64,000 nt of DNA from Variovorax sp. PAMC26660. GTDB taxonomy: Bacteria > Pseudomonadota > Gammaproteobacteria > Burkholderiales > Burkholderiaceae_C. The position numbers and the translations under genes are program-made. Where the stretch lies: NCBI RefSeq assembly GCF_014302995.1, contig NZ_CP060295.1, positions 1,364,001-1,428,000 of the forward strand, read 5' to 3'. Within the stretch, counting starts at the first letter, position 1. Each line of letters starts with the position of its first letter. Under the pieces are notes generated by a model. The model saw nothing but the letters and a program-made list of their open reading frames with translations, made no database searches and was not told the DNA's origin. This document shows, piece by piece, positions 1 to 64,000 of the stretch.

Positions 1-513
1 AGCGGCGGCCGGTGCCGGCGTTCCCAGTTCGAGCAGATGGCCCGGTGGCGGCTCGATCAGCCCGGTGACCTCGACGATGCCCGCTGGCGTCTCGACCTCG
101 CCCAGCTTCGTGCGATCGACGAAATTGCGCTGCACCCAGCCGCGCTGCACCATCACCGCCTGCTCGCTGCCTTCGAGGGCGAACGGCGTCAGCACATAGA
201 AGCCGGGCACGCCGTGCATCTGGCGGTTGTCCAGGTAGACGCTCTGCGTCGGCAGCCACAGGCCACGCAGGCGCACGGGCCGGTGCAGCGCGTCGGAGGG
301 TTTTTCGAGCGCGAGGAATTCAGCCTGGGTCAGCGCCGGCTTCTGCTTCTGGGCGTCGATGTCGGCCTGCAGCGCTTCTTTTTGCGCGGCGCGCGACAGC
401 TGCCAGCGGCCGAGCGAAACGGTGGCGGCAAGCGTCAGCACGGCCGCGATGGTGATCAGCCAGAAGCGGCCAGGACGGCGGCGTTCTTCGGGGTACAGGG
501 GTTCAGGAGTCAC
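1..513 (-). CDS. SURF1 family cytochrome oxidase assembly protein (3' end cut by window)
   Basis: SURF1 proteins are inner-membrane factors that help insert heme a into subunit I of cytochrome c oxidase. The visible 171 residues hold the first membrane helix (about residues 15-35) followed by the family motif GRWQLSRAAQKEAL, then the periplasmic domain with LDNRQMHGVPGFYVLTPF. The second helix and the C-terminus lie past the left edge. The start is taken as GTG (513-511) because no ATG precedes the motif in this frame; there is no clear ribosome binding site, so the start is uncertain. The gene lies at the distal end of the cox operon, where SURF1 is usual in this group. Confidence 0.85.
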   Translation of the reverse strand, partial: MTPEPLYPEERRRPGRFWLITIAAVLTLAATVSLGRWQLSRAAQKEALQADIDAQKQKPALTQAEFLALEKPSDALHRPVRLRGLWLPTQSVYLDNRQMHGVPGFYVLTPFALEGSEQAVMVQRGWVQRNFVDRTKLGEVETPAGIVEVTGLIEPPPGHLLELGTPAPAAA

Positions 514-549
514 TGGAGGGAAAGGGGCGTGCGGCCGATAATGCGGGTC

Positions 550-771
550 ATGAAATATTTCGTTGCCCTGGTGTTCGTGGGCATCTTCGCGAGCCTCGCC
601 TTTGCACTGTTCTTCATGCTGAAGGACGGGCGCGACGGGCGCGCCAAAAGCGGTGGCATGGCGCGAGCGCTCACCTTTCGGATCGGCCTCTCGGTCTTTT
701 TGTTCCTCTGCATGCTGCTCGCCTGGAAACTCGGCTACATCCAGCCCACCGGGCTCCCGCTCGGCAAGTAG
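550..771 (+). CDS. Twin-transmembrane small protein (DUF2909 type)
   Basis: A 73-residue protein with two hydrophobic helices (about residues 2-20 and 40-60) separated by a short charged loop, DGRDGRAKSGG. This matches the small twin-helix proteins found beside cox operons in Betaproteobacteria. Their function is not established; a role near the oxidase is inferred only from location. ATG 550 begins MKYFVAL; an in-frame ATG at 541 would add three residues. It runs opposite to the cox genes and converges on coxC across a strong shared terminator. Confidence 0.7.
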   Translation: MKYFVALVFVGIFASLAFALFFMLKDGRDGRAKSGGMARALTFRIGLSVFLFLCMLLAWKLGYIQPTGLPLGK

Positions 772-797
772 GTGGTGCTCGTTCCAGGAGAACCATG

Positions 798-824
798 AAA
801 AAGGCGCCTTGCGGCGCCTTTTTT
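798..824. terminator. Bidirectional Rho-independent terminator
   Basis: An A-run, then GGCGCC-TTGC-GGCGCC, then a T-run. It lies between the convergent ends of the DUF2909 gene and coxC and can terminate in both directions. Confidence 0.85.
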
Positions 825-848
825 GTGGAATGCCGAGAGGTTCTTCGC

Positions 849-1730
849 TCAAAGCCAATAGACCAGCATGTAAAGGCCGAGCCAGACCACGTCCACGAAG
901 TGCCAGTACCAGGCCGCACCCTCGAAGCCGAAGTGGCGTTCGGGCGTGAAGTGGCCCTTCTGCAGCCGCAGCGTGATGAACAGCAGCATCAGCATGCCGA
1001 TGAACACGTGCAGGCCGTGGAAGCCGGTCAGCATGAAGAAGGTCGAACCATAGGTGCCCGAGCTGAGCTTGAGGTTCAGTTCGGTGTACAGGTGGTGGTA
1101 TTCATAACCCTGCACGCCCAGGAAGACGATGCCGAGCAGCACGGTGAGCCACATGAAGCGGATCGTTTGTGCGCGGTGGCCGGCACGCAGCGCGTGGTGG
1201 GCAATGGTGAGCGTCACGCCCGAGCTGAGCAGCAGCGCAGTGTTGATCGTGGGCAGCCAGAACGGGCCGACTGTCTGGAAGGGCTCGACGATGCCGGCCG
1301 GCGAACCAGTGGCACCAGCGGCCACGCTGGGCCACACGGCCTTGAAGTCGGGCCAGAGGATCGCGTTGTCCAGGCTGCCGAGCGTCGGCAGCGCATGGGT
1401 GCGGGCCCACCACAGCGCCGTGAAGAAGGCGCCGAAGAACATCACCTCGGAGAAGATGAACCAGCTCATGCTCCAGCGGAACGAGAGGTCGACCTTGTGG
1501 CCGTACTGCCCGGTCTCGCTTTCGCCGATGGCGGCGCGGAACCACACGAAGAGCGTGCCGAGCCAGACCATCATGCCGGCCAGCAGGGACCAGGAGCCCC
1601 ACGCGTGCCCGTTGATCCATTGCGCCGCGCCGAGGATGACGAAGAACAGGCCGGTCGCAGCCATGACCGGATAGGCCGATGGTCCGGGCACGAAGTAGTA
1701 GGGCGTGGTGCCGTGGGTGGTTGAACTCAT
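849..1730 (-). CDS. ctaE: Cytochrome c oxidase subunit III
   Basis: Third core subunit of the heme-copper oxidase in the inner membrane. It carries no cofactor and stabilises subunit I and its proton-uptake path. The protein is 293 residues, normal for the family, with seven hydrophobic segments and conserved stretches such as RWSMSWFIFSEVMFF, the glycine-rich TGFHGLHVFIG near the C-terminus and WYWHFVDVVWLGLY at the end. It starts with MSSTTHGTTPYYFVPGPSAYP, typical of betaproteobacterial CoxC. It follows ctaG and the DUF2970 gene in the same direction and is probably co-transcribed with them. Confidence 0.97.
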   Translation of the reverse strand: MSSTTHGTTPYYFVPGPSAYPVMAATGLFFVILGAAQWINGHAWGSWSLLAGMMVWLGTLFVWFRAAIGESETGQYGHKVDLSFRWSMSWFIFSEVMFFGAFFTALWWARTHALPTLGSLDNAILWPDFKAVWPSVAAGATGSPAGIVEPFQTVGPFWLPTINTALLLSSGVTLTIAHHALRAGHRAQTIRFMWLTVLLGIVFLGVQGYEYHHLYTELNLKLSSGTYGSTFFMLTGFHGLHVFIGMLMLLFITLRLQKGHFTPERHFGFEGAAWYWHFVDVVWLGLYMLVYWL

Positions 1731-1793
1731 ATCAGCTCCTGGCTTTCTTTCTTCTCTCGATTCAATGGATTCTGGCTAGCGTGGGTATCTTCG

Positions 1794-2003
1794 TCAGGCC
1801 GCGACCACAAGGCGCACCAGCAGCACCAGCCCCACCACGAAGACGATCACGGCCACGAACGCCACCGCAATGATGTGCAGCGGGTTCAGCTTGCCCAGGT
1901 CTTCCTGGTAGGCGCTGTTCTTGCGAACGCCGAAGAACGACCACCCCACCGCCTTCACCGTGTCCCACAGCGAAGCCTTCGGCTTGCCTGAAGGAACGGT
2001 CAC
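1794..2003 (-). CDS. DUF2970 small membrane protein
   Basis: A 69-residue protein with one C-terminal membrane helix (about residues 42-68) after a soluble stretch containing WSFFGVRKNSAYQEDLGKL, the conserved core of DUF2970. Its function is unknown; the family occurs almost only inside cox operons, so an accessory role for the oxidase is inferred. It starts with GTG whose last two bases fall in the ctaG stop codon (a GTGA overlap), which points to translational coupling with ctaG. Confidence 0.85.
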   Translation of the reverse strand: MTVPSGKPKASLWDTVKAVGWSFFGVRKNSAYQEDLGKLNPLHIIAVAFVAVIVFVVGLVLLVRLVVAA

Positions 2004-2626
2004 GAGCGCGGCTCATTGACGGCATTCGAGTTGGCCGCCACCGGCGCCGGCGGCGTCTTGCCGCCCACCTCGAAGAAGGTGTACGACAGGGTGATGGTCT
2101 TCACGTCCTTGGAAATCTTGGGGTCGATCACGAATGCGACCGGCCACTGCTTCTTCTCGCCCGGATCGAGCGTGTACTGGTTGAAGCAAAAGCACTCGAG
2201 CTTGTTGAAGTAGGGCGCCGCCTGCTGCGGCGCGTAGCTCGGAATGGCCTGCGCGGCCATGCGGCGGTTCTGCACGTTCTGGAACTCGTACATCACCGTG
2301 TTGAGCTGGCCCGGATGCACTTCGATGGTCCGCTCCGCGGGCTTGAAGTCCCAGAGGCCGCCGCGCACGTTCGAGTCGAACTCGACCGTGATGGTGCGGC
2401 TCATGTCGACCTGCGTGTTGTCGGGCACACGCACGTTCTTGCCGCCGCTGGCGCCGCCGGGCACCTCGAGCTCGGAGAGCGCCAGGATGTTGATGCCCGT
2501 CATCTCGCAGATGGCGCGGTACATCGGCACCAGCGCATAGCCGAAGGCGAACATGCCGCAGGCCACGATGGCCAGCTTGCCGACCATGCGGACGTTGGCG
2601 CGCTGGATGCGTTGACCGAGACTCAT
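2000..2626 (-). CDS. ctaG: Cytochrome c oxidase copper chaperone CtaG/Cox11
   Basis: Delivers copper to the CuB site of subunit I. The protein is 208 residues, with one N-terminal membrane helix (about residues 14-36) and a periplasmic immunoglobulin-like domain. The copper-binding CFCF motif is present (Cys145 and Cys147, in LECFCFNQYTLDPGE), as are the conserved YRAICEMTGIN stretch after the helix and the C-terminal TLSYTFFEV. It lies between the small assembly gene and the DUF2970 gene, as in other Burkholderiales. Confidence 0.96.
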   Translation of the reverse strand: MSLGQRIQRANVRMVGKLAIVACGMFAFGYALVPMYRAICEMTGINILALSELEVPGGASGGKNVRVPDNTQVDMSRTITVEFDSNVRGGLWDFKPAERTIEVHPGQLNTVMYEFQNVQNRRMAAQAIPSYAPQQAAPYFNKLECFCFNQYTLDPGEKKQWPVAFVIDPKISKDVKTITLSYTFFEVGGKTPPAPVAANSNAVNEPRS

Positions 2627-2654
2627 GCTGCTGCTCCCGTTCGGTTGCCGGCGG

Positions 2655-2771
2655 TCAACGACCGCCGAAGAAGACCATGCGGACGATGAAACCGATGAAG
2701 AAGATCACCGCGATGGAAGCCAGCGTGAGCCCCATGCGTCGGTTGTTCTTTCTTTGCTCAGGCGTGGTCAT
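2655..2771 (-). CDS. Cytochrome oxidase small assembly protein
   Basis: A 38-residue single-helix protein starting MTTPEQRKNNRRMGLTLAS and ending RMVFFGGR. One hydrophobic helix covers about residues 13-34. Small proteins of this form between ctaD and ctaG are conserved in Burkholderiales and are named as small oxidase assembly proteins; the precise role is not known to me. The ORF fits the 180-bp gap between subunit I and ctaG, has an ATG start and a TGA stop, and lies in the operon direction. Confidence 0.75.
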   Translation of the reverse strand: MTTPEQRKNNRRMGLTLASIAVIFFIGFIVRMVFFGGR

Positions 2772-2805
2772 CGTCGTGCGGTCGCTTGGCTTGGCTGGCT
2801 GCCGA

Positions 2806-4446
2806 TCAACCGATCACCTTGGTGGCGGTGATGTCCAGCTTGGGCGGGTTCTCGAAGGTGTGGAACGGTGCGGGCGAAGGCACTTCCCATTCGAGGCCTT
2901 CGGCGCCTTCCCATGGCTTTTGTGCAGCCTTCTCGCCCTTGCCGCGCATGGTCGGCAACACGACGAACAGGAAGAAGTAGACCTGGGCGAAACCGAAGAA
3001 GAAGGCACCGACAGACGCCACGGCGTTGAAGTCGGCAAACTGCATCGGGTAGTCGGCATAGCGTCGCGGCATGCCGGCCAGGCCCAGGAAGTGCATCGGG
3101 AAGAAGGTGACGTTGAACGAGATCAACGACCACCAGAAGTGAACCTTGCCGCGCGTTTCGTTGTACATCACGCCGGTCCACTTGGGCACCCAGTAGTAGA
3201 AGCCCGAGAACATGGCGAACAGCGAGCCTGCCACCAGCACGTAGTGGAAGTGGGCCACCACGTAGTACGTGTCCTGCAGTTGCGTGTCGATCGGCGCGAC
3301 TGCGAGGATCAGGCCGGTGAAGCCGCCCATCGTGAACACGAAGATGAAGCCGACCGCGAACAGCATGGGCGTCTCGAAGGTCATCGAGCCCTGCCACATC
3401 GTCGCGATCCAGTTGAAGATCTTCACGGCCGTGGGCACCGCGATCAGCATCGTCGCGTACATGAAGAACAGCTGGCCGGTGAGCGGCATGCCGGTCGTGA
3501 ACATGTGGTGCGCCCACACGATGAACGACAGGATGGCAATCGACGAGGTGGCGTACACCATCGAGGCGTAGCCGAACAGGCGTTTGCGGGCAAAGGCCGG
3601 CACCACCTGGCTGATGATGCCGAAGGCCGGCAAGATCATGATGTAAACCTCGGGGTGGCCGAAGAACCAGAAGATGTGCTGGTACATCACCGGGTCGCCG
3701 CCACCGGCGGGGTTGAAGAAGCTGGTGCCGAAGTGGCGGTCGGTCAGCGTCATCGTGATGGCGCCTGCGAGCACGGGCATCACGGCGATCAGCAGGTAGG
3801 CGGTGATGAGCCAGGTCCAGCAGAACATCGGCATCTTCATCAGCGTCATGCCGGGGGCGCGCATGTTCAGGATGGTCACGATGATGTTGATCGAACCCAT
3901 GATCGACGAGGCGCCCATGATGTGCATCGCGAAGATGCCGGCGTCCATCGAGGGGCCCATCTGCAGCGTGAGCGGCGCGTAGAGCGTCCAGCCTGCAGCG
4001 GGTGCGCCGCCGGGCATGAAGAACGAACCGACCAGCATCAACGCCGCGGGAATCAGCAGCCAGAAGCTGAAGTTGTTCATGCGCGCGAACGCCATGTCGG
4101 AGGCGCCCACCTGCAGCGGGATCATCCAGTTCGCGAAGCCCACGAAGGCCGGCATGATGGCGCCGAACACCATGATCAGGCCGTGCATGGTGGTGAACTG
4201 GTTGAACAGTTCGGGGTTCACCAGTTGCAGGCCGGGCTGGAACAGCTCGGCGCGGATCAGCAGCGCGAGCACACCGCCCACCATCAGCATCGTGAAGCTG
4301 AACAGCAGGTAGAGCGTGCCGATGTCCTTGTGGTTGGTCGCGAAGACCCAGCGGCGCCAGCCGGTGGGCGCCCCGTGATGCTCGTCGTGGCCGTCGTGTG
4401 CGTGGTCGCCGGGGGCGTGACCGTGGGGGTCGAGGACTGCACTCAT
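2806..4446 (-). CDS. ctaD: Cytochrome c oxidase subunit I
   Basis: Catalytic subunit carrying heme a and the heme a3-CuB centre, where oxygen is reduced. The protein is 546 residues with about 12 membrane helices. Key residues are visible: His88 (TMHG, heme a), His264 with Tyr268 in GHPEVY (CuB and the crosslinked tyrosine), the His313-His314 pair (CuB), and His399/His401 in VAHFHYVL (the two hemes). ATG 4446 was chosen over an upstream in-frame start because AAGGA lies at the right distance and the upstream residues overlap subunit II coding. The first 25 residues are rich in His and Asp, which is common in this clade. Confidence 0.98.
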   Translation of the reverse strand: MSAVLDPHGHAPGDHAHDGHDEHHGAPTGWRRWVFATNHKDIGTLYLLFSFTMLMVGGVLALLIRAELFQPGLQLVNPELFNQFTTMHGLIMVFGAIMPAFVGFANWMIPLQVGASDMAFARMNNFSFWLLIPAALMLVGSFFMPGGAPAAGWTLYAPLTLQMGPSMDAGIFAMHIMGASSIMGSINIIVTILNMRAPGMTLMKMPMFCWTWLITAYLLIAVMPVLAGAITMTLTDRHFGTSFFNPAGGGDPVMYQHIFWFFGHPEVYIMILPAFGIISQVVPAFARKRLFGYASMVYATSSIAILSFIVWAHHMFTTGMPLTGQLFFMYATMLIAVPTAVKIFNWIATMWQGSMTFETPMLFAVGFIFVFTMGGFTGLILAVAPIDTQLQDTYYVVAHFHYVLVAGSLFAMFSGFYYWVPKWTGVMYNETRGKVHFWWSLISFNVTFFPMHFLGLAGMPRRYADYPMQFADFNAVASVGAFFFGFAQVYFFLFVVLPTMRGKGEKAAQKPWEGAEGLEWEVPSPAPFHTFENPPKLDITATKVIG

Positions 4447-4489
4447 TTCGTTGTTCCTTGCAATTTCTTCTTCGCGGGGCGCTGCCGGG

Positions 4490-5668
4490 TCACTTGCCGC
4501 GCAGGGCAAGCACTTCGGCCGGCTGCACCAGCTGGCCCGTCTTGTTCGACCAGCTGTTCTTGGTGTACGTGGCCACTGCCGCGAGGTCGGTATCGCTCAG
4601 TTGTTTCCAGGACGGCATCGCGCCGTTGTTCTGGCCGTTGAGCAGCACGTGCAATTGCACCGAGTGATCGGCGTCGAGCACCTTCGGATCGCCGTCGAGC
4701 GCCTTGATCGGGCCCGCGCCCTTGCCGTTGGCCTGGTGGCAGGCGGCGCAATTGGAGGCATAGACCTTCTCGCCGCGAACCAGCATGTCGGGCAGCGTCC
4801 AGACCTTGGTCGGGTCGTCGAGCTTGGCGGCGGCGACCTTGCGCTGGTCGGCCACCCAGGCCGTGTAGTCACCGGCCGAAACCACCTTCACGTGGATCGG
4901 CATGTAGGCGTGTTCCTTGCCGCACAGTTCCTGGCACTGGCCGTAGTAATCGCCGATGGTCTCGGCACGGAACCAGGTGTCGCGCACGAAGCCGGGAATC
5001 GCGTCCTGCTTGAGGCCCAGTTGCGGCACGGCGAACGCGTGGATCACGTCGTTGGCGGTGGTGATGATGCGGATCTTCTTGTTGACCGGCACCACCAGCG
5101 GGTAGTCGACCTTGAGCAGGTAGTCGTCGGGCATCACGCCCTTGGCGCCTGCATCGGACATCGCGCGCTGCGAGCTGTCGAGCGTGGAGATGAAGGCCAG
5201 GCCCTCGCCTTCGCCGTTCAGGTAGTCGTAGCCCCACTTCCACTGGTAGCCCGTGGTCTTGATCGTGAGGTCGGCGTTGGTGGTGTCCTTCTGGGCCACC
5301 AGCACCTTGGTGGCGGGCAGCGCCATCACGATCACGATGAGGAAAGGCACGATGGTCCAGATGACCTCGACCACCACCGATTCATGGAAGTTGGCCGCCT
5401 TGTGGCCGACCGACTTGCGGTGCTTCCAGATCGAATAGAACATGACCGCGAACACGGAGACGAAGATGACCGTGCACAGAATCATCATGACCGTGTGCAG
5501 GAAATGCTGTTCCTGCGCGATCTTGGTCACACCGACCGGAAGATTCAGCTGGCGCACCGAAGGGCCGCCGGGCAGATCGTTGACTGCGTGCGCCGCGCTG
5601 CTGAACGCCGCGCCGGCCGCCAGCAACAGATTCGCCGGCCTGTACTTATTGCGCCAAATGCTCTTCAT
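4490..5668 (-). CDS. ctaC: Cytochrome c oxidase subunit II with fused cytochrome c domain
   Basis: Takes electrons from cytochrome c into the oxidase through CuA. The 392-residue protein has a signal sequence, two membrane helices (about 55-80 and 97-118) and a periplasmic cupredoxin domain with CuA ligands His210, Cys245, Glu247, Cys249, His253 and Met256. A C-terminal class I cytochrome c domain (about residues 295-380) carries the heme-attachment motif CAACH (307-311) and a likely axial Met351. The fused heme domain makes this a caa3-like subunit II. ATG 5668 was preferred; an in-frame GTG at 5677 adds three residues. Confidence 0.96.
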   Translation of the reverse strand: MKSIWRNKYRPANLLLAAGAAFSSAAHAVNDLPGGPSVRQLNLPVGVTKIAQEQHFLHTVMMILCTVIFVSVFAVMFYSIWKHRKSVGHKAANFHESVVVEVIWTIVPFLIVIVMALPATKVLVAQKDTTNADLTIKTTGYQWKWGYDYLNGEGEGLAFISTLDSSQRAMSDAGAKGVMPDDYLLKVDYPLVVPVNKKIRIITTANDVIHAFAVPQLGLKQDAIPGFVRDTWFRAETIGDYYGQCQELCGKEHAYMPIHVKVVSAGDYTAWVADQRKVAAAKLDDPTKVWTLPDMLVRGEKVYASNCAACHQANGKGAGPIKALDGDPKVLDADHSVQLHVLLNGQNNGAMPSWKQLSDTDLAAVATYTKNSWSNKTGQLVQPAEVLALRGK

Positions 5669-5728
5669 CGTGTTCACGTTTCTTCAATTTTTCGACAAAC
5701 CCAACCGTGCAGCACTGCGCGAGCCCCC

Positions 5729-6205
5729 TCAGGCGCCGCGCAACGCCATTCGAATCTCGCGGGCCAACGCCGCTCGCAACTCCGGGCGTACATAGCGCCC
5801 TACCCTGACCGATCGACCCTGTCCCGAGACCTCGATCAGCGAGCGATCGCCGGTCTGCGGTTCGATCCGCACCTGGTGCGGAAGAAATTCCGTGCGTTCG
5901 TAGTGCCCACCGTTCTCGAGCTCCACGACAAGTCGCCCACCCTGCAGCGCGATCTTCTCGCCATCGGTCGCGTGCCGTGCGTACACCATGAACGCAAACC
6001 CGACAGCGGCCAGTTCGAGCCAGGCAAATGGCAGCACCAGCGGCGCACCGTGCAGCCAGAACACCGTGCCTGTGCCGAGCGATACCACGCACAGCGAGGC
6101 ATAGAGCCAGGCAAGCTGGCTCGGCGTCACCGAGCAATTGCGCTTCAGGAACCAGTGGATGCTCTGGCCTGAAACGGTGGCAAATCGAAACACGGAATTC
6201 GACAC
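5729..6205 (-). CDS. DUF2244 membrane protein
   Basis: A protein of about 158 residues starting near SNSVFRFATVSGQSIHWFLKRNCSVTP. It has two close membrane helices (about residues 35-55 and 60-80) and a C-terminal domain containing EFLPHQVRIEP and RSVRVGRYVRPELR, as in DUF2244 proteins found upstream of cox genes. Function is unknown. The start is uncertain: no ATG is available, GTG 6205 fits the family's usual beginning, and a GTG at 6304 would add 33 atypical residues. It is probably the first gene of the cox operon, followed by ctaC after about 60 bp. Confidence 0.7.
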   Translation of the reverse strand: MSNSVFRFATVSGQSIHWFLKRNCSVTPSQLAWLYASLCVVSLGTGTVFWLHGAPLVLPFAWLELAAVGFAFMVYARHATDGEKIALQGGRLVVELENGGHYERTEFLPHQVRIEPQTGDRSLIEVSGQGRSVRVGRYVRPELRAALAREIRMALRGA

Positions 6206-6377
6206 GGGCGAGTTCAGCAAATCGGAGCGTCGATGGCCGCCAAACCCCTCGTACAAACAGGATCCGACACCCCTCGATCGCGGGACAATACCCGCGAGTT
6301 TCACGCAACGGCGGATTGTAGCGGGTAGATATCTGCACCCGAGTGCCGCATGGGACGCCTACGGGTCACTACTAGTA

Positions 6378-6412
6378 GGCAAAAAACAGCCCGTGCGTCA
6401 GGCGTTTTTGCC
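6378..6412 (-). terminator. Terminator after the bioC-like gene
   Basis: On the minus strand, GGCAAAAACGCC pairs with GGCTGTTTTTTGCC around a 9-nt loop, 18 bp past the stop of the bioC-like gene. The A/T-rich outer stem lets it work in either direction. It separates bioC from the cox operon promoter region. Confidence 0.65.
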
Positions 6413-6429
6413 ACGCAATCAACAGCCGA

Positions 6430-7344
6430 TCACGCGCCCGGACGACCCCGTTGAAGCATCGATCGCATCTCGCGCAACGACACCGCGCTTTCGGCCGACA
6501 ACGACACGCGCGGCGTCGGCTTGAAGGCATGGCCGTAGATGACCTCGAAGGTCAGTGCGATGTGGCCCGCAGCACCCTCGGCGGGCGCGAGTTCGGGCAG
6601 CGCCGTCTTCAGCGCCTTGTGCCACGTCTTGCCACGCAACGCGCCGAAGCGCGCCGGATGCAGGTTGCGCCCGAGCGTGCGCAGCTCGGCCAGCGCCGCC
6701 TCGGGTGTGGCCCAGGTCAATACGATGCGCTCCATGTCCATCACCGGCTCGGCGAAGCCCGCGTGCACCAGCATGTCGCCCCAGTCGTGCATGTCGGTGT
6801 ACTCGTGGCCCGCAGCGGGCCAGCCCAGCCGGGCATGCAGCGCGCGCAACTCGCGCACGGTGTCGGGCCCGAGGCAGGAGAACATCAGGAAGCCGTCGGT
6901 CGCCACCAGCCGGTGCCATTGCGAGATCAGCGCCTCAGGGTCGGCCGCCATGTGCAGCGACATGTTGGCCCAGAGCAGGTCGACGCCCTCTTCGGGCGGC
7001 GCATCGAAGCGCGCCTTGCCGCCTTGCCAGCGGCGCGCGCTCCACCAAGGGGCGGCCAGCGCTTCGCCGGTCGCGGCGGCCAGCGCCGGCTCGGGTTCGA
7101 TCACGAAGGAGGCTGCGTCGCGATAGCGCTTGGCCACCAGTTCATGCGCCTCGAGCCCGCCGCGCAGCGGAGCCCAATCGGCCCATGAGCTGGGCTGGGC
7201 CTTGATCCATTGCAGCCGGTCTTCCATCCGGCGGCCGATTTCCTCGTGCAGCCAGGGCGAGCCATCGGCGGGCGCGAGCCGACGCCAGCGGGCTGCCGCC
7301 GTTGGGTCGATGGTCGGCGGTCTTCTTGCGGGGTCGGTGGCCAT
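6430..7344 (-). CDS. bioC: BioC-like SAM methyltransferase
   Basis: A 304-residue class I methyltransferase-like protein. BioC methylates malonyl-ACP to start pimeloyl chain synthesis for biotin. The second half fits the family: DLLWANMSLHMAADPEALISQW followed by GFLMFSCLGPDTVRELR and YTDMHDWGDMLVHAGFAEPVMDMERI. The usual SAM-binding motif I (an acidic residue followed by GxG) is not recognisable; PLRGGLEAHELV and FVIEPEP stand in its place, as in a divergent betaproteobacterial branch. Activity is therefore likely but not certain. It diverges from comF with only 23 bp between starts, so the promoters overlap. Confidence 0.72.
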   Translation of the reverse strand: MATDPARRPPTIDPTAAARWRRLAPADGSPWLHEEIGRRMEDRLQWIKAQPSSWADWAPLRGGLEAHELVAKRYRDAASFVIEPEPALAAATGEALAAPWWSARRWQGGKARFDAPPEEGVDLLWANMSLHMAADPEALISQWHRLVATDGFLMFSCLGPDTVRELRALHARLGWPAAGHEYTDMHDWGDMLVHAGFAEPVMDMERIVLTWATPEAALAELRTLGRNLHPARFGALRGKTWHKALKTALPELAPAEGAAGHIALTFEVIYGHAFKPTPRVSLSAESAVSLREMRSMLQRGRPGA

Positions 7345-7367
7345 GGGGCCGTGAGTATATTGAGCCC

Positions 7368-8093
7368 ATGTTCAGCCATCAGGCCTTGAGGCCATTCCGG
7401 CCTTTCACTTCGCTGCTCGCACGGCTGCCCAGCCAGTGCGAAGTCTGCCGCGCATGGCCCTCGCAGCCTGTGTGCGATGCCTGCGTGGCGCGCTTCGCCC
7501 CGCCGATGGCGCGTTGCAGCGGCTGCGCCCTGCCGGTGCCCGAGGGCGTGACCCGATGCGGCGAATGCCTGCGCCACCCGCCGCCACTGGACGTCTGCCT
7601 GACCGCCTGCACCTACGCATGGCCCTGGCCGGACTGCATCGCCCGCTTCAAGTTCGATGGCGACGCAGGATGGGCCGGCCCGCTCGCCACGCTACTGCGC
7701 AGCGCGCCCTGGGTGGAGCCCGCGCTGGAGCAGTGCGACATCGTGCTGCCGATGCCGCTGGCGCCCGGTCGGCTGCGCGAGCGCGGCTTCAACCAGGCGC
7801 ACGAACTGGCGCGGCGCCTGTCCCCCGCCAAGACCGATGCCACCTTGCTGCTGCGCACGCGCGAAACGCCGGCCCAGAGCGGCCTGGCGCGTGCAGAACG
7901 CCTGCGCAATCTGCGCGGCGCCTTTGCCGTGGAGCCCCTGCGCGCGGACAAGGTACGAGGCCGGCGCATCGTGCTGGTCGACGACGTGATGACCAGCGGC
8001 GCCTCGCTGTTCACAGCGGCCGAAGCCCTGCGGCTGGCCGGCGCGGTCCACATCACCGCGATCGCGCTGGCCCGCACCGACCCGCCCCGCTGA
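7368..8093 (+). CDS. ComF/GntX family phosphoribosyltransferase-like protein
   Basis: A 241-residue protein. The N-terminal 60 residues hold paired cysteines (CEVC, CDAC, CSGC, CGEC) that form a zinc-ribbon-like double-cysteine domain. The C-terminal part is a type I phosphoribosyltransferase fold with the PRPP motif RIVLVDDVMTSGAS near residue 205 and the RGFNQAHELAR stretch. ComF proteins are linked to DNA uptake in some bacteria; in others the role is unclear. ATG 7368 gives the usual short N-terminus. trmL follows 41 bp downstream on the same strand. Confidence 0.92.
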   Translation: MFSHQALRPFRPFTSLLARLPSQCEVCRAWPSQPVCDACVARFAPPMARCSGCALPVPEGVTRCGECLRHPPPLDVCLTACTYAWPWPDCIARFKFDGDAGWAGPLATLLRSAPWVEPALEQCDIVLPMPLAPGRLRERGFNQAHELARRLSPAKTDATLLLRTRETPAQSGLARAERLRNLRGAFAVEPLRADKVRGRRIVLVDDVMTSGASLFTAAEALRLAGAVHITAIALARTDPPR

Positions 8094-8134
8094 CACGGCG
8101 TGAATCACGGCCTCGGCCCGTCGACAATCGGCGC

Positions 8135-8596
8135 ATGTTCCATATCGTCCTGGTCCACCCCGAAATTCCGCCCAACACCGGCAACGTGATCCGGCTGGCC
8201 GCCAACACTGGCTGCACCCTGCACCTGGTCGAGCCGCTCGGCTTTTCGATGGACGACCGCCTGCTGCGCCGCGCCGGGCTTGACTATCACGAGTACGCCG
8301 AGGTCAAGCGCCACGCCGACTGGCAGGCGCTGCTCGATGCAGAACGGCCTGCCGCCGACCGCATGTTCGCCCTGACCACGCGCGGCACGCGCGCCGTGCA
8401 CGACGTGCACTTCCAGCCTGGCGACTGGCTGGTGTTCGGCTCGGAAACCAGCGGACTCCCGCCGGCAGTGCGCGACGGTTTCGCCGAGCCGCAGCGCCTG
8501 CGGCTGCCGATGCGCGAAGGCCAGCGCAGCCTGAATCTCTCGAACGCGGTGGCCGTGACGGTGTTCGAGGCCTGGCGCCAGAACGGCTTCGGCTGA
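8135..8596 (+). CDS. trmL: tRNA (cytidine/uridine-34-2'-O)-methyltransferase
   Basis: SPOUT-class enzyme that 2'-O-methylates the wobble nucleotide of certain leucine tRNAs. It is 153 residues, the usual length. Motifs are intact: PEIPPNTGNVIRLAANTG at the N-terminus (substrate side), VFGSETSGLP (motif 2) and RSLNLSNAVAVTVFEAWRQ (motif 3, forming the knot). The ATG at 8135 starts MFHIVLVHPEIPPNTG, the family consensus. It follows comF in the same direction. A GTCGCC/GGCGAC hairpin without a T-run follows the gene (8614-8631). Confidence 0.95.
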   Translation: MFHIVLVHPEIPPNTGNVIRLAANTGCTLHLVEPLGFSMDDRLLRRAGLDYHEYAEVKRHADWQALLDAERPAADRMFALTTRGTRAVHDVHFQPGDWLVFGSETSGLPPAVRDGFAEPQRLRLPMREGQRSLNLSNAVAVTVFEAWRQNGFG

Positions 8597-8746
8597 CATA
8601 AAGAAACAAAGAAGTCGCCCCTTGCGGCGACAGAGGCACATCCGATCGGCCCGGCACGCCGTATGGAAGACATGCAGGCACGCGATGCGATCAGCGCATC
8701 GGGTCCGGCATCCGGCCTCTCAACGCTTTGCCCCAAGGAGTTCCAC

Positions 8747-9040
8747 ATGAACGCCAAGTCGATTGCCCTCGCGACCTTCGCCACCCTCGCCCTCAGCACC
8801 GGCGCCCAGGCTTTCCAGGGTGAACAGAATCCGCTGCCGCCCGCACCCTTCCAGTCGACGCTGTCGCGTACACAGGTACAGGCCGATGCACGCCAGCCAT
8901 TGCAGGTCAGCAATGGCGGCACCGGCGTGGCCCGCGCGACCACGGGCAATGTCGATCGCGCCGCGGTGCGCACCGGGGCGCTCAGCATCACGCGTGCCGG
9001 TGCCGCCACCTACGGCGACGTGACCGACCGCCGGATGTAA
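8747..9040 (+). CDS. Small secreted protein, DUF4148-like
   Basis: A 97-residue protein with a clear signal peptide (MNAKSIALATFATLALSTGAQA, cleavage after AQA). The mature part is short and polar, with SRTQVQADA and VDRAAVRTGAL units resembling the repeated segments of the larger secreted protein at 49770. Both look like periplasmic DUF4148-type proteins that are common in Burkholderiales; function is unknown. The ATG is preceded by CAAGGAG. It ends 40 bp from the convergent MaoC gene. Confidence 0.65.
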   Translation: MNAKSIALATFATLALSTGAQAFQGEQNPLPPAPFQSTLSRTQVQADARQPLQVSNGGTGVARATTGNVDRAAVRTGALSITRAGAATYGDVTDRRM

Positions 9041-9079
9041 GAGCCGGATGTAAGAAGAAAGAAGAAGGCGCCCGCCGCC

Positions 9080-9550
9080 TCAGCGGTAGCGCCGCGCCAC
9101 CGATTCGGCCACGCAGGCCGGCTTGGCAGCGCCTTCGAGCTCGATGGTGGTTTCCCAGGTCATCTGGAAGCCATCGTCGGCAATCGGCTCCGAGCTCAGC
9201 AGCTTCATGCGCGCGCGCAGCCGCTTGCCCACCGGCACCGGCGACATGAAGCGCACCCGGTTCATGCCGTAGTTCACGCCCATGCGCGACTCGACCACGT
9301 CGATGGCCGCCTCGAAGAATCGCGGCAGCAGCGACAGCGTCAGAAAGCCGTGGGCAATCGGTGCGCCGAAGGGACCGGCCTTGGCCCGCTCCACATCCAC
9401 ATGGATCCACTGGTGGTCGCCCGTCGCCTCGGCGAACAGGTTGACCTGCTCCTGCGTGATGGTGATCCAGTCGCTCACGGCGACTTCCTGGCCGACGCAG
9501 GCGGAGAGATCCTGAAGGGTCTGGAATGTCTTTTTTGTCATGCGAGGCAT
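9080..9550 (-). CDS. MaoC family (R)-specific enoyl-CoA hydratase-like protein
   Basis: A 156-residue single hot-dog domain protein. It carries the hydratase motif: FAEATGDHQWIHVDVERAKAGPFGAPIAHGFLTLSLLP, with the catalytic Asp and His in the GDHQWIH segment. MaoC proteins hydrate enoyl-CoA thioesters. The physiological substrate cannot be told from the neighbours, ParA and a secreted protein. Length and motif spacing are normal, and the start MPRMTKKTFQTLQDLSACVGQEV fits the family. Confidence 0.9.
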   Translation of the reverse strand: MPRMTKKTFQTLQDLSACVGQEVAVSDWITITQEQVNLFAEATGDHQWIHVDVERAKAGPFGAPIAHGFLTLSLLPRFFEAAIDVVESRMGVNYGMNRVRFMSPVPVGKRLRARMKLLSSEPIADDGFQMTWETTIELEGAAKPACVAESVARRYR

Positions 9551-9616
9551 TCTGGTGCCAAGGGTGTTCGGCCGGCTGTCGGGCTTGCGACAACCGGAGT
9601 CAGGGAAAACAGGGGA

Positions 9617-9712
9617 TTGCGGGCGCCGCCGGGCCGCCCCAAGGCGACCGCGCCTCCCCCACGGGGGGTGGCGAATTACACGCAGCGAAGCGGAGTGAAA
9701 AGCCGGGGGGCC
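9617..9712. other. Intergenic GC-rich segment of Comamonadaceae type
   Basis: A non-coding segment with GGGCCGCCCCAAGGCG, a CCCCC-ACGG-GGGG hairpin and a GCAGCGAAGCGGAGTG tail. It resembles a stretch often found between genes in Comamonadaceae; that identification comes from memory and was not searched. It may terminate transcription from the ParA gene. Confidence 0.3.
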
Positions 9713-10333
9713 TCAGTTCTCGAGCCAGTCGCAAATCGGCTGCCACTGCTCCAGGTCGCGCTGCACGCGGCCCGGCGCAATGTCGAACAGCGTGAGTCCG
9801 CGTGCCGCCAGTTGCACGTAGTTCTGCGTGTCGCGCAGCTCGCCCAGCACCGGCACGCCCAGGCCTTCGATGAACTCATGCAGCCGGTCGGCCGCCAGCG
9901 TGCGGGCGTTCACCCGCATGCCCACGAGGCCGATCTTCGTTTTCTCGGCGCGGCGCTGCTCCATCAGCCGGTCGAGGAAATCGCGCGTGGCGTAGATGTC
10001 GAAGATGCTCGGCTGCAGCGGCACGATCACCCGGTCGGCCAGCCCCAGCACCTCCTTGAAGCGCCAGCCGTGCAGGCCGGCCGGCGTGTCCAGCACCGCG
10101 TGCGTGGTGCCGCGTGGTGGCCGCACCACGGTGCTTTCGCCCGTGGCCTCCCAGGTGGAAATGGGCCGCGCCATCGGCGGGCGCAGGCCCAGCCAGAGCC
10201 GCGAGGACTGCTGGCGATCCACATCGCCCAGCATCACGGCATGGCCGCGGCTTGCGAAGTAGCCCGCGATGTTCGTCGCAATCGTCGACTTGCCAACGCC
10301 ACCCTTGGGGTTGGCGACCAGAACCACCGGCAT
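9713..10333 (-). CDS. ParA family ATPase
   Basis: A 206-residue deviant-Walker-A ATPase. KGGVGKST lies at residues 10-17 and the following LGDVDRQQSS segment holds the Walker A' aspartate; DTPAGLHG is the switch region. No ParB partner or DNA-binding extension is next to it, so it is probably an orphan ParA/MinD-like protein rather than a replicon partition system. ATG 10333 gives MPVVLVANPKGG; longer in-frame readings upstream run through the oppositely oriented kefF gene and are not real. Confidence 0.88.
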   Translation of the reverse strand: MPVVLVANPKGGVGKSTIATNIAGYFASRGHAVMLGDVDRQQSSRLWLGLRPPMARPISTWEATGESTVVRPPRGTTHAVLDTPAGLHGWRFKEVLGLADRVIVPLQPSIFDIYATRDFLDRLMEQRRAEKTKIGLVGMRVNARTLAADRLHEFIEGLGVPVLGELRDTQNYVQLAARGLTLFDIAPGRVQRDLEQWQPICDWLEN

Positions 10334-10426
10334 GGGGATCTCCTCCAGAGCTGGAACAGGCCAGCATCGTAGTGCCTCGCCCGATCTGGCCGACGAACCG
10401 CCCCGGACTGCGCTAATGTTCGCGGC

Positions 10427-11173
10427 ATGACGACAACAACATCCATGGGAAACCCCGCCGGCGAAACCGGCGGCATCTACGTGCTGGCGGCCCATCCGCA
10501 CTGGCGCGATTCGCGCGTCAACCGACGCATGCTCGCCGCCGCGCGCGGCGTGCCGGGGGTCGATGTCAACGACCTCTACGGCAGCTACCCCGATTTCGCC
10601 ATCGACATCGAGGCCGAGCAGGCCCGGCTCGCCAAGGCCAGCCTGGTGGTGCTGCTGCACCCGATCCAGTGGTATTCGATGCCGCCGCTGCAAAAACTCT
10701 GGCTCGACGACGTGCTCAGCTATGGCTGGGCCTACGGCCCCGGCGGCACCGCCCTGCAGGGCAAGGACTTCTGGCTGGTCGCCACCACCGGCAGCCCCGA
10801 GCCCAGCTACCACCCGCAGAGCTACCACCGCTACTTCTTCGACGCTTTCCTGCCGCCCTACGAACAGACCGCCGCGCTGTGCGGCATGCGCTTCCTGCCG
10901 CCGCTGATCTTCCACGGCGCGCGCAGCGCCAGCGAGGCCGACGTGAAGGCGCATGTCGACGTGTTCGCCCAACGGCTGGGCAGCTACCCCGCATGGCCAG
11001 AGCTCGATGAACTCGACGTCTGCGTGGCCTGCCCGGTGCCCGAGACCGACCGCCCCGCCGAATCCGACGACATTGGCAAGGTGCTGTCCAGCGTCTACCA
11101 GTCCGCGATGAGCCGTGGCCTGGCCTCCGTGTCCGCCGCCAACGAAGCGAACCCCAAGGAAGGCGCGGCCTGA
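10427..11173 (+). CDS. NAD(P)H oxidoreductase, KefF/KefG-type efflux ancillary protein
   Basis: A 248-residue flavodoxin-fold quinone reductase. Conserved parts are AAHPHWRDSRVNR near the N-terminus, YPDFAIDIEAEQ, HPIQWYSMPPLQKLWLDDVLSYGWAYG and the FMN-site WLVATTGSPEPSYHP. In KefF/KefB-KefG systems this subunit binds the efflux channel and is needed for full activity during electrophile stress. The kefC start lies 2 bp after its stop, so the two are surely co-transcribed. The C-terminus is about 40 residues longer than E. coli KefG. Confidence 0.92.
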   Translation: MTTTTSMGNPAGETGGIYVLAAHPHWRDSRVNRRMLAAARGVPGVDVNDLYGSYPDFAIDIEAEQARLAKASLVVLLHPIQWYSMPPLQKLWLDDVLSYGWAYGPGGTALQGKDFWLVATTGSPEPSYHPQSYHRYFFDAFLPPYEQTAALCGMRFLPPLIFHGARSASEADVKAHVDVFAQRLGSYPAWPELDELDVCVACPVPETDRPAESDDIGKVLSSVYQSAMSRGLASVSAANEANPKEGAA

Positions 11174-11175
11174 GC

Positions 11176-13041
11176 ATGGAACACGCACCCGCCTGGCTGA
11201 CCAGCAGCCTGATTTATCTGAGCGCCGCCGTGCTGGTGGTGCCGCTGTCCAAGGCCCTGGGCCTTGGCTCGATCATTGGCTACCTCGTGGCCGGCATCGC
11301 CATCGGCCCCTGGGGTCTGGGCCTCGTGTCCAGTGTCGAGGACGTGCTGCATTTCGCCGAATTCGGCGTGGTGCTGATGCTGTTCCTCGTGGGCCTCGAA
11401 CTCGAACCCAAGCGCCTGTGGAACCTGCGCCGGCCCATCTTCGGCTGGGGCGCCGCGCAGGTGCTCAGTTGCGCCGCCGTGCTCTTCGCCGTCGGCTGGG
11501 CAGTGGGCGCCGAATGGCGCGTGGCACTGGTGGCATCGCTGGGCCTGGCGCTGTCGTCCACCGCCATCGCGCTGCAGGTGTTCGGCGAACGCAACCTGCT
11601 CAAGACGCCCAGCGGCCAGGCCGGCTTCTCGATCCTGCTGTTCCAGGACGTGGCGGCCATTCCCATTCTTGCGCTGCTGCCGCTGCTGGCCGGCGCCACC
11701 GCCGCCGAGCAATCGATCAGCGGGCTGGACCGTGCGCTGGAGGCCGCAAAGATCATCGGTGTGATCGCCGGCATCATCCTCGGCGGCCGGCTGCTGCTGC
11801 GCCCGCTGCTGCGCTGGATCGCGCGCAGCAACACGCCCGAGATCTTCACCGCCGCAGCCTTGCTGCTGGTGGTGGCCATCGCGGCGCTGATGCAACTGGT
11901 GGGCCTGTCGATGGCGCTCGGCGCCTTCCTCGCCGGCGTGCTGCTGGCGGAAAGCGAATACCGGCGCGAACTCGAAACCGACATCGAGCCCTTCAAGGGC
12001 CTGCTGCTCGGCCTGTTCTTCATCGCCGTGGGCATGTCGATCAACTTCGGCGTGCTGATCGCCAGCCCCTGGCTGATGGCCGCACTCGTGGTCGGCTTCA
12101 TGGTCGTCAAGCTGGTCGTGATCTATGCGCTCGCCAAGGCGATGGGCCTGGCCTACCAGGAGCGGCCGGTGTTCACGCTGCTGCTGGCGCAGGGCGGCGA
12201 GTTCGCCTTCGTGGTGTTCCAGGCGGCGGGCCCCGACGTGCTGCCGCCCCACATCACCTCGCTGCTGATCGGCGCCGTGGCGCTGTCGATGCTGCTGTCG
12301 CCGCTGTTGCTGGTGCTGCTCGACAAGTTCGTGCTGCCGCGCTACAGCCGCAACCAGGGTCCGCAGCTCGAAGAAATCTCGGAGCAGCAAGACGCCAAGG
12401 TGCTGATCTGCGGCTTCGGCCGCTACGGCCAGATCGTCGGGCGCATGCTGATGTCGCAGGGCCTGCGCGTGACGGTGCTCGACCACGACGCCGACACGGT
12501 CGAAGGCTTGCGCCAGTTCGGCTTTCGCGTGTTCTATGGCGACGCGACGCGGCTCGACCTGCTGCGCACCGCAGGCGCCGGATCGGCCAAGGCCATCGTG
12601 GTGGCGGTGGACGACATCGAGCAATCGCTGGAGATCGTCGACCTCGTGAAGGAAAACTTCCCGCAGGCCCGCATCATCGCGCGGGCCCGCAACGTGACGC
12701 ACCTGTTTCAGTTGCGCGACCGCGGCGTGACCGATGTCGAGCGCGAGGTGTTCGAGTCGTCGCTGCGCAGCGCCCGCTCCACGCTCGAAGCGCTGGGCTG
12801 GCCGGCGCACGAGGCGCGCGAGTCGACCATGCGGTTCCGACAACGGAACATCAAGCTCAGCGACGAGATCTACCCGCACTACAAGGACCGCGCCAAGCTG
12901 ATCGCAGCCAACAAGGAAGGCCGCCAGCAGTTCGAGGAACAGATGGCGCGCGAGCGCGAAGAGCGGCAGCGCCGCTCGGGACGCGACTGGGACCGGCTGG
13001 AAGAAGACGAAGGCACCGACGCCGAAGCGAAGGCGCCCTGA
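11176..13041 (+). CDS. kefC: Glutathione-regulated potassium efflux protein
   Basis: A 621-residue CPA2 antiporter-channel, matching KefC length. It has about 12 membrane helices (to residue about 385) with GLSMALGAFLAGVLLAESEYR, then a TrkA-N Rossmann domain starting KVLICGFGRYGQIVGRML (about residue 410), which binds NAD and glutathione. The tail is charged and rich in Arg, Glu and Asp. The protein releases K+ and acidifies the cytoplasm when glutathione adducts bind, protecting against electrophiles. The upstream KefF-type gene is its partner. The last 60 residues diverge from E. coli. Confidence 0.95.
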   Translation: MEHAPAWLTSSLIYLSAAVLVVPLSKALGLGSIIGYLVAGIAIGPWGLGLVSSVEDVLHFAEFGVVLMLFLVGLELEPKRLWNLRRPIFGWGAAQVLSCAAVLFAVGWAVGAEWRVALVASLGLALSSTAIALQVFGERNLLKTPSGQAGFSILLFQDVAAIPILALLPLLAGATAAEQSISGLDRALEAAKIIGVIAGIILGGRLLLRPLLRWIARSNTPEIFTAAALLLVVAIAALMQLVGLSMALGAFLAGVLLAESEYRRELETDIEPFKGLLLGLFFIAVGMSINFGVLIASPWLMAALVVGFMVVKLVVIYALAKAMGLAYQERPVFTLLLAQGGEFAFVVFQAAGPDVLPPHITSLLIGAVALSMLLSPLLLVLLDKFVLPRYSRNQGPQLEEISEQQDAKVLICGFGRYGQIVGRMLMSQGLRVTVLDHDADTVEGLRQFGFRVFYGDATRLDLLRTAGAGSAKAIVVAVDDIEQSLEIVDLVKENFPQARIIARARNVTHLFQLRDRGVTDVEREVFESSLRSARSTLEALGWPAHEARESTMRFRQRNIKLSDEIYPHYKDRAKLIAANKEGRQQFEEQMAREREERQRRSGRDWDRLEEDEGTDAEAKAP

Positions 13042-13044
13042 ACC

Positions 13045-13998
13045 TCAGACCGGCACGGTCAGGTACACGCCTTCGCGGCCGATCACCGGCGCGCGCGTGG
13101 GCATGAAGATCGTGCAGCCGTCGCAGGGCGAGCGGATTTCGCAGCCCGCGTCGACCGCGATCAGCTCGTCCTTGTGGAAGACCTCGAAGCCGATCACGGG
13201 CCGCACGAAGGCAAACGCGTCGGACTGCACCATGTGCACTTCGAGCAACCGGAACCGGCGTGCCGGCTCCGCGGCCGCAGCAAGGTCCCGCACCGGATCG
13301 ATGAGCCCCAGGTGCGCCAGGAAACGCAGCGACACGTCGGTGGCCAGGTCGGCCGCCGACTGGCTGAAATGCTGGCCGCATTCGACCACCACCGCACCGC
13401 CGTCGATGCCAGCCTCGCCGTGACGGCCATAGCCCGTCACGCCCGTGCCGGGTGCAGCGCCCACGGGCATGACGAGGTGCACCAGCGGGCGGCCGACGGC
13501 CAGCGCCAGGCCCGCATTGCGCTCGAACTCCGGATAGACCCAGAAGGGCACCACCGGCGCGCGCGTGGAATGGATGTCCAGCACGTAATCGGCCGCATCG
13601 AGCACGGGCCGCAGTTCGCGTGCACGGCGCAGTTCGGGGCTTTGCTGCGTGCCGTCGAGCATGTCCGTCGACCAGATGCGGTTGAGGTTGTGCACCAGTT
13701 GGCGGTTCTCATAGGGCCGGTCGATGTCGAAGGCGTTGTAGGCCTCCACATGCGCAAAGCTCACGGTGAGCGTGCCGATCTTCGGGCGCACGCCCGCGTC
13801 GAGCAGGTGCGTGGCCGCGACCATGCCGCAGATCTCGTTGCCATGCGTCAGCGCATTGACCAGCACATGCGGCCCCGGCCGGCCCGAGGCGAAGCGGTGC
13901 ACGTAGTCGATGCTGGTGTTGCCCTGCCGGTAGGCCGAGATGTCGCGCGGAAGCACCTCGAGCGGCGCGGTGTCGGGAGCGAACGATGCATGCGTCAT
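13045..13998 (-). CDS. Succinylglutamate desuccinylase/aspartoacylase family zinc hydrolase
   Basis: A 317-residue carboxypeptidase-like zinc enzyme. The zinc motif HxxE is in NALTHGNEICGM and the third ligand in LDIHST; GGAVVVECGQH carries the likely catalytic Glu. Such enzymes deacylate N-acyl amino acids or related amides; the substrate here is unknown. It ends 3 bp from the convergent kefC and follows the Bug-type gene by 8 bp, so the pair probably imports and hydrolyses one acylated compound under RpiR control. ATG 13998 follows GTGAGTGAGCGC. Confidence 0.85.
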   Translation of the reverse strand: MTHASFAPDTAPLEVLPRDISAYRQGNTSIDYVHRFASGRPGPHVLVNALTHGNEICGMVAATHLLDAGVRPKIGTLTVSFAHVEAYNAFDIDRPYENRQLVHNLNRIWSTDMLDGTQQSPELRRARELRPVLDAADYVLDIHSTRAPVVPFWVYPEFERNAGLALAVGRPLVHLVMPVGAAPGTGVTGYGRHGEAGIDGGAVVVECGQHFSQSAADLATDVSLRFLAHLGLIDPVRDLAAAAEPARRFRLLEVHMVQSDAFAFVRPVIGFEVFHKDELIAVDAGCEIRSPCDGCTIFMPTRAPVIGREGVYLTVPV

Positions 13999-14006
13999 GC
14001 GCTCAC

Positions 14007-15005
14007 TCACTCGCCACGGATGCCCGCGCGCTTGACCATCTCGCCGTAGAGCGCCAGCCGCTCGGACATCATCGCGGTGAACTGCGCGGGCGACTGCACC
14101 TCGGGCGCGAGCGAGCCGCGCGACAGCAGCGCCTCGACCATGACCGGCTGGTCCGCCACCGAGCGCACGGCCTTGTGCAGCGCGGCGATCACCTCGGGCG
14201 GCGTCTTCGCGGGCGCGGCCAGGCCGATCCACGACGTGGTGTTGAGCACCGGGTAGCCCAGTTCCGCGAAGGTCGGCACATCGGGCAGCGCCGCGAAGCG
14301 GGTCGGCGCGGCCACCGCCAGCGCGCGCAGCTTGCCGGCCTGGATGTGTGGCAGGAATGGCGCGAGGTTGTCCAGCCCAAACTGCACCTCGTTCCCGATG
14401 AGTGCGGTCACCAGCGGGCCGCCGCCACGGTACGGCACGTGCGTGGCATTGAGCTGCAACTGCGACTTCATCAACTCCACATTGAGCTGCCCCATGCTGC
14501 CCGGCCCGGCGCTGCAGAAGTTCAGCTCGCCCGGGCGTGCCTTCACCAGCGCGACGAATTCCTTGAAGGTCTTCGCGGGCACTGCCGGGTTCACCAGCAG
14601 CACGTTGATGGAGCGGGCGAGCTGGCTGATCGAGGCGAAGTCCTTGATCGGGTCGTAGCCCGGGTTGGCTTGCGTGAGCGGATTGGCCAGGTGCGAACTT
14701 TGTGAAGACACGACGAGCGTGTAGCCGTCGGGCTTGGCGCGCGCGACCTGCGCACTGGCAATGGAACCACCGGCACCGCCACGGTTGTCGATGACGATCG
14801 CCGTGCCCAGCGCCTTCGACAGCGGCTCGGCGTAGAGCCGGGCAATCAGGTCCACCGAGCCACCGGCCGGAAACGGCACCACCAGCGTGATCGGCCGCGA
14901 CGGGAAGGCCTGGGCATGCGCGGCCAGGGGCAACAACAACGCCGTCAATCCGGCGCCGAGGATCTCGCGCCGCCGAAGGGCGGGCACTGCGGTGGTGGGG
15001 CTCAT
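14007..15005 (-). CDS. Tripartite tricarboxylate transporter substrate-binding protein (Bug)
   Basis: A 332-residue periplasmic binding protein with a twin-arginine-like or Sec signal, MSPTTAVPALRRREILGAGLTALLLPLAAHA. The mature start FPSRPITLVVPFPAGGSVDLIAR is the Bug family signature, followed by NRGGAGGSIASAQVARAKPDG. No membrane TctA/TctB subunits are next to it, as is usual for the many orphan Bug proteins of this order. The ligand is unknown; the neighbouring deacylase hints at an acylated amino acid or similar anion. Confidence 0.93.
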   Translation of the reverse strand: MSPTTAVPALRRREILGAGLTALLLPLAAHAQAFPSRPITLVVPFPAGGSVDLIARLYAEPLSKALGTAIVIDNRGGAGGSIASAQVARAKPDGYTLVVSSQSSHLANPLTQANPGYDPIKDFASISQLARSINVLLVNPAVPAKTFKEFVALVKARPGELNFCSAGPGSMGQLNVELMKSQLQLNATHVPYRGGGPLVTALIGNEVQFGLDNLAPFLPHIQAGKLRALAVAAPTRFAALPDVPTFAELGYPVLNTTSWIGLAAPAKTPPEVIAALHKAVRSVADQPVMVEALLSRGSLAPEVQSPAQFTAMMSERLALYGEMVKRAGIRGE

Positions 15006-15087
15006 GGGAACGTCCTTGTGTCCTGGTGCATGGGGGAGCTTGCGAATCCGGCTCGGAATCGTGCGCGCATTCTTGCAAGTCAACCAT

Positions 15088-15113
15088 ATTTTTGCAATAC
15101 TCTTTGCAAAAAT
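15088..15113. promoter_or_regulatory. Palindromic operator for the RpiR regulator
   Basis: ATTTTTGCAA-TACTCT-TTGCAAAAAT is a perfect inverted repeat with 10-bp arms and a 6-bp spacer, midway between the divergent Bug and RpiR genes. A further half-site (TTGCAAG) lies at 15073-15079. The position suits repression of both directions. Assignment to RpiR is inferred from adjacency. Confidence 0.7.
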
Positions 15114-15152
15114 GAGGTTTCACCGATTCCGCATGCAGAATGCCCCGCGACC

Positions 15153-16040
15153 ATGAATCTGAACCAACGCATCTCGGGTTACAGCAAGAAGCTCACGAAG
15201 ACCGAGCGGCTCCTGATCGAGGAGCTGCAGGCGCACCACCCACAGGGCTTGCTCGAATCTGCAACGGGCCTTGCAAAAAAGGTGGGCACCAGCGCATCGA
15301 CCGTGGTGCGGCTGCTCGCCAAGCTAGGCTACGAAAGCTACGCCCAAGCGCAGATGGAAGCCCGCCTGGAGGTGACGGCCCTGCTGGCGTCGCCCGCCAC
15401 GCGCGCGGATGCCGTCATCAACGACGACGCGTCCATCCGCTCCTGCCTGGACAACGCACTGCTGCACGACCAGCACAACCTGGCAGTCACGTTCGCATCG
15501 CTCGACGTGGCCGCGTTCGAGGCCGCGGTGCGGCTGCTCACGCAGCGCAAGGTGCGCGTGCATGTGCTCGGGCAGCGGCACGGCGCCTCGATGGCCAGCC
15601 ACCTGGCGCTTCACCTGAACATGTGCCTGCCCGACGTGCGGCTCATGACGTCGACGAGCCCACTGCTGCTCGAAGACCAGTTGCTCTGGATCGACGAACA
15701 CGACCTGCTGCTCGCGCCCACCTTCAGGCGCCACTCGCTCGCGATCGCGCGCGCGGCGAAGTACTTCCGCCAGAAGGGCGCGAAGGTCGTCGTGATCACC
15801 GACGGACCGACGGCCCCCGCGGCTGCATCGGCCGATCACCTGCTGCTGGTGCGCACCTCCAGCGCATCGCCCTTCGATTCGTACACAGCCGCGCTGTCGG
15901 TCTGCAATGCGCTGATCACGGCCGTGGCACAGCGCCGCAAGAAGGAGATGGGCGCGGCGCTCGAGCGCGGTGATGTACTCTGGGAACAGCACTGGAACGA
16001 CGCGGCCGATCCGGCGCGCCGCGCGCCTTCAGGCCGCTGA
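15153..16040 (+). CDS. MurR/RpiR family transcriptional regulator
   Basis: A 295-residue regulator. The N-terminal HTH domain (about residues 1-77) contains SGYSKKLTKTERLLIEEL and the recognition segment GTSASTVVRLLAKLGYESYAQ. A SIS sugar-phosphate-type domain (about 120-260) follows, with RVHVLGQRHGASMASHL. RpiR proteins usually sense a small metabolite through SIS. It diverges from the Bug/aspartoacylase pair, with a perfect palindrome in between, so it most likely controls them. ATG 15153 gives MNLNQRISGYSKKLT. The 3' end overlaps the convergent amidohydrolase by 12 bp. Confidence 0.92.
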   Translation: MNLNQRISGYSKKLTKTERLLIEELQAHHPQGLLESATGLAKKVGTSASTVVRLLAKLGYESYAQAQMEARLEVTALLASPATRADAVINDDASIRSCLDNALLHDQHNLAVTFASLDVAAFEAAVRLLTQRKVRVHVLGQRHGASMASHLALHLNMCLPDVRLMTSTSPLLLEDQLLWIDEHDLLLAPTFRRHSLAIARAAKYFRQKGAKVVVITDGPTAPAAASADHLLLVRTSSASPFDSYTAALSVCNALITAVAQRRKKEMGAALERGDVLWEQHWNDAADPARRAPSGR

Positions 16041-16913
16041 CACCGCAGGTTTGTCGAGCCCCAGCAGCCGCACCGCATTGCCCTTGAGGATGCCCGGCAT
16101 CACCTCGGGCTTGAAGCCGGCCGCCTCGAAGTCCTTCATCCAGCGATCGGGCGTGATCAGCGGGTAGTCGCTGCCGAACAGCACGCGGTCTTTGAGCAGC
16201 GTGTTGGCGTACTGCACCAATTGCTTGGGAAAGTACTTGGGGCTCCAGCCCGACAGGTCGATCCACACGTTGGGCTTGTGCGTGGCCACGCTCAATGCCT
16301 CGTCCTGCCACGGGAAGCTGGGGTGCGCCATGACGATCTGCATGTCGGGGAAGTCGATGGCCACGTCGTCCAGGTGCATCGGGTTGCTGTATTCGAGCCG
16401 CAGGCCGCCGCCGCAGCGCATGCCCGAGCCGATGCCGCTGTGGCCGGTGTGGAAGATGGCCGGCAGCTTGTATTCGGCAATCACCTCGTAGAGGGGCCAG
16501 GCCATCTTGTCGTAGGGGTGGAAGGCCTGCACCGTCGGGTGGAACTTGAAGCCCTTCACGCCGTGCGACTCGATGAGCCGCCTCGCCTCGCGTGCGCCCA
16601 TCTTTCCCTTGTGCGGATCGATGCTGGCGAAGGCAATCATCATGTCGCTGTTCTGCTGCGCGGCCTCGGCGATCTCTTCGTTCGGGATGCGGCGGCGGCC
16701 CATGTTCGATTCGGCATCGACCATGAACATCACCAGGCCGATCTTTCTTTCACGGTAATACGCCACGCTCTCGGCAATGGTCGGACGGCCGCTCGATCCG
16801 AAGTACTTGTCGGCGGCGCGGTCGTATTCCTCGCCGTAGTTGTCGAACGGGTTCCAGCAACTCACTTCGGCGTGGGTGTGGATGTCGATGGCAATCAGGT
16901 TCTGGTGGTCCAT
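16029..16913 (-). CDS. Amidohydrolase family protein, probable 4-hydroxyphenyl-beta-ketoacyl-CoA hydrolase
   Basis: A 294-residue TIM-barrel metal hydrolase of the amidohydrolase-2 type. The metal motif is HTH in IAIDIHTHAEVS; FKFHPTVQAFHP, IFHTGHSG, VMAHPSFPW and FGSDYPLITPDRW supply the other ligands. The close context of CoA ligase, hydratase and SDR matches phenylpropanoid clusters in which such a protein, rather than a thiolase, is proposed to split the beta-ketoacyl-CoA. That assignment is established only by context elsewhere and inferred here. It is divergent from the crotonase gene. Confidence 0.72.
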   Translation of the reverse strand: MDHQNLIAIDIHTHAEVSCWNPFDNYGEEYDRAADKYFGSSGRPTIAESVAYYRERKIGLVMFMVDAESNMGRRRIPNEEIAEAAQQNSDMMIAFASIDPHKGKMGAREARRLIESHGVKGFKFHPTVQAFHPYDKMAWPLYEVIAEYKLPAIFHTGHSGIGSGMRCGGGLRLEYSNPMHLDDVAIDFPDMQIVMAHPSFPWQDEALSVATHKPNVWIDLSGWSPKYFPKQLVQYANTLLKDRVLFGSDYPLITPDRWMKDFEAAGFKPEVMPGILKGNAVRLLGLDKPAVSAA

Positions 16914-16968
16914 GTCGTTGTCTCCGGTACGGGTAAGTCCCTAGGATTCTGGAGGCCCAAGTGCCTTG

Positions 16969-16996
16969 AATTGATTATTTATCATAACCATAATTG
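16969..16996. promoter_or_regulatory. AT-rich divergent promoter/operator region
   Basis: Between the divergent amidohydrolase and crotonase genes lies an AT-rich island in otherwise GC-rich DNA, with the inverted repeat TGAT-TATTT-ATCA (16972-16984) and flanking AATT. This form is typical of MarR-type sites. The likely binder is the MarR protein encoded at 29538, by analogy with coumarate/ferulate regulators. Confidence 0.45.
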
Positions 16997-17017
16997 AGCG
17001 CAACCCCGAACATCACC

Positions 17018-17791
17018 ATGACCCATCCAGACCTCCAACTCGACATCCGCGACGAAGTCGCCATCGTCCGTCTGACGCGCGGCGCCAAGCGCAACGCCCT
17101 GTCGGACGGCCTGATCCTCGCGCTGCGCGACACCTTCGAGCAACTGCCATCCACCGTGCGCGCCGCCGTGATCGACGGCGAAGGCCCGCACTTCTGCGCT
17201 GGCCTCGACCTGAGCGAGCTGAAAGAGCGCGACGCCGGCCAGGGCATGCAGCACTCGCGCATGTGGCATGCCGCGCTCGACCTGATCCAGCACGGCCCGG
17301 TGCCGGTGATCGCGGCGCTGCACGGCGCGGTGGTCGGCGGCGGGCTCGAACTGGCCAGCGCCTGCCACATCCGAGTGGCCGACAAGAGCACCTTCTACGC
17401 GCTGCCAGAAGGCTCGCGCGGCATCTTCGTCGGCGGTGGCGGCTCGGTGCGCATCCCCAAGCTGATCGGGGTGGCGCGCATGACCGACATGATGATGACC
17501 GGCCGCGTCTACAACGCGGAAGATGGCGAGCGCGCCAACTTCGCGCAGTACCTGGTCGATGAAGGCTCCGCCTTCGACAAGGCCCTCGAACTCGCCAAGC
17601 GCGTGGCCACCAACGCACCGCTGACCAACTACGCGCTGATGCACGCGCTGCCGCGCATCGCCGAACAGTCGGCCGACCACGGCTTCTTCACCGAGGCGCT
17701 GATCTCCGGCATCGTGCAGGCCGCACCTGAAGCCAAGGCGCGCGTGCGCGACTTCCTCGAAGGCCGCGCCGCGAAGGTGAGCAAAGGATGA
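17018..17791 (+). CDS. Enoyl-CoA hydratase/isomerase (crotonase) family protein
   Basis: A 257-residue crotonase. The oxyanion-hole segments HFCAGLDLSEL and HGAVVGGGLELASACHIRVADKS are present, and the PEGSRGIFVGGGGS stretch supplies the catalytic-loop glutamate. In this cluster it most likely hydrates cinnamoyl-CoA-type thioesters (coumaroyl, feruloyl or related). Whether it stops at the hydrated product or also cleaves it, as feruloyl-CoA hydratase/lyase does, cannot be told from sequence; the SDR gene downstream favours a beta-oxidation route. Its stop overlaps the ligase start by 4 bp. ATG 17018 was preferred over an in-frame TTG at 16994. Confidence 0.9.
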   Translation: MTHPDLQLDIRDEVAIVRLTRGAKRNALSDGLILALRDTFEQLPSTVRAAVIDGEGPHFCAGLDLSELKERDAGQGMQHSRMWHAALDLIQHGPVPVIAALHGAVVGGGLELASACHIRVADKSTFYALPEGSRGIFVGGGGSVRIPKLIGVARMTDMMMTGRVYNAEDGERANFAQYLVDEGSAFDKALELAKRVATNAPLTNYALMHALPRIAEQSADHGFFTEALISGIVQAAPEAKARVRDFLEGRAAKVSKG

Positions 17792-19641
17792 CCGCCGTTC
17801 GATACCGCCCGCTGGCCTTCGGCGTCACCCGCGCGGTTCTGCGCGACGGCGCACCGGGCACGCAGTACCTGCAGGCCGAGACGCCACTCCAGGCCTACCG
17901 CGATCGCATGACCGACCGGCTCCAGCACTGGGCCGAAGCCGCGCCCGAGCGCACCTTCATCGCCCGTCGTGAACGGCTGGCTGACGGCAGCACTGGCGAC
18001 TGGCTGCGCGTGAGCTATGCGCAGGCGCTGCAAGAGGCGCGCGGTATCGGACAGGCATTGCTCGACCGGGGCCTGAACGCGGAACGCCCGGTCGCGATCC
18101 TCAGCGAGAACGGCATCGAGCACGCACTGCTCGCACTCGGCTGTCTCTACGCCGGCGTGCCCTATTGCCCGGTGTCGCCGCCCTACTCGCTTGTGAGCCA
18201 GGACTTCGAGAAGCTGCGCCACGTCTTCGACACGCTGACACCCGGCTTGGTGTTCGCCGCCGACGCCGCGCGCTACGGCCGCGCCATTCAGGCAACCGTG
18301 CCGGCCGGCACCGAGGTCGTGCTCGCAGAAGGCACGCTCGAAGGCCGCGCCACCACCGCCTTCAGCCTGCTCGCCGCCACGCCGGCCACGCCCGCCATCG
18401 ACGCCGCCATGCGCGCGACCGGCCCCGACACCATCACCAAGTTTCTCTTCACCTCGGGCTCCACCAAGATGCCCAAGGCCGTGATCAACACGCACCGCAT
18501 GTGGTGCGCCAACCAGCAGCAGTTGCGCCAGTCGATTCCCGCGCTGGGCGACGAACCACCGGTGCTGGTCGACTGGCTGCCCTGGAACCACACCTTCGGC
18601 GGCAACCACAACGTGGGCATCGTGCTGGACAATGGCGGCACGCTCTACGTCGACGACGGCAAGCCCACGCCCGCCGGCATGGCCGAGACGCTGCGCAACC
18701 TGCGCGAGATCGCGCCCACCATCTACTTCAACGTGCCCACCGGCTTCGAGGCCATCGCGCAGGCGATGGAAACCGATGCGGTGCTGCGCCGCAACCTGCT
18801 GTCGCGCGTGAAGATGTTCTTCTACTCCGGCGCCGCGCTGTCGCAGCCCGTGTGGGACAGCCTGCACAAGACGCAGGAAGCCGAAGTCGGCGAGCGCATC
18901 GTCATGGGCACCGGCCTGGGCATGACCGAGTCGGGCCCCTTCGCGCTCTACGTCACCGGCCCCGAAGTGAAGTCGGGCGACGTGGGCTTGCCCGCGCCCG
19001 GCATCGAGATCAAGCTGATCGAAGTCGACGGCAAGACCGAGGTGCGCTACCGCGGCCCCAACATCACGCCCGGCTACTGGCGCGCGCCCGAGGCCACGGC
19101 CGAGGCCTTCGATGACGAAGGCTTCTTCTCGACCGGCGACGCGGTGAAGTGGATCGCCGACGACAACATCCACCGCGGCCTGCGTTTCGACGGCCGCATC
19201 GCAGAAGACTTCAAGCTCGCCACCGGCACCTTCGTGAGCGTGGGCCCGCTGCGCGCAAAGATCATCGCGGCCGGTGCACCCTATGTGCAGGACGCGGTGC
19301 TGACCGGCATCAACCTGAAGGAAGTCGGCGCGCTGATCTTTGCGACGCAGAAGGTGCGGCAGCTCGCTGGCCTCAGCTCCGACGCCACCATGCAGCAGGT
19401 GCTCGAAAGCGAACCCGTGCAGGCGCACTTCCAGCAGGTCGCCAACGAACTGTCCGCCATGGGCACCGGCAGCGCCAACCGCATTGCGCGGCTGCACCTG
19501 ATGGCCGAGCCGCCTTCCATCGACAAGGGCGAGGTGACCGACAAGGGCTCCATCAACCAGCGTGCCGTGCTCAAGCACCGCGCGGCGCTCGCCGATGCGA
19601 TGCACGCCGACACCCTGCCCTTCACCTTCAAGCCCCGCTAA
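17788..19641 (+). CDS. Feruloyl-CoA synthase-like AMP-dependent acyl-CoA ligase
   Basis: A 617-residue ANL-family ligase that activates an aromatic or cinnamic acid with CoA and ATP. The P-loop TSGSTKMPKAVINTH lies near residue 225, GTGLGMTESGPFAL is the A5 region, and FFSTGDAVKW holds the A7 aspartate. The C-terminal part reads TGTFVSVGPLRAKIIAAGAPYVQD, as in feruloyl-CoA synthases, instead of the common C-terminal hinge sequence. ATGA overlap with the hydratase gene and close spacing to the SDR show one operon. Confidence 0.9.
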   Translation: MTAVRYRPLAFGVTRAVLRDGAPGTQYLQAETPLQAYRDRMTDRLQHWAEAAPERTFIARRERLADGSTGDWLRVSYAQALQEARGIGQALLDRGLNAERPVAILSENGIEHALLALGCLYAGVPYCPVSPPYSLVSQDFEKLRHVFDTLTPGLVFAADAARYGRAIQATVPAGTEVVLAEGTLEGRATTAFSLLAATPATPAIDAAMRATGPDTITKFLFTSGSTKMPKAVINTHRMWCANQQQLRQSIPALGDEPPVLVDWLPWNHTFGGNHNVGIVLDNGGTLYVDDGKPTPAGMAETLRNLREIAPTIYFNVPTGFEAIAQAMETDAVLRRNLLSRVKMFFYSGAALSQPVWDSLHKTQEAEVGERIVMGTGLGMTESGPFALYVTGPEVKSGDVGLPAPGIEIKLIEVDGKTEVRYRGPNITPGYWRAPEATAEAFDDEGFFSTGDAVKWIADDNIHRGLRFDGRIAEDFKLATGTFVSVGPLRAKIIAAGAPYVQDAVLTGINLKEVGALIFATQKVRQLAGLSSDATMQQVLESEPVQAHFQQVANELSAMGTGSANRIARLHLMAEPPSIDKGEVTDKGSINQRAVLKHRAALADAMHADTLPFTFKPR

Positions 19642-19662
19642 CCCATCCAGGAGACACAAGAA

Positions 19663-20427
19663 ATGAAGATCGAAGGACAAGCCGCACTCGTCACCGGCGG
19701 CGCATCGGGCCTCGGTGAAGCCACCGCACGCGAACTCGCGCGCCTGGGCGCCAAGGTCGCGGTGCTCGACCGCAATGCGGCGCTGGCAGAGAAAGTAGCG
19801 GCAGAAATCGGCGGCATCGCCTGCGTCTGCGACATCACCGACACCGACAGCGTGAATGCCGCGCTCGACAAGGCCGCTGCCGCGCATGGCCCCGCGCGCA
19901 TTTTGATGAACGTGGCCGGCATCGGCAGCGCCAAGCGCATCGTCGGCAAGGACGGCAACCCCGCACCGCTCGAAGACTTCGTGCGCGTGGTCAACATCAA
20001 CCTGATCGGCGGCTACAACATGGCGCGCCTGTTCGCGGCACGCTGCGCCAAGCTCGAAGCCCTGGACAACGGTGAGAAGGGCGTGATGCTCTTCACCGCG
20101 TCCGTTGCGGCCTTCGACGGCCAGGTCGGCCAGCAGGCCTACAGCGCCTCGAAGGGCGGCCTCGTCGGCATGACGCTGCCGATGGCACGCGACCTCGCGC
20201 AGCACGCCATCCGCGTGTGCACCGTGGCGCCCGGCCTGTTCGCCACGCCGCTGCTGCTGGAGCTGCCCGAGGCGGTGCAGCACTCGCTGGCCGCGTCCAT
20301 TCCCTTTCCGCCGCGCCTGGGCAAGCCTTCCGAATTCGCCGAGCTGGCCTGCCACATCGTCACCAACGGCCACCTCAACGGCGAGGTGATCCGCCTGGAC
20401 GGCGCGCTGCGCATGGCGCCGCGCTGA
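19663..20427 (+). CDS. SDR family 3-hydroxyacyl-CoA dehydrogenase-like protein
   Basis: A 254-residue short-chain dehydrogenase. The nucleotide motif is TGGASGLGEATARELARLGAKVAVLDRN, with an Asp after the second strand favouring NAD. The catalytic set is Ser in FTASVAAFDGQ and YSASKGG (Tyr, Lys). Sequence and length resemble type-II 3-hydroxyacyl-CoA dehydrogenases. In this cluster it would oxidise 3-hydroxy-3-arylpropionyl-CoA to the beta-keto thioester, which the amidohydrolase at 16029 could then cleave. A good ribosome site (CCAGGAG) precedes the ATG. Confidence 0.9.
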   Translation: MKIEGQAALVTGGASGLGEATARELARLGAKVAVLDRNAALAEKVAAEIGGIACVCDITDTDSVNAALDKAAAAHGPARILMNVAGIGSAKRIVGKDGNPAPLEDFVRVVNINLIGGYNMARLFAARCAKLEALDNGEKGVMLFTASVAAFDGQVGQQAYSASKGGLVGMTLPMARDLAQHAIRVCTVAPGLFATPLLLELPEAVQHSLAASIPFPPRLGKPSEFAELACHIVTNGHLNGEVIRLDGALRMAPR

Positions 20428-20475
20428 GCTTTCGTTCGTCAGTTCGCTTCACTTCCAACACATCAGGAGACACCG

Positions 20476-21612
20476 ATGACCTTCAAGAAGACCACCCTCG
20501 CCGCCGTGATGGCGCTCATGGCCATGGGCATGGCCCGTGCCGACATCACCATCGGCGTGGTGCAGCCGCTCACCGGCCCGGCCTCGGGCCTGGGCATTCC
20601 GGTGAAGAACGGCATCGCGATCTGGCCCAAGACCATCGCGGGTGAAACACTGAAGGTCGTCGTGCTCGACGATGCCACCGACCCGACCACCGGCGTGAAG
20701 GATGCACAGCGCCTCGTCACCGAAGACAAGGTCGACGTGATCGTCGGCTCCAGCGCCACGCCGGTCGCCATCCCGATGGCCGACGTGACCGCCGAAGCCG
20801 GCACGCCGCAGTTGTCGACCGCACCGGCCGGCCTGCCGCCGGGCAAGGACAAATGGTTCTTCCGCCTGCCGCAGTCCAACGACGTGATGGCCTTCGCAGT
20901 GGTCGCACACATGAAGAAGCAGAACGTGAAGACGGTCGGCTTCCTCGGCTATACCGACGCGTATGGCGAGCTGTGGCTCAAGGCGCTGACCGCCGAGGCC
21001 GCCAAGAACGGCATCAAGATCGTTGCCACCGAACGCTTTGCGCGTGCCGACACCAGCGTGACCGGCCAGGTGCTCAAGCTCACCTCGGCCAACCCCGACG
21101 CGATCCTGATCGTGGCCTCGGGCAGCGGCGCGGGCATGCCGCAAAAGGCCGTGATGGAGCGCGGCTACAAGGGCAAGGTCTACCAGACGCATGCCGCCGC
21201 CACGCAGGACCTGATGCGCACCGCCGGCAAGGATGCCGAAGGCACCTTCGTCGTGTCGGGCCCCGCCACCGTGGCCGAGCAATTGCCCGACAGCCATCCG
21301 TCGAAGGCGGCAGCCGTGGCCTTCGTGCAGGGTTATGAAAAGGCCTACGGCCCCGGCTCGCGCAACCAGTTCGCCGGCCACGCGGCCGACGCGCTCACGG
21401 TGCTCGAAAAGGCGGTGCCGGTCGCACTCAAGAAGGCCAAGCCCGGCACGCCGGAATTCCGCGCCGCGCTGCGCGATGCGTTCGAAGGCATGGGCCGCAC
21501 GGTGCTCGCGCACGGCGTGCTGAACTGGACCGCGCAAGATCACTGGGGCTACACGACCGAAACGGGCGTGATGCTCAAGGTCGTGAACGGCGCCTTCAAG
21601 GTCGAGCAGTAA
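20476..21612 (+). CDS. Branched-chain-type ABC transporter substrate-binding protein (aromatic acid importer)
   Basis: A 378-residue periplasmic binding protein of the Liv type with a signal peptide ending GMARA. Mature start: DITIGVVQPLTGPASGLGIPVKNGI. GSSATPVAIPMADVTAEAGTPQLS forms part of the ligand cleft. In similar clusters (the CouP type) such proteins bind p-coumarate, ferulate or cinnamate with high affinity; that ligand is inferred from context. Permease and ATPase genes follow. AGGAGACACCG precedes the ATG. Confidence 0.92.
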   Translation: MTFKKTTLAAVMALMAMGMARADITIGVVQPLTGPASGLGIPVKNGIAIWPKTIAGETLKVVVLDDATDPTTGVKDAQRLVTEDKVDVIVGSSATPVAIPMADVTAEAGTPQLSTAPAGLPPGKDKWFFRLPQSNDVMAFAVVAHMKKQNVKTVGFLGYTDAYGELWLKALTAEAAKNGIKIVATERFARADTSVTGQVLKLTSANPDAILIVASGSGAGMPQKAVMERGYKGKVYQTHAAATQDLMRTAGKDAEGTFVVSGPATVAEQLPDSHPSKAAAVAFVQGYEKAYGPGSRNQFAGHAADALTVLEKAVPVALKKAKPGTPEFRAALRDAFEGMGRTVLAHGVLNWTAQDHWGYTTETGVMLKVVNGAFKVEQ

Positions 21613-21645
21613 TCCTCCAACAAGCCCGCGCCGCGAACCCACGCC

Positions 21646-22686
21646 ATGGATTTTTCAATCGCCAGCATCCTGACGCTGGATGGACTCACCAATGGCGCGA
21701 TCTATGCCCTGCTGGGCATGGGCATCGTGCTCGTCTTCACGGTGACCCGCGTCATCTTCATTCCGCAGGGCGAGTTCGTGGCGTACGGCGCGCTGACGCT
21801 GGCGATCTTCCAGACGGGCAAGACGCCGGGCACGGTGTGGCTGCTGCTGATATTGGCGGGCGTCGCCGCGCTGATGGACCTGGTCACGGTGTGGCGCCAT
21901 CGCGGCAGCGCGGTGGCGGGGCTGATGGCGGCTTTGCGCACCTTCGCGGCGCCCGCCGTGATCTGTGCGGTGTCGGCCTGGGCCGGCCCGCGCAACCTGC
22001 CGCTGGGCGTGCAGGCGCTGCTCACGGTGTTCATCGTCACGGCTTTCGGGCCGCTGGTGTACCGGGTGGCTTATCAATCGCTGGCCGGGGCCAGTTCGCT
22101 GGTGCTGCTGATCGTCTCGGTCGGCGTGCACTTTGCGATGACGGGGCTGGGCCTGTTGTTCTTTGGCGCGGAAGGCTTTCGCAATCCGCCGTTCTGGGAC
22201 GAGCGCATGGCGCTGGGGCCGCTCAATGTGAGCGGGCAGGCGCTGATCATCTTCGGTGTGTCCGCGGCGTTGATCGTGTTGCTGTGGCTGTTCTTCGAGC
22301 GCAGCCTGTACGGCAAGGCGTTGCGTGCCACGGCCGTCAACCGGCTGGGTGCGCGCCTCATGGGCATCTCCACGCAGGCTGCGGGGCAACTGACCTTTGC
22401 GATGGCGGCGCTGATCGGCGCGCTGTCGGGGCTGCTGATCGGGCCGACCACCACCGTGTTCTACGACTCGGGTTTTCTCATCGGCCTGAAGGGCTTCGTG
22501 GCGGGCGTGATCGGCGGGCTCGCGAGCTATCCGGGTGCGCTGCTTGGGGCGCTGGCCGTGGGGGTGATCGAGGCTTTTGGTTCGTTCTGGGCCAGCTCGT
22601 TCAAGGAAGTGATCGTGTTCACCATCATCCTGCCAGTGCTGTTGTGGCGTTCGCTGCGCAGCGGTCATTCGGATGAGGAGCATTGA
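21646..22686 (+). CDS. Branched-chain-type ABC transporter permease (LivH-like)
   Basis: A 346-residue membrane protein of about nine to ten helices. The N-terminus LDGLTNGAIYALLGMGIVLVFTVTRVIFIPQGEF and the later TAVNRLGARLMGISTQAAGQLTFAMAALIGALSGLLIGPTTT are LivH hallmarks. It is about 50 residues longer than E. coli LivH; the extra part is a Leu/Ala-rich insertion (about residues 60-130). It forms the membrane channel with the LivM part of the next gene. Repeat copy A separates it from that gene, which is unusual for an operon of this type. Confidence 0.92.
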   Translation: MDFSIASILTLDGLTNGAIYALLGMGIVLVFTVTRVIFIPQGEFVAYGALTLAIFQTGKTPGTVWLLLILAGVAALMDLVTVWRHRGSAVAGLMAALRTFAAPAVICAVSAWAGPRNLPLGVQALLTVFIVTAFGPLVYRVAYQSLAGASSLVLLIVSVGVHFAMTGLGLLFFGAEGFRNPPFWDERMALGPLNVSGQALIIFGVSAALIVLLWLFFERSLYGKALRATAVNRLGARLMGISTQAAGQLTFAMAALIGALSGLLIGPTTTVFYDSGFLIGLKGFVAGVIGGLASYPGALLGALAVGVIEAFGSFWASSFKEVIVFTIILPVLLWRSLRSGHSDEEH

Positions 22687-22719
22687 TGAAGACTTGCTCT
22701 TCTGTGCGTCGCGTTGTGC

Positions 22720-22990
22720 GTTCTGAGCGCTGCTGTTGTTCAGGGCGTCGCACACGCCGACACGGTGCTCTTTTTCGCGAATGTCCCCCGCTTCGCTCCT
22801 CCTTTATTTCGCGAAAAAGAGCACCGTATCGGCGCGAGCATTGGACAGAGCGGTCGTTGATCGCAGGATCAATAGCAGCGTGCCCCAGTGCGAATGGCAC
22901 CGGGTGCTCCTCGCAGCGAAATAAAGGAGGAGGGAAGCGGGGGACATTCGCGGAGGGGAGTTCCCGGTGTCATTCGCACGCGCCCCGGAC
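22720..22990 (+). repeat. Composite double-hairpin repeat, copy A
   Basis: Fills the 342-bp gap between livH and the livM-livG gene. Hairpin 1 has 27-bp arms (22755-22781 and 22808-22834, one mismatch). Hairpin 2 has 17-bp arms (22888-22904 and 22963-22979, one mismatch). A 36-nt segment of hairpin 1 (22777-22812) is the reverse complement of a segment of hairpin 2 (22916-22951) with one mismatch. The latter includes the Shine-Dalgarno-like AAAGGAGG and the former its complement. Three further copies occur in the window. No coding capacity is conserved. Confidence 0.9.
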
Positions 22991-23028
22991 CAGCGCATTC
23001 AAAACACAACCGGCCACGGATCACTGAC

Positions 23029-24840
23029 ATGGAAGCGCTACTGAACCCTTCTTCGGCCCAAGCGCCCGACAAGAGCCTTCTGCGCACCTGGGGCCCACTC
23101 GCGCTGATCCTGGTGCTTGTCGCGCTGCCGCTGTTGCCGCTGCCCGACTTCTGGATCATCCAGCTCAACTACATCGGCATCTACACGCTGCCGGTGCTCG
23201 GCCTCGTGCTGCTCACCGGCGTGGGCGGGCTCACCTCCTTCGGGCAGGCGGCCTTCGTGGGCATCGGTGCCTACACCACCGCCTACCTGACGGTGAACAC
23301 CGGCCTGTCGCCATGGGTCACGCTGTTCATCGGGCTGGCGTTGACCGGCATCAGCGCGGCGATCATCGGCGCGATCACGCTGCGCATGTCGGGCCACTAC
23401 CTGCCGCTGGCCACCATCGCGTGGGCACTGTCGCTGTACTACCTGATGGGCAACCTCGACGCGCTGGGCAAGTACGACGGCATCCTGGGCGTGAAGGGAC
23501 TGTCGCTGTTCGGCTTCGAGTTCGGCCAGCAACGCTTGTTCTACGGCGTGGTCTGGGTCTTTGCGATCCTCGCGGCCTTCGCGGTGATCCGTCTGCTCGA
23601 CTCCCGCAGCGGCCGTGCCATCCGTTCATTGGCGGGTGGCTCGCAGATGGCCGAGGCGATGGGCGTGAACACGCTTCGCTTCAAGATCGGCATCTTCGTG
23701 CTGGCGGCCATGCTGGCGTCGATCTCGGGTTGGCTGTTCGCGCACTTCCAGCGCACGGTGAACCCCTCGCCCTTCGGGCTGAAGATGGGCATCGAGTACC
23801 TCTTCATGGTGGTGCTCGGCGGTGCGGCCCATGTGTGGGGCGCGATCGCCGGCGCGGGCGTGGTCAAGCTGCTCGAAGACCAGTTGCAGGTGCTGCTTCC
23901 CAAGTTGATCGGCACCAGCGGCAGCTACGAGCTGATCGTGTTCGGCATCATGATCGTGCTGGTGCTCAAGTACCTGCCCGAGGGGCTGTGGGCGTTTGTC
24001 GATCGCCGCCTGCCGAGGCCGCGTCGCAGCGTCGACTGGCAAGGTGCGAAAGACCTGCCCGCGCGCACCAAGCCGGCCGCCGGCGAGGTGGTGCTCGACG
24101 TGCAGGCGATCCGCAAGACCTTCGGCGGGCTGGTGGCGGTGAACGACATCAGCTTTCAAACGCGCGCCGGCCAGATCGTGGGCTTGATCGGGCCGAATGG
24201 CGCGGGCAAGTCGACCACCTTCAACCTCGTGACCGGTGTGCTGGGCCTGTCGGGCGGCGCGGTGCGTTTTCGTGGCGAGGCCATCGGCGGACTGGGCGCA
24301 CGGCAGATCGCGCAGCGCGGCGTCTCGCGTACCTTCCAGCACGTGAAGATGGTGGCCGACATGACGGTGCTGGAGAACGTGGCGTTGGGCGCGCATCTGC
24401 GCGGGCGCAAGGGCGCCGTTGCCGCGATGCTGCGCATCGACCGCGCCGAAGAGCGTGCGCTTTTCCGCGAAGCCGAGCGTCAGCTACAGCGCGTGGGCAT
24501 GGGCGACTACCTGCACGAGCTGGCGGGCAATCTTGCGATGGGTCAGCAGCGCCTGCTGGAAATTGCACGCGCGCTGTGCGCCGACCCGGCCCTGCTGCTG
24601 CTCGACGAGCCGGCAGCCGGTCTGCGCCACAAGGAGAAGGAAGCGCTGGGCCAGGTGCTGCGGCAACTGCGCGGCGAGGGCATGAGCATCCTGCTGGTCG
24701 AGCACGACATGGGGCTGGTGATGGACATTTGCGACCACATCGTGGTGATGGAATTCGGCACGCACCTGATGGAGGGCACGCCTTCCGAGGTGCAGAACAG
24801 CGACAAGGTGCGGGCGGCTTATCTGGGCACGGAGCACTGA
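23029..24840 (+). CDS. LivM-LivG fusion: ABC permease plus ATP-binding domain
   Basis: A 603-residue fusion. Residues 1-about 330 are a LivM permease (GLTSFGQAAFVGIGAYTTAYL, then the GVNTLRFKIGIFVLAAMLAS loop). Residues about 345-603 are a LivG ATPase with Walker A GPNGAGKST (about 388), signature LAMGQQRLLEIARAL, Walker B LLLLDEPAAGL and the H-loop LVEHDMG. The fused form is known in aromatic-acid importers of Betaproteobacteria. The start ATG 23029 (MEALLNPSSAQAPDK) lies just past repeat copy A; reading further upstream would run into the repeat. Confidence 0.93.
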   Translation: MEALLNPSSAQAPDKSLLRTWGPLALILVLVALPLLPLPDFWIIQLNYIGIYTLPVLGLVLLTGVGGLTSFGQAAFVGIGAYTTAYLTVNTGLSPWVTLFIGLALTGISAAIIGAITLRMSGHYLPLATIAWALSLYYLMGNLDALGKYDGILGVKGLSLFGFEFGQQRLFYGVVWVFAILAAFAVIRLLDSRSGRAIRSLAGGSQMAEAMGVNTLRFKIGIFVLAAMLASISGWLFAHFQRTVNPSPFGLKMGIEYLFMVVLGGAAHVWGAIAGAGVVKLLEDQLQVLLPKLIGTSGSYELIVFGIMIVLVLKYLPEGLWAFVDRRLPRPRRSVDWQGAKDLPARTKPAAGEVVLDVQAIRKTFGGLVAVNDISFQTRAGQIVGLIGPNGAGKSTTFNLVTGVLGLSGGAVRFRGEAIGGLGARQIAQRGVSRTFQHVKMVADMTVLENVALGAHLRGRKGAVAAMLRIDRAEERALFREAERQLQRVGMGDYLHELAGNLAMGQQRLLEIARALCADPALLLLDEPAAGLRHKEKEALGQVLRQLRGEGMSILLVEHDMGLVMDICDHIVVMEFGTHLMEGTPSEVQNSDKVRAAYLGTEH

Positions 24841-24894
24841 AATGCCATCTTGCTTTTCTGTTCTTCGCGTTGTGTTTGGCGTGCGTTGTTCTCG

Positions 24895-25152
24895 GCGCTG
24901 CCGTTCAGGGCGACGCTCACGCCGACACGGTGCTCTTTTTCGCGAATGTCCCCCGCTTCGCTCCTCCTTTATTTCGCGAAAAAGAGCCCCGTATCGACGC
25001 GAGCGTTGGACAGAGCGGTGGTTGATCAGCGATACACCAGTAGCGTGCCCCTGTGCGAATGACGCCAGGTGCTCCCCGCAGCGAAATAAAGGAGGAGCGA
25101 GGCGGGGGACATTCGCGGAGGGGAGCTCCTGGCGTCATTCGCACTCGCCCCG
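24895..25152 (+). repeat. Composite double-hairpin repeat, copy B
   Basis: Fills most of the 357-bp gap between livM-livG and livF and has the same orientation as copy A. Hairpin 1 keeps CTCTTTTTCGCGAA/TTCGCGAAAAAGAG, but the outer stem has a T-C mismatch where copies A and C pair T-A and copy D pairs G-C. Hairpin 2 (GTGCGAATGACGCCAGG with CCTGGCGTCATTCGCAC) is perfectly paired and differs from copy A by compensatory changes. The loop complementarity is kept. Confidence 0.9.
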
Positions 25153-25197
25153 AACAAACGCACAAAGAACACAAACAACGCGCGCGGAGCCACTGAC

Positions 25198-25938
25198 ATG
25201 ACACAAAACACTCCCCTGCTCCGCATCCGCGACCTGCATGCCGGCTACGGCCGCGCCGAAGTGCTGCACGGCATCGACCTGCAGGCCGACCAGGGCAGCG
25301 TCGTCACCGTGATCGGCCCGAACGGCGCGGGTAAATCCACGCTGCTCAATGCGCTCATGGGCGTGCTGCCCGCCAAGGGCGTCATCGAGTTCAAGGGCCA
25401 GCCCATCTCGGCAATGACGCTCGAAGAACGCGTGATGCTCGGCATTGCGCTGGTGCCCGAAAAGCGCGAGCTGTTCGCCACCATGCCGGTCGAAGACAAC
25501 CTCGTACTCGGCGCGTTTCGCCAGGTGCGGTTGGGCAACAAGCAATGGCGCGACCGCATCGACGAGGTCTACACGCTGTTCCCGCGGTTGAAGGAGCGCC
25601 GCGCGCAACTGGCCGGCACGTTATCGGGCGGTGAACGGCAGATGCTCGCGGTGGGCCGCGCGCTGATGTCGCGCCCCACGCTGCTGATGCTCGACGAACC
25701 CAGCCTTGGTCTCGCACCGCTGGTGGTGCAGGAGATTTTTCGCACCGTCGATGCACTGCGCGCCACTGGCGTGACCATTTTGCTGGTGGAGCAGAACGCG
25801 CGCGCCGCACTCGAAGTGGCGGACCACGGCTATGTGCTCGAGATGGGCAGCGTGAGTCTCGAAGGTGAAGCGAAGAAGCTGGCCGTCGATTCGCGCGTGA
25901 TCGACACCTACCTGGGTGCGGCACGCAAAGCTGCCTGA
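25198..25938 (+). CDS. Branched-chain-type ABC transporter ATP-binding protein (LivF)
   Basis: A 246-residue ATPase, the second nucleotide-binding subunit of the importer. Walker A GPNGAGKST lies near residue 41, the signature is LSGGERQMLAVGRALM, Walker B is LLMLDEPSLGLAP and the H-loop LLVEQNARAAL. The E-x-R-x-L-F segment (VPEKRELFATMPVEDNLVLG) is typical of LivF. It is separated from livM-livG by repeat copy B; transcription probably continues through the repeat because no other promoter is obvious. Confidence 0.93.
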   Translation: MTQNTPLLRIRDLHAGYGRAEVLHGIDLQADQGSVVTVIGPNGAGKSTLLNALMGVLPAKGVIEFKGQPISAMTLEERVMLGIALVPEKRELFATMPVEDNLVLGAFRQVRLGNKQWRDRIDEVYTLFPRLKERRAQLAGTLSGGERQMLAVGRALMSRPTLLMLDEPSLGLAPLVVQEIFRTVDALRATGVTILLVEQNARAALEVADHGYVLEMGSVSLEGEAKKLAVDSRVIDTYLGAARKAA

Positions 25939-25974
25939 AGAAAGAAGCCGCGGCCTTCGCGGCAAGGAGACGAC

Positions 25975-27708
25975 ATGACCCGACCGCGCCATCTTCACCT
26001 CGGCCTGTGCGCGACTGCGCTCGGCATTGCCGCATTGCTGGCGGCGTGCGCCAGTCGCGCCCCCGCGCCGCATGCGCCACTTGCCGCCGCTCGCCCCGGC
26101 ACGCTGCAGGCCTGCACCGATCTTGCCGCTCGTGCTGCGTTGCCAAGCACCGCCTACACCTCGGTCACCGAAGTGCCTGCCGGCACTGTCACGGTCGGCG
26201 GCATTGCGATGGCCGCACCCGCGCACTGCCTCGTGCAGGGCCGCATGAACGAGCGCACGAGCCCCGTCGACAACCAGCGCTACGCCATCGGCTTCGAGAT
26301 GCGCCTGCCCGTTGCATGGAACGGCCGCTTCTTCTACCAGGCCAACGGCGGGCTCGACGGCGTGGTGGTGCCCGCGCTGGGCGGCATCGGTGGCGGCGGT
26401 CCGCGCAGCAGTGCGCTGCAGATGGGCTTTGCCGTCATCAGTTCCGACGCGGGCCATGCGGGTTCGATGGGTCCGCGCTTCGGGCTCGATCCGCAGGCGC
26501 GACTCGACTACGGCTACAACGCGGTCGCGCAGCTCACGCCGATGGCGAAGAACCTGATCGCCAAGGCCTATGGCCGCGAGCCGGACCGTTCGTACTTCGG
26601 CGGCTGCTCCAACGGCGGCCGGCATGCGATGGTGGCGGCAGTGCGCTCGGCGGGGCAGTACGACGGCATCCTCGCGGGCGACCCCGGTTTCAATCTGCCG
26701 AAGGCGGCGGTGGCGCAGCTCTATGGGGCGCAGCAGTACGCGGCCATCGCCAGCGCGAAGACGCCGGCCGGCCAGCCCGACCTGCAGAGCGCCTTCACGC
26801 CGGCCGAACTGAAGCTCGTGGCCGACAAGGTGCTGGAGCGCTGCGATGCGCTCGACGGCCTGGCCGACGGGATCGTGTCGAACGTCAATGCCTGCAGGAC
26901 GCGCTTCGACATCCAGGCCGCTGTGCCGACCTGTGCTGCGGGTACGCGCGACGGTCTGTGCCTCAGCGCACCGCAGAAGAACGCGCTCGACAAGGTCTTC
27001 AAGGGCGCACGCAACAGCGCGGGCCAATCGATCTACAGCAGCTTCCCGTTCGATGCAGGCATCGGCGGCAGCAACTGGCGCGAGTGGAAGTTCGCGAGCC
27101 CGCCGACGCGCGATGCCGGTGCCGTGGCCTTCATCTTCAGCACGCCGCCACTGGCCGACCGACCGCAAGGGCTGCCCTTCGCGCTGGGCTTCGACATGGA
27201 CCGCGATGCGCCGCGCATCGCGGCGACCGACGGTCTGTTCCGCGAATCGGCGCTGTCCTTCATGACGCCGCCCGATGCCGCGAACCTGGGTGCGCTGCGC
27301 GACCGTGGCGGCCGGATGATGGTCTATCACGGCACCAGCGATCCGGTGTTCTCTTCGGACGACACCGCTGCCTGGTACGAGCGTGTGCAAGCCGCGAACG
27401 GTGGCGATGCCTCTTCATTCGCGCGCTACTTCCCGGTGCCCGGCATGAACCACTGCGCGGGTGGCCCGGCCACCGACCAGTTCGACATGCTGAGCGCGCT
27501 GGTCGACTGGGTCGAGCAGGGCAAAGCGCCCGCGTCCATCACCGCTTCCGCGCGCGGCGCTGGCACGCCACAGCCCAACGCCGAGGTGCCGTTCAACTGG
27601 TCGCCGCAACGCACCCGGCCGTTGTGCCCGTATCCGCAAGTCGCAGCCTACATCGGCGGCGACACCGAGCGCGCCAGCAGCTTTGCTTGCAAGAGCCCCG
27701 CACCCTAG
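25975..27708 (+). CDS. Tannase/feruloyl esterase family lipoprotein
   Basis: A 577-residue secreted esterase. The signal peptide ends in a lipobox (LLAAC, Cys about 23), suggesting an outer-membrane or periplasmic lipoprotein. The nucleophile is Ser212 in GGCSNGG, and the paired Cys211 and Cys494 (in MNHCAGG, beside His493) form the CS-D-HC disulphide motif that defines this family. It would release ferulic, coumaric or gallic acid from esters, feeding the importer encoded just upstream. An AAGGAG ribosome site precedes the ATG. Confidence 0.92.
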   Translation: MTRPRHLHLGLCATALGIAALLAACASRAPAPHAPLAAARPGTLQACTDLAARAALPSTAYTSVTEVPAGTVTVGGIAMAAPAHCLVQGRMNERTSPVDNQRYAIGFEMRLPVAWNGRFFYQANGGLDGVVVPALGGIGGGGPRSSALQMGFAVISSDAGHAGSMGPRFGLDPQARLDYGYNAVAQLTPMAKNLIAKAYGREPDRSYFGGCSNGGRHAMVAAVRSAGQYDGILAGDPGFNLPKAAVAQLYGAQQYAAIASAKTPAGQPDLQSAFTPAELKLVADKVLERCDALDGLADGIVSNVNACRTRFDIQAAVPTCAAGTRDGLCLSAPQKNALDKVFKGARNSAGQSIYSSFPFDAGIGGSNWREWKFASPPTRDAGAVAFIFSTPPLADRPQGLPFALGFDMDRDAPRIAATDGLFRESALSFMTPPDAANLGALRDRGGRMMVYHGTSDPVFSSDDTAAWYERVQAANGGDASSFARYFPVPGMNHCAGGPATDQFDMLSALVDWVEQGKAPASITASARGAGTPQPNAEVPFNWSPQRTRPLCPYPQVAAYIGGDTERASSFACKSPAP

Positions 27709-27725
27709 ATTTTTCAAAAGCCCCG

Positions 27726-29501
27726 ATGGACTACCAGCCCCGCCCCGAAGACATCCGCTTTCTGCTCAACGCCGTGCTCGATGCGCCAATGCGCCTGCGC
27801 GCACTCGCGCCCTTTGCCGAGGTCGACGAAGCCCTGCAGTCGCAGGTGCTCGAAGAGGCCGCGCGCTTCGTCGGCGAGGTGGTGGCGCCGATCAACCGCG
27901 AGGGCGATGAAGTCGGCTGTCGCTTCGCCGATGGCGAGGTCGTCTCGCCACCGGGCTTTCGCGCGGCCTACCAGGCCTTTGTCGATGGTGGCTGGCCCGC
28001 GCTCTCGGCTGCCACGGAAGACGGCGGACAGGGCCTGCCTGCCGTGCTCGAAGCGGTGCTCTACGAATGGCTCGCCGCGGCCAACCATGGCCTCACGATG
28101 GCGCCAGGCCTGCTGCATGGCGCCTACGCCTGCCTCAAGCACCACGGCAGCGAGGAGCTGAAGCAACGCTATCTGCACAAGATCGCGACCGGCGAATGGC
28201 TTGCCACGATGTGCCTGACGGAAGCGCACGCGGGCAGCGACCTGGGGCAGGTGCGCACGCGCGCCGTGCCGCAGGCCGATGGCAGCCTGCGCGTGAGCGG
28301 CGGCAAAATTTTCATTTCGGGCGGCGAGCACGACCTGACGCCGAACATCGTGCATCTCGTGCTGTGCCGGCTGCCGGATGCGCCGGCCGGCCCCAAGGGC
28401 CTGTCGCTGGTGCTCGTTCCCAAGCTGCTGTCCGATGGCACACGCAATGCGGTGCACTGCGAACGCATCGAAGAAAAGATGGGCCTGCACGGCAGCCCGA
28501 CCTGCACGATGCGCTTCGACGAAGCCACCGGCTGGCTGATCGGTGAACCGGGCCGGGGTCTCGCCGCGATGTTCGTGATGATGAATTCGGCACGCCTGCA
28601 TGTGGCGCTGCAGGGCATCGGCCTGCTCGATGCCGCCTGGCAGAAGGCCGATGCCTATGCGGCCGAACGCCGCCAGATGCGCGCGCCCGGCCCCGTGCCC
28701 GCAAGCCGGGGCAACGAGCCCGCCGACCTGATCGCCGAGCATCCCGCGATCCGCCGCATCCTCGACACGCAGCGCGCCTGGATCGATGGCGCGCGCACCC
28801 TGGCCTATCGCAGTGCGCTGATGCTCGACATCGCCGCGCACGACGCCGACTCCAAGGCCCGCGAGCGAGCGCAGCGCTGGTGCTCTCTGGTCACACCGGT
28901 GCTCAAGTCGGCATGCACGCAGCAGGCCTTTCACGGCGCGAGCGAATGCCTGCAGGTGTTCGGCGGCCACGGCTACGTGCGCGAATGGGGCATCGAGCAG
29001 GTGGTGCGCGATGCACGCGTGACGATGATCTACGAGGGCACCAACGAGATCCAGGCCATCGACCTGCTGGTGCGCAAGGTGCTGCCCGATGGCGGCGCCG
29101 CCATGTCGGCCGTGCTGCTCGAGTTGCGCGACACGCTCGACGCCTCGCGCGAGGCCGATGCCGACGTGCAGCGCCGGCTGGCGCAGTTGCGCTACCTGGG
29201 CACCACCGTCGCGATGGCCGCACACGCCAACCCCGTGCTGCCATATGAAGCGGCCGACGACTACCTGCGGGTGGTGGTGCTCACCATGTTGGCCTGGGCC
29301 TGGGCGCGCATCGAGGTGGCCGATGAAGCGACCGCCTCGAATAACCCGGGCCGCGCCATGCGGGCACGGGCTGCGGCGGCCTTCCGGCGCTGGGTGCTGC
29401 CGGAGTTCGAGATGCGGCTGGGCATCGTCAAGCGGGCCTGCGAGACCGTGGCCTTGACGCATTCGGCAGAAACGACAAAGGCTGCCGGTGTCGCGCAGTA
29501 G
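27726..29501 (+). CDS. Acyl-CoA dehydrogenase
   Basis: A 591-residue FAD enzyme with the extended C-terminal domain found in the longer acyl-CoA dehydrogenases. CLTEAHAGSDLGQVRTRA is the FAD/substrate loop, KIFISGGEHD and the C-terminal IYEGTNEIQAIDLLVRKVL are family signatures. In this cluster it could desaturate hydrocinnamoyl-CoA (dihydro-ferulate or phenylpropionate) to the cinnamoyl thioester, allowing both saturated and unsaturated side chains to enter the route. ATG 27726 lies 17 bp after the esterase stop; a longer in-frame reading upstream only shadows the esterase. Confidence 0.92.
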   Translation: MDYQPRPEDIRFLLNAVLDAPMRLRALAPFAEVDEALQSQVLEEAARFVGEVVAPINREGDEVGCRFADGEVVSPPGFRAAYQAFVDGGWPALSAATEDGGQGLPAVLEAVLYEWLAAANHGLTMAPGLLHGAYACLKHHGSEELKQRYLHKIATGEWLATMCLTEAHAGSDLGQVRTRAVPQADGSLRVSGGKIFISGGEHDLTPNIVHLVLCRLPDAPAGPKGLSLVLVPKLLSDGTRNAVHCERIEEKMGLHGSPTCTMRFDEATGWLIGEPGRGLAAMFVMMNSARLHVALQGIGLLDAAWQKADAYAAERRQMRAPGPVPASRGNEPADLIAEHPAIRRILDTQRAWIDGARTLAYRSALMLDIAAHDADSKARERAQRWCSLVTPVLKSACTQQAFHGASECLQVFGGHGYVREWGIEQVVRDARVTMIYEGTNEIQAIDLLVRKVLPDGGAAMSAVLLELRDTLDASREADADVQRRLAQLRYLGTTVAMAAHANPVLPYEAADDYLRVVVLTMLAWAWARIEVADEATASNNPGRAMRARAAAAFRRWVLPEFEMRLGIVKRACETVALTHSAETTKAAGVAQ

Positions 29502-29537
29502 GCATCCAGCGACCGCGCGAGCGGTTACGCTCTTGCC

Positions 29538-30029
29538 ATGCGCCCTTCAACGAAATCCGTCCCCGCGAAAGGCGAGCTGACCGCGGCGCCGCAAGGCAAG
29601 TCCGACCGGCTCGACGCGCGCATGCTCGAAACCCTGGTCGGCTACAACGCCCGCCGCGCCTGGCTGGTCGTCAGCGACCTTTTCGCAGAGCGCATGGCGC
29701 CCTACGGGCTCAAGCAGATCGACTTTTCGGTGCTGTCATTGCTGGCGCACAACCCTGGCGCCACTTCGCGGCAACTGTGCAACACGCTCGACATCCTGCC
29801 TCCCAACCTCGTGAGCCTGGTGGCCACGCTGGACAGCCGGGGCCTGATCGAGCGCCGGCCGCATCCACATGACGGCCGCGCGGTGGGGCTGCACCTCACT
29901 CCCACCGGTGAAACGTTGATCCGCGAGGCCGAGCAGGCCGTGGTGCAGCTCGAAGCCGATGCCAGCGCCAAGCTCACGGCGCGCGAGCGCGAGACGCTCA
30001 TCAAGCTGCTGCAGAAAATCTATCTCTAG
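29538..30029 (+). CDS. MarR family transcriptional regulator
   Basis: A 163-residue winged-helix regulator. HTH: GATSRQLCNTLDILPPNLVSLVATLDSRGLIERRPHPHDGRAVGLHLTPTGE, where the wing with HDGRA is the MarR signature. Located at the end of the phenylpropanoid cluster, it is the best candidate to control it in the manner of CouR/FerR repressors, which bind hydroxycinnamoyl-CoA. That role is inferred; the AT-rich palindrome at 16972 is a possible target. It ends 9 bp from the convergent TetR gene. Confidence 0.9.
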   Translation: MRPSTKSVPAKGELTAAPQGKSDRLDARMLETLVGYNARRAWLVVSDLFAERMAPYGLKQIDFSVLSLLAHNPGATSRQLCNTLDILPPNLVSLVATLDSRGLIERRPHPHDGRAVGLHLTPTGETLIREAEQAVVQLEADASAKLTARERETLIKLLQKIYL

Positions 30030-30038
30030 CCGACGCGG

Positions 30039-30692
30039 TCAGAGGCCGCGCTCGACCATGTCGATCAGGCGCTGGCCGAGCGAATGGACGGCGGCGGCAT
30101 CGGTGCCGCGCAGCGGCCCGTCGATGACGAGCAGCGCCAGGCCGTGCACCGCCGACCACGCGAAGTATTCGGCGTCGGGGCGCCGCGCCGGGTCGAGCAC
30201 GCCCGCATCCACCAGTCGGTCGATGGCCGCGCTGAGCAGTTGGAAAGAGTCGAGCCCGCTGGCGCCGGCCCTTGCCGGGCCCAGCTCGCCATTGCCCTCG
30301 TCGGAAATCACGAACGCCGTGCGGAACAGGCCCGGCTCGGCCTGCGCGAACCGCAGGTAGGCGGTGCCGATGGCGCGCACCTGCGCCCGCGCAAAGTCGG
30401 CGGGTGGCTGGTCGCAGGGCAACACCGCCAGTTCTTTTTCCATCGCGCTGGCCGCCGCCGACAAGGCCGCTTCGCGCACCGCCAGCAGCAGTTCCTGCCG
30501 GCTGCCGAAATGGCGGTACGCCGCGTTCGGCACCACGCCCGCGCGCCGCGTGGCTTCGCGCAACACCACCGCGTCCGGGCCGCCATCGCGGGCCAGTTCG
30601 ATGCCCGCGTCCAATAGCGCGCGGCGCAGATCGCCGTGGCGATAAGTGCTGCGGGCGGCGGGCAGGCCGGCGGGGACGTTGTTGAGCTTCAT
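30039..30692 (-). CDS. TetR/AcrR family transcriptional regulator
   Basis: A 217-residue regulator. The N-terminal HTH reads RRALLDAGIELARDGGPDAVVLREATRRAGVVPNAAYRHFGSRQELLLAV, the TetR form. The C-terminal ligand domain contains a WHG-like segment (YFAWSAVHGLALLVIDGPL). It diverges from the VOC/SRPBCC/MFS genes, and a long inverted repeat lies between the starts, so it probably represses that operon and itself. ATG 30692 starts MKLNNVPAGLPAARS. Confidence 0.92.
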   Translation of the reverse strand: MKLNNVPAGLPAARSTYRHGDLRRALLDAGIELARDGGPDAVVLREATRRAGVVPNAAYRHFGSRQELLLAVREAALSAAASAMEKELAVLPCDQPPADFARAQVRAIGTAYLRFAQAEPGLFRTAFVISDEGNGELGPARAGASGLDSFQLLSAAIDRLVDAGVLDPARRPDAEYFAWSAVHGLALLVIDGPLRGTDAAAVHSLGQRLIDMVERGL

Positions 30693-30702
30693 CGCTTCTC
30701 CA

Positions 30703-30751
30703 TGTGGACACCGTCCATTATCTTTGTTATTCTTTGTGGACGGTGTACACA
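30703..30751. promoter_or_regulatory. TetR operator, long inverted repeat
   Basis: GTGGACACCGTCCA (30704-30717) and TGGACGGTGTACAC (30737-30750) form a 14-bp inverted repeat with one mismatch and a 19-bp AT-rich spacer that can hold -10 elements for both directions. It sits just upstream of the TetR start and about 70 bp upstream of the VOC gene. Binding by the TetR protein is inferred. Confidence 0.65.
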
Positions 30752-30821
30752 AAGTAATCCGATTGTTTGCGGCCTGAGACACCGGAGGCCACCCCCACAC
30801 CTCTTCGCCAAAGGAAACGCC

Positions 30822-31259
30822 ATGAAAGTCCAGTCTTACCTCTCGTTCGAGGGCCGTTGCGACGAAGCCCTCGGCTTCTACAAGAAGGCGCTCGGCGCCG
30901 AAGTCGTCCAGTTGATGCGCTACAGCGAAGCGCCCGCCGAAGGCGCCCCCGGCAACAACGCCGAAGCCGGCTGCGCGGGTGCCGGCCCCGCACCCGACAA
31001 GGTGATGCATGCGGTCGTTCGCATCGGCGAGACCGAGCTCATGGCCTCCGACGGCCGCTGCTCGGGCCAGCCCGAGTTCAAGGGCGTGATGCTGGCGCTC
31101 ACGGCCAGGACCGATGCCGACGCACGCAAATGGTTCGACGCGCTGGCGGACGGCGGCCAGGTGATGCAGCCGCTGATCCCGACCTTCTTCACCTCCAGCT
31201 TCGGCATGCTCAGTGACCGCTTCGGCGTAGGCTGGCTGCTGGTGGTCAACGCCGACTGA
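30822..31259 (+). CDS. VOC family protein (PhnB/glyoxalase-like)
   Basis: A 145-residue vicinal-oxygen-chelate fold protein of the PhnB-like branch: YLSFEGRCDEALGFYKKALGAEVVQLMRYSEAP at the N-terminus and SDRFGVGWLLVVN at the end. The metal-ligand pattern is incomplete compared with true glyoxalases, so the activity is unknown. AAAGGAAACGCC precedes the ATG. It is the first gene of the set divergent from TetR, and a second VOC gene of the same branch follows at 31942. Confidence 0.88.
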   Translation: MKVQSYLSFEGRCDEALGFYKKALGAEVVQLMRYSEAPAEGAPGNNAEAGCAGAGPAPDKVMHAVVRIGETELMASDGRCSGQPEFKGVMLALTARTDADARKWFDALADGGQVMQPLIPTFFTSSFGMLSDRFGVGWLLVVNAD

Positions 31260-31312
31260 TGCCGCGCCCCGGCCAACCCACTACTGCCTGACCCTGTCTT
31301 CGGAGTTTTTTC

Positions 31313-31840
31313 ATGCTCAAGAAAATTGCGCTTGTCGTCCTCGCCCTGATCGCCGTGCTGCTCATCTACGCCGCCACCCGGCCCGACACCTTCCGCGTGG
31401 AACGCACGACGCGCATCCAGGCCCCGGCCGAGAAGATCTTTCCGCTGATCGACGACTTCCATCGCTGGAGCGCCTGGTCGCCCTACGAGAAGCTGGAGCC
31501 TGAAATGAAGCGCAGCTTTGGCGGCGCGCCCGCCGGCAAGGGTGCGACCTACGCCTGGGAAGGCAACGGCAAGGCCGGTGCAGGCCGCATGGAGATCACC
31601 GAATCGGCGCCCGCTTCGAAGATCGCGATCAAGCTCGATTTCATCAAGCCCTTTGAAGGCCACAACGTGGCCGAGTTCACGCTGCAGCCCCAGGGCGACG
31701 CAACGCAGGTCACCTGGGCCATGTACGGCCCGAGCCCCTACGTCGCGAAGCTCATGGGCATCTTCTTCAACATGGACACCATGATCGGCAAGGACTTCGA
31801 GGCGGGCCTGGCCAACCTCAAGACCGCGACTGAAAAATAA
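31313..31840 (+). CDS. SRPBCC family membrane-anchored protein
   Basis: A 175-residue protein with an N-terminal hydrophobic helix (residues 4-20) followed by a START-like SRPBCC domain: VERTTRIQAPAEKIFPLIDDFHRWSAWSPYEKLEP is the family start. The fold holds hydrophobic ligands. Function is unknown; it sits between two VOC genes and is probably co-regulated with them by the TetR protein. Confidence 0.88.
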   Translation: MLKKIALVVLALIAVLLIYAATRPDTFRVERTTRIQAPAEKIFPLIDDFHRWSAWSPYEKLEPEMKRSFGGAPAGKGATYAWEGNGKAGAGRMEITESAPASKIAIKLDFIKPFEGHNVAEFTLQPQGDATQVTWAMYGPSPYVAKLMGIFFNMDTMIGKDFEAGLANLKTATEK

Positions 31841-31880
31841 GAACCCCGAACAACACCAAGAAGACTTCCGCTCTCACTCA

Positions 31881-31925
31881 CCTCACCTCACCTCACCTCA
31901 CCTCACCTCACCTCACCTCACCTCC
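31881..31925. repeat. (CCTCA)8 pentanucleotide tract
   Basis: Eight perfect tandem CCTCA units (31881-31920) followed by CCTCC (31921-31925), with a CTCACTCA lead-in. The tract ends 16 bp before the ATG at 31942, so it lies in the 5' leader or promoter of the second VOC gene. Pentamer tracts are prone to slipped-strand changes in copy number. Confidence 0.95.
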
Positions 31926-31941
31926 ATCCAAAGGAAACCCC

Positions 31942-32361
31942 ATGTCTCCCATTCACGCTTACCTCACGTTCGACGGCAATGCAGCAGAGGCCATGCGCTT
32001 CTACGAGAAAACACTCGGCGGCAAGATGCACATGATGATGACCATGGGCGAGGCGCCCGGTGCCGAGCAATTCCCGCCCGGCGCGGCGAATCGCATCATG
32101 CATGCGGCGCTGACCTACGGCGACGGCATGCTGATGGCCTCCGACACCATGCCCGGCCAGGCCTACGAAGGCATGAAAGGCTTCGGCGTGGCGCTGACCA
32201 TCGAGACCGTCGCCGACGCACAGCGCGTGTTCAACGCCTTCGCCGACGGCGGCAATGTCACGATGCCCTTTGGCAAGACCTTCTGGGTCGAGGCCTTCGG
32301 CATGGTGACCGACCGCTTCGGCACTCCATGGCTGATCAACGGCGGCAAGCCGCTGGTCTGA
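31942..32361 (+). CDS. VOC family protein (PhnB-like), second copy
   Basis: A 139-residue PhnB-like protein: MSPIHAYLTFDGNAAEAMRFYEKTLGGKMHMMMTMGEAP at the start, and a C-terminal MVTDRFGTPWLINGGKPL. It is related to the VOC protein encoded at 30822. Function is unknown. CAAAGGAAACCC precedes the ATG. The pentanucleotide tract immediately upstream could change expression by altering spacing or leader structure. Confidence 0.88.
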   Translation: MSPIHAYLTFDGNAAEAMRFYEKTLGGKMHMMMTMGEAPGAEQFPPGAANRIMHAALTYGDGMLMASDTMPGQAYEGMKGFGVALTIETVADAQRVFNAFADGGNVTMPFGKTFWVEAFGMVTDRFGTPWLINGGKPLV

Positions 32362-32400
32362 CCCTTTCACTTTTTCGCGTATTCCAGGAGCTCACCTCCC

Positions 32401-33873
32401 ATGACCGACACACTCGACAGCCGCAAGCGCTGGCTCGCATTGATGGTTCTGTGCCTCGGCGTCCTGATGATCGTGCTCGACACCACCATCGTGAACGTGG
32501 CATTGCCCTCTATCCGTACCGACCTGGGCTTCACCGAAACCTCGTTGGTCTGGGTGGTGAATGCCTACATGCTGACCTTCGGCGGCTTCCTGCTGCTGGG
32601 GGGCCGGCTCGGTGATCTATATGGCCACCGCAAACTCTTCCTGATCGGCCTCGTGCTGTTCACGCTCGCTTCGCTGGCCTGCGGCATCGCCAACTCACAG
32701 GGGCTGCTGGTCGCTGCGCGCGCAGTGCAGGGGCTGGGCGGCGCGGTGGTGTCGGCCGTGTCGCTCTCGCTGATCATGAATCTCTTCACCGAGCCGGCCG
32801 AGCGCGCCAAGGCCATGGGCGTCTACGGCTTTGTCTGCGCCGGCGGCGGCAGCATCGGCGTGCTGCTCGGTGGCCTGCTCACCAGCACGCTGAGCTGGCA
32901 CTGGATCTTCCTGGTCAATCTGCCCATCGGCATTGCCGTGTACGCACTGTGCGTGGCGCTGCTGCCCAATGCGCGCGGCCAGGCGCACGGCGAAAAGCTC
33001 GACGTGGCCGGCGCGGTCACCGTCACGCTGTCGCTCATGCTCGCAGTCTATGGCGTGGTCAACGGCAACGAGGCCGGCTGGGGCTCCACGCAAACGGTGG
33101 GCCTGCTCGGCGCGGCCGTGGTGCTGCTGGCCGTGTTCATTGCCATTGAAGCCCGCGTGCAGCATCCGCTGATGCCGCTGGGCCTGTTCCGCCTGCGCAG
33201 CGTGTCGGTGGCCAACGTGGTGGGCGTGCTGTGGGCCGCGGCCATGTTCGCGTGGTTCTTCATCTCGGCGCTGTACATGCAACTGGTGCTGAACTACACG
33301 CCGATGCAGATCGGGCTGGCCTTCCTGCCGGCCAACGTGATCATGGCGGTGTTCTCGCTGGGCCTGTCGGCCAAGCTGGTGATGCGCTTCGGCATCCGCG
33401 GGCCGCTCGCGGCCGGGCTGTGGCTCGCGGCCATCGGGCTGGCGCTGTTCGCGCGCGCGCCGGTCAACGGCAACTTCGTGTTCGATGTGCTGCCCGGCAT
33501 GATGCTGCTGGGCCTGGGCGCCGGCATGGCGTTCAACCCGATGCTGCTGGCGGCCATGAGCGAGGTCGATCCGGCCGATTCGGGCCTGGCCTCGGGCGTG
33601 GTCAACACCGCCTTCATGATGGGCGGCGCGCTGGGCCTGGCCGTGCTGGCCAGCGCCGCGGCGGCACGCACCGGCGCCATGGAAGCTGCCGGCGCGCAGA
33701 TGCCGCTGGCGCTCACCGGTGGCTACAACCTTGCGTTTCTTGTCGGCGCCGTGTTCGCGGCGGTGGCAGGTCTGATCGGGGTCTTGCTGCTTCGCACCGC
33801 TTCACCGGGGCAAATGCAGAACAACGAAGAAGCGGCAACCCCAGGCACGGCAGGCGAAACAGCGGCGTCGTGA
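32401..33873 (+). CDS. MFS drug transporter, DHA2 (EmrB/QacA) type
   Basis: A 490-residue exporter with about 14 membrane helices. The DHA2 motif LDTTIVNVALPSI lies in helix 1 (about residues 24-36), followed by GGRLGDLYGHRKLF after helix 2 and the antiporter motif region GGGSIGVLLGGLL in helix 5. Such proteins expel drugs or toxic compounds with protons. It is the fourth gene downstream of the TetR-controlled promoter, a common TetR-efflux arrangement. Confidence 0.94.
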   Translation: MTDTLDSRKRWLALMVLCLGVLMIVLDTTIVNVALPSIRTDLGFTETSLVWVVNAYMLTFGGFLLLGGRLGDLYGHRKLFLIGLVLFTLASLACGIANSQGLLVAARAVQGLGGAVVSAVSLSLIMNLFTEPAERAKAMGVYGFVCAGGGSIGVLLGGLLTSTLSWHWIFLVNLPIGIAVYALCVALLPNARGQAHGEKLDVAGAVTVTLSLMLAVYGVVNGNEAGWGSTQTVGLLGAAVVLLAVFIAIEARVQHPLMPLGLFRLRSVSVANVVGVLWAAAMFAWFFISALYMQLVLNYTPMQIGLAFLPANVIMAVFSLGLSAKLVMRFGIRGPLAAGLWLAAIGLALFARAPVNGNFVFDVLPGMMLLGLGAGMAFNPMLLAAMSEVDPADSGLASGVVNTAFMMGGALGLAVLASAAAARTGAMEAAGAQMPLALTGGYNLAFLVGAVFAAVAGLIGVLLLRTASPGQMQNNEEAATPGTAGETAAS

Positions 33874-33940
33874 ACGCGACGCCATGCAAGCGCCCGTCTT
33901 TTTTCTTCAACGTTTCTATTCAATGTTCAGGAGATCACCC

Positions 33941-34300
33941 ATGGCTCGCTATGTGGACGGATTCATCGTTGCCATTCCCACCCAGAACGTCGAGGCCTAT
34001 CGCAAGCTGGCACGCAAGGCCGGCAAGGTCTGGATGGAGTACGGCGCACTCGAATACGTGGAGTGCATTGCCGACGACGTGAAGCCCGGCAAGCTCACGT
34101 CATTCCCGCAAAGCGTGAAACAGAAGGCCGACGAGACGGTGGCCTTCTCGTGGATCACCTACAAATCGCGCAAGCACCGCGACACGGTGAATGCGAAGGT
34201 CATGGCGGACCCGCGCATCTCGTCGATGGACCCGAAGACGATGCCCTTCGATGCCAAGCGGATGATCTACGGCGGCTTCAAATCCATCGTCGAACTCTGA
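33941..34300 (+). CDS. DUF1428 domain-containing protein
   Basis: A 119-residue protein with the DUF1428 consensus: MARYVDGFIVAIPTQNVEAYRKLARKAG, then EYGALEYVECIADDV, FSWITYKSRKHRDTVNAKVMADPR and KRMIYGGFKSIVEL. The fold is a dimeric alpha-beta barrel; no activity is known. A ribosome site (CAGGAGATC) fixes the start. It is probably part of the TetR-controlled set. Confidence 0.93.
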   Translation: MARYVDGFIVAIPTQNVEAYRKLARKAGKVWMEYGALEYVECIADDVKPGKLTSFPQSVKQKADETVAFSWITYKSRKHRDTVNAKVMADPRISSMDPKTMPFDAKRMIYGGFKSIVEL

Positions 34301-34324
34301 GCTTGCGCAGCACCGGTCTCAAGC

Positions 34325-35083
34325 TCAGGCGATGAACCCGTCGTACACGAGCTTGAGGCCCGTGAGCAGCATGCCCAGGTACACGAAGCGATAGAACCAC
34401 GTCGCATCGATGCGGCGTGCAATGCGAATGCCGACCCACACGCCGAAGGGCGCGATCGGCATCAGCACCAGCGAGGTGGCCAGCGTGCGAAAGTCGAGCA
34501 GGCCGAGCCACGCATAGGGAATCCACTTGCTGAGATTCACCACGAAGAAGAAGTAGGCCATCGTCGCGGTGAACACCACCGGCGTGAGCCGCAGCGGAAT
34601 CACATAGGCGTTGATCGGCGGGCCGCCCGCGTGGGCGATGAAGCTGGTGAAGCCCGACACCGTCGTCAGCACCGCCCCCACGCCGCGCGAAGGCAACGGG
34701 TCGTTGGGCTTGGGCGGAAACAGCAGGCGCTGCGCGAGAAACAGCAGCGTGAACACGCCGACGATGCCCGCCACCGTGTGCGGCGTCAGCATGCGAAACA
34801 GCAGCGTGCCGACCACCGTGCCGAGCAGCCCGAACGGGATCAGGAACTTCAGCAGCGAACTGTCGAAGTCGCGCCGGAATGCGGCGAGGCCCAGCAGGTC
34901 CATCAGCAACAGCAGCGGCATCAGGATCGCGGCAGCCTGTGGCACCGTGACCGCCAGCGCCATCATCGGCACCGCGAGCGAACCGAAGCCGGCGCCGAAG
35001 CCGCTCTTGCTGATGCCGAGCAGCAGCACGGCGGGAATGGCGACCGCATAGAAATGCGGATCGGTGATGAGGGGAAAGGCCAT
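34325..35083 (-). CDS. Sulfite exporter TauE/SafE family permease
   Basis: A 252-residue membrane protein of about eight helices. The first half-repeat contains LLLGISKSGFGAGFGSLAVPMMAL and the second TTVSGFTSFIAHAGGPPINAYVIPL; both motifs define the TauE/SafE family. The members export sulfite, sulfoacetate or organic anions; the substrate here is unknown. The gene stands alone, with repeat copy C upstream of it. ATG 35083 (MAFPLITDPHF) is preferred over an in-frame TTG. Confidence 0.92.
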   Translation of the reverse strand: MAFPLITDPHFYAVAIPAVLLLGISKSGFGAGFGSLAVPMMALAVTVPQAAAILMPLLLLMDLLGLAAFRRDFDSSLLKFLIPFGLLGTVVGTLLFRMLTPHTVAGIVGVFTLLFLAQRLLFPPKPNDPLPSRGVGAVLTTVSGFTSFIAHAGGPPINAYVIPLRLTPVVFTATMAYFFFVVNLSKWIPYAWLGLLDFRTLATSLVLMPIAPFGVWVGIRIARRIDATWFYRFVYLGMLLTGLKLVYDGFIA

Positions 35084-35154
35084 GGGATGTGACGGACGCA
35101 AAAAAACCGCCGTGGTGGCGGGCTTGGCGAGCGTAGCAGGCCTGGGTTTGGAGT

Positions 35155-35424
35155 GCGTTGTTCGGGGCGCTACTGTTCAGGGCGCACTCACGCCGACACG
35201 GTGCTCTTTTTCGCGAATGTCCCCCGCTTCGCTCCTCCTTTATTTCGCGAAAAAGAGCACCGTATCGACGTGAGCGTTGGACAGAGCAGTCGTTGTTCGC
35301 AGGATCACCCGCAGCGTGCCCCTGTGCGAATGACGCCGGGTGCTCCCCGCAGCGAAATAGAGGAGGAGCGAAGCGGGGGACATTCGCACAGGGGAGCTCC
35401 CGGTGTCATGCGCACGCACCCCGA
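35155..35424 (+). repeat. Composite double-hairpin repeat, copy C
   Basis: Lies in the 366-bp gap between tauE and the dioxygenase gene, same orientation as copies A and B. Hairpin 1 keeps the T-A pair seen in copy A (GGTGCTC with GAGCACC). Hairpin 2 is more worn (GTGCGAATGACGCCGGG with CCCGGTGTCATGCGCAC). The two loops remain complementary. Apart from the repeat, this gap holds only short unique flanks. Confidence 0.88.
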
Positions 35425-35449
35425 ATGCGCCTCGCGCCAGACGACCTTT

Positions 35450-36289
35450 TCAGGCAGCCGGAGCAGCCGGATTGAGCACGAAATCGAAGTCGAGCCGCCA
35501 GCGCCCGTTGTCCTGCCGCGTCCACGGCGCCACCAGCGACTGGCGCACCGCGAACACCGCGTCGGAGTCGAGCCACTGGTCGCCCTCGCGAAACACATGG
35601 GTGATGAGCCGTTCATAGCCCGGCGCCTCGATCTTGAAATGCAGATGCGCAGGCCGCCACGGGTGCCGCTTGGTCGCGCGCAGCAGGTCGCCGACCGGCC
35701 CGTCGACCGGAATCGGGTAGGCCTCGGCCAGCACGCTGCGAAAGTGCAGCGAACCGTTGGCCCCGGTGTGCAGACGACCTCGGTTCTCGGAGTGGTCGAG
35801 CCCTTCGTGCTGCACGTCGTAGTGGCCGCCCTCGTCGGCCTGCCACACGTCGACCACTGCGCCAGCAACAGGCTTGCCGTCGAGACCGCGCACCGTCGCG
35901 AACACGTCGCAAGGCGCTCCCTTGGCGCCGTTGGCCACGTCGTCCCCGTGCTCGTACTCGGGCGCGCCCTCGAAGTAGAAAGGGCCGAACACGGTGGCTT
36001 CGGTGCAGCCGGCCGGCTTGTCGTTGTTCATCGCGATGGTCAACATCGACAGGCCCAGCACGTCCGACAGCAGGATGAACTCCTGGCGCTTGTCGTCGCA
36101 CTTCTGCCCGGTGGCCGTGAGGTACTGGATGCCCTGGAACCACTCGGCCTCGGTGAGCTTCACCTCGCGCGCGAAGGCATGCAGGTGCTGCACCAGGCTG
36201 GTCATGATCTCGTGCAGACGCGGATCGGGCGTGTCGGCAAAGCGCGCGAGCACGGCTTGCGTGATGTTGTCCTGGTTGAGGTTGCGCAT
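35450..36289 (-). CDS. Intradiol ring-cleavage dioxygenase, probable hydroxyquinol 1,2-dioxygenase
   Basis: A 279-residue non-heme Fe(III) enzyme. An N-terminal helical dimerisation domain (residues 1-about 100) precedes the catalytic beta-sandwich. Iron ligands fit: a Tyr in EATVFGPFYFEGAP, a Tyr in GGHYDVQH, and the pair of histidines in WRPAHLHFKIEAPGY. Length and N-terminal domain fit the hydroxyquinol and catechol 1,2-dioxygenase group; hydroxyquinol is favoured because a maleylacetate reductase gene is present at 50290 and no muconate cycloisomerase is nearby. It stands alone, with repeat copy C at its 3' side. ATG 36289 follows GGAGACACC. Confidence 0.82.
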   Translation of the reverse strand: MRNLNQDNITQAVLARFADTPDPRLHEIMTSLVQHLHAFAREVKLTEAEWFQGIQYLTATGQKCDDKRQEFILLSDVLGLSMLTIAMNNDKPAGCTEATVFGPFYFEGAPEYEHGDDVANGAKGAPCDVFATVRGLDGKPVAGAVVDVWQADEGGHYDVQHEGLDHSENRGRLHTGANGSLHFRSVLAEAYPIPVDGPVGDLLRATKRHPWRPAHLHFKIEAPGYERLITHVFREGDQWLDSDAVFAVRQSLVAPWTRQDNGRWRLDFDFVLNPAAPAA

Positions 36290-36426
36290 CGTGGTGTCTC
36301 CAGTTTTCACTTCAATACGGCGCACTGTAGGCCGCACACCCCATTGCTGAAAGCACCCCGGGCGCAAATGATTTTTCCACCCAGCGGAACGGTCGCACCG
36401 CGCTGCGCCAGGATTTCCCTGGCGTC

Positions 36427-36783
36427 TCAGGTTTCCTCGTCGAGCGCCAGCCCGGGGCCCTGGTGGAACACAAGGTCTTCCACAATCTCGCCCCTCACCA
36501 AGTGCTGGGCGACGATGCGGTCCATGTTCTGCGGCGTGACGTTGTAATACCAGGTGCCGTCGGGTTGCACACACATCACCGGGCCGCCCTTGCAGGCGGC
36601 GAAGCAGCCGACGCGACTGCGCTTGACGCGCAGTTCCCCCTCGTTGAGCCCCGCTGCCTTGAACTTGTCGCCCAGGCTGTCGAACAGATCCTGCGAGGCG
36701 CCATCGGGGCTGCAGCGCGGGCCGGTGCAGACCAGCAGATGGCGCTTGTAGGCGCCGATCTTGGGCTTGACGACCTCGGTCAT
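36427..36783 (-). CDS. Thioredoxin-like [2Fe-2S] ferredoxin in the cobalamin operon
   Basis: A 118-residue protein with four cysteines in CTGPRC (N-terminal) and CFAAC (central), the pattern of thioredoxin-like 2Fe-2S ferredoxins. GGPVMCVQPDGTWYYNVTPQNMDRIVAQHL follows. Its ATG overlaps the CbiH stop by 4 bp, so it is translated as part of the corrin operon. It could supply electrons for a reductive step of ring synthesis; this is inferred from position. Confidence 0.85.
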   Translation of the reverse strand: MTEVVKPKIGAYKRHLLVCTGPRCSPDGASQDLFDSLGDKFKAAGLNEGELRVKRSRVGCFAACKGGPVMCVQPDGTWYYNVTPQNMDRIVAQHLVRGEIVEDLVFHQGPGLALDEET

Positions 36784-37760
36784 TCCTGCGCCTCCTCGAC
36801 CGGCACAGCCACGGCGGCCTCCGGCTCCACCGGTGCTGCGAGCACAGCCTCGATGTAGTCGGCGGGCAGACGGTGCTGCGCCGCGAGCGCGGCGATGCTC
36901 ATGCCGTCGGCACGATCGGCGCGCAGGTTGGTCATCCAGCCCAGCAGGCCGGTGGACAGCGAGCGGCCGGGCTTCTCGCCGCTGCGTGTGCTGCCACCGT
37001 CATCCAGGTCGTACTTGTTGGCATAGCCGCGCGGCGTGACCATCAGGCCGTGCTGCAGGAAGGTGTGGCTGTTGCCGATGAGCACGGTCGTCAGCATGCC
37101 GATGTCGCACTCGCTCATGTGGGCCAGCGTGGTGAACTCGATGCGCTCGCGCCGGCGGTAGGCCGACTTGACCACCGCCACCGGTGTGTCCGGCCGCCGG
37201 TGCCGCAAAAACAGTTGCTGCGCCTGCACGATCTGCTGGGTGCGCCGCCCGCTCTTCGGGTTGTAGAGGGCCACCACGAAATCGGCCGCTGCCACCGCGT
37301 CGAGCCGTCGCGCGATCACCGGCCAGGGCGTGAGCAGGTCGCTCAGCGAGATCGAGCAGAAGTCGTGCGTGAGCGGCGCGCCCACCAGCGCCGCGCAGGC
37401 GTTGATGGCCGACGCGCCGGGCACCACCTCGACGGCGATGTCGGAGTCCGGCGTCCAGCCGGCCTGGAACAGCACCTCGTAGGTCGGGCCAGCCATGCCG
37501 TAGACGCCGGCGTCTCCGCTGGAGATCAGCGCGACCTTCTTGCCTTCGCGGGCACGCTCGAGCGCGTTGACCGCGCGGTCGAGCTCTTCGGTCATGCCCT
37601 TGCGGATCACTTCCTTGCCTTCGAGCAGATCGGTGACCAGCTTGATGTAGGTGGTGTAGCCGACCACCACGTCGGCTTCGGCGATGGCGGCCAGCGCGCG
37701 CTGGGTCATGTGGTCGTGGCTGCCGGGGCCGATGCCGACCAGCGAAATCTTGCCGCTCAT
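36780..37760 (-). CDS. cbiH: Precorrin-3B/cobalt-factor III C17-methyltransferase
   Basis: SAM-dependent enzyme that methylates C17 during ring contraction. The 326-residue protein starts MSGKISLVGIGPGSHDHMTQRA with the GxGPG motif; LISSGDAGVYGMAGP and VEVVPGASAINACAALVGAPLTHDFCSISLSD are diagnostic. It is about 80 residues longer than usual: a C-terminal tail after TPRGYANKYDLDDGG has no recognised domain and ends in Ala/Val/Glu-rich sequence. The ferredoxin gene downstream may serve it. Confidence 0.93.
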   Translation of the reverse strand: MSGKISLVGIGPGSHDHMTQRALAAIAEADVVVGYTTYIKLVTDLLEGKEVIRKGMTEELDRAVNALERAREGKKVALISSGDAGVYGMAGPTYEVLFQAGWTPDSDIAVEVVPGASAINACAALVGAPLTHDFCSISLSDLLTPWPVIARRLDAVAAADFVVALYNPKSGRRTQQIVQAQQLFLRHRRPDTPVAVVKSAYRRRERIEFTTLAHMSECDIGMLTTVLIGNSHTFLQHGLMVTPRGYANKYDLDDGGSTRSGEKPGRSLSTGLLGWMTNLRADRADGMSIAALAAQHRLPADYIEAVLAAPVEPEAAVAVPVEEAQE

Positions 37761-37838
37761 GGGGTCGACACGCGGCGCGTGTTGTGTGCAGCGTTGTGTG
37801 CGATGACGTTCATTGCGGGTTCCGTTCGGGGTTGAGAT

Positions 37839-38243
37839 TCAGGACATGCGCGCGATCGAGATCGTCGCGTGGCACCCGTCGGCGCCGCGGTGTTTGTGCT
37901 TGGGCACGACCAGCGCCGTCATCGGCAGGCCGCCACCGGCCAGCAGCGCGGCCGCCTCGCTGACCGAGGGCGTGCCGGTGTGCCTGCGCACCGTCTCCGA
38001 CGGATGCGGCACGGGCACGTCCGCCAGTTGCTCGGCGGGATAGAAGCGCATCGCCCAGCCGTGGGTTGCGGCCAGCGCCAGCAGGCCGGGCTCGTCGGCC
38101 TTCAGGTCGATGCTGGCCGCCGCCGCCACCTGTGCCAATTGCGCGCCGATGCCGGCCAGCGCCTCGTCGAGCACTTGCTGCAGCGTGGCCTGCGGCGTGC
38201 CGCGGTCGCAGCCCAGGCCGATGGCATAGCGCGCCGGGCTCAT
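37839..38243 (-). CDS. CbiG C-terminal domain protein (CobE-like)
   Basis: A 134-residue protein matching the C-terminal CbiG/CobE domain: YAIGLGCDRGTPQATLQQVLDEAL, AAAASIDLKADEPGLLALAATHGW, and PSVSEAAALLAGGG. In many organisms this is fused to the CbiG N-terminal part; here it is a separate gene whose ATG overlaps the upstream stop by 4 bp. CbiG opens the delta-lactone of cobalt-precorrin-5A and releases acetaldehyde. A 78-bp gap separates it from cbiH. Confidence 0.85.
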   Translation of the reverse strand: MSPARYAIGLGCDRGTPQATLQQVLDEALAGIGAQLAQVAAAASIDLKADEPGLLALAATHGWAMRFYPAEQLADVPVPHPSETVRRHTGTPSVSEAAALLAGGGLPMTALVVPKHKHRGADGCHATISIARMS

Positions 38244-38977
38244 TGCGGCGGCCGATAGACCACAAGGCGTTCCTCCAGCGCGGTCCAGCGCTCGGCGCTC
38301 ACCTCGGCCTGCGTGATCCACAGCACGGCCTTGAAGCGTGCGAGGTCGACCTCGTCGAAACGCGCGAACCGGTGGATGTTGGCAGGCAGGGACGTCGGGC
38401 GGGTCCACCAATCCGGGCTGCCCGCCTCCTGCACCACCGCGACCGGCTCGCCGTTCACCACATGGGCCGAGACGCGCGTGATGTTGATCTTGGGTGCTTC
38501 CACTTTCCAGCCGAGTTCACGCCCGAGGATGTCGACGGGGATGGTCTTGCCCACGTCCGACGCGGTGGTCAGCACGGCGGTCGCGCCCAGCAATGCGGCG
38601 ATCTGCTCGGCCATCGCATTCGCGCCGCCCACGTGGCCCGACAGCACCGGAATCACGAACTGCGCAGCGTCGTCCACCACCAGCACGCCCGGGTCCTCGT
38701 CCTTGCTCTTGAGGTGCGGTGCAATCAGGCGCACCACCGCGCCGAGCGAAACGAAGAACACGACCTGATCGAAGTCCGCGAACAACGCGGCGATCTCGTC
38801 GCGAAAAGCGCCTGCATAGGCGCGCACGGGGTTGGGCAGCCCGGCCATGAGCGGCGCGAACTTGTCGGCCACGCACACGCTGGCCTCGGGCAGCAGGCAC
38901 GCCAGCCCGGCCGTCTGCTGTGCGCCGTGTTTGGTGATGGCCACAAGCACCACACGGGGTGCGGCTTCATTCGTCAT
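38240..38977 (-). CDS. cbiG: CbiG N-terminal/central domain protein
   Basis: A 245-residue protein with the CbiG N-terminal domain: VVLVAITKHGAQQTAGLACLLP, FFVSLGAVVRLIAPHLKSKDEDPGVLVVDD and VIPVLSGHVGGANAMAEQIAALLGATAVLTTASDV. The remainder continues to WTALEERLVVYRPPQ. With the next gene it reconstitutes CbiG, indicating the cobalt-early pathway. ATG 38977 follows GAGGAA and overlaps cbiL by 11 bp; an in-frame TTG at 38995 is less likely. Confidence 0.88.
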   Translation of the reverse strand: MTNEAAPRVVLVAITKHGAQQTAGLACLLPEASVCVADKFAPLMAGLPNPVRAYAGAFRDEIAALFADFDQVVFFVSLGAVVRLIAPHLKSKDEDPGVLVVDDAAQFVIPVLSGHVGGANAMAEQIAALLGATAVLTTASDVGKTIPVDILGRELGWKVEAPKINITRVSAHVVNGEPVAVVQEAGSPDWWTRPTSLPANIHRFARFDEVDLARFKAVLWITQAEVSAERWTALEERLVVYRPPQ

Positions 38978-39764
38978 TCGGGGATTCCTCTTCAATTTCA
39001 GTGCTGGTTTTCTTGCGGCAGCCGCGCACCAGTTCGCCGCGTTCGCGGCCGGGGTTCTTCACCAGCAGCAGCGACAGGTAGTTGACCTTCGTGCCCTTCA
39101 GGCTGGCCACGTCGTGCACGATGCGTTCGACCGGCGAGCCGGCCTTCTCGATGAAGCGGCTGTGTTCGAGCAGGCCGCGCCGCGCCAGCAGGTCGATCAG
39201 GTCGTCGAGCAGCGGCTTGACCTTCATGAGCACCAGCGTGTCGAAGTCGTCGAGCATCTTCTCGACCGCGACAATGCCGTAAGCCGCCGGCACGATGGCG
39301 ACGGTGTCGTCCTGTTCGGACAGCGGCAGTTGCAGGCGCGCGCAGGCCGCATTGAAAGAGGTCACGCCGGGCACGACCTCGATGCGCGCGGCCGGGTCAA
39401 GCTGGCGCAGCACGCGTGCCAGGTAGCAGAAGCTCGCGTAGGTGGAGGCATCGCCCTCGACCAGGAACAGCACGTCCTGCCCGGTCGCCAGCAACGCCTG
39501 CACGGTCTCGGCGGCCTTGAGCCAGTGGCGCGCGAGCTTCTCGACGTCGTGCGTCATCGGGAACAACAAGGCCTGATGCTGCGCGGGCGTCGTCAGCCCG
39601 GCGCGCAGCGCGATGTCCAGCGCGTAGCTTTCCTTGCGCAGGCTGCGAACGGGGTAGGTCCAGATGGCGTCGGGGCGCGTCAGGAGCGACCAGGCGCGGC
39701 GCGTGATCAGGTCGGGGTCGCCAGGGCCGAGCGAGACGCCGTGGAGCATGCCAGGCGCCGTCAT
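38967..39764 (-). CDS. cbiL: Precorrin-2/cobalt-factor II C20-methyltransferase
   Basis: A 265-residue SAM methyltransferase acting at C20 of the tetrapyrrole. Motifs: LHGVSLGPGDPDLITRRA, LFLVEGDASTYASFCYLARVL, EVVPGVTSFNAACARLQLPLSEQDDTVAI. The C-terminus extends with a basic, then acidic tail (RKKTSTEIEEESPNDE). It starts by ATGA overlap with the upstream CbiET gene and is part of the nine-gene corrin operon plus ferredoxin. Confidence 0.94.
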   Translation of the reverse strand: MTAPGMLHGVSLGPGDPDLITRRAWSLLTRPDAIWTYPVRSLRKESYALDIALRAGLTTPAQHQALLFPMTHDVEKLARHWLKAAETVQALLATGQDVLFLVEGDASTYASFCYLARVLRQLDPAARIEVVPGVTSFNAACARLQLPLSEQDDTVAIVPAAYGIVAVEKMLDDFDTLVLMKVKPLLDDLIDLLARRGLLEHSRFIEKAGSPVERIVHDVASLKGTKVNYLSLLLVKNPGRERGELVRGCRKKTSTEIEEESPNDE

Positions 39765-41068
39765 GCCGCACCGCCCGTCTGCGCGTGAGCCTCACCCCTT
39801 TGCGCGCAGACCAGCCACACCGGGTTCTCGGCCGCAAGCCGATGCATGTGCAGGATCGGCTTGCTGCGCGAGGCCTGCAGTTGCAACACGTCCCAGCTCG
39901 CGCCTTGCGCCTTCAGCGCCTCGACCGCACCTGCGAGGTTCTCGATGGTCACGAAGTTCATCACCAGCCAGCCGCCCGGGCGCAGGCGCCGCAGCACCAG
40001 CGCAATGAGCTCGGCCAGCTCGCCGCCGGAGCCGCCGATGAACACCGCATCCGGGTCGGCCCACGCCGCCAGGCCCTCAGGCGCCTTGCCGTGCACCAGG
40101 CTGTGGTTGCTGATGCCCATGGCCTGCCGGTTGCGCGCGACGATGGCGCTGTCGTCCGCGTTCTTCTCGATCGCGTAGACATGCCCGCGCCAGCACAGCC
40201 GTGCGGCCTCCAGCCCGACCGAGCCGGAGCCCGCGCCGATGTCCCACACCACGCTGTCGGTGCGCAACTGCATGCGCGCGAGCGAAACCGCGCGCACCTC
40301 GTTCTTGGTGATCAGGCCCTTCTCGGGATGGCGCTGCTCGAAGCTGGCGTCCGGCAGGCCGAACAGCACCTGCGGCGCCCGCAGCCGGGTACGCCAGAGC
40401 AGCACCACGTTCGGGTCGGCAAAGTGCATCTGCGCCGCGGCGGTGATGCGCATGCCGCTGACCACGCGTTCCTCGAGCTGGCACAGACGCTCGGCGACGG
40501 CCATCTCGAAGTCGTCGGCCAGGCCCTCGGCCACGAGCATGCGCGCGATGCGGTCGGGCGTGTTGTCGGGGCTGGTGAGCACGGCCAGGCGATCGTGCTG
40601 CCGGATGTCGCGCAGCAGCGCATACAGGCCGTGCGTGGGCGGCGAGCCCGGCAGCCAGTCGCCCGCGTCCTTGGCGTGCACGGAGGCGAACTTCATCTCC
40701 TGCCATGGCAGGCCTAGGCGCGCACAGGCCAACTGCAGCGTCGACACGTTGGGAAGGACCTCGATCGCCTCCAGGCACAGGCGCGCCGCCAGAAAGGCCG
40801 CGATGCCGTGGCACAGCGGATCGCCGGTGGCCAGCACGACCACGCGCTGCCCCTCGGCCTGCGCGGCGCGAATCCATTCGGGTACTTGCGAGAGACCACC
40901 GGTCAGGTCGCGCTGCACCGCGTCGGGTGTGATGTGCGACGCGAACAGGGCCAGCGTGCGCGCGCCGCCGATGACCAGTTGCGCGTGCTGCAGATGCGCC
41001 AGCGCGCTGCGGCCGAGGCTCGCATCGCCGTCGTCCAGCACGCCGAGGATGCGGCATTTGTTCGTCAT
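39761..41068 (-). CDS. cobL: Precorrin-6Y C5,15-methyltransferase (CbiE-CbiT fusion)
   Basis: A 435-residue bifunctional enzyme. The N-terminal CbiE part (residues 1-about 210) carries LVIGGARTLALF and VLATGDPLCHGIAAFL; the C-terminal CbiT part (about 240-435) carries the class I SAM motif VVWDIGAGSGSVGLEAARL. It methylates C5 and C15 and decarboxylates the C12 acetate. The fused form is called CobL in the aerobic route and CbiET in the cobalt route; the neighbours here favour the latter. Confidence 0.94.
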   Translation of the reverse strand: MTNKCRILGVLDDGDASLGRSALAHLQHAQLVIGGARTLALFASHITPDAVQRDLTGGLSQVPEWIRAAQAEGQRVVVLATGDPLCHGIAAFLAARLCLEAIEVLPNVSTLQLACARLGLPWQEMKFASVHAKDAGDWLPGSPPTHGLYALLRDIRQHDRLAVLTSPDNTPDRIARMLVAEGLADDFEMAVAERLCQLEERVVSGMRITAAAQMHFADPNVVLLWRTRLRAPQVLFGLPDASFEQRHPEKGLITKNEVRAVSLARMQLRTDSVVWDIGAGSGSVGLEAARLCWRGHVYAIEKNADDSAIVARNRQAMGISNHSLVHGKAPEGLAAWADPDAVFIGGSGGELAELIALVLRRLRPGGWLVMNFVTIENLAGAVEALKAQGASWDVLQLQASRSKPILHMHRLAAENPVWLVCAQRGEAHAQTGGAA

Positions 41069-41082
41069 GTGGTTGTCGGTGT

Positions 41083-42186
41083 TCAGGAGGCCTCCGCGAT
41101 CTTTCGACCTTCAAAGTCGCAGACCAGCACTTTCAATTCGAACTGGTCGGGGTAGCGCGTGCGCAGCGTCTGGATGACGCGCTGCGCAAGCGCCGTGTGA
41201 AAGGCGGTGCCGAGCCCGAGCGCATCCATGCGCTCGCCGGCATAGCGCGCGGTCTCGTTGCCGCGGATCGCGTCGCACACATCGGGTGGCGCACCAAGCC
41301 CGGCAGCCAGGTCGGCCAGCAGGCCGGTGTCGACCTCGGCGCGGCCGGCGTGGGTGATGGTTTCGCCCTGCGCGATCTTGGTGAGCTTGCCGACCATGCC
41401 GCCGATCACGACCTTTTTGATCCCGGCCTTGACCGCTGCGCCCATCGCATAGCGCAGGAAGTCGCCCATCTGCACGAAGGCCGGCTCGGGCAGCTCGGGC
41501 ATTTCGGCCATCACGAACTTCTCGGTGCGCCCGCCGGTCGTGAGCACGACCACGCCATGGCCCAGCGTGCCCGCCACCTGCACACCCTGCACCACGCTCG
41601 CGCGGTAGGCGGCGGTGGAATAGGGCTTGACGATGCCGGTCGTGCCCAGGATGGAAATGCCGCCGAGGATGCCCAGGCGCGCATTGAGCGTCTTCTTGGC
41701 CATCTCCTCGCCCTGCGGCACGGAGATCGCGACTTCCAGTCCGACTTCGTCGAGCAAGGTCGTGCCCACCGCGCGCACGTTCGCCTCGATGTTGCGGCGC
41801 GGCACCGGGTTGATGGCCGGCCCGCCGACGGCGAGCCCGAGCCCCGGCATGGTGACGGTGCCCACGCCGACGCCGCCCGCCAGCAGCACCTGCCCCGCCA
41901 GTTCAGGCAGCACGCGCACATCGGCGGTGAGATGGGCCTTGTCGGTGCAGTCGGGGTCGTCGCCAGCGTCCTTGATGACCATCGCATGCGCGCTCGCACT
42001 CGCGGTGTCGACGCGGCCGTCCTGCACCGCGAAGCGCACCAGGTCGCCGTTGGGCAGCAGGCATTCCACCTCGTCGGGCACCTGGCCGGTGACCAGGCCG
42101 ATCACCGCCGCGCGCGCCGCCGCGGCCGAACACGCACCGGTCGTGAAACCGGTGCGGGTGCCACGGGGTGCGCCCTTGTCCATCAT
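41083..42186 (-). CDS. cbiD: Cobalt-precorrin-5B C1-methyltransferase
   Basis: A 367-residue methyltransferase specific to the cobalt-early (oxygen-independent) pathway. RTGFTTGACSAAAARAAVIGL is the N-terminal signature, followed by GGVGVGTVTMPGLGLAVGGPAINPVPR, LGILGGISILGTTGIVKPYS and KVVIGGMVGKLTKIAQGE. Its presence is good evidence for the CbiD/CbiG/CbiX route rather than the CobF/CobG one. ATG 42186 overlaps the CbiC stop as ATGA; ATG 42183 is an alternative. Confidence 0.95.
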   Translation of the reverse strand: MMDKGAPRGTRTGFTTGACSAAAARAAVIGLVTGQVPDEVECLLPNGDLVRFAVQDGRVDTASASAHAMVIKDAGDDPDCTDKAHLTADVRVLPELAGQVLLAGGVGVGTVTMPGLGLAVGGPAINPVPRRNIEANVRAVGTTLLDEVGLEVAISVPQGEEMAKKTLNARLGILGGISILGTTGIVKPYSTAAYRASVVQGVQVAGTLGHGVVVLTTGGRTEKFVMAEMPELPEPAFVQMGDFLRYAMGAAVKAGIKKVVIGGMVGKLTKIAQGETITHAGRAEVDTGLLADLAAGLGAPPDVCDAIRGNETARYAGERMDALGLGTAFHTALAQRVIQTLRTRYPDQFELKVLVCDFEGRKIAEAS

Positions 42187-42872
42187 GCGGCGTGCTCGTG
42201 CGCCTCGGCCAGACCCAGCAGCGCGTGGATCGCGGCCACCACCAGCGTGGAGCCGCCCTTGCGGCCGCGGATCACGATCCAGGGCACGCCAGCTTCGAGC
42301 GCCATCAGGTCCTTCGACTCGGCCGCCGACACGAAGCCGACCGGCATGCCGACCACCAGCGCCGGGCGCGCACCTTCTTCATGGATCAGCCGCACGATTT
42401 CGATCAGCGCGGTCGGCGCATTGCCGATGCCGACGATCGCGCCGTCGACCAGCCCCAGGCGGTGTGCCTTGCGCATGGCTTGCACGGCGCGCGTGGTGCC
42501 TTCGGCCTTGGCCTGCGCGATCACGTCCTCTTCGCTGATGAACTGGTGCGTGCCCATGCCGAAGTGGGTCAGGCGCGGAGCCGAGAGGCCCACGCAGATC
42601 ATCTCGACGTCGGCCACCACGCGGCTCTCGCGCGAGCGGATGGCGGCGATGGCAGCGTCGATCGCGTCCGGGTGGAAGTCGGTCAGGCCGTTGAAGTCGA
42701 AGTCGGCGTTCGCATGGATCATTCGGCGCACCACGGGCCACTGGTCGGCCGTATAGGCGTGCGATGTCACCTCACGGTCGATGACCGCGAAGGAGTCATG
42801 CTCGATGGCGCGGCCGGCCGCGGTGAGCTGCTCGGTGACGACGTTGGCCGCCATGGAGGACGCCGGTTTCAT
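42183..42872 (-). CDS. cbiC: Precorrin-8X methylmutase
   Basis: A 229-residue enzyme that moves the C11 methyl group to C12, giving hydrogenobyrinate or cobyrinate. ADFDFNGLTDFHPDAIDAA, VADVEMICVGLSAPRL, DGAIVGIGNAPTALIEIVRLI and GMPVGFVSAAESKDLM are conserved family segments. The start overlaps the CbiX stop by 4 bp, continuing the chain of ATGA overlaps in this operon. Length is normal. Confidence 0.95.
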   Translation of the reverse strand: MKPASSMAANVVTEQLTAAGRAIEHDSFAVIDREVTSHAYTADQWPVVRRMIHANADFDFNGLTDFHPDAIDAAIAAIRSRESRVVADVEMICVGLSAPRLTHFGMGTHQFISEEDVIAQAKAEGTTRAVQAMRKAHRLGLVDGAIVGIGNAPTALIEIVRLIHEEGARPALVVGMPVGFVSAAESKDLMALEAGVPWIVIRGRKGGSTLVVAAIHALLGLAEAHEHAA

Positions 42873-43816
42873 CGAATGGCCGCCGCCGTGCTGTGCGCTT
42901 GGGGGTGGTCATGCGCGTGATCTTGATCGTGATCATGCGGGTGCGGATGGTCGTCTCCATGGCTGTGCGGCACCGCATCGTCATGGTGGTGGCCGCCCAG
43001 GCCGTGTTCCACCGCGAAGTCGCGGAACTTGCAGCCGTCGCAGGGCATGAGCGCGATCGGCGCGCCGCGCCGCAGGTCATTCACGCGTTGCTCCAGCAGC
43101 GTGAAGATCTCGGGCTCGAAGCCGAAATACCGGGTCGAGACGAAGCGGATCGTCGGGTATTGCGCCTTCAGGTTTTCGACCTGGCGCGCAATGCGCTCGA
43201 CCAGCGTGCCGTTGAACAGGTAGTACGGCAGCACCACCACCTGCTTCATGCCCTGCAGGCTCTGGCGCTGCACGGCCTTCTCCAGGCGCGGGTAGGTGAT
43301 GCCCGTGAAGGCCAGGTCCACCAGCTCGTGGTCGGTTTCCTCCAGCAGCCAGCGCGCCATCTTCGCCATGTCGCCGTTGGCCTGCCGGTCCGACGAACCC
43401 CGGCCCAGGATGACCACGCCGGTGGTGGTCGGGTCGGGCATGTCCAGCGCCTGCATCGCGCCCTTCAGGCGCCGCCGCAAAATCGCCAGGATCGGGTCGC
43501 AGGCCGTGAGATGCGGCGCATAGAGGAACTGCACCATCGGGTACTTGAGCCGCGCCCCATCGATGGCCTGCGGAATGTCCATCTTCACGTGGCCCGCCGC
43601 GTTGAGGATCAGCGGCACCACGACCACGCGTGGCGCGCACTCGGCTGCGCGGCGCAGGCCCTCGCTCATCGTGACTTCGGAGAACTCGATGAAGCAGACC
43701 TCGATGCGCCAGCCCGGTTGCCGCTCGCGCCATTGCGCTGCGAAAGCCTCGATCTCATCGTTGCCGGATTTTTCGCGCGAGCCGTGGCCCACCAGGAGAA
43801 TGGTTTCGGTGCTCAT
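42869..43816 (-). CDS. cbiX: Sirohydrochlorin cobaltochelatase with His-rich tail
   Basis: A 315-residue long-form CbiX that inserts cobalt into sirohydrochlorin. The first half has LLVGHGSREKSGNDE (catalytic His) and PLILNAAGHVKMDIP; the second half repeats the fold with ILGRGSSDRQANGDM and VVVLPYYLFNGTLVERI. A cysteine pair lies in LMPCDGCKFRDF, and the last 40 residues are a tail rich in His and Asp (GGHHHDD... to ...HAHDHPQAH), probably storing metal. It starts by ATGA overlap with cbiF. Confidence 0.94.
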   Translation of the reverse strand: MSTETILLVGHGSREKSGNDEIEAFAAQWRERQPGWRIEVCFIEFSEVTMSEGLRRAAECAPRVVVVPLILNAAGHVKMDIPQAIDGARLKYPMVQFLYAPHLTACDPILAILRRRLKGAMQALDMPDPTTTGVVILGRGSSDRQANGDMAKMARWLLEETDHELVDLAFTGITYPRLEKAVQRQSLQGMKQVVVLPYYLFNGTLVERIARQVENLKAQYPTIRFVSTRYFGFEPEIFTLLEQRVNDLRRGAPIALMPCDGCKFRDFAVEHGLGGHHHDDAVPHSHGDDHPHPHDHDQDHAHDHPQAHSTAAAIR

Positions 43817-44670
43817 GGAGGGTCCTGCAGGAGGCTTTCGACGGGAACGCTCGCGCGCCGAAAGCGGTGCGTGAAGCTCGCGTCGTAGAGTTTGGATTTG
43901 GCAAGCGTGGTCCACTGCCGTGCGCCCAGCGTGGGGCTGGCGATGATCATCGACTGGCTCACGATGCGGGCCTCGCGGCACAGCGCCTGGATGGTGGCGA
44001 CCGTGCCGCGCACGATCTTTTCTTCGCCCGGCCAGCTCGCCTTGTGGACGACCACGACAGGTGCATCGGGTGACCAGCCGGCGGCCGTCAACGCAGCCAT
44101 GACCTTGCCTATCAGCGTGATGCTCAGGAAGATGCACAGCGTGCTGTGGTGCGCGGCCAGCGCCTCCAGCGACTCGCCTTCGGGCATCGGCGTGCGGCCT
44201 TCGACGCGCGTGAAGATCACGGTCTGCGTGACCTCGGGCAGCGTGAGGCTCTCCACCGCCGCCGCGGCCGAGGCCATGGCGGACGAAACACCCGGCACGA
44301 CACCGATCGGCACACCCGCCGCATCCAGAGGCTGCACCAGTTCGATCAGCGCGCCGTAGAGACCCGGATCGCCGGTCTGCAGGCGGACCACGGTCTGGCA
44401 GCGCGCGGCCTGCGCGATCAGCCAGGCCGACATCTGCTCGAGCGTCATGTCCTTGCTGTCGGCGATCACGCAATCGGGGGGCGCCCAGCGCGTGGCGGCC
44501 TCGCTCACGAGTGAGCCCGCGAACAGGATCGCCCCGGCGCGTTCGACGAGGCCACGGCCCTTGACGGTGATGAGTTCCGGGTCGCCCGGACCCGCGCCGA
44601 CGAACCAGACGGTTCCCGGTGTGAACGCTCCATGCGGAGCGCTGCCTGGAGCGATGGCTCGCTCGTTCAT
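43813..44670 (-). CDS. cbiF: Precorrin-4/cobalt-precorrin-4 C11-methyltransferase
   Basis: First gene of the corrin operon, 285 residues. VWFVGAGPGDPELITVKGRGLVERAGAILFAGSLV is the family start, followed by RLQTGDPGLYGALIE and VVPGVSSAMASAAAAVESLTLPEV. It methylates C11 with SAM. GGAGGG lies 6 bp before the ATG 44670, which fixes the start; that sequence can pair with CCCTCC further upstream in the leader. Expression is expected to be shut off by cobalamin through the riboswitch upstream. Confidence 0.94.
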   Translation of the reverse strand: MNERAIAPGSAPHGAFTPGTVWFVGAGPGDPELITVKGRGLVERAGAILFAGSLVSEAATRWAPPDCVIADSKDMTLEQMSAWLIAQAARCQTVVRLQTGDPGLYGALIELVQPLDAAGVPIGVVPGVSSAMASAAAAVESLTLPEVTQTVIFTRVEGRTPMPEGESLEALAAHHSTLCIFLSITLIGKVMAALTAAGWSPDAPVVVVHKASWPGEEKIVRGTVATIQALCREARIVSQSMIIASPTLGARQWTTLAKSKLYDASFTHRFRRASVPVESLLQDPP

Positions 44671-44676
44671 GATGAT

Positions 44677-44726
44677 CCCTCCGCGCCCGCCGCGCGATAG
44701 ATGGTCGGTAAGACCCGGCGGGAGGG
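44677..44726 (-). promoter_or_regulatory. Candidate Shine-Dalgarno-sequestering hairpin of the cobalamin leader
   Basis: On the minus strand, CCCTCC (44726-44721) can pair with the Shine-Dalgarno GGAGGG (44682-44677). The pairing continues beyond a small bulge through CGCCGGG and CGGCGGG. It lies between the riboswitch and the cbiF start and would suit translational control. No T-run follows, which argues against a terminator here. Confidence 0.45.
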
Positions 44727-44837
44727 GGAAAAATCGGGAGGCGTCAGCAAATACTGATCTGGCGGATGACCTGATGCATCGAGCCGGACGCAATGCGTCG
44801 CCCGCCGATCCTCGCCCACCGCAAGGTCATGCGCTGG

Positions 44838-45085
44838 TCGTCAGGCCGGTCTCCGGGCTCGCGAGCGGAGGGCCATCGGCTCTCCTGCAAAGACCACCTT
44901 CCCATGCCGTTCGTGACACAGTGGTGTGGGACCGAATCCCGGGGTTTTGCTTCTGACTCGCTTACCGTTGCGGGGGCAGCGTCGGCATGGCGCGGTGTTC
45001 ATCACCGCTGCGCACCGACTTCCCGTTTCACCCTGGCCGCCCCGCCGTTTCCACGGGGCGCCAGGACACCTGACAACGCGCGCAA
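44838..45085 (-). promoter_or_regulatory. Cobalamin (B12) riboswitch
   Basis: Leader of the corrin operon. On the minus strand the conserved blocks come in order: GGTGAAACGGGAAGTCGGTG, then GACGCTGCCCCCGCAACGGTAA, then the B12-box core CACCACTGTG followed by GGGAAGG, and GAGCCCGGAGACCGGCCTG. The ends TTGTCAGG and CCTGACGA close the outer stem. Cobalamin binding would repress the genes downstream, giving feedback on corrin synthesis. Confidence 0.93.
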
Positions 45086-45313
45086 AGTGTATCAGCCGAC
45101 TTTACCTGGCACAGCAAGGGATGAGACCGTCCAGCCGCATGTCCTGAAAATGACCGTGCCAGCGCAATAGCAGGGAAAATCGGTCCACGACTATTTGGTC
45201 GCGACTCTTAGGTTGGCTGCGCAAAGTCAACGGTTTGGCCGCATTGGAGTCCAGCGGTCCATTCCCCGGAGTTACTGGCCCGACAAAAGACGACAAGCCC
45301 CGGAGACACGCCC

Positions 45314-46243
45314 ATGGACCGCTGGACCGAAATCGCACTGCTGGTGCAGATCGCCGATGCCGGCAGCCTGAGCCGCGCGGCCGAAGCGCTGGGCCTGTCG
45401 AACGCTGCCGCGAGCCGCCACCTGAGCGCGCTCGAAGCCCGCCTCGGTGCGCGGCTGGTGGAGCGCAACACGCGCCGCCTGTACCTGACGGACACCGGCC
45501 GCGAGTTCTGCGGACGCGCCCGAACCATCCTGGCCGACCTGTCCGATGCCGAATCGACGGTGAACGCGACCGCGCTCAACCCCACGGGCACATTGCGCAT
45601 CACGGCGTCGCTGTCGTTCTCGATCCACCACATCGCGCCGCTGCTGCGCGAGTACACGCAGCGCTACCCGGGCGTGACGGTGCATGTGGAGGCGGCCAAC
45701 CGCTACTTCGACCTGATCGACAACAACATCGACGTGGCGATCCGCACGCGCGAGTTCGAGCCCGACTCGAACGTCACGATCCGCCGGCTGGGCGAGACGC
45801 GGCGCATTCTCGCGGCCTCGCCGCGCTACTTCGCGCAGCACGGTTTTCCGAAGACGCTGGACGAGCTGAAGCAGCACAAGCTGCTGATCTACACCCACGC
45901 CAACAACCCGAACGAGCTGCGCTTCAGCCGCAAGGGCGAGACGCACACGGTGTCGGTCAATGGCCTGCTCGAATCGAACGACGGCCAGGTGCTGCGCGCC
46001 GCCGCGCTCGACGGCATGGGCATCCTGGTGCAGCCGACCTACATCGTCTACGAGGACATCGTGGCCGGGCGGCTGGTGCCCACGCTGGACGACTGGGACC
46101 TGCCGCACCTGACGATCAACCTCGCGTACCCAAGCCGTAAGCACCTGTCGGCGAAGGTGCGCAGCTTCATCGACTTCATGGCGGCGCATTTCGCCAGGAT
46201 GGACTACGAGCGCAAGTGGACTGGGCACTTCGGCACGCACTAG
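45314..46243 (+). CDS. LysR family transcriptional regulator
   Basis: A 309-residue LTTR. HTH: GSLSRAAEALGLSNAAASRHLSALEARLGARLVERNTRRL (about residues 15-55), then a periplasmic-binding-like sensor domain from about residue 90. ASLSFSIHHIAPLLREYTQRYPGVTVHVEA is the usual start of that domain. It lies upstream of the riboswitch in divergent orientation but has no obvious target beside it, so the regulon is unknown. CGGAGACACGCCC precedes the ATG. Confidence 0.92.
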   Translation: MDRWTEIALLVQIADAGSLSRAAEALGLSNAAASRHLSALEARLGARLVERNTRRLYLTDTGREFCGRARTILADLSDAESTVNATALNPTGTLRITASLSFSIHHIAPLLREYTQRYPGVTVHVEAANRYFDLIDNNIDVAIRTREFEPDSNVTIRRLGETRRILAASPRYFAQHGFPKTLDELKQHKLLIYTHANNPNELRFSRKGETHTVSVNGLLESNDGQVLRAAALDGMGILVQPTYIVYEDIVAGRLVPTLDDWDLPHLTINLAYPSRKHLSAKVRSFIDFMAAHFARMDYERKWTGHFGTH

Positions 46244-46263
46244 GGGGCGTACACCGTTGTTTC

Positions 46264-46302
46264 GGGTGCGGGTGCGGGTGCGGGTGCGGGTGCGGGTGCG
46301 GG
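46264..46302. repeat. (GGGTGC)6 hexanucleotide tract
   Basis: Six perfect tandem GGGTGC units plus a partial GGG, 20 bp after the LysR stop codon and directly next to repeat copy D. It lies outside coding sequence. G-runs every six bases could also form quadruplex structure. Confidence 0.93.
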
Positions 46303-46305
46303 TTC

Positions 46306-46569
46306 ATTCGGGGCGGGTGCGAATGACACCGGGTACTCCCCTCCGCGAATGTCCCCCGCTTCGCTCCTCCTTTATTTCGCTGCGGGGAGCACCTGGCGTC
46401 ATTCGCACATGGACGCGCTGCTGGTGTACTGCGGATCAACCACCGCTCTGTCCAACGCTCGCGCCGATACGGGGCTCTTTTTAGCTAAGTAAAGGAGGAG
46501 CGAAGCGGGGGACATTCGCGAAAAAGAGCCCCGTGTCGGCGCGAGCGACGCCCTGAACAGCAAGCGCCA
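46306..46569 (-). repeat. Composite double-hairpin repeat, copy D (inverted)
   Basis: Same element as copies A-C but on the other strand, in the 483-bp gap between lysR and doxX. Hairpin 1 shows a full compensatory change (GGGGCTC with GAGCCCC) relative to copies A and C. Its inner loop end is damaged (TTTACTTAGCTAAAAAG in place of TTTATTTCGCGAAAAAG). Hairpin 2 and the loop complementarity are kept. The 157 bp from here to doxX hold nothing else that I recognise. Confidence 0.88.
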
Positions 46570-46726
46570 AAACGTGCCCCAAAAAAGATCGCAGACAACC
46601 AACCGGGGGTATTTCAAGAAAAGGTGCGTAAACGCACATCCCGGCCAACGACAGCTCCGCACACTGGAACCGCAACCGCCGCACTCCGCGACGGCCCCTC
46701 CCATTTCAAGCTTCCAAGGATCTGCC

Positions 46727-47203
46727 ATGAACACCCAGGCTGTCGCCTCCAACACCGCACGTACGCCGGTCGCACCGACTTCGTTCACCTCGCCCTCTCC
46801 CGCCACGCTGGACGACTCCGGCAAGCTGCTGCTGCGCGTGGTGGTCGGCGTGCTCGTGCTGCTGCACGGCATCTTCAAGCTGTCGGCCGGCGTCGGCTTC
46901 ATCGGCGGCATGTTGGCCAAGGCGGGGCTGCCGAGCGGCCTGGCCTACCTGGTGTTCGTCGGCGAAATCGTCGCCCCACTGCTGATGATGGCCGGCCTCT
47001 TCACACGCGCCGCCGCCGGCGTGGTAGTCATCAACATGCTCGTGGCCTTCGGTCTCGTGCACATGGCCGACCTGTTCTCGCTGACCAAGCAAGGCGGCTG
47101 GGCGCTCGAACTGCAGGGCCTGTACCTGTTCGGCGCGCTGACCGTGGTGCTGCTGGGCGCCGGCCGCTTCAGCGTCGGTGGAACGAACGGCCGCTGGAAC
47201 TGA
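46727..47203 (+). CDS. DoxX family membrane protein
   Basis: A 158-residue protein with four membrane helices: LLLRVVVGVLVLLHGIFKLSAGVGFIGGML, LAYLVFVGEIVAPLLMMAGLFTRAAAGVVVINMLVAF and a last helix GLYLFGALTVVLLGAG. The first 30 residues are polar. DoxX-like proteins are linked with redox stress or quinone-associated complexes in some bacteria, but here the role is unknown. It converges on the Crp gene, with 9 bp between stops. Confidence 0.88.
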   Translation: MNTQAVASNTARTPVAPTSFTSPSPATLDDSGKLLLRVVVGVLVLLHGIFKLSAGVGFIGGMLAKAGLPSGLAYLVFVGEIVAPLLMMAGLFTRAAAGVVVINMLVAFGLVHMADLFSLTKQGGWALELQGLYLFGALTVVLLGAGRFSVGGTNGRWN

Positions 47204-47212
47204 TCCTGCGGC

Positions 47213-47956
47213 TCAGCCGGCGTCGCCCCTGACCTGTGAAACCATCAGCTCCAAGCGAGCGGCGTCGGCCACCAGCAGAGCCTTGCCGTCCTTGCGCAGC
47301 ACGCCGCTGCGCACCAGCACATTGAGTTCGCGCGTGACCTGTTCGCGGTTGGTGCTGATCTGGCTGGCCAGCGCTGCATGCTTGGGCGCGGGCTCCAGGC
47401 GGGCCTCGTTGTGCTCGATCCCCACGGCACGCGCCAGTCGCAACAGCTCGGCATGGAGCCGGTTCTGCACACCGAGGGTGCTCAGGTCAATCACGCGCTC
47501 CGAGAGCTGCCGCACGAGAGAAGCCAGGCGCTGCATCACGCGCTCGGCCACCAGCGGCTCGTCGCGCAGCAGGGCCATGAAGGCAGGGCGATCAAGGCTG
47601 GCGACCACGCTGGGTTCCAGCGTGACCACGTCGGCGGAACGCGGGCCACCGTCGATGGCGGCAATGTCGCCGAAATGCTCGCCTGCTTCGGAATCGCGGA
47701 AGGTGACCTGCCGGCCATTGGCCGAATAGGTCGTCACCCGCACGCGGCCGGAGACCAGCAGGAACACCTCGCCCTGCTGCTCGGCGCGCAGCAGCAAGGG
47801 CTTGCCGGCCGCAACGCTGTGCCACAGGCATTGCCGGGCCAGCAGGTCCAGACGCTGGTCGGAGAGGCCTTCGAGCAGCGCGATCTGGCGCAGCGCGAGG
47901 CTGGAACGGGGAGAGTTGGGAGGTGTGGCCATGCCGGTCGGTAGGAGCGCGCGCAT
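47213..47956 (-). CDS. Crp/Fnr family cyclic-nucleotide-responsive regulator
   Basis: A 247-residue regulator (239 if ATG 47932 is used). The N-terminal cyclic-nucleotide domain has a phosphate-binding cassette, GEHFGDIAAIDGGPRSADVV, keeping the Glu and Arg-Ser that contact cAMP in CRP. The C-terminal HTH contains ALASQISTNREQVTRELNVLVRSGVLRK. There is no FNR-type cysteine cluster, so it is CRP-like. It diverges from the adenylate cyclase gene with about 29-53 bp between starts; the two form a likely signalling pair. Confidence 0.9.
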   Translation of the reverse strand: MRALLPTGMATPPNSPRSSLALRQIALLEGLSDQRLDLLARQCLWHSVAAGKPLLLRAEQQGEVFLLVSGRVRVTTYSANGRQVTFRDSEAGEHFGDIAAIDGGPRSADVVTLEPSVVASLDRPAFMALLRDEPLVAERVMQRLASLVRQLSERVIDLSTLGVQNRLHAELLRLARAVGIEHNEARLEPAPKHAALASQISTNREQVTRELNVLVRSGVLRKDGKALLVADAARLELMVSQVRGDAG

Positions 47957-47985
47957 TATGCTCGGGTGCCGCTTCGAACCCGTTC

Positions 47986-49656
47986 ATGGACAGACGTTCC
48001 CCTCCACCCCCTTCTTCCCCTTTTTCGCTGAGACCGCCGACACGGCGCAACCTGCGCTGGGCGAGCGGGCTGGTGCTGATGGCCTACATCACGGCGCACC
48101 TGCTGAACCATTCGCTGGGCATCTATTCCTTTGCCGCGGCCGAAACCGTGCTGCGGGCCGTGCAGGTTTTCTGGCACAGCCTGCCGGGCACCCTGCTGCT
48201 GTACGGCGCCGCCGCCACGCACCTGGCATTGGCCGTCGTCGCGCTGTGGGAGCGCCGCACCCTGCGCATGCCACCGCTGGAGGCACTGCGCGTGCTGCTG
48301 GGCTTCGCGCTGCCACTGCTGCTGGTCAAGCACCTGACCGCCATGCGCGGCGCCTACCTGGCCTATGGCATCGACGGCTCGTATGTGCGCGTCGTCTGGG
48401 GGCTATGGGACTGGCCGGGCGCCGCCGCGCAGCTCGTGATGATGCTCGCGGCCTGGACGCACGGCTGCCTGGGCCTGCATTTCGCGCTGCGCGCGCAGCC
48501 GGCCTACCGGCGCTTCTCTTATGTGCTGCTGGCCGTGGCGGTGCTGCTGCCGGTGACAGCCGCGATGGGCTTTGTTTCCATGGGCCGCGAGTTCCAGTGG
48601 ACCGGCGTGCCGCAGGTGACCGTACCTACACCCGCGCAGGGCAAGGCGCTCGGCGCGGCGGAAGACGGCATCAAGTGGTTCTACGCGCTGGCGCTGCTCG
48701 CCCTGCTGGCGGCCCGCTGGGGACGGACCTGGTTTGCGCGCCTGTCGCGCCAGCCGTCCGTGGCCTTGCGCTACCCGGACCGCACGGTGCACGTGCCGCT
48801 CGGCTGGAGCGTGCTGGAAGCGAGCCGCTCGCATGGCATCGACCATGTGTCGATCTGCGGCGGGCGAGCGCGCTGCTCCACCTGCCGCGTGCGCGTGATC
48901 GGCCCCGCCGCGCACATCGGCGTGCCTGGCCGCGACGAGCAACGCACGCTCGAACGTGTGCGCGCACCGGGCGACGTGCGACTGGCCTGCCAGTTGCGCC
49001 CGCGCGGCGACATCGAGGTCACGCCGCTGTTCGCGCCGCTGCCCAACGAAGGCCGGCCCGCGCCGGTCGGCAGCTTCGGGCGCGAGCGCGACGTGGCGAT
49101 CTTGTTCGTCGACCTGCGCCGCTGGTCGGGGCTGTCGGAGCGGCAATGGCCCTTCGACCTGGCCTATGTGCTCGACCGCTACTTCGCCACCGTCGGTGCG
49201 GCCGTGCGCGAAGCCGGCGGCGTGCCGAACCAGTTCATCGGCGACAGCGTGATGGCGATCTTCGGGCTGGAAACCGACCTGCCCGCCGCATGCAAACAGG
49301 CGCTGCACGCGACCACGCTGATCGCCCAGCGCATGGACGCATGGAGCGAAGGCTTCGAGGCCCAGTTCGGCCAGCGACTGGACTTCGGCATGGGCCTGCA
49401 TGCGGGGCGCGCAGCCGTGGGTGAAGTGGGCTATCAGGAGACCACGACCTTCACCGCCATCGGCGAAGTAGTCAACACCGCGAGCCGGCTGCAGGACCAT
49501 TCGAAGACGGCTGCGTCGCGCCTTGTCGTCTCGCTGTTCGCGGCCGAACAGGCGGGTGTGGCAGACACCATGGGCCGGGCCGAAACGCTCACCGTGCGGG
49601 GACGTTCGGAGCCCCTTCAAGTGCTGTACCCGCAGCCCGCAAACCTTTCCGCGTAA
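47986..49656 (+). CDS. Membrane adenylate/guanylate cyclase with 2Fe-2S ferredoxin domain
   Basis: A 556-residue three-part protein. Residues about 25-245 form five to six membrane helices with several membrane histidines (His38, His42, His79, His116, His159, His165), which could bind heme b as in succinate-dehydrogenase-like anchors. Residues about 255-350 form an adrenodoxin-type [2Fe-2S] domain with Cys291, Cys297, Cys300 and Cys335. Residues about 370-530 are a class III cyclase with metal ligands Asp376 (FVDLRRW) and Asp420 (IGDSVMAIFG) and VNTASRL. It probably makes cAMP in response to redox or quinone state. The usual substrate Lys before IGDSVMA is Gln416. Confidence 0.9.
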   Translation: MDRRSPPPPSSPFSLRPPTRRNLRWASGLVLMAYITAHLLNHSLGIYSFAAAETVLRAVQVFWHSLPGTLLLYGAAATHLALAVVALWERRTLRMPPLEALRVLLGFALPLLLVKHLTAMRGAYLAYGIDGSYVRVVWGLWDWPGAAAQLVMMLAAWTHGCLGLHFALRAQPAYRRFSYVLLAVAVLLPVTAAMGFVSMGREFQWTGVPQVTVPTPAQGKALGAAEDGIKWFYALALLALLAARWGRTWFARLSRQPSVALRYPDRTVHVPLGWSVLEASRSHGIDHVSICGGRARCSTCRVRVIGPAAHIGVPGRDEQRTLERVRAPGDVRLACQLRPRGDIEVTPLFAPLPNEGRPAPVGSFGRERDVAILFVDLRRWSGLSERQWPFDLAYVLDRYFATVGAAVREAGGVPNQFIGDSVMAIFGLETDLPAACKQALHATTLIAQRMDAWSEGFEAQFGQRLDFGMGLHAGRAAVGEVGYQETTTFTAIGEVVNTASRLQDHSKTAASRLVVSLFAAEQAGVADTMGRAETLTVRGRSEPLQVLYPQPANLSA

Positions 49657-49769
49657 TCGACGAAAGCGGTGCGCAAACGCACAGCGCCAACCGCGCCGCA
49701 GTTTCACACTGCATGCGTGGCAACGACGAATGTCCGCCGACCACACCGTCAGTCAAAGGGACTTTCATC

Positions 49770-50156
49770 ATGAACACCAAGCAACTCATCGCCCTGTCCG
49801 CCGCCGCATTCGCCATGCTGGGCGCGGCGGGTGCCGTACACGCCGAAACCTACGAAGGCGTGCAATCGATCGCCTCGCAGGCCAGCCGCACCGACGTGCG
49901 CACCGAAGCCGTGGCGGCCGCGCACAGCGGCAACCCCTATGCGGAAGGCGTCAACGCCGGCCCGGCCCCGACCATCGTTTCGTCCACGAGCCGCGCCGCA
50001 GTCCGCGCCGAAGCCGTTGCCGCCGCGCACAGCGACAACCCGTACGCCGAAGGCGCTTCGTCGGGCGTCGCACCCGTGGTGGCCAGCACCGTCGACCGCG
50101 CCACGGTGCGCGCCGCCGCCCGCGCTGCCGCCCGTGGCGACGCACTGCCGCTGTAA
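49770..50156 (+). CDS. Secreted repeat protein, DUF4148-like
   Basis: A 128-residue exported protein. The signal peptide MNTKQLIALSAAAFAMLGAAGAVHA is clear. The mature part has tandem units of about 33 residues: VRTEAVAAAHSGNPYAEG, then VRAEAVAAAHSDNPYAEG, then the decayed VRAAARAAARGDALPL. It resembles the shorter protein encoded at 8747. Function is unknown; it is small, repetitive and periplasmic. It is followed by a strong terminator. Confidence 0.72.
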   Translation: MNTKQLIALSAAAFAMLGAAGAVHAETYEGVQSIASQASRTDVRTEAVAAAHSGNPYAEGVNAGPAPTIVSSTSRAAVRAEAVAAAHSDNPYAEGASSGVAPVVASTVDRATVRAAARAAARGDALPL

Positions 50157-50198
50157 TCGGTTCGCAGCGCCCGCCCGCTTCGGCGGGCTCGCACACCC

Positions 50199-50234
50199 AA
50201 GCCGGCCCATGCGAAAGCGGGGCCGGCTTTTTTT
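50199..50234 (+). terminator. Rho-independent terminator
   Basis: AAGCCGGCCC pairs with GGGCCGGCTT around an 11-nt loop and is followed by a seven-T run, 43 bp after the secreted protein gene. It also separates that gene from the convergent maleylacetate reductase. Confidence 0.9.
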
Positions 50235-50289
50235 GCTGCGCGCCGGGCAATGGCGTTCGCCCGCCGGCTAGGCGCCAGGAAACAGCGGC

Positions 50290-51351
50290 TCAGGGCCGCA
50301 CACCTTCCCACGCGTTCTGCAGCAAGGCACGGATCGCATCGCGCTCCAGCGGCCGCGGATTGGGGTACTGGTTCTTGAGCGCGTGCGCGCAGGCCAGGTC
50401 GAGGTCCGCTTCCTTCATGCCGATGTCGCGCAGCGCGACCGGCGCGCCGTTGTCGCGTGCCAGGTCGTACACGGCCTGCGCGGCGTTGCTGCCGCCCAGC
50501 GCTTTCGCGATGCGCGCCATCGCCTCGGGCGCCGCCGCCGCGTTGTAGGCCAGCGCGTGCGGCAGCACGATGGTGTGGGTCTCGGCATGCGCCAGGTTGA
50601 AGCTGCCGCCCAGTGTGTGGCACAGCTTGTGGTGCAGCGCCATGCCGACATTGCCGAGCACGGTGCCGCAGAGCCAGGCGCCGTAGAGCGCGTCGCTGCG
50701 CGCGCCCGGGTCCTTCGCGGATGCGCGGATCGCCGGCAAGGCGCGGCCCAGCGCGGCAATGCCCTCTTGCGCCATCAGGTCCATGATCGGATTCGCGTCG
50801 GTGGCGTAGAGCCCTTCGGCCGCATGCGCGATGGCGTTGATGCCGCTGGTCACGCTCATGCCCACGGGCAGGCTGGCCGACAGCTCGGGGTCGTAGATCA
50901 CGGTGCGCGGAAGCACCCTGATGTCTTTCCCTGTCTTCTTCATGCCGGCTTCGGTGATGCCGTAGATCGGCGTCATCTCGGAGCCGGCGTAGGTGGTTGG
51001 TATCGCAAGGATCGGCAGGCCCGAGTCGAGCGCGATCGCCTTGCCCAGCCCGGTGGTCGAACCGCCACCGATGGCCACGGCGCAGTCGGCGCCCATGCGC
51101 TGCGCCACTTCCCTCGCTTCACGCGCGGTCTCGATGGGCACATGCATCACGGCCCGGTCGAACACGCCGGCCGCGTGAGCGCCCAGCATGTCGGCGATGC
51201 GCTCGGCCTGCGGGCGCTGCTCGGGCGTGGAGAGCACCAGCGCGCGCTTTGCGCCCAGTGCATCGATCTCGCGCGCCAGGTGCTGCAAGGAACCCGCACC
51301 GAAGACCACGCGTTGGGGAACACTGTTGTAGACGAAGGATGGGACGGACAT
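50290..51351 (-). CDS. Maleylacetate reductase
   Basis: A 353-residue member of the iron-containing alcohol dehydrogenase-like superfamily that reduces maleylacetate to 3-oxoadipate with NAD(P)H. FVYNSVPQRVVFGAGSLQHLAREID at the start, the nucleotide-binding AIGGGSTTGLGKAIAL, and the GGSFNLAHAETHTIVLPHALAYN stretch are family signatures. It is the last gene of the operon starting with the Bug gene and implies that hydroxyquinol, or a similar trihydroxybenzene, is the ring-cleavage substrate. Confidence 0.93.
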   Translation of the reverse strand: MSVPSFVYNSVPQRVVFGAGSLQHLAREIDALGAKRALVLSTPEQRPQAERIADMLGAHAAGVFDRAVMHVPIETAREAREVAQRMGADCAVAIGGGSTTGLGKAIALDSGLPILAIPTTYAGSEMTPIYGITEAGMKKTGKDIRVLPRTVIYDPELSASLPVGMSVTSGINAIAHAAEGLYATDANPIMDLMAQEGIAALGRALPAIRASAKDPGARSDALYGAWLCGTVLGNVGMALHHKLCHTLGGSFNLAHAETHTIVLPHALAYNAAAAPEAMARIAKALGGSNAAQAVYDLARDNGAPVALRDIGMKEADLDLACAHALKNQYPNPRPLERDAIRALLQNAWEGVRP

Positions 51352-51439
51352 CGCGCGATCTTTCCTTGGGGGACGGGTCTGCGAGTGTCTACTTCGGCCG
51401 CGGGCCGTTCAACCACACGGACGAAAAGGAGTTTTCCAC

Positions 51440-51847
51440 TCAGCCCGCAGCACCGGCCTTTCGCCCGCCGATATCGGCGTGGACGATGAGCAGCAGGAAA
51501 CCGCCCGCCATCGCCACATTCTTGAGGAAATTGTTGAGCTGACCCGCGAACTGCGCCGCATCGGCCGACCAGAACGCGTGCGCGGTGAAGGCCGTGGCCA
51601 TCGTGAAGAGCGCCAACGCACCCGCCACCCACTGCACACGCCAGCCGGCGATCAGCAGCAGGCCGCCACCGATCTCCAGCGCGATGGTCAGCGGCAGCAC
51701 CACGTCGCCCAGCGGTATGCCGAGCTTGGCGAAGTAGCCGAGCGTCGCGCCGTAGGTCATGAGCTTGCGCACGCCCGCGACCAGGAAGATCACGGCCATC
51801 AACACGCGTGCGGCCAGGGTCCAGCCCCGGGGGGAAGTCGTCGTCAT
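51440..51847 (-). CDS. DoxX family membrane protein
   Basis: A 135-residue protein with four membrane helices: WTLAARVLMAVIFLVAGVRKLMTYGATLGYFAKLGIPLGD, then LPLTIALEIGGGLLLIAGWRVQWVAGALALFTMATAFTAHAFW, and a C-terminal FLKNVAMAGGFLLLIVHAD. It is a second DoxX protein in this window, distinct from that at 46727. Its ATG overlaps the MFS stop by 4 bp, so it belongs to the aromatic operon. The role there is unknown. Confidence 0.88.
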   Translation of the reverse strand: MTTTSPRGWTLAARVLMAVIFLVAGVRKLMTYGATLGYFAKLGIPLGDVVLPLTIALEIGGGLLLIAGWRVQWVAGALALFTMATAFTAHAFWSADAAQFAGQLNNFLKNVAMAGGFLLLIVHADIGGRKAGAAG

Positions 51848-53232
51848 GCCATCTCTCCTGGGCGCATCGTGGCGCCCGTGAATTTCAATCGCCCCATGCA
51901 GAGCACCATCACGCAGGACAGCAGCGCCGGCACGGCCGCCGCGAAGAAGAGCGCACTGTTCGACCAGTGCAGCCCGATGAGCCAGCCCGCCAGCACCGGC
52001 CCCACGATGGAACCCGCGCGGCCGATGCCCAGGCTCCAGCCCATGCCGGTGGCACGCACCGTGGTCGGGTACACGCTCGATGCCAGCGCAATGAGCGCCG
52101 GCTGCGCACCCACCACGCAGAAACCGCTGACGGTGACCACTGCGAGCAGCAACGCCAACGGCAGCGCCGGTTGGCCGATGACCGCGATGCTCACCACCGC
52201 CACCGCGAAGATCGGCACCAGCACGCGGTAGAAGCCGATGCGGTCGATCAGCGGACCCATCGCCACCGTGCCGACCACACCGCCCACCTGCAGCAGCGTG
52301 CCGACCAGCACCGCCGTGCCACCGCTGTAGCCCGCACTGGTCGCGATGGTGGGCAGCCAGTTCGCCAGGAAAAACAGGTTGAGCAGGTTCATGAAGTTGA
52401 TGCCCCACAACAGCAGCGTGGCCGGCCCGCGCCCCGCGCGGAACAGTTCGACCACCGGTGCGCCGTCCTGCTTGGCTTCGTGCACCACGTAGCGGGTGTC
52501 GGGCCCGATGCGCATCTCGGGCGCGATGCGGCCGAGCCAGCCGTGCACGCGGTCCAGCTTGCGGCCACGCAGCACCAGGAATTGCATCGACTCGGGCATG
52601 TAGCGCCACATCAGCGCGGCGATCACCAGCGGCACGATGCCGCCGAAGATGAACACCGCCTGCCAGCCGCCCCACGGAATGAGCACGGCCGAGACCAGCC
52701 CGCCCAGCACCGCGCCGCCTGTGAAGCCGCACGACACCCACATCATCAGCGTGACGCGGCGGCGTTGCGGGCTGTACTCGCTGGCCAGCGCGCTGGCGTT
52801 GGCCATGATGCCGCCCAGCCCGATGCCGGTGACGAAGCGCATCACCAGCAGTTCGGTCAACGTGTGCGTGAAGGTGGTCGCGAGCATGCACAGTGCGAAG
52901 AACACCGTGGCGCCCAGCAGCACGGGCCGCCGGCCGATGCGGTCGGCCCAAGTGCTCAGCACCAGCGAGCCGACCAGCATGCCGAAGAGGCCGGCGCCGA
53001 ACACCGGGCCGAGCGCGGCCTTGTCGATGCCCCAGGCCCGCACGATGGCGGGGGCGACGAAGCCCATCGCCTGCACGTCGAAGCCGTCCATGACGACTGC
53101 GCAACCGACCAGCAACAGAATCCATTTCTGGAACGAACTGACGGGGTGGCTGTCGATCAACGCGGGAATGTCGAGTGCCGCTGCGGCAGTGCCGCCACCG
53201 CTGACTTCGAGAGGATGCGGGAATACCTTCAC
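51844..53232 (-). CDS. MFS transporter, aromatic acid:H+ symporter type
   Basis: A 462-residue transporter with 12 helices. GCAVVMDGFDVQAMGFVAPAIVRAWG in helix 1 is the AAHS signature (DGFD), followed by LSTWADRIGRRPVLL after helix 2 and the corresponding MGPLIDRIGFYRVL after helix 8. It would import the aromatic acid degraded by the operon, most likely a dihydroxybenzoate. The GTG start at 53232 overlaps the monooxygenase stop as GTGA; reading further upstream only shadows that gene. Confidence 0.9.
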   Translation of the reverse strand: MKVFPHPLEVSGGGTAAAALDIPALIDSHPVSSFQKWILLLVGCAVVMDGFDVQAMGFVAPAIVRAWGIDKAALGPVFGAGLFGMLVGSLVLSTWADRIGRRPVLLGATVFFALCMLATTFTHTLTELLVMRFVTGIGLGGIMANASALASEYSPQRRRVTLMMWVSCGFTGGAVLGGLVSAVLIPWGGWQAVFIFGGIVPLVIAALMWRYMPESMQFLVLRGRKLDRVHGWLGRIAPEMRIGPDTRYVVHEAKQDGAPVVELFRAGRGPATLLLWGINFMNLLNLFFLANWLPTIATSAGYSGGTAVLVGTLLQVGGVVGTVAMGPLIDRIGFYRVLVPIFAVAVVSIAVIGQPALPLALLLAVVTVSGFCVVGAQPALIALASSVYPTTVRATGMGWSLGIGRAGSIVGPVLAGWLIGLHWSNSALFFAAAVPALLSCVMVLCMGRLKFTGATMRPGEMA

Positions 53233-54440
53233 GCCGATGCCTCGTCGAGACAGGTGGCGGCCGTCCAGCCGTAAAGCCATTCGAGCGCGTCGTAGAAGCG
53301 CTCCTGCGGGCGGCCGTTCCACATGCTGTTGCGCACCAGCCGTTCGACACCCTTGGCGTGATAGATGCGCCCCATCTCGCGCGCGGACAGCACCACGCGC
53401 GCGGTGCGTGCGACACGGGAGCGTTCGTACAGTGCCAGCGCGCGCGGCCAGTCGCCCTCTTCGCGGCGCAGTGCAAGGCCCAGCGTCACCGCGTCTTCGC
53501 AGGCCGTGCAGGCGCCCTGCGCGAGGTACTGCACCATCGGATGCGCCGCATCGCCCAGCAGCGTCGCGCGGCCGAAGGTCCATTGCTCGATCGGGTTGCG
53601 GTCGGCCGTCGAATAGCGCTTCCACGCCTTCGGAATGCGCAGCAGTTGTTGCACCTGCTCGCAGGTCGAGCGAAAGTAGCGTTGCACCTCGGCCGGATCG
53701 CCGTCCATCGAACCCCATTCCTCGGGCTGGTCGCTGTGGAAGGTGACTGCGATGTTGAACTTGTCGCCACCCTTCAGCGGGTAGTGCACCAAGTGGCAGT
53801 TGGGGCCGACCCAGATGCAGGGCGCGGTGAAGCGCAACGCCTCCGGGAAGTCGGCCGTGTCGACCACCGCGCGAAACACGACATGGCCCGACACGCGGAT
53901 GCTGTCGCCCACGTACTGCTGGCGCACCGCCGAGCGCACGCCGTCGCAGCCGATCACGGCCTGGCCTTCGTGGCGACCGCCCTGCGCGTCGATGAGCGTG
54001 ACACCGTGGTCGTCCTGCTCGATGTGCACCACCTTGGTCGATGTCAGGAACTCGATGCCGTCGGTGGTCGCCTTCACGCCTTCGAGCAGCGCGCCGTGGA
54101 TGTCGGCACGATGGATCACCGCATAAGGGTTGCCGAAACGCTCGCGGAATCTGTCCGACAGCGAGATGCTCGCCACGCGCTTCGCATCGATGGCGTCGAA
54201 CATCACCATCTCTTCGGTGTAGACCGCCTTGGCGCGCAGGTGCGTGCCCACGCCGAGCGCATCGCAGGCCGCGAAGGCGTTGGGGCTGAGCTGGATGCCA
54301 GCGCCGATCTCGCCGATCTGCCCGGCCTGCTCGATCACCTTCACCCGATAACCTTCGCGCACCAGCGCCAGCGCGGCCGCCAGCCCGCCGATGCCGCCGC
54401 CGGCCACGAGCACGGGGCGTGTGTCTTTCGTGGCGCTCAT
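53229..54440 (-). CDS. FAD-dependent aromatic hydroxylase (3-hydroxybenzoate 6-hydroxylase/resorcinol hydroxylase-like)
   Basis: A 403-residue class A flavoprotein monooxygenase. The FAD motif VLVAGGGIGGLAAALALVREGYRVKVIEQA, the DG motif GCDGVRSAVRQQ and the GD motif LLGDAAHPMVQYLAQGACTACEDA are present. Sequence resembles salicylate and 3-hydroxybenzoate hydroxylases. Placed between a resorcylate-type decarboxylase and a maleylacetate reductase, it is more likely to hydroxylate resorcinol to hydroxyquinol. The substrate cannot be fixed from sequence alone. It is 1 bp from the decarboxylase gene. Confidence 0.85.
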   Translation of the reverse strand: MSATKDTRPVLVAGGGIGGLAAALALVREGYRVKVIEQAGQIGEIGAGIQLSPNAFAACDALGVGTHLRAKAVYTEEMVMFDAIDAKRVASISLSDRFRERFGNPYAVIHRADIHGALLEGVKATTDGIEFLTSTKVVHIEQDDHGVTLIDAQGGRHEGQAVIGCDGVRSAVRQQYVGDSIRVSGHVVFRAVVDTADFPEALRFTAPCIWVGPNCHLVHYPLKGGDKFNIAVTFHSDQPEEWGSMDGDPAEVQRYFRSTCEQVQQLLRIPKAWKRYSTADRNPIEQWTFGRATLLGDAAHPMVQYLAQGACTACEDAVTLGLALRREEGDWPRALALYERSRVARTARVVLSAREMGRIYHAKGVERLVRNSMWNGRPQERFYDALEWLYGWTAATCLDEASA

Positions 54441-54441
54441 G

Positions 54442-55413
54442 TCACTTCAGTCCGAACAGCTTGCGGGCGTTGTCGCGACCGATCTTCTGGCGGTCGTTCT
54501 CGCTGATCTCGCACTTGTCGAACCAGCGCGCCGCGTCCTCGTGCTTCTCGAACGGGTAGTCGACCGAATACATGATGCGGTCCGATCCCACTTCGAGCAT
54601 CGTCGACAGCAGCGTCGGCGTGCGGAAGTTGCCGCTGGTCGTGATGTGCACGTTGCTGCGCAGGTAGTCGCCGATCTCCTTGTCGCAGGGCATGCCGCGG
54701 CGGCCCTTGCGCAGGATGTGGTCGACGCGCCAGATGTTGAATGGAATGCCTTCGCCGAAGTGGCCGAGGATCATCTGCAGTTCAGGGTGGCGGTCGAACA
54801 TGCCGCTGGACATCAGGCGCAGTGCGTGGATGCCGGTTTCCATCGCGAAAGCCCAGGTCGGGCCGGTGAGCCAGTGCGCGCCGTCGTAGATCGGCTCGCG
54901 GCTCAGCAGTGGGTCGCGCGGGTGCATGTAGAAGGGTTTTTTCAGCGCGGCGGCAGCGGTCCAGAAATCGTTGAAGCGCGCGTCGTCGTAATAGACGACG
55001 GTGTTCTCGTCGCCGACCTGCGAAAAGCCATTGACCAGGAAGCCGTGGAAGCCCAGCTCGTTCACGCAGCGTTCCAGTTCGCGCGCGGCGGCTTCGGGGT
55101 CTTGCATCGGCAAGGCTGCGAATCCGCCGAAGCGCGTCGGGTGGCGCTTGACCTGTTCGGCCAGCACGTCGTTGGCGCGCCGTGCCACTTCGATGGCGCG
55201 CTTCGCATCGGGAATCGCCTGAACGGCCGGCGAGTTGAGCGAGAGGATCGACAGCTCTGTGCCCCACTCGTCCATCTGTTCGATGCGCTGCTGCTCGAAG
55301 TCGAGCAGGTTGTTCTTCAGGCCCTGCCACACCTCGGGGCGCGCATAGACCTGCGAGTCGGCAATCGTAAGGTCGATCGCGAAATGCTCTTCGAGCGCAA
55401 TCTTGTTCTTCAT
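54442..55413 (-). CDS. Amidohydrolase-family decarboxylase, probable gamma-resorcylate (2,6-dihydroxybenzoate) decarboxylase
   Basis: A 323-residue TIM-barrel zinc/manganese enzyme. The metal ligands of gamma-resorcylate decarboxylase have counterparts: Glu8 and His10 (ALEEHFAI), His164 (FYMHPRDPL), the catalytic His218 (ILGHFGEG) and Asp285 (YSVDYPF). NGFSQVGDENTVVYYDD, IYDGAHWLTGPTWAFAMETG and ITTSGNFRTPTLL also follow the family closely. It would turn 2,6-dihydroxybenzoate into resorcinol plus CO2; a related dihydroxybenzoate remains possible. Confidence 0.85.
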   Translation of the reverse strand: MKNKIALEEHFAIDLTIADSQVYARPEVWQGLKNNLLDFEQQRIEQMDEWGTELSILSLNSPAVQAIPDAKRAIEVARRANDVLAEQVKRHPTRFGGFAALPMQDPEAAARELERCVNELGFHGFLVNGFSQVGDENTVVYYDDARFNDFWTAAAALKKPFYMHPRDPLLSREPIYDGAHWLTGPTWAFAMETGIHALRLMSSGMFDRHPELQMILGHFGEGIPFNIWRVDHILRKGRRGMPCDKEIGDYLRSNVHITTSGNFRTPTLLSTMLEVGSDRIMYSVDYPFEKHEDAARWFDKCEISENDRQKIGRDNARKLFGLK

Positions 55414-55421
55414 GGGAAAGG

Positions 55422-56411
55422 TCACTCCGGTTTGATGTTGAGTTTGTCCAGCACGTCCTGCCAGGTCTTGCGGTCGTCGGCGATGTAGCGCGCCAGTTGT
55501 TCGGGGGTGCCGGGGCGCGGGTAGGTGCCCAGCTCGCGCGACTTGGCGATCACGTCGGGCAGCATCAGCGCCTCGCCCATGTCCTTGTTGAGCTTGGCGA
55601 GCACCAGCGGGTCGACGCCCTTCTTGGCGATGACGGCAAACCAGCCGTGCGCCACAGCGCCGGGCACTGTCTTGCTCGCGAGCGGGAACGGTTCCAGCCC
55701 GGCCTCGACGCGGTCGCCCATGCTGGCGAGCACGCGCATGCGCCCACCCTGCACGTTGCCGGCGACCACGTTGAAGGTATCGACCATCATCTGGGTCTGA
55801 CCGCCCAGCGTGGCCTGCATCGCTTGCGCGCCGCCGGTGTAGTGCACTTCGAGGAACTGCGCGCCCGACTGCAGGCCGAGCAATGCAGAGGCCAGGTGCG
55901 GCGCGGTGCCCCGGCCGTTGTCGGCCACTTCGATGCCCTGCGGCTTGGCACGCGCGGCGGCGATGAATTCGGCCAGCGTCTTGTAGGGCGAGTTGGCCGG
56001 CACCGCCAGCATGAAGGGCGCGACCGCCGCGAGCGTGACTGGTACGAAGTCGCGGTTGAATTCGTAGTTGACGCCCTTGATGATGCTCGGCGCCACCGAG
56101 ATCGCCGAGCCCTGAACGAAGCCGAAGGTGTAGCCGTCGGCAGACGCCGAGAGGATGCTGTTCATGCCGATCACGCCGCTGCCGCCGGGCTTGTTGTCGA
56201 TGATCACGGCCTGCCCCCACTTGTCGCCCAGCTTCGCGCCCACCTGGCGCACCAGCACGTCGGGCGCCGAGCCCGCCGGGAACGGTACGATGAAGCGCAC
56301 GGCCTGCGCCGGCCACTTGGCCGCAGCGCTCTGCGCATGGGCCAAGGACGCCATCGACAGAAGAGAAAGCACCACCCAAATGGCGCCCCGACGGGAGGGG
56401 TTCTGGCTCAT
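55422..56411 (-). CDS. Tripartite tricarboxylate transporter substrate-binding protein (Bug)
   Basis: A 329-residue periplasmic binding protein, first gene of the aromatic operon. The signal peptide ends SLAHAQS. The mature start WPAQAVRFIVPFPAGSAPDVLVRQVGAKLGD and DNKPGGSGVIGMNSIL are Bug hallmarks. No TctA/TctB genes lie near. It may capture the aromatic acid that the MFS protein imports. ATG 56411 is preceded by GGAG, while an in-frame ATG 12 bp upstream has no ribosome site. The promoter side carries the palindromes at 56426 and 56463. Confidence 0.92.
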   Translation of the reverse strand: MSQNPSRRGAIWVVLSLLSMASLAHAQSAAAKWPAQAVRFIVPFPAGSAPDVLVRQVGAKLGDKWGQAVIIDNKPGGSGVIGMNSILSASADGYTFGFVQGSAISVAPSIIKGVNYEFNRDFVPVTLAAVAPFMLAVPANSPYKTLAEFIAAARAKPQGIEVADNGRGTAPHLASALLGLQSGAQFLEVHYTGGAQAMQATLGGQTQMMVDTFNVVAGNVQGGRMRVLASMGDRVEAGLEPFPLASKTVPGAVAHGWFAVIAKKGVDPLVLAKLNKDMGEALMLPDVIAKSRELGTYPRPGTPEQLARYIADDRKTWQDVLDKLNIKPE

Positions 56412-56425
56412 GATCGTCTCCATTT

Positions 56426-56445
56426 TTGCTTGATTATTCAAGCAA
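56426..56445. promoter_or_regulatory. MarR-type operator 1, perfect palindrome
   Basis: TTGCTTGATTATTCAAGCAA has perfect 8-bp arms around TTAT. It lies 14 bp upstream of the Bug start, so a bound protein would block transcription of the six-gene aromatic operon. The MarR product encoded at 56486 is the expected binder. Confidence 0.8.
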
Positions 56446-56462
56446 TTGCGGCGGACTATATA

Positions 56463-56476
56463 CTTGATTGTTCAAG
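56463..56476. promoter_or_regulatory. MarR-type operator 2
   Basis: CTTGATTGTTCAAG, with 5-bp arms around TTGT, is a weaker version of the palindrome at 56426; their centres are 34 bp apart. It ends 9 bp before the MarR ATG, suggesting autorepression. Both sites share the core CTTGATTNTTCAAG. Confidence 0.75.
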
Positions 56477-56485
56477 CATGTCTAG

Positions 56486-56935
56486 ATGAAAACCCTGCAC
56501 CAAGATCACGACCTTGAGAAGGCCATTCCCTTCCTTCTGGCACGCGCCGGCGCGCGCATGGGCAACGCCTTTGCGAAGGCGCTCAAGCCCTACGGACTCG
56601 CTTTGAGTGAATGGCGTGTGTGCGCGTCGCTGCAGCACACGCCGCGCCAGACCCTGTCGGAACTGGCAACGCATGCCTCCACCGACCTGTCGGCGCTGTC
56701 GCGCATCGTCGACCGGCTGGCAATGCATGAACTGGTGGCGCGCGAGAAATGCGACACCGACAAACGCGCGGTGCGCATCGCATTGACCGAGCGCGGCATG
56801 ACGCTGACCTGCGAGCTGATTCCGCTCGCGCAGCACTACGAAGCGGTGGCCACTTCGGACTTCAGCGCGGCCGAAGTCAAGACGCTGCGCGCGATGCTGC
56901 TGCGCCTGTACGCCAACGCGACACCGCTCGCATGA
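56486..56935 (+). CDS. MarR family transcriptional regulator of the aromatic operon
   Basis: A 149-residue winged-helix regulator: ALSEWRVCASLQHTPRQTLSELATHASTDLSALSRIVDRLAMHELVAREKCDTDKRAVRIALTERG, where the wing contains D-x-D-K-R-A-V. It diverges from the Bug-decarboxylase-hydroxylase operon, with two palindromes between the starts, so it is the probable repressor; the effector would be the aromatic acid or a ring-cleavage intermediate. No Shine-Dalgarno is evident before ATG 56486. Confidence 0.9.
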   Translation: MKTLHQDHDLEKAIPFLLARAGARMGNAFAKALKPYGLALSEWRVCASLQHTPRQTLSELATHASTDLSALSRIVDRLAMHELVAREKCDTDKRAVRIALTERGMTLTCELIPLAQHYEAVATSDFSAAEVKTLRAMLLRLYANATPLA

Positions 56936-56959
56936 ACGAGCGAGCGGCTTTCAGTCGAT

Positions 56960-57997
56960 TCAGGCCGCAGCGACCTGCACCGTCGAAGCCTGTCGGCTTT
57001 CGGTGATCGTGAAACGCACCGGCAGGAATCGCTCGATCACCGCGCAGTTGGTACGCGTGTGCTCCGTCACCTCGCTGCAGGTGAAGGTGCCGGCCTTCTT
57101 GCCTTGCCACGCCGCAAGCGCCAGCAGCAGGGCCAGTTGGTCGGCCAGATGCGGGCCGATAGCCGCCTCGCTCTTCTGGAACTCGCGCAACTCTTTCACG
57201 AGGCCGTGTGCCACCTGCTCGGCGCTGAGCGACTTCTCGCCGAAAGCCGTGAAGACCTCGGTGACATGCTCGTACGCCAGTGTGGCGAGCAACGCATTGC
57301 CGGGGCCTTCGTTCTGGCGCACCGCGCCGTAGCGAAGCTGCTCGCCCGACCACCCCATCGCAGCCCCGAGCGTTTCGAGTTCGCGCGTCGGCACATGACG
57401 CGGCAGGCCCGGTGCCAGGCATTCCGCGTAACCCGATTGCAGCGCGCCGCGCGTCATCAGCTCGAAGGACTGCAGCGCACCCGGCGCGGGCACGATGGTC
57501 GCTTCGACCTCGCCACCTCCAGCCGGATAGAAGCCGCAGCGGCGCAGCATCAGTTGCAGATCTGCGCCCAGTCGACGCACCAAGGGTGCGAAGGCCCGCT
57601 CCAGGAAATGGAAAGGCGGTGCCATCGGGTTGTGTGTGCCGCCGCTCAGGTGCACACGGCTCTGCGCGCCAGCCAGCAGCAACGGCGGCAGCACCGTTTG
57701 CAGCACCAGCATGCAGCTGCCCGCGCTGGCAATTGCAAAGCGGTAGTCGCCTGCGCGCACCGGGCCTGGTGTGAAGCGCAGCGACTGCGAGCCCAGCTCG
57801 GCGCCTTCGACCTGCGCACCGCTGATTTCTGCAGCCGCGTTCACACACGCAAGGTGCTGGCGCATCAGACCCGGCTTGGCGCGGCCCGCGCGAATCTTCT
57901 CGATGGCCAGGGGCCGGCCCGTGACCACCGACAGCGCGAGACTGGTGCGCAGGATCTGGCCACCGCCTTCGCCTTGGGAGCCGTCGAGTTCGATCAT
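56960..57997 (-). CDS. rtcA: RNA 3'-terminal phosphate cyclase
   Basis: A 345-residue enzyme converting RNA 3'-phosphate to 2',3'-cyclic phosphate with ATP, the end form RtcB can ligate. MIELDGSQGEGGGQILRTSLALSVVTGRPL is the N-terminal signature; LSGGTHNPMAPPFHFLERAFAPL and the C-terminal EVTEHTRTNCAVIERFL, whose His313 is the probable AMP-accepting residue, follow. It is the last gene of the repair operon and overlaps the nucleotidyltransferase stop by 4 bp, with its start inside that gene's end. Confidence 0.95.
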   Translation of the reverse strand: MIELDGSQGEGGGQILRTSLALSVVTGRPLAIEKIRAGRAKPGLMRQHLACVNAAAEISGAQVEGAELGSQSLRFTPGPVRAGDYRFAIASAGSCMLVLQTVLPPLLLAGAQSRVHLSGGTHNPMAPPFHFLERAFAPLVRRLGADLQLMLRRCGFYPAGGGEVEATIVPAPGALQSFELMTRGALQSGYAECLAPGLPRHVPTRELETLGAAMGWSGEQLRYGAVRQNEGPGNALLATLAYEHVTEVFTAFGEKSLSAEQVAHGLVKELREFQKSEAAIGPHLADQLALLLALAAWQGKKAGTFTCSEVTEHTRTNCAVIERFLPVRFTITESRQASTVQVAAA

Positions 57998-58848
57998 TCA
58001 TGGCCTCCTTCGTGGGCGCGAGATGCTGCCGCCTCGAAGCGCAACACCGTCTCGCAAAGAAAGGCATCGAGCCCCGTGTCCTTGGCCTGCGGCGGCGGCG
58101 TGATCGGCTCGGCCGCGTTGGCCGCCAGTTCGGTCTCGATGAATGCATGGATGCCCGGCCAGCGCGGGCTGGTCGCGGCTTCGCCGGCGCGCATCTTCAC
58201 TTCGAGCAGCGCGTTGATTTCGTCGATGAGCGCGGCATCGTGCACGGCATCGAGCGTGCGCTGCGCCAGTTCGGCGAAGCGCATCGGCGGCACGCCAGGT
58301 TGCGTGCGGATCCAGCGCGCGGCCAGCAGCGGACGCAGCACGTAGAGGTACTTCTTGTAGCGCACCTCGTCGGCCTGCAGGTGCTCGCGGAAGTTCTTCT
58401 TTGCCATCGAGGTGTAGTGATGCCACGCGCGCGCGTTGGAGAACACCGCCTCCGACAGCGCACGAAAACGCGGCATGGCCAGCGCGTCGTCGCGGTACAC
58501 GATGGGCGAGCGCAGCCATTCGAGCAGCGTCGGGTTCGACTCGCGCATCAGGCCCAGCGCCTTGCGCAGGTCCCAGCCGTTGATGTCCAGGTCGCCGCTG
58601 ATCGGCACCTCGATCACGTCGCGGTGCGGCATCACCGTGAGATACCACGGCAGGCGACTCACGTAGATGAAGCGCACATCGTAGTCGCTGTCGGGCGAGG
58701 CAAAACCCCAGCCACGGCTGCCGGATTCGCAGGCGAACAGCACGGTCACGTCGTGCCTCGCTTCGATGGCGCGCAGGTTCTCCATGATCTCCGCGCGCAT
58801 GGCGGGATCGATCGGATGGGCGGAGCGCAGGAATTCTTGGGTGCTCAT
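57994..58848 (-). CDS. Nucleotidyltransferase domain protein of the RNA-repair operon
   Basis: A 284-residue polymerase-beta-fold nucleotidyltransferase (COG3541-like). The catalytic motif is FACESGSRGWGFASPDSDYDVRFIYV, with GSRG and the D-x-D pair. A helical C-terminal part contains KNFREHLQADEVRYKKYLYVLRPLLAARWI. Such proteins recur in RtcB operons and may add nucleotides to damaged RNA ends or tRNAs; the precise activity is not known. ATG 58848 gives MSTQEFLRSAHP; the upstream in-frame extension shadows the RNase Z gene. Confidence 0.88.
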   Translation of the reverse strand: MSTQEFLRSAHPIDPAMRAEIMENLRAIEARHDVTVLFACESGSRGWGFASPDSDYDVRFIYVSRLPWYLTVMPHRDVIEVPISGDLDINGWDLRKALGLMRESNPTLLEWLRSPIVYRDDALAMPRFRALSEAVFSNARAWHHYTSMAKKNFREHLQADEVRYKKYLYVLRPLLAARWIRTQPGVPPMRFAELAQRTLDAVHDAALIDEINALLEVKMRAGEAATSPRWPGIHAFIETELAANAAEPITPPPQAKDTGLDAFLCETVLRFEAAASRAHEGGHE

Positions 58849-58871
58849 GAAAATTTCTTCTTCTTGATCGG

Positions 58872-59825
58872 TCAGGCGCGGGTGACGGTCACCTTGCCGG
58901 CGCTGTCGAGTTCGAACACGTCCAGGTCGTTGGCCAGGAATGCATTGCCTCGGTAGGGGGCCTGGGTCTCTGTCATCAGTTCCCGCATGCCCTCTTCGTT
59001 CTGATGTCGTGCGCTGAAATGCGTCAGCACAAGGTTGGGTACTTCCACGGATTGCGCAAACTCGGCCAGCAAGCGCGCCGAGCTGTGCATCGGGCCAGGG
59101 CCGACCTTGTCGAGCACTTCCTGCGTGTACGTGGCTTCGTGCACCAGCAGTTGAGCGCCTTCGCAGGCAGCACGCAGCAGCGCGGGCTCGGCGTTGTCGC
59201 CACCAATCACCGCGCTGGCCGTGTCGATCTGCGTCTCCGTGAAATCGGCACTGCGCAGCACCGCGCCGTTGAAAGGCACGTCCTCGCCGGTCTGCAGCGC
59301 ACGCCATGCCGGGCCGGGCGGAAAACCGAGCGCACGCAGCGCATCGGCCTTCAGCCGGACGCGCCGGGTTTGCACCTGCACACGGTAGGCGTGGCTGGGT
59401 ACGCGATGGCGCAACACGTGGCGCTCGATGCGCAGGCCGGGTGCTTCGTACACCAGTGGTTGCGCTTCGACATCCACATGCTCGACCTCGTAGGGCAGGT
59501 GCAGGTCGGTCAACTGGCGCGTGGCCTGGAACCATTCCCACACCGGCAACGGCGCGATCAGCTTCAACGGCTTCATGCGCTTGCCCATGCCCGCGCTCGC
59601 GAGCAAACCCGGCAAGCCATAGCAATGGTCACCGTGCACATGCGTGATGCAAACGGCGGCCATGTCGTGCATCGACAGCGGCGTTTGCAGCAGACGGTGC
59701 TGCGTGCCTTCGCCGCAGTCGATCAGGAACCAGTCGGCGCCGAGCACCGTCTGCACGGCGAGGCCGGAGACGTTGCGGTTGCGCGTGGGAGTGCCTGAAG
59801 AGGTTCCCAGAAAAGTCAGTTTCAT
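58872..59825 (-). CDS. rnz: Ribonuclease Z-like metallo-beta-lactamase-fold nuclease
   Basis: A 317-residue tRNase Z family protein. MKLTFLGTSSGTPTRNRNVSGLAV is the family start, ITHVHGDHCYGLPGLLAS holds the zinc motif HxHxDH, and VLTHFSARH supplies another ligand. RNase Z removes tRNA 3' trailers. Within a repair operon it may trim RNAs before ligation, or process the tRNA-like leader; both are inferred. ATG 59825 was chosen; ATG 59828 would add one Met. Confidence 0.92.
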   Translation of the reverse strand: MKLTFLGTSSGTPTRNRNVSGLAVQTVLGADWFLIDCGEGTQHRLLQTPLSMHDMAAVCITHVHGDHCYGLPGLLASAGMGKRMKPLKLIAPLPVWEWFQATRQLTDLHLPYEVEHVDVEAQPLVYEAPGLRIERHVLRHRVPSHAYRVQVQTRRVRLKADALRALGFPPGPAWRALQTGEDVPFNGAVLRSADFTETQIDTASAVIGGDNAEPALLRAACEGAQLLVHEATYTQEVLDKVGPGPMHSSARLLAEFAQSVEVPNLVLTHFSARHQNEEGMRELMTETQAPYRGNAFLANDLDVFELDSAGKVTVTRA

Positions 59826-59836
59826 CATCACTTCGA

Positions 59837-60475
59837 TCACTCCCTGCGTATCAACGCACACATCGCGGCATCGGCGGCGACGCGCTCCCAGCTCCAGTAT
59901 CGACGCCCGCCCTCCGGTCGCGCCGCGATCATCGCCTTGAGTTTCTCGATCCGATCGGCATCGCCCCAGCGGACCATCGTCTGGATCGCGACAACGCGCA
60001 AGCTCCACCATTTGCTTTGCAGCGCTGCGTCGACTTCGGCCAGAGCCTTCTCGGTGGGCTTCGTTTCACCCAGCGCCCGAAGACGATTCGTTTGCTCCCC
60101 CAGCAGATTCGCACCGGGCCCGGCCGAACGAACCCGTTCACGGCGGGCACGACGGCATGCCAGGCAGCGCACGGCTCTGCTCTCAATATGGCCGTGTACC
60201 GTTTCGTACCACCACTTCTGCTGCTTCGCGGTCCACACCTCCTGGGCGCCGCAATCGCAGCACACAAAGGGCTGCGCGGCATAGAAGGTGGGCAGAGGCC
60301 CATAGGTGTTGTTGTACCGCAGGAGCACCGACCGATCGGCGGGCTCATCGTCCGATGCATACGCCCCGACCCGTGGCAACCGGACATCCGGCTTGAACGA
60401 GTGCGTGGCCGGCACCGCCGCACGTTGGCGGCGGCGTGCCTTGATCTCGACACGGCGTTGCTTGTTGCTTTTCAT
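59837..60475 (-). CDS. Zinc-ribbon domain protein of the RNA-repair operon
   Basis: A 212-residue basic protein. The N-terminal 25 residues are rich in Lys and Arg. A zinc-ribbon lies at about 70-110: CCDCGAQEVWTAKQQKWWYETVHG followed by CLACRRARR, the zf-trcl type. The C-terminal part has HEAT-like helices (WWSLRVVAIQTMVRWGDADRIEKLKAMI). It probably binds nucleic acid. Proteins of this type occur beside rtcB in other bacteria. No closer function is known to me. Confidence 0.82.
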   Translation of the reverse strand: MKSNKQRRVEIKARRRQRAAVPATHSFKPDVRLPRVGAYASDDEPADRSVLLRYNNTYGPLPTFYAAQPFVCCDCGAQEVWTAKQQKWWYETVHGHIESRAVRCLACRRARRERVRSAGPGANLLGEQTNRLRALGETKPTEKALAEVDAALQSKWWSLRVVAIQTMVRWGDADRIEKLKAMIAARPEGGRRYWSWERVAADAAMCALIRRE

Positions 60476-60575
60476 TTCTCCGAACCTCCGTCATGCAACG
60501 CTACGGAGGCGGCCCCATCGGCCTGGCCCTTCTATAGCGTCGCTGCCTTCGGATGACCGCCGGGAGCCGTCATCG

Positions 60576-61796
<1,221 letters not shown>

Positions 61797-61831
61797 TTCT
61801 TTTTCCTTCTCTCTCTCTGTTCAATCTTTGC

Positions 61832-62332
61832 CTACTTGCAAGAGGCCCAGGGCCACTTCTTGAATGCCGCGATGAGTCCTTCGTATGTGCGCAGCGGGAA
61901 ATCGTGCTCCACCCAGAGTTCGCGGTACTTCGCGAGCCCCAAGTCCACATAGATGCGCTCCAGGATCGCGTGGATGTTGCGCACCAGGTCCACGCGCTGA
62001 ATGGTTCCGTGGTCCAGCACCTCGTAGTCGTCCATGGCGGTGATGCCCCAGCTTGCCCAATCGCGATAGCGGCGCAGCTCGAAAGCCAGGTCTTCCTTAT
62101 CGCCCGTCACCACAAGGTGAACTTCTCCGGGTTCGTCCATGAAGACTGCCGCGGCGTGCTGTGCACCCTTTACCAGGTCGAGCCCCATGCGGGCGAGGTC
62201 GCCCAGCGAATCGTGCAGGTATGACACCGCGAAGTCCATGGGACCGGCATCGGCACGAAAGCTCAACGTGGCCCAGCCGGTGCCGCTCAGCACATAGCCG
62301 ATCCGTTCATGGGTGCGTTCTTCTTCCAACAT
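61832..62332 (-). CDS. Uncharacterised protein of the RNA-repair operon
   Basis: A 166-residue protein I do not recognise. It starts MLEEERTHERIGYVLSGTGWATLSFRA, then continues with FMDEPGEVHLVVTGDKEDLAFELRRYRDWASWG and ends with a Trp/Lys-rich FKKWPWASCK. There is no signal peptide or membrane helix, and it is acidic overall. It lies 35 bp upstream of rtcB and 67 bp after the slipin gene in the same direction, so a role with RtcB is inferred. ATG 62332 is preferred over TTG 62356. Confidence 0.75.
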   Translation of the reverse strand: MLEEERTHERIGYVLSGTGWATLSFRADAGPMDFAVSYLHDSLGDLARMGLDLVKGAQHAAAVFMDEPGEVHLVVTGDKEDLAFELRRYRDWASWGITAMDDYEVLDHGTIQRVDLVRNIHAILERIYVDLGLAKYRELWVEHDFPLRTYEGLIAAFKKWPWASCK

Positions 62333-62399
62333 TTTCTTCTTTCTTTGGAGTGACAACGACGATGCACGCGCATCGGGTCGTTGTCTCTTCTTTCATCAC

Positions 62400-63551
62400 T
62401 CAAGGCGCGTTCGGCCGCAGCGTCACCAGCCCGTTGAGCACCTGGTCCAGACCGCCGATCACCGAGATCTTGTCGATCCGTTCCGCCACGCGCTCCAGCG
62501 TCTCGAGTTCCTTCATGCGCAATGCGATGGGGCTTCCCTCCATCACCTTGGCGGTGTTCAGCAGCGAGCGCGTGGCCGCGGTTTCCTCGCGGCGGCGGAT
62601 CACGTTGGCCTGGGCCGACTTCTCGGCCTCCACCACCTGGGCAAGGATGGTCTTCATCTCGCCGGGCAAGATGATGTCCTTCACGCCCACGCTTTCCAGC
62701 GCTATGCCCGAACCCTGCAGCCGCTCACGCACCTGCGCCAGCACGGTCTGGTCGATGGCCGCCTTGTTCTCCAGCAGCGCATCGAGCGTCTGCTCGCCCA
62801 CCGCGGCACGCAGACCGAACTGCAGTTCGCGGTACACATGCTCGGCCGGCTTCGGCATTTGTGCCATCGCCTGCCGCACGTCGACGAAGCGCCACACGGC
62901 GGACAGGTTCAGCCGCAGCCCCACCTTGTCGCGGGTCAGGATTTCCTGTCCGCTCACTTCGGCGATCTGCGAACGCAGGTCCACGCAAGTCACCGCCACC
63001 TGACGGTTGAAGCGCCAGAAACCGTGGTTGCCCGGAGGCAGCAGTTCCTGCATCTGGCCCTGGAGCGTCAGCACGCCGGCATGGAACTCGGGCACCTGCA
63101 CCAGCAGCACGCCGTCGAGCCCCTGCACCGCACGCGGACGCAGGGCCACGCTCTGCAACTTCGCCAGCAACTCGGCCGGCAGACGCGCATCGGCCGCCAC
63201 ATCGATCACTTCGACGCGCTGCTCGCGCAGTCCACGCCAGTACAGTTTGCGCGTGGCAGGCGGCAGGATCTGCACCAGCACGCCGTCTTCGTGGCGCAGG
63301 CCGGCCTGGGTTTCGCCCAACGACACCTGCACGAACTCGCGCTCGACCAGTTCAGGTTCATGCGCCAGGAAGTAGTCGGCCAACTCGTGCTCGAACACCG
63401 GTTCGGCAAGCGAGAAGCGCTCCAGCTTGATGGTGTCGAAGCCCGAGAACACCCGGTGCTTTCCGGGGCCGAGCAGTTGCTCGAAGTCGTCATTGCGCAG
63501 CAGCAGCGCGCGTTCGTTCTTCTTGATCGTGATTTGATTGAAACCCAGCAT
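62400..63551 (-). CDS. Slipin (SPFH/band 7 family) protein
   Basis: A 383-residue stomatin-like protein. It begins MLGFNQITIKKNERALLLRNDDFEQLLGPGKHRVF, and the SPFH core covers about residues 135-300 with QEILTRDKVGLRLNLSAVWRFVDVRQAM and SGIALESVGVKDIILPGEMKTILAQVVEAEKSAQANVIRRREETAATRS. No strong N-terminal membrane helix is present, unlike classic slipins. Slipins recur in RtcB operons; they form membrane-linked oligomers, but their role in RNA repair is unproven. ATG 63551 (after AAGAAA) is preferred over GTG 63566. Confidence 0.9.
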   Translation of the reverse strand: MLGFNQITIKKNERALLLRNDDFEQLLGPGKHRVFSGFDTIKLERFSLAEPVFEHELADYFLAHEPELVEREFVQVSLGETQAGLRHEDGVLVQILPPATRKLYWRGLREQRVEVIDVAADARLPAELLAKLQSVALRPRAVQGLDGVLLVQVPEFHAGVLTLQGQMQELLPPGNHGFWRFNRQVAVTCVDLRSQIAEVSGQEILTRDKVGLRLNLSAVWRFVDVRQAMAQMPKPAEHVYRELQFGLRAAVGEQTLDALLENKAAIDQTVLAQVRERLQGSGIALESVGVKDIILPGEMKTILAQVVEAEKSAQANVIRRREETAATRSLLNTAKVMEGSPIALRMKELETLERVAERIDKISVIGGLDQVLNGLVTLRPNAP

Positions 63552-63689
63552 TTTCTTGACTTCCACTCGTTGTGCGGTTCGGTTGTTCGACTCGTTCGTT
63601 CATTCAATCCAGGCCCTCGAAGGGCAGGCGGCGGGCACTGCGGTGGGCCAGGGCTGTCGTGCAGCGGTCGCGCGGTTCGGTGGATGCCT

Positions 63690-63888
63690 GGCGTTGCCAC
63701 CTGGGCAACGCCGTCACTTCCCTCGCCGTCGATGACTGCACGCAGTTCCTTGCCGCACACACGGTGCGCAAGCCGCCTGCGCTTGGCACGGTGTCGCGCG
63801 CCGCAGGGCCTCTTTGCCCTGCGCCACACGCTCCGGTGTGCCGGGGCGGGGAGCTTTCGCTCCATCAGATGGCGGTGCAAGCACCGCC
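63690..63888 (-). ncRNA. Hairpin-rich leader between the tRNA-like element and slipin
   Basis: Five separate perfect hairpins occur within 200 nt, in minus-strand order: GGCGGTGC/GCACCGCC (63888-63871), GGAGC-GAAA-GCTCC with a GNRA loop (63863-63850), CCGG-CACA-CCGG (63844-63833), CGCAGGGC/GCCCTGCG (63823-63802) and GGCGTTGCC/GGCAACGCC (63712-63690). No conserved ORF is present. It continues directly from the tRNA-like element and ends 138 bp before the slipin ATG; that remaining stretch holds nothing I recognise. Confidence 0.5.
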
Positions 63889-63889
63889 G

Positions 63890-63957
63890 GGGTTTTTCGC
63901 GGGAATCGAACCCGCAACGCCATGTGGTTAGCACGGTGCTCAACCATGAGCAAAACT
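63890..63957 (-). ncRNA. tRNA-like RNA leading the rtc operon
   Basis: On the minus strand three tRNA arms occur in order: D-like arm GCTCATGGTTGAGC (63951-63938), anticodon-like arm CCGTG-CTAACCA-CATGG (63936-63920) and T-arm GCGGG-TTCGATT-CCCGC (63915-63899). The acceptor is reduced to GTTTT (63956-63952) with AAAAC (63896-63892), with no linker bases 8-9 and no CCA. It is therefore tRNA-like rather than a functional tRNA, similar in idea to the tRNA-mimicking module of bacterial Y RNAs found beside rtc genes. Confidence 0.6.
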
Positions 63958-64000
63958 GAATCAAGTTCAGTCGCCAGCCAGTTCAACCGCGGCATACCGC

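Follow-up and report, generated by a model that had tools for sequence, protein, structure and literature searches.

A structured leader RNA with tRNA-like arms, linked to slipin in bacterial RNA-repair gene sets

On the minus strand of the window (the whole stretch of DNA that was analysed, 64,000 nucleotides; G000:C1:1364001-1428000 in the 7.39 Mb genome of Variovorax sp. PAMC26660), the gene for slipin, an SPFH/Band_7 protein, is preceded by a sequence which, with very little doubt, encodes a structured RNA linked to slipin. We read this RNA as belonging to an uncatalogued class of structured RNAs, the window holding a partly degenerate, Variovorax-lineage member of the ~0.45-0.55 kb leader RNA of slipin in RtcR/RtcB gene sets. 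In its fullest form, as modelled from related loci, the RNA would consist of a 5′ domain, one or two unpermuted tRNA mimics, a hairpin (A), a GNRA hairpin, and a 3′ domain. That the RNA acts as a product in its own right, together with slipin, has about even odds, a cis-acting leader being the main rival. A more specific and more novel reading, with a probability of roughly 0.4, is that of a new class of large RNA with one or two tRNA mimics, which would be made on tRNA damage and would work with the SPFH slipin scaffold, as a Ro60-free counterpart of Y RNA; it would perhaps draw tRNA nucleases or repair enzymes to the membrane, as a lure or as a platform for docking.

The slipin gene (62400-63551, minus strand; PF01145, E 3.3e-28), whose closest matches are from Variovorax (up to 96%), is followed on the same strand by genes for an uncharacterised protein of 174 aa (61832-62356; no Pfam or NCBIfam match), the RNA ligase RtcB (60576-61796; PF01139, E 1.9e-128), a zf_Tbcl protein (59837-60475; PF13451, E 5.1e-13), RNase Z (58872-59828; TIGR02651, 238 bits, under the curated cut-off of 293), RlaP, an RNA repair pathway DNA polymerase beta family (nucleotidyltransferase-like) protein (57994-58848; PF10127, E 9.8e-91), and the RNA 3′-phosphate cyclase RtcA (56960-57997; PF01137, E 1.7e-79). 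Directly outside the window lie a divergent gene for RtcR (PF06956 plus sigma-54 activator domains) and a 2′-5′ RNA ligase-like gene. This gene content bears out the interpretation made earlier from the letters alone (the sequence-only reading), namely, that a structured tRNA-like RNA is part of an RNA-repair operon. Its position at the head of the operon holds for the lineage of the window but not elsewhere: gene order varies between rtcR-RNA-slipin-rtcB and arrangements in which rtcB (and rtcA) lie upstream of RNA-slipin, the RNA always being 5′ of slipin. RNase Z, the only homolog of its kind found in this genome, had been considered as a dedicated processing partner of the RNA; this is not supported, as the RNA is retained in two close relatives, L071 and L073, that have no RNase Z match between slipin and rtcA.

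The folded core of the RNA occupies positions 63850-63971 (minus strand, like all elements named here) and runs from a first hairpin through the tRNA-like arms and hairpin A to the GNRA hairpin, with more hairpins located 3′. The first hairpin (ACUGAA-CUUGA-UUCAGU; 63955-63971), in which an A-U pair is changed to G-C in a compensatory manner in two of seven genus sequences, occupies the site of the first tRNA-like domain (TLD1) of other genera, and our guess is that it is a remnant of TLD1. Next come a D-like arm (GCUCA-UGGU-UGAGC; 63938-63951), an anticodon-like arm (CCGUG-CUAACCA-CAUGG; 63920-63936), the 7-nt loop of which, CUAACCA, has U33 and a pyrimidine (C) at position 37, and a T-arm (GCGGG-UUCGAUU-CCCGC; 63899-63915). 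Hairpin A (GGCGGUG-CUUG-CACCGCC; 63871-63888) is succeeded by the GNRA hairpin, B (GGAGC-GAAA-GCUCC; 63850-63863), which reads GGGGC-GAAA-GCCCC in most relatives from the genus; in the 3′ part, single-sequence folds yield a further hairpin (GCAGGGC-AAAGAG-GCCCUGC; 63803-63822). The folding energy was below that of all shuffles, for 361 nt (z −4.9) as well as for the 142-nt core (z −3.4). The Rfam tRNA model scored 28.0 bits at 63891-63956, slightly below its cut-off of 29; among six relatives, one exceeded this cut-off (30.3 bits). ARAGORN called no tRNA anywhere in the window. A pairing of GUUUU with AAAAC is possible in place of the acceptor in G000, the genome of the window, where the acceptor bases are also claimed by the first hairpin. 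As a conserved helix of the Variovorax lineage, the acceptor was rejected: its 5′ strand has a C in four of the seven genus genomes (G029, G016, G010, and G032), opposite an A in at least three, and there is no CCA. The anatomy proposed from the letters alone (D-like, anticodon-like, and T arms, a TTCGATT T-loop, a degenerate acceptor, hairpins, and a GNRA loop) was, thus, confirmed by the folds and the Rfam tRNA alignment.

The part of the leader inside the window (63552-64000, minus strand) is conserved in seven genomes of the genus, and the common sequence carries on beyond the window end; the bounds assigned earlier (63690-63957), therefore, enclose a real element but cut it. A sigma-54-like TGGCACGCCTGCTGCA is located at 8105-8090 of locus L002, corresponding to 64105-64090 in the window frame, ~550 nt 5′ of slipin, and from its −12 element the RNA is predicted to start outside the window at ~64080 (L002 ~8080). 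From this site, beside the divergent rtcR, to the start of slipin (~63551) the leader measures ~530 nt. The strict sigma-54 pattern was also found in five of six related loci, the sixth (L006) being without a match, while the leader of L065, its likely counterpart, scored 10/12; scores of at least 10/12 were obtained for 31 of 77 leaders versus 12 of 1580 control windows. In two scanned leaders, that of the window included, the RNA strand carried no terminator-like site ahead of slipin. A protein-coding leader was rejected because the length of 74 of the 93 gap runs is not divisible by three.

To define the distribution of the arrangement, a collection containing one genome per species was scanned for close relatives of slipin, and the best 80 of 86 loci, mostly from Beta- and Gammaproteobacteria, were kept; they are not independent, as 13 are from Variovorax (L063-L074 and L081). 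A five-pair T-arm lies 200-560 nt 5′ of slipin in 71 of the 80 loci (58/67 outside Variovorax). As the opposite strand (666,674 nt) contains nine copies of the motif, the 28,800 nt inspected should hold ~0.4 T-arms by chance. At least two T-arms are present in 45 of the 80 leaders, at a spacing of 71-77 nt in 35 of these 45, and a GNRA hairpin often lies 3′ of them; ARAGORN called two abutting tRNA-likes in nine of the 12 loci scanned in the range L112-L129 (Thiothrix, Methylobacter, and kin). The RNA tracks slipin rather than rtcR. RtcR was matched in 65 of the 399 genomes of the window's family, and, among the 30 loci fetched, a T-arm was found in all six with slipin in reach (one being the window's own) versus one of 24 without slipin. 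The mimic is not always kept, since the slipin leaders of Pseudomonas loci L093-L095 and L099-L101 lack a T-arm; the sigma-54-like site and the 5′-domain motif are kept there. In L099-L101 (4001-5524), the slipin match is doubled, residues ~1-202 (36-41% identity) being followed by residues 64-378 (~60%), as if two slipins were in tandem or fused. Of 60 slipin loci scanned for tRNAs, 11 (L075-L080, L085, L102, L104, L106, and L107) have an array of 4-17 ordinary tRNA genes next to the slipin RNA. Viral contigs scanned with the slipin of the window contained no relative.

Three covariance models were used to search for the RNA. Model R1, built from the window's genus only, matched in 84 of the 399 family genomes; several of the matches fetched fall inside tRNA arrays, and only matches beside rtcR were counted (G139, G179, G146, G322, G418, G385, and G156, in addition to G000 and G032). 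Model R2, built from the core alignment (A4) with the window's genus left out entirely, matched 69 of the 80 leaders within ~800 nt upstream of slipin (46/57 of those held out), a few matches being partial; it missed L093-L097, L099-L101, L111, and L115, and its match in L134 is 1.15 kb away. The window yielded a full-length R2 match of 44.9 bits. Ordinary tRNAs in the same loci score ~26-68 bits with R2, a range that 45 of the 80 leaders exceed but the window does not; homology of the window's copy is, therefore, based in part on synteny, the GNRA hairpin, and the promoter, and R2 was not used to assess distribution. For the latter, model R3 was restricted to the tRNA-free 5′ domain. A scan of 398 genomes from the phylum produced 22 matches, and the two strong ones (54.2 and 51.8 bits) both have a T-arm and slipin downstream; a scan of 293 genomes from a single order produced nine, and the eight strong ones (44.6-65.8 bits, one found before) all have T-arm and slipin downstream as well. 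The distinct strong matches were, thus, linked to a T-arm and slipin in nine of nine cases, and the R2 core was found in all nine and in L182. The latter alone among the 21 weak matches (<30 bits; 20 from the phylum and one from the order) showed T-arms together with slipin in the fetched 1.5 kb. It stems from a genome (G719) of a different class of the phylum and has tandem T-arms and slipin; as it lies outside the window's class, the RNA may be more widespread. R3 did not detect the 5′ domain in the window's genus or in the other Betaproteobacteria on which it was tried, although it did find G051, which belongs to the same order. The motif CCGGUG...UAUGCCGC of this domain is present in 34 of 38 leaders versus 26 of 760 control windows, and it is this motif, together with synteny, that suggests 5′-domain homology in the genus of the window.

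Within the Variovorax lineage (n = 7), covariation is weak, with double changes in two pairs, and the argument from covariation, therefore, rests on a broader set of loci. In a core alignment of 23 Gamma- and Betaproteobacterial loci, 99.0% of the cells are paired and 17 of 29 pairs show double changes; the covariation score was 0.397 versus 0.131 for shuffles, and structures slid along the alignment were at most 38.1% paired. RNAalifold, applied to 17 full leaders, returned 112 pairs, 69 of them with a double change that keeps the pair, and a consensus in three parts: a 5′ three-way junction, tandem tRNA-likes plus the A and B hairpins, and a 3′ domain, which a CCUCC/GGAGG-type helix closes a few tens of nt upstream of slipin. 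Within the 5′ domain, the two inner helices (29 loci) are 97.6% paired and score 0.502 versus 0.186 for shuffles. All these counts are raw, not corrected for phylogeny. A lack of base-pair conservation in homologous leaders had been named beforehand as one outcome that would refute the sequence-only reading; compensatory changes are present across loci and keep the pairs, so this objection fails.

Whether the tRNA-like domains are tRNAs or mimics was judged by their anticodon loops and ends. In the 25 loci of L112-L140 that carry at least two T-arms, the loop of the first tRNA-like measures 5 nt in 14 and 7 nt in four, and is of another size or missing in seven, versus 94 7-nt and five 5-nt loops in 102 control tRNAs evaluated with the same parser; when a full anticodon stem of 5 bp was required, a 5-nt loop remained in 7/15 first mimics versus 2/91 controls. 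Control tRNAs have T33 in 125 of 137 and a purine at position 37 in 125 of 137, whereas the loop in the window combines U33 with C37. The 5-nt loops of the first mimics and C37 of the window make decoding look dispensable. The second tRNA-likes often have normal 7-nt loops, and in L098-L109 such loops occur in eight of nine loci with T-arms, most of the tRNA-likes there looking canonical. A 7-bp acceptor ending in CCA, as in a functional tRNA, is absent from the window's lineage; some TLD1s do carry a 7-bp acceptor plus CCA, and the tRNA-like of several Gammaproteobacteria combines a CCA end with a normal loop, so some of the tRNA-likes may be real tRNAs. Our reading is that they are mimics, which in certain lineages are still close to a real tRNA.

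If the leader released real tRNAs to replace damaged ones, as an emergency supply, this would account for the tRNAs that ARAGORN calls in many leaders, for the canonical loop size in L098-L109, and for the presence of at least four further tRNAs close by in 11/60 slipin loci; it would also agree with a report on Anabaena, in which TrcR is described as a repressor of slipin and rtcB as well as of a tRNA operon (PMC10272220). Such a supply is, nevertheless, improbable, given first tRNA-likes whose anticodon arms have 5-nt loops or tetraloops, the pyrimidine at position 37, the missing acceptor pairs and CCA, anticodons that differ between near relatives (L076/L079 and L117/L118), and the window's element, which ARAGORN does not call. 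The window copy, taken by itself, with its score under the Rfam tRNA cut-off, its broken acceptor, and few double changes in the genus, could pass for a decayed tRNA pseudogene within a leader that is GC-rich but otherwise ordinary. The chance of this is close to nil: double changes across genera keep the pairs, and 69 of 80 loci again show the arrangement together with slipin, and because of this covariation and the unbiased scans we take the pseudogene reading as refuted. The sequence-only reading had itself proposed a divergent bacterial Y RNA, that is, a relative of YrlA (RF02553; rsr-yrlBA-rtcBA operons), which is bound by Rsr/Ro60 and has a permuted module, its 5′ and 3′ ends being paired as the Ro-binding stem. 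tRNA mimicry and the RNA-repair operon setting are indeed common to both, the YrlA model gives 31.7 bits over the TLD1-TLD2 junction of L117, and some match below the cut-off occurs in 16 of 24 genomes. However, none of the 24 reaches the gathering score of 69 bits (L117, 31.7; L076, 20.4), sub-cut-off matches occur in seven of the 14 control genomes, too, three of the five sub-threshold matches fetched overlie ordinary tRNA pairs, and window positions 62000-64000 gave no match up to E 10. The D, anticodon, and T arms follow each other in normal tRNA order and, thus, lack the circular permutation of YrlA. A TROVE/Ro60 match is absent from G000 and from 28 of 29 other slipin-locus genomes of unstated completeness, the single match (40 bits) being in G482. 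A YrlA-type RNA partnered with a Ro60-like protein is, therefore, very unlikely and mostly refuted, and what stood, in outline, was the other option voiced at the time, a new type beside the Y RNAs. Rfam 15 at gathering score, run on 16 loci, reported only tRNA in the leaders (and one TPP riboswitch elsewhere in L111), and at E up to 10 (window, L117, and L076) no family besides tRNA exceeded its cut-off.

The closest contender is a damage sensor acting in cis, in which the mimic would stay in the leader of the slipin mRNA and tRNA enzymes would cut, bind, or modify it, with altered slipin translation or mRNA stability as the outcome. In the loci in which it was detected, the RNA lies on the same strand as slipin and immediately 5′ of it, which fits a cis leader equally well; the lack of a terminator-like site before slipin in two leaders and the helix closing the 3′ domain shortly before slipin in 17 leaders point the same way. 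For a leader, however, the RNA is very large and composed of many domains, and a cis sensor appears possible but rather unlikely. An RNA product is favoured because of the size, the domain complexity, and the precedents OLE, YrlA, and GOLLD. RtcR is elsewhere switched on by tRNA damage. For the slipin-linked RNA, RtcR and sigma-54 would turn on its expression upon such damage; the tRNA-shaped elbow of the functional RNA would draw tRNA-handling enzymes, be it damaging nucleases or processing or repair enzymes, and the remainder would tether it to slipin at the membrane. What we infer is, thus, a damage-induced tRNA mimic that acts with slipin, by contact with the protein and capture of tRNA enzymes.

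OLE, GOLLD, and ROOL are all families in Rfam; the OLE RNA gene adjoins the gene for its membrane protein, and to our knowledge OLE RNA is not a tRNA mimic. The slipin-linked RNA resembles OLE RNA, as described in the parts of the sources covered, in being large and ornate and, if the proposed mechanism holds, part of an RNP at the cell membrane; it differs from it in that OLE RNA is of Gram-positive origin, and Rfam scans of the leaders gave no OLE match. GOLLD and ROOL are large structured RNAs near tRNA islands, the linker of GOLLD sometimes containing tRNAs (PMC12286853, in part); these are RNAs of phages and prophages, whereas the slipin-linked RNA belongs to RNA-repair loci, and neither family matched in the Rfam scans. 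A tRNA-like domain within a longer RNA or mRNA leader is also known from tmRNA, T-box, and the thrS operator (PMC8394870, in part); there, gene and architecture are different, and no such family matched in the leader scans. YrlA is similar to the slipin-linked RNA in being a noncoding tRNA mimic encoded with rtcB/rtcA (parts of PMC7790460 and PMC8394870). It is described as ~90-150 nt long (PMC8394870, in part) and as a circularly permuted tRNA (PMC11472068, in part), whereas the slipin-linked RNA is ~500 nt long, unpermuted, often tandem, tied to slipin, and mostly without TROVE in the genome. The tRNA-like domain of YrlA was proposed as a competitive inhibitor of an anticodon nuclease (PMC7790460, in the sections covered), and by analogy we hypothesize that such inhibition may carry over to the slipin-linked RNA. 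Separately, L205 (1482-1604), from the genome (G473) that also holds the Aliikangiella locus L109, contains a circularly permuted tRNA, its acceptor closed by a GCGA loop, with a sigma-54-like TGGCACGGCACCTGCT upstream and a gene with a sub-cut-off NF041916 match downstream; it is YrlA-like with 47.1 bits (cut-off 69), and G473 has no TROVE match. In L207 (1501-1636; G472, the genome of L107), a YrlA match of 40.4 bits, also below the cut-off, lies 3′ of a tRNA array and not over a called tRNA.

An SPFH gene in the rtc locus of Pseudomonas has already been noticed, the RNA being unmentioned in the parts of that article covered (PMC13086221). Among the best-listed matches in the open-licence literature (bioRxiv preprints being outside this scope), in the parts covered, neither an explanation for the role of slipin in RNA-repair operons nor a description of the slipin-linked RNA was found. 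The targets of RNA-repair operons are known in few bacteria. A tRNA-mimic RNA tied to slipin, and recovered by a model free of both tRNA and slipin, offers a handle on the target of the operon as well as on the role of slipin, as it predicts what the system would sense or capture, tRNA-shaped RNA, and where, at the membrane. As tRNA mimicry is present in such operons in genomes without detectable Ro60, the principle that these systems share may lie in mimicry and not in Ro60.
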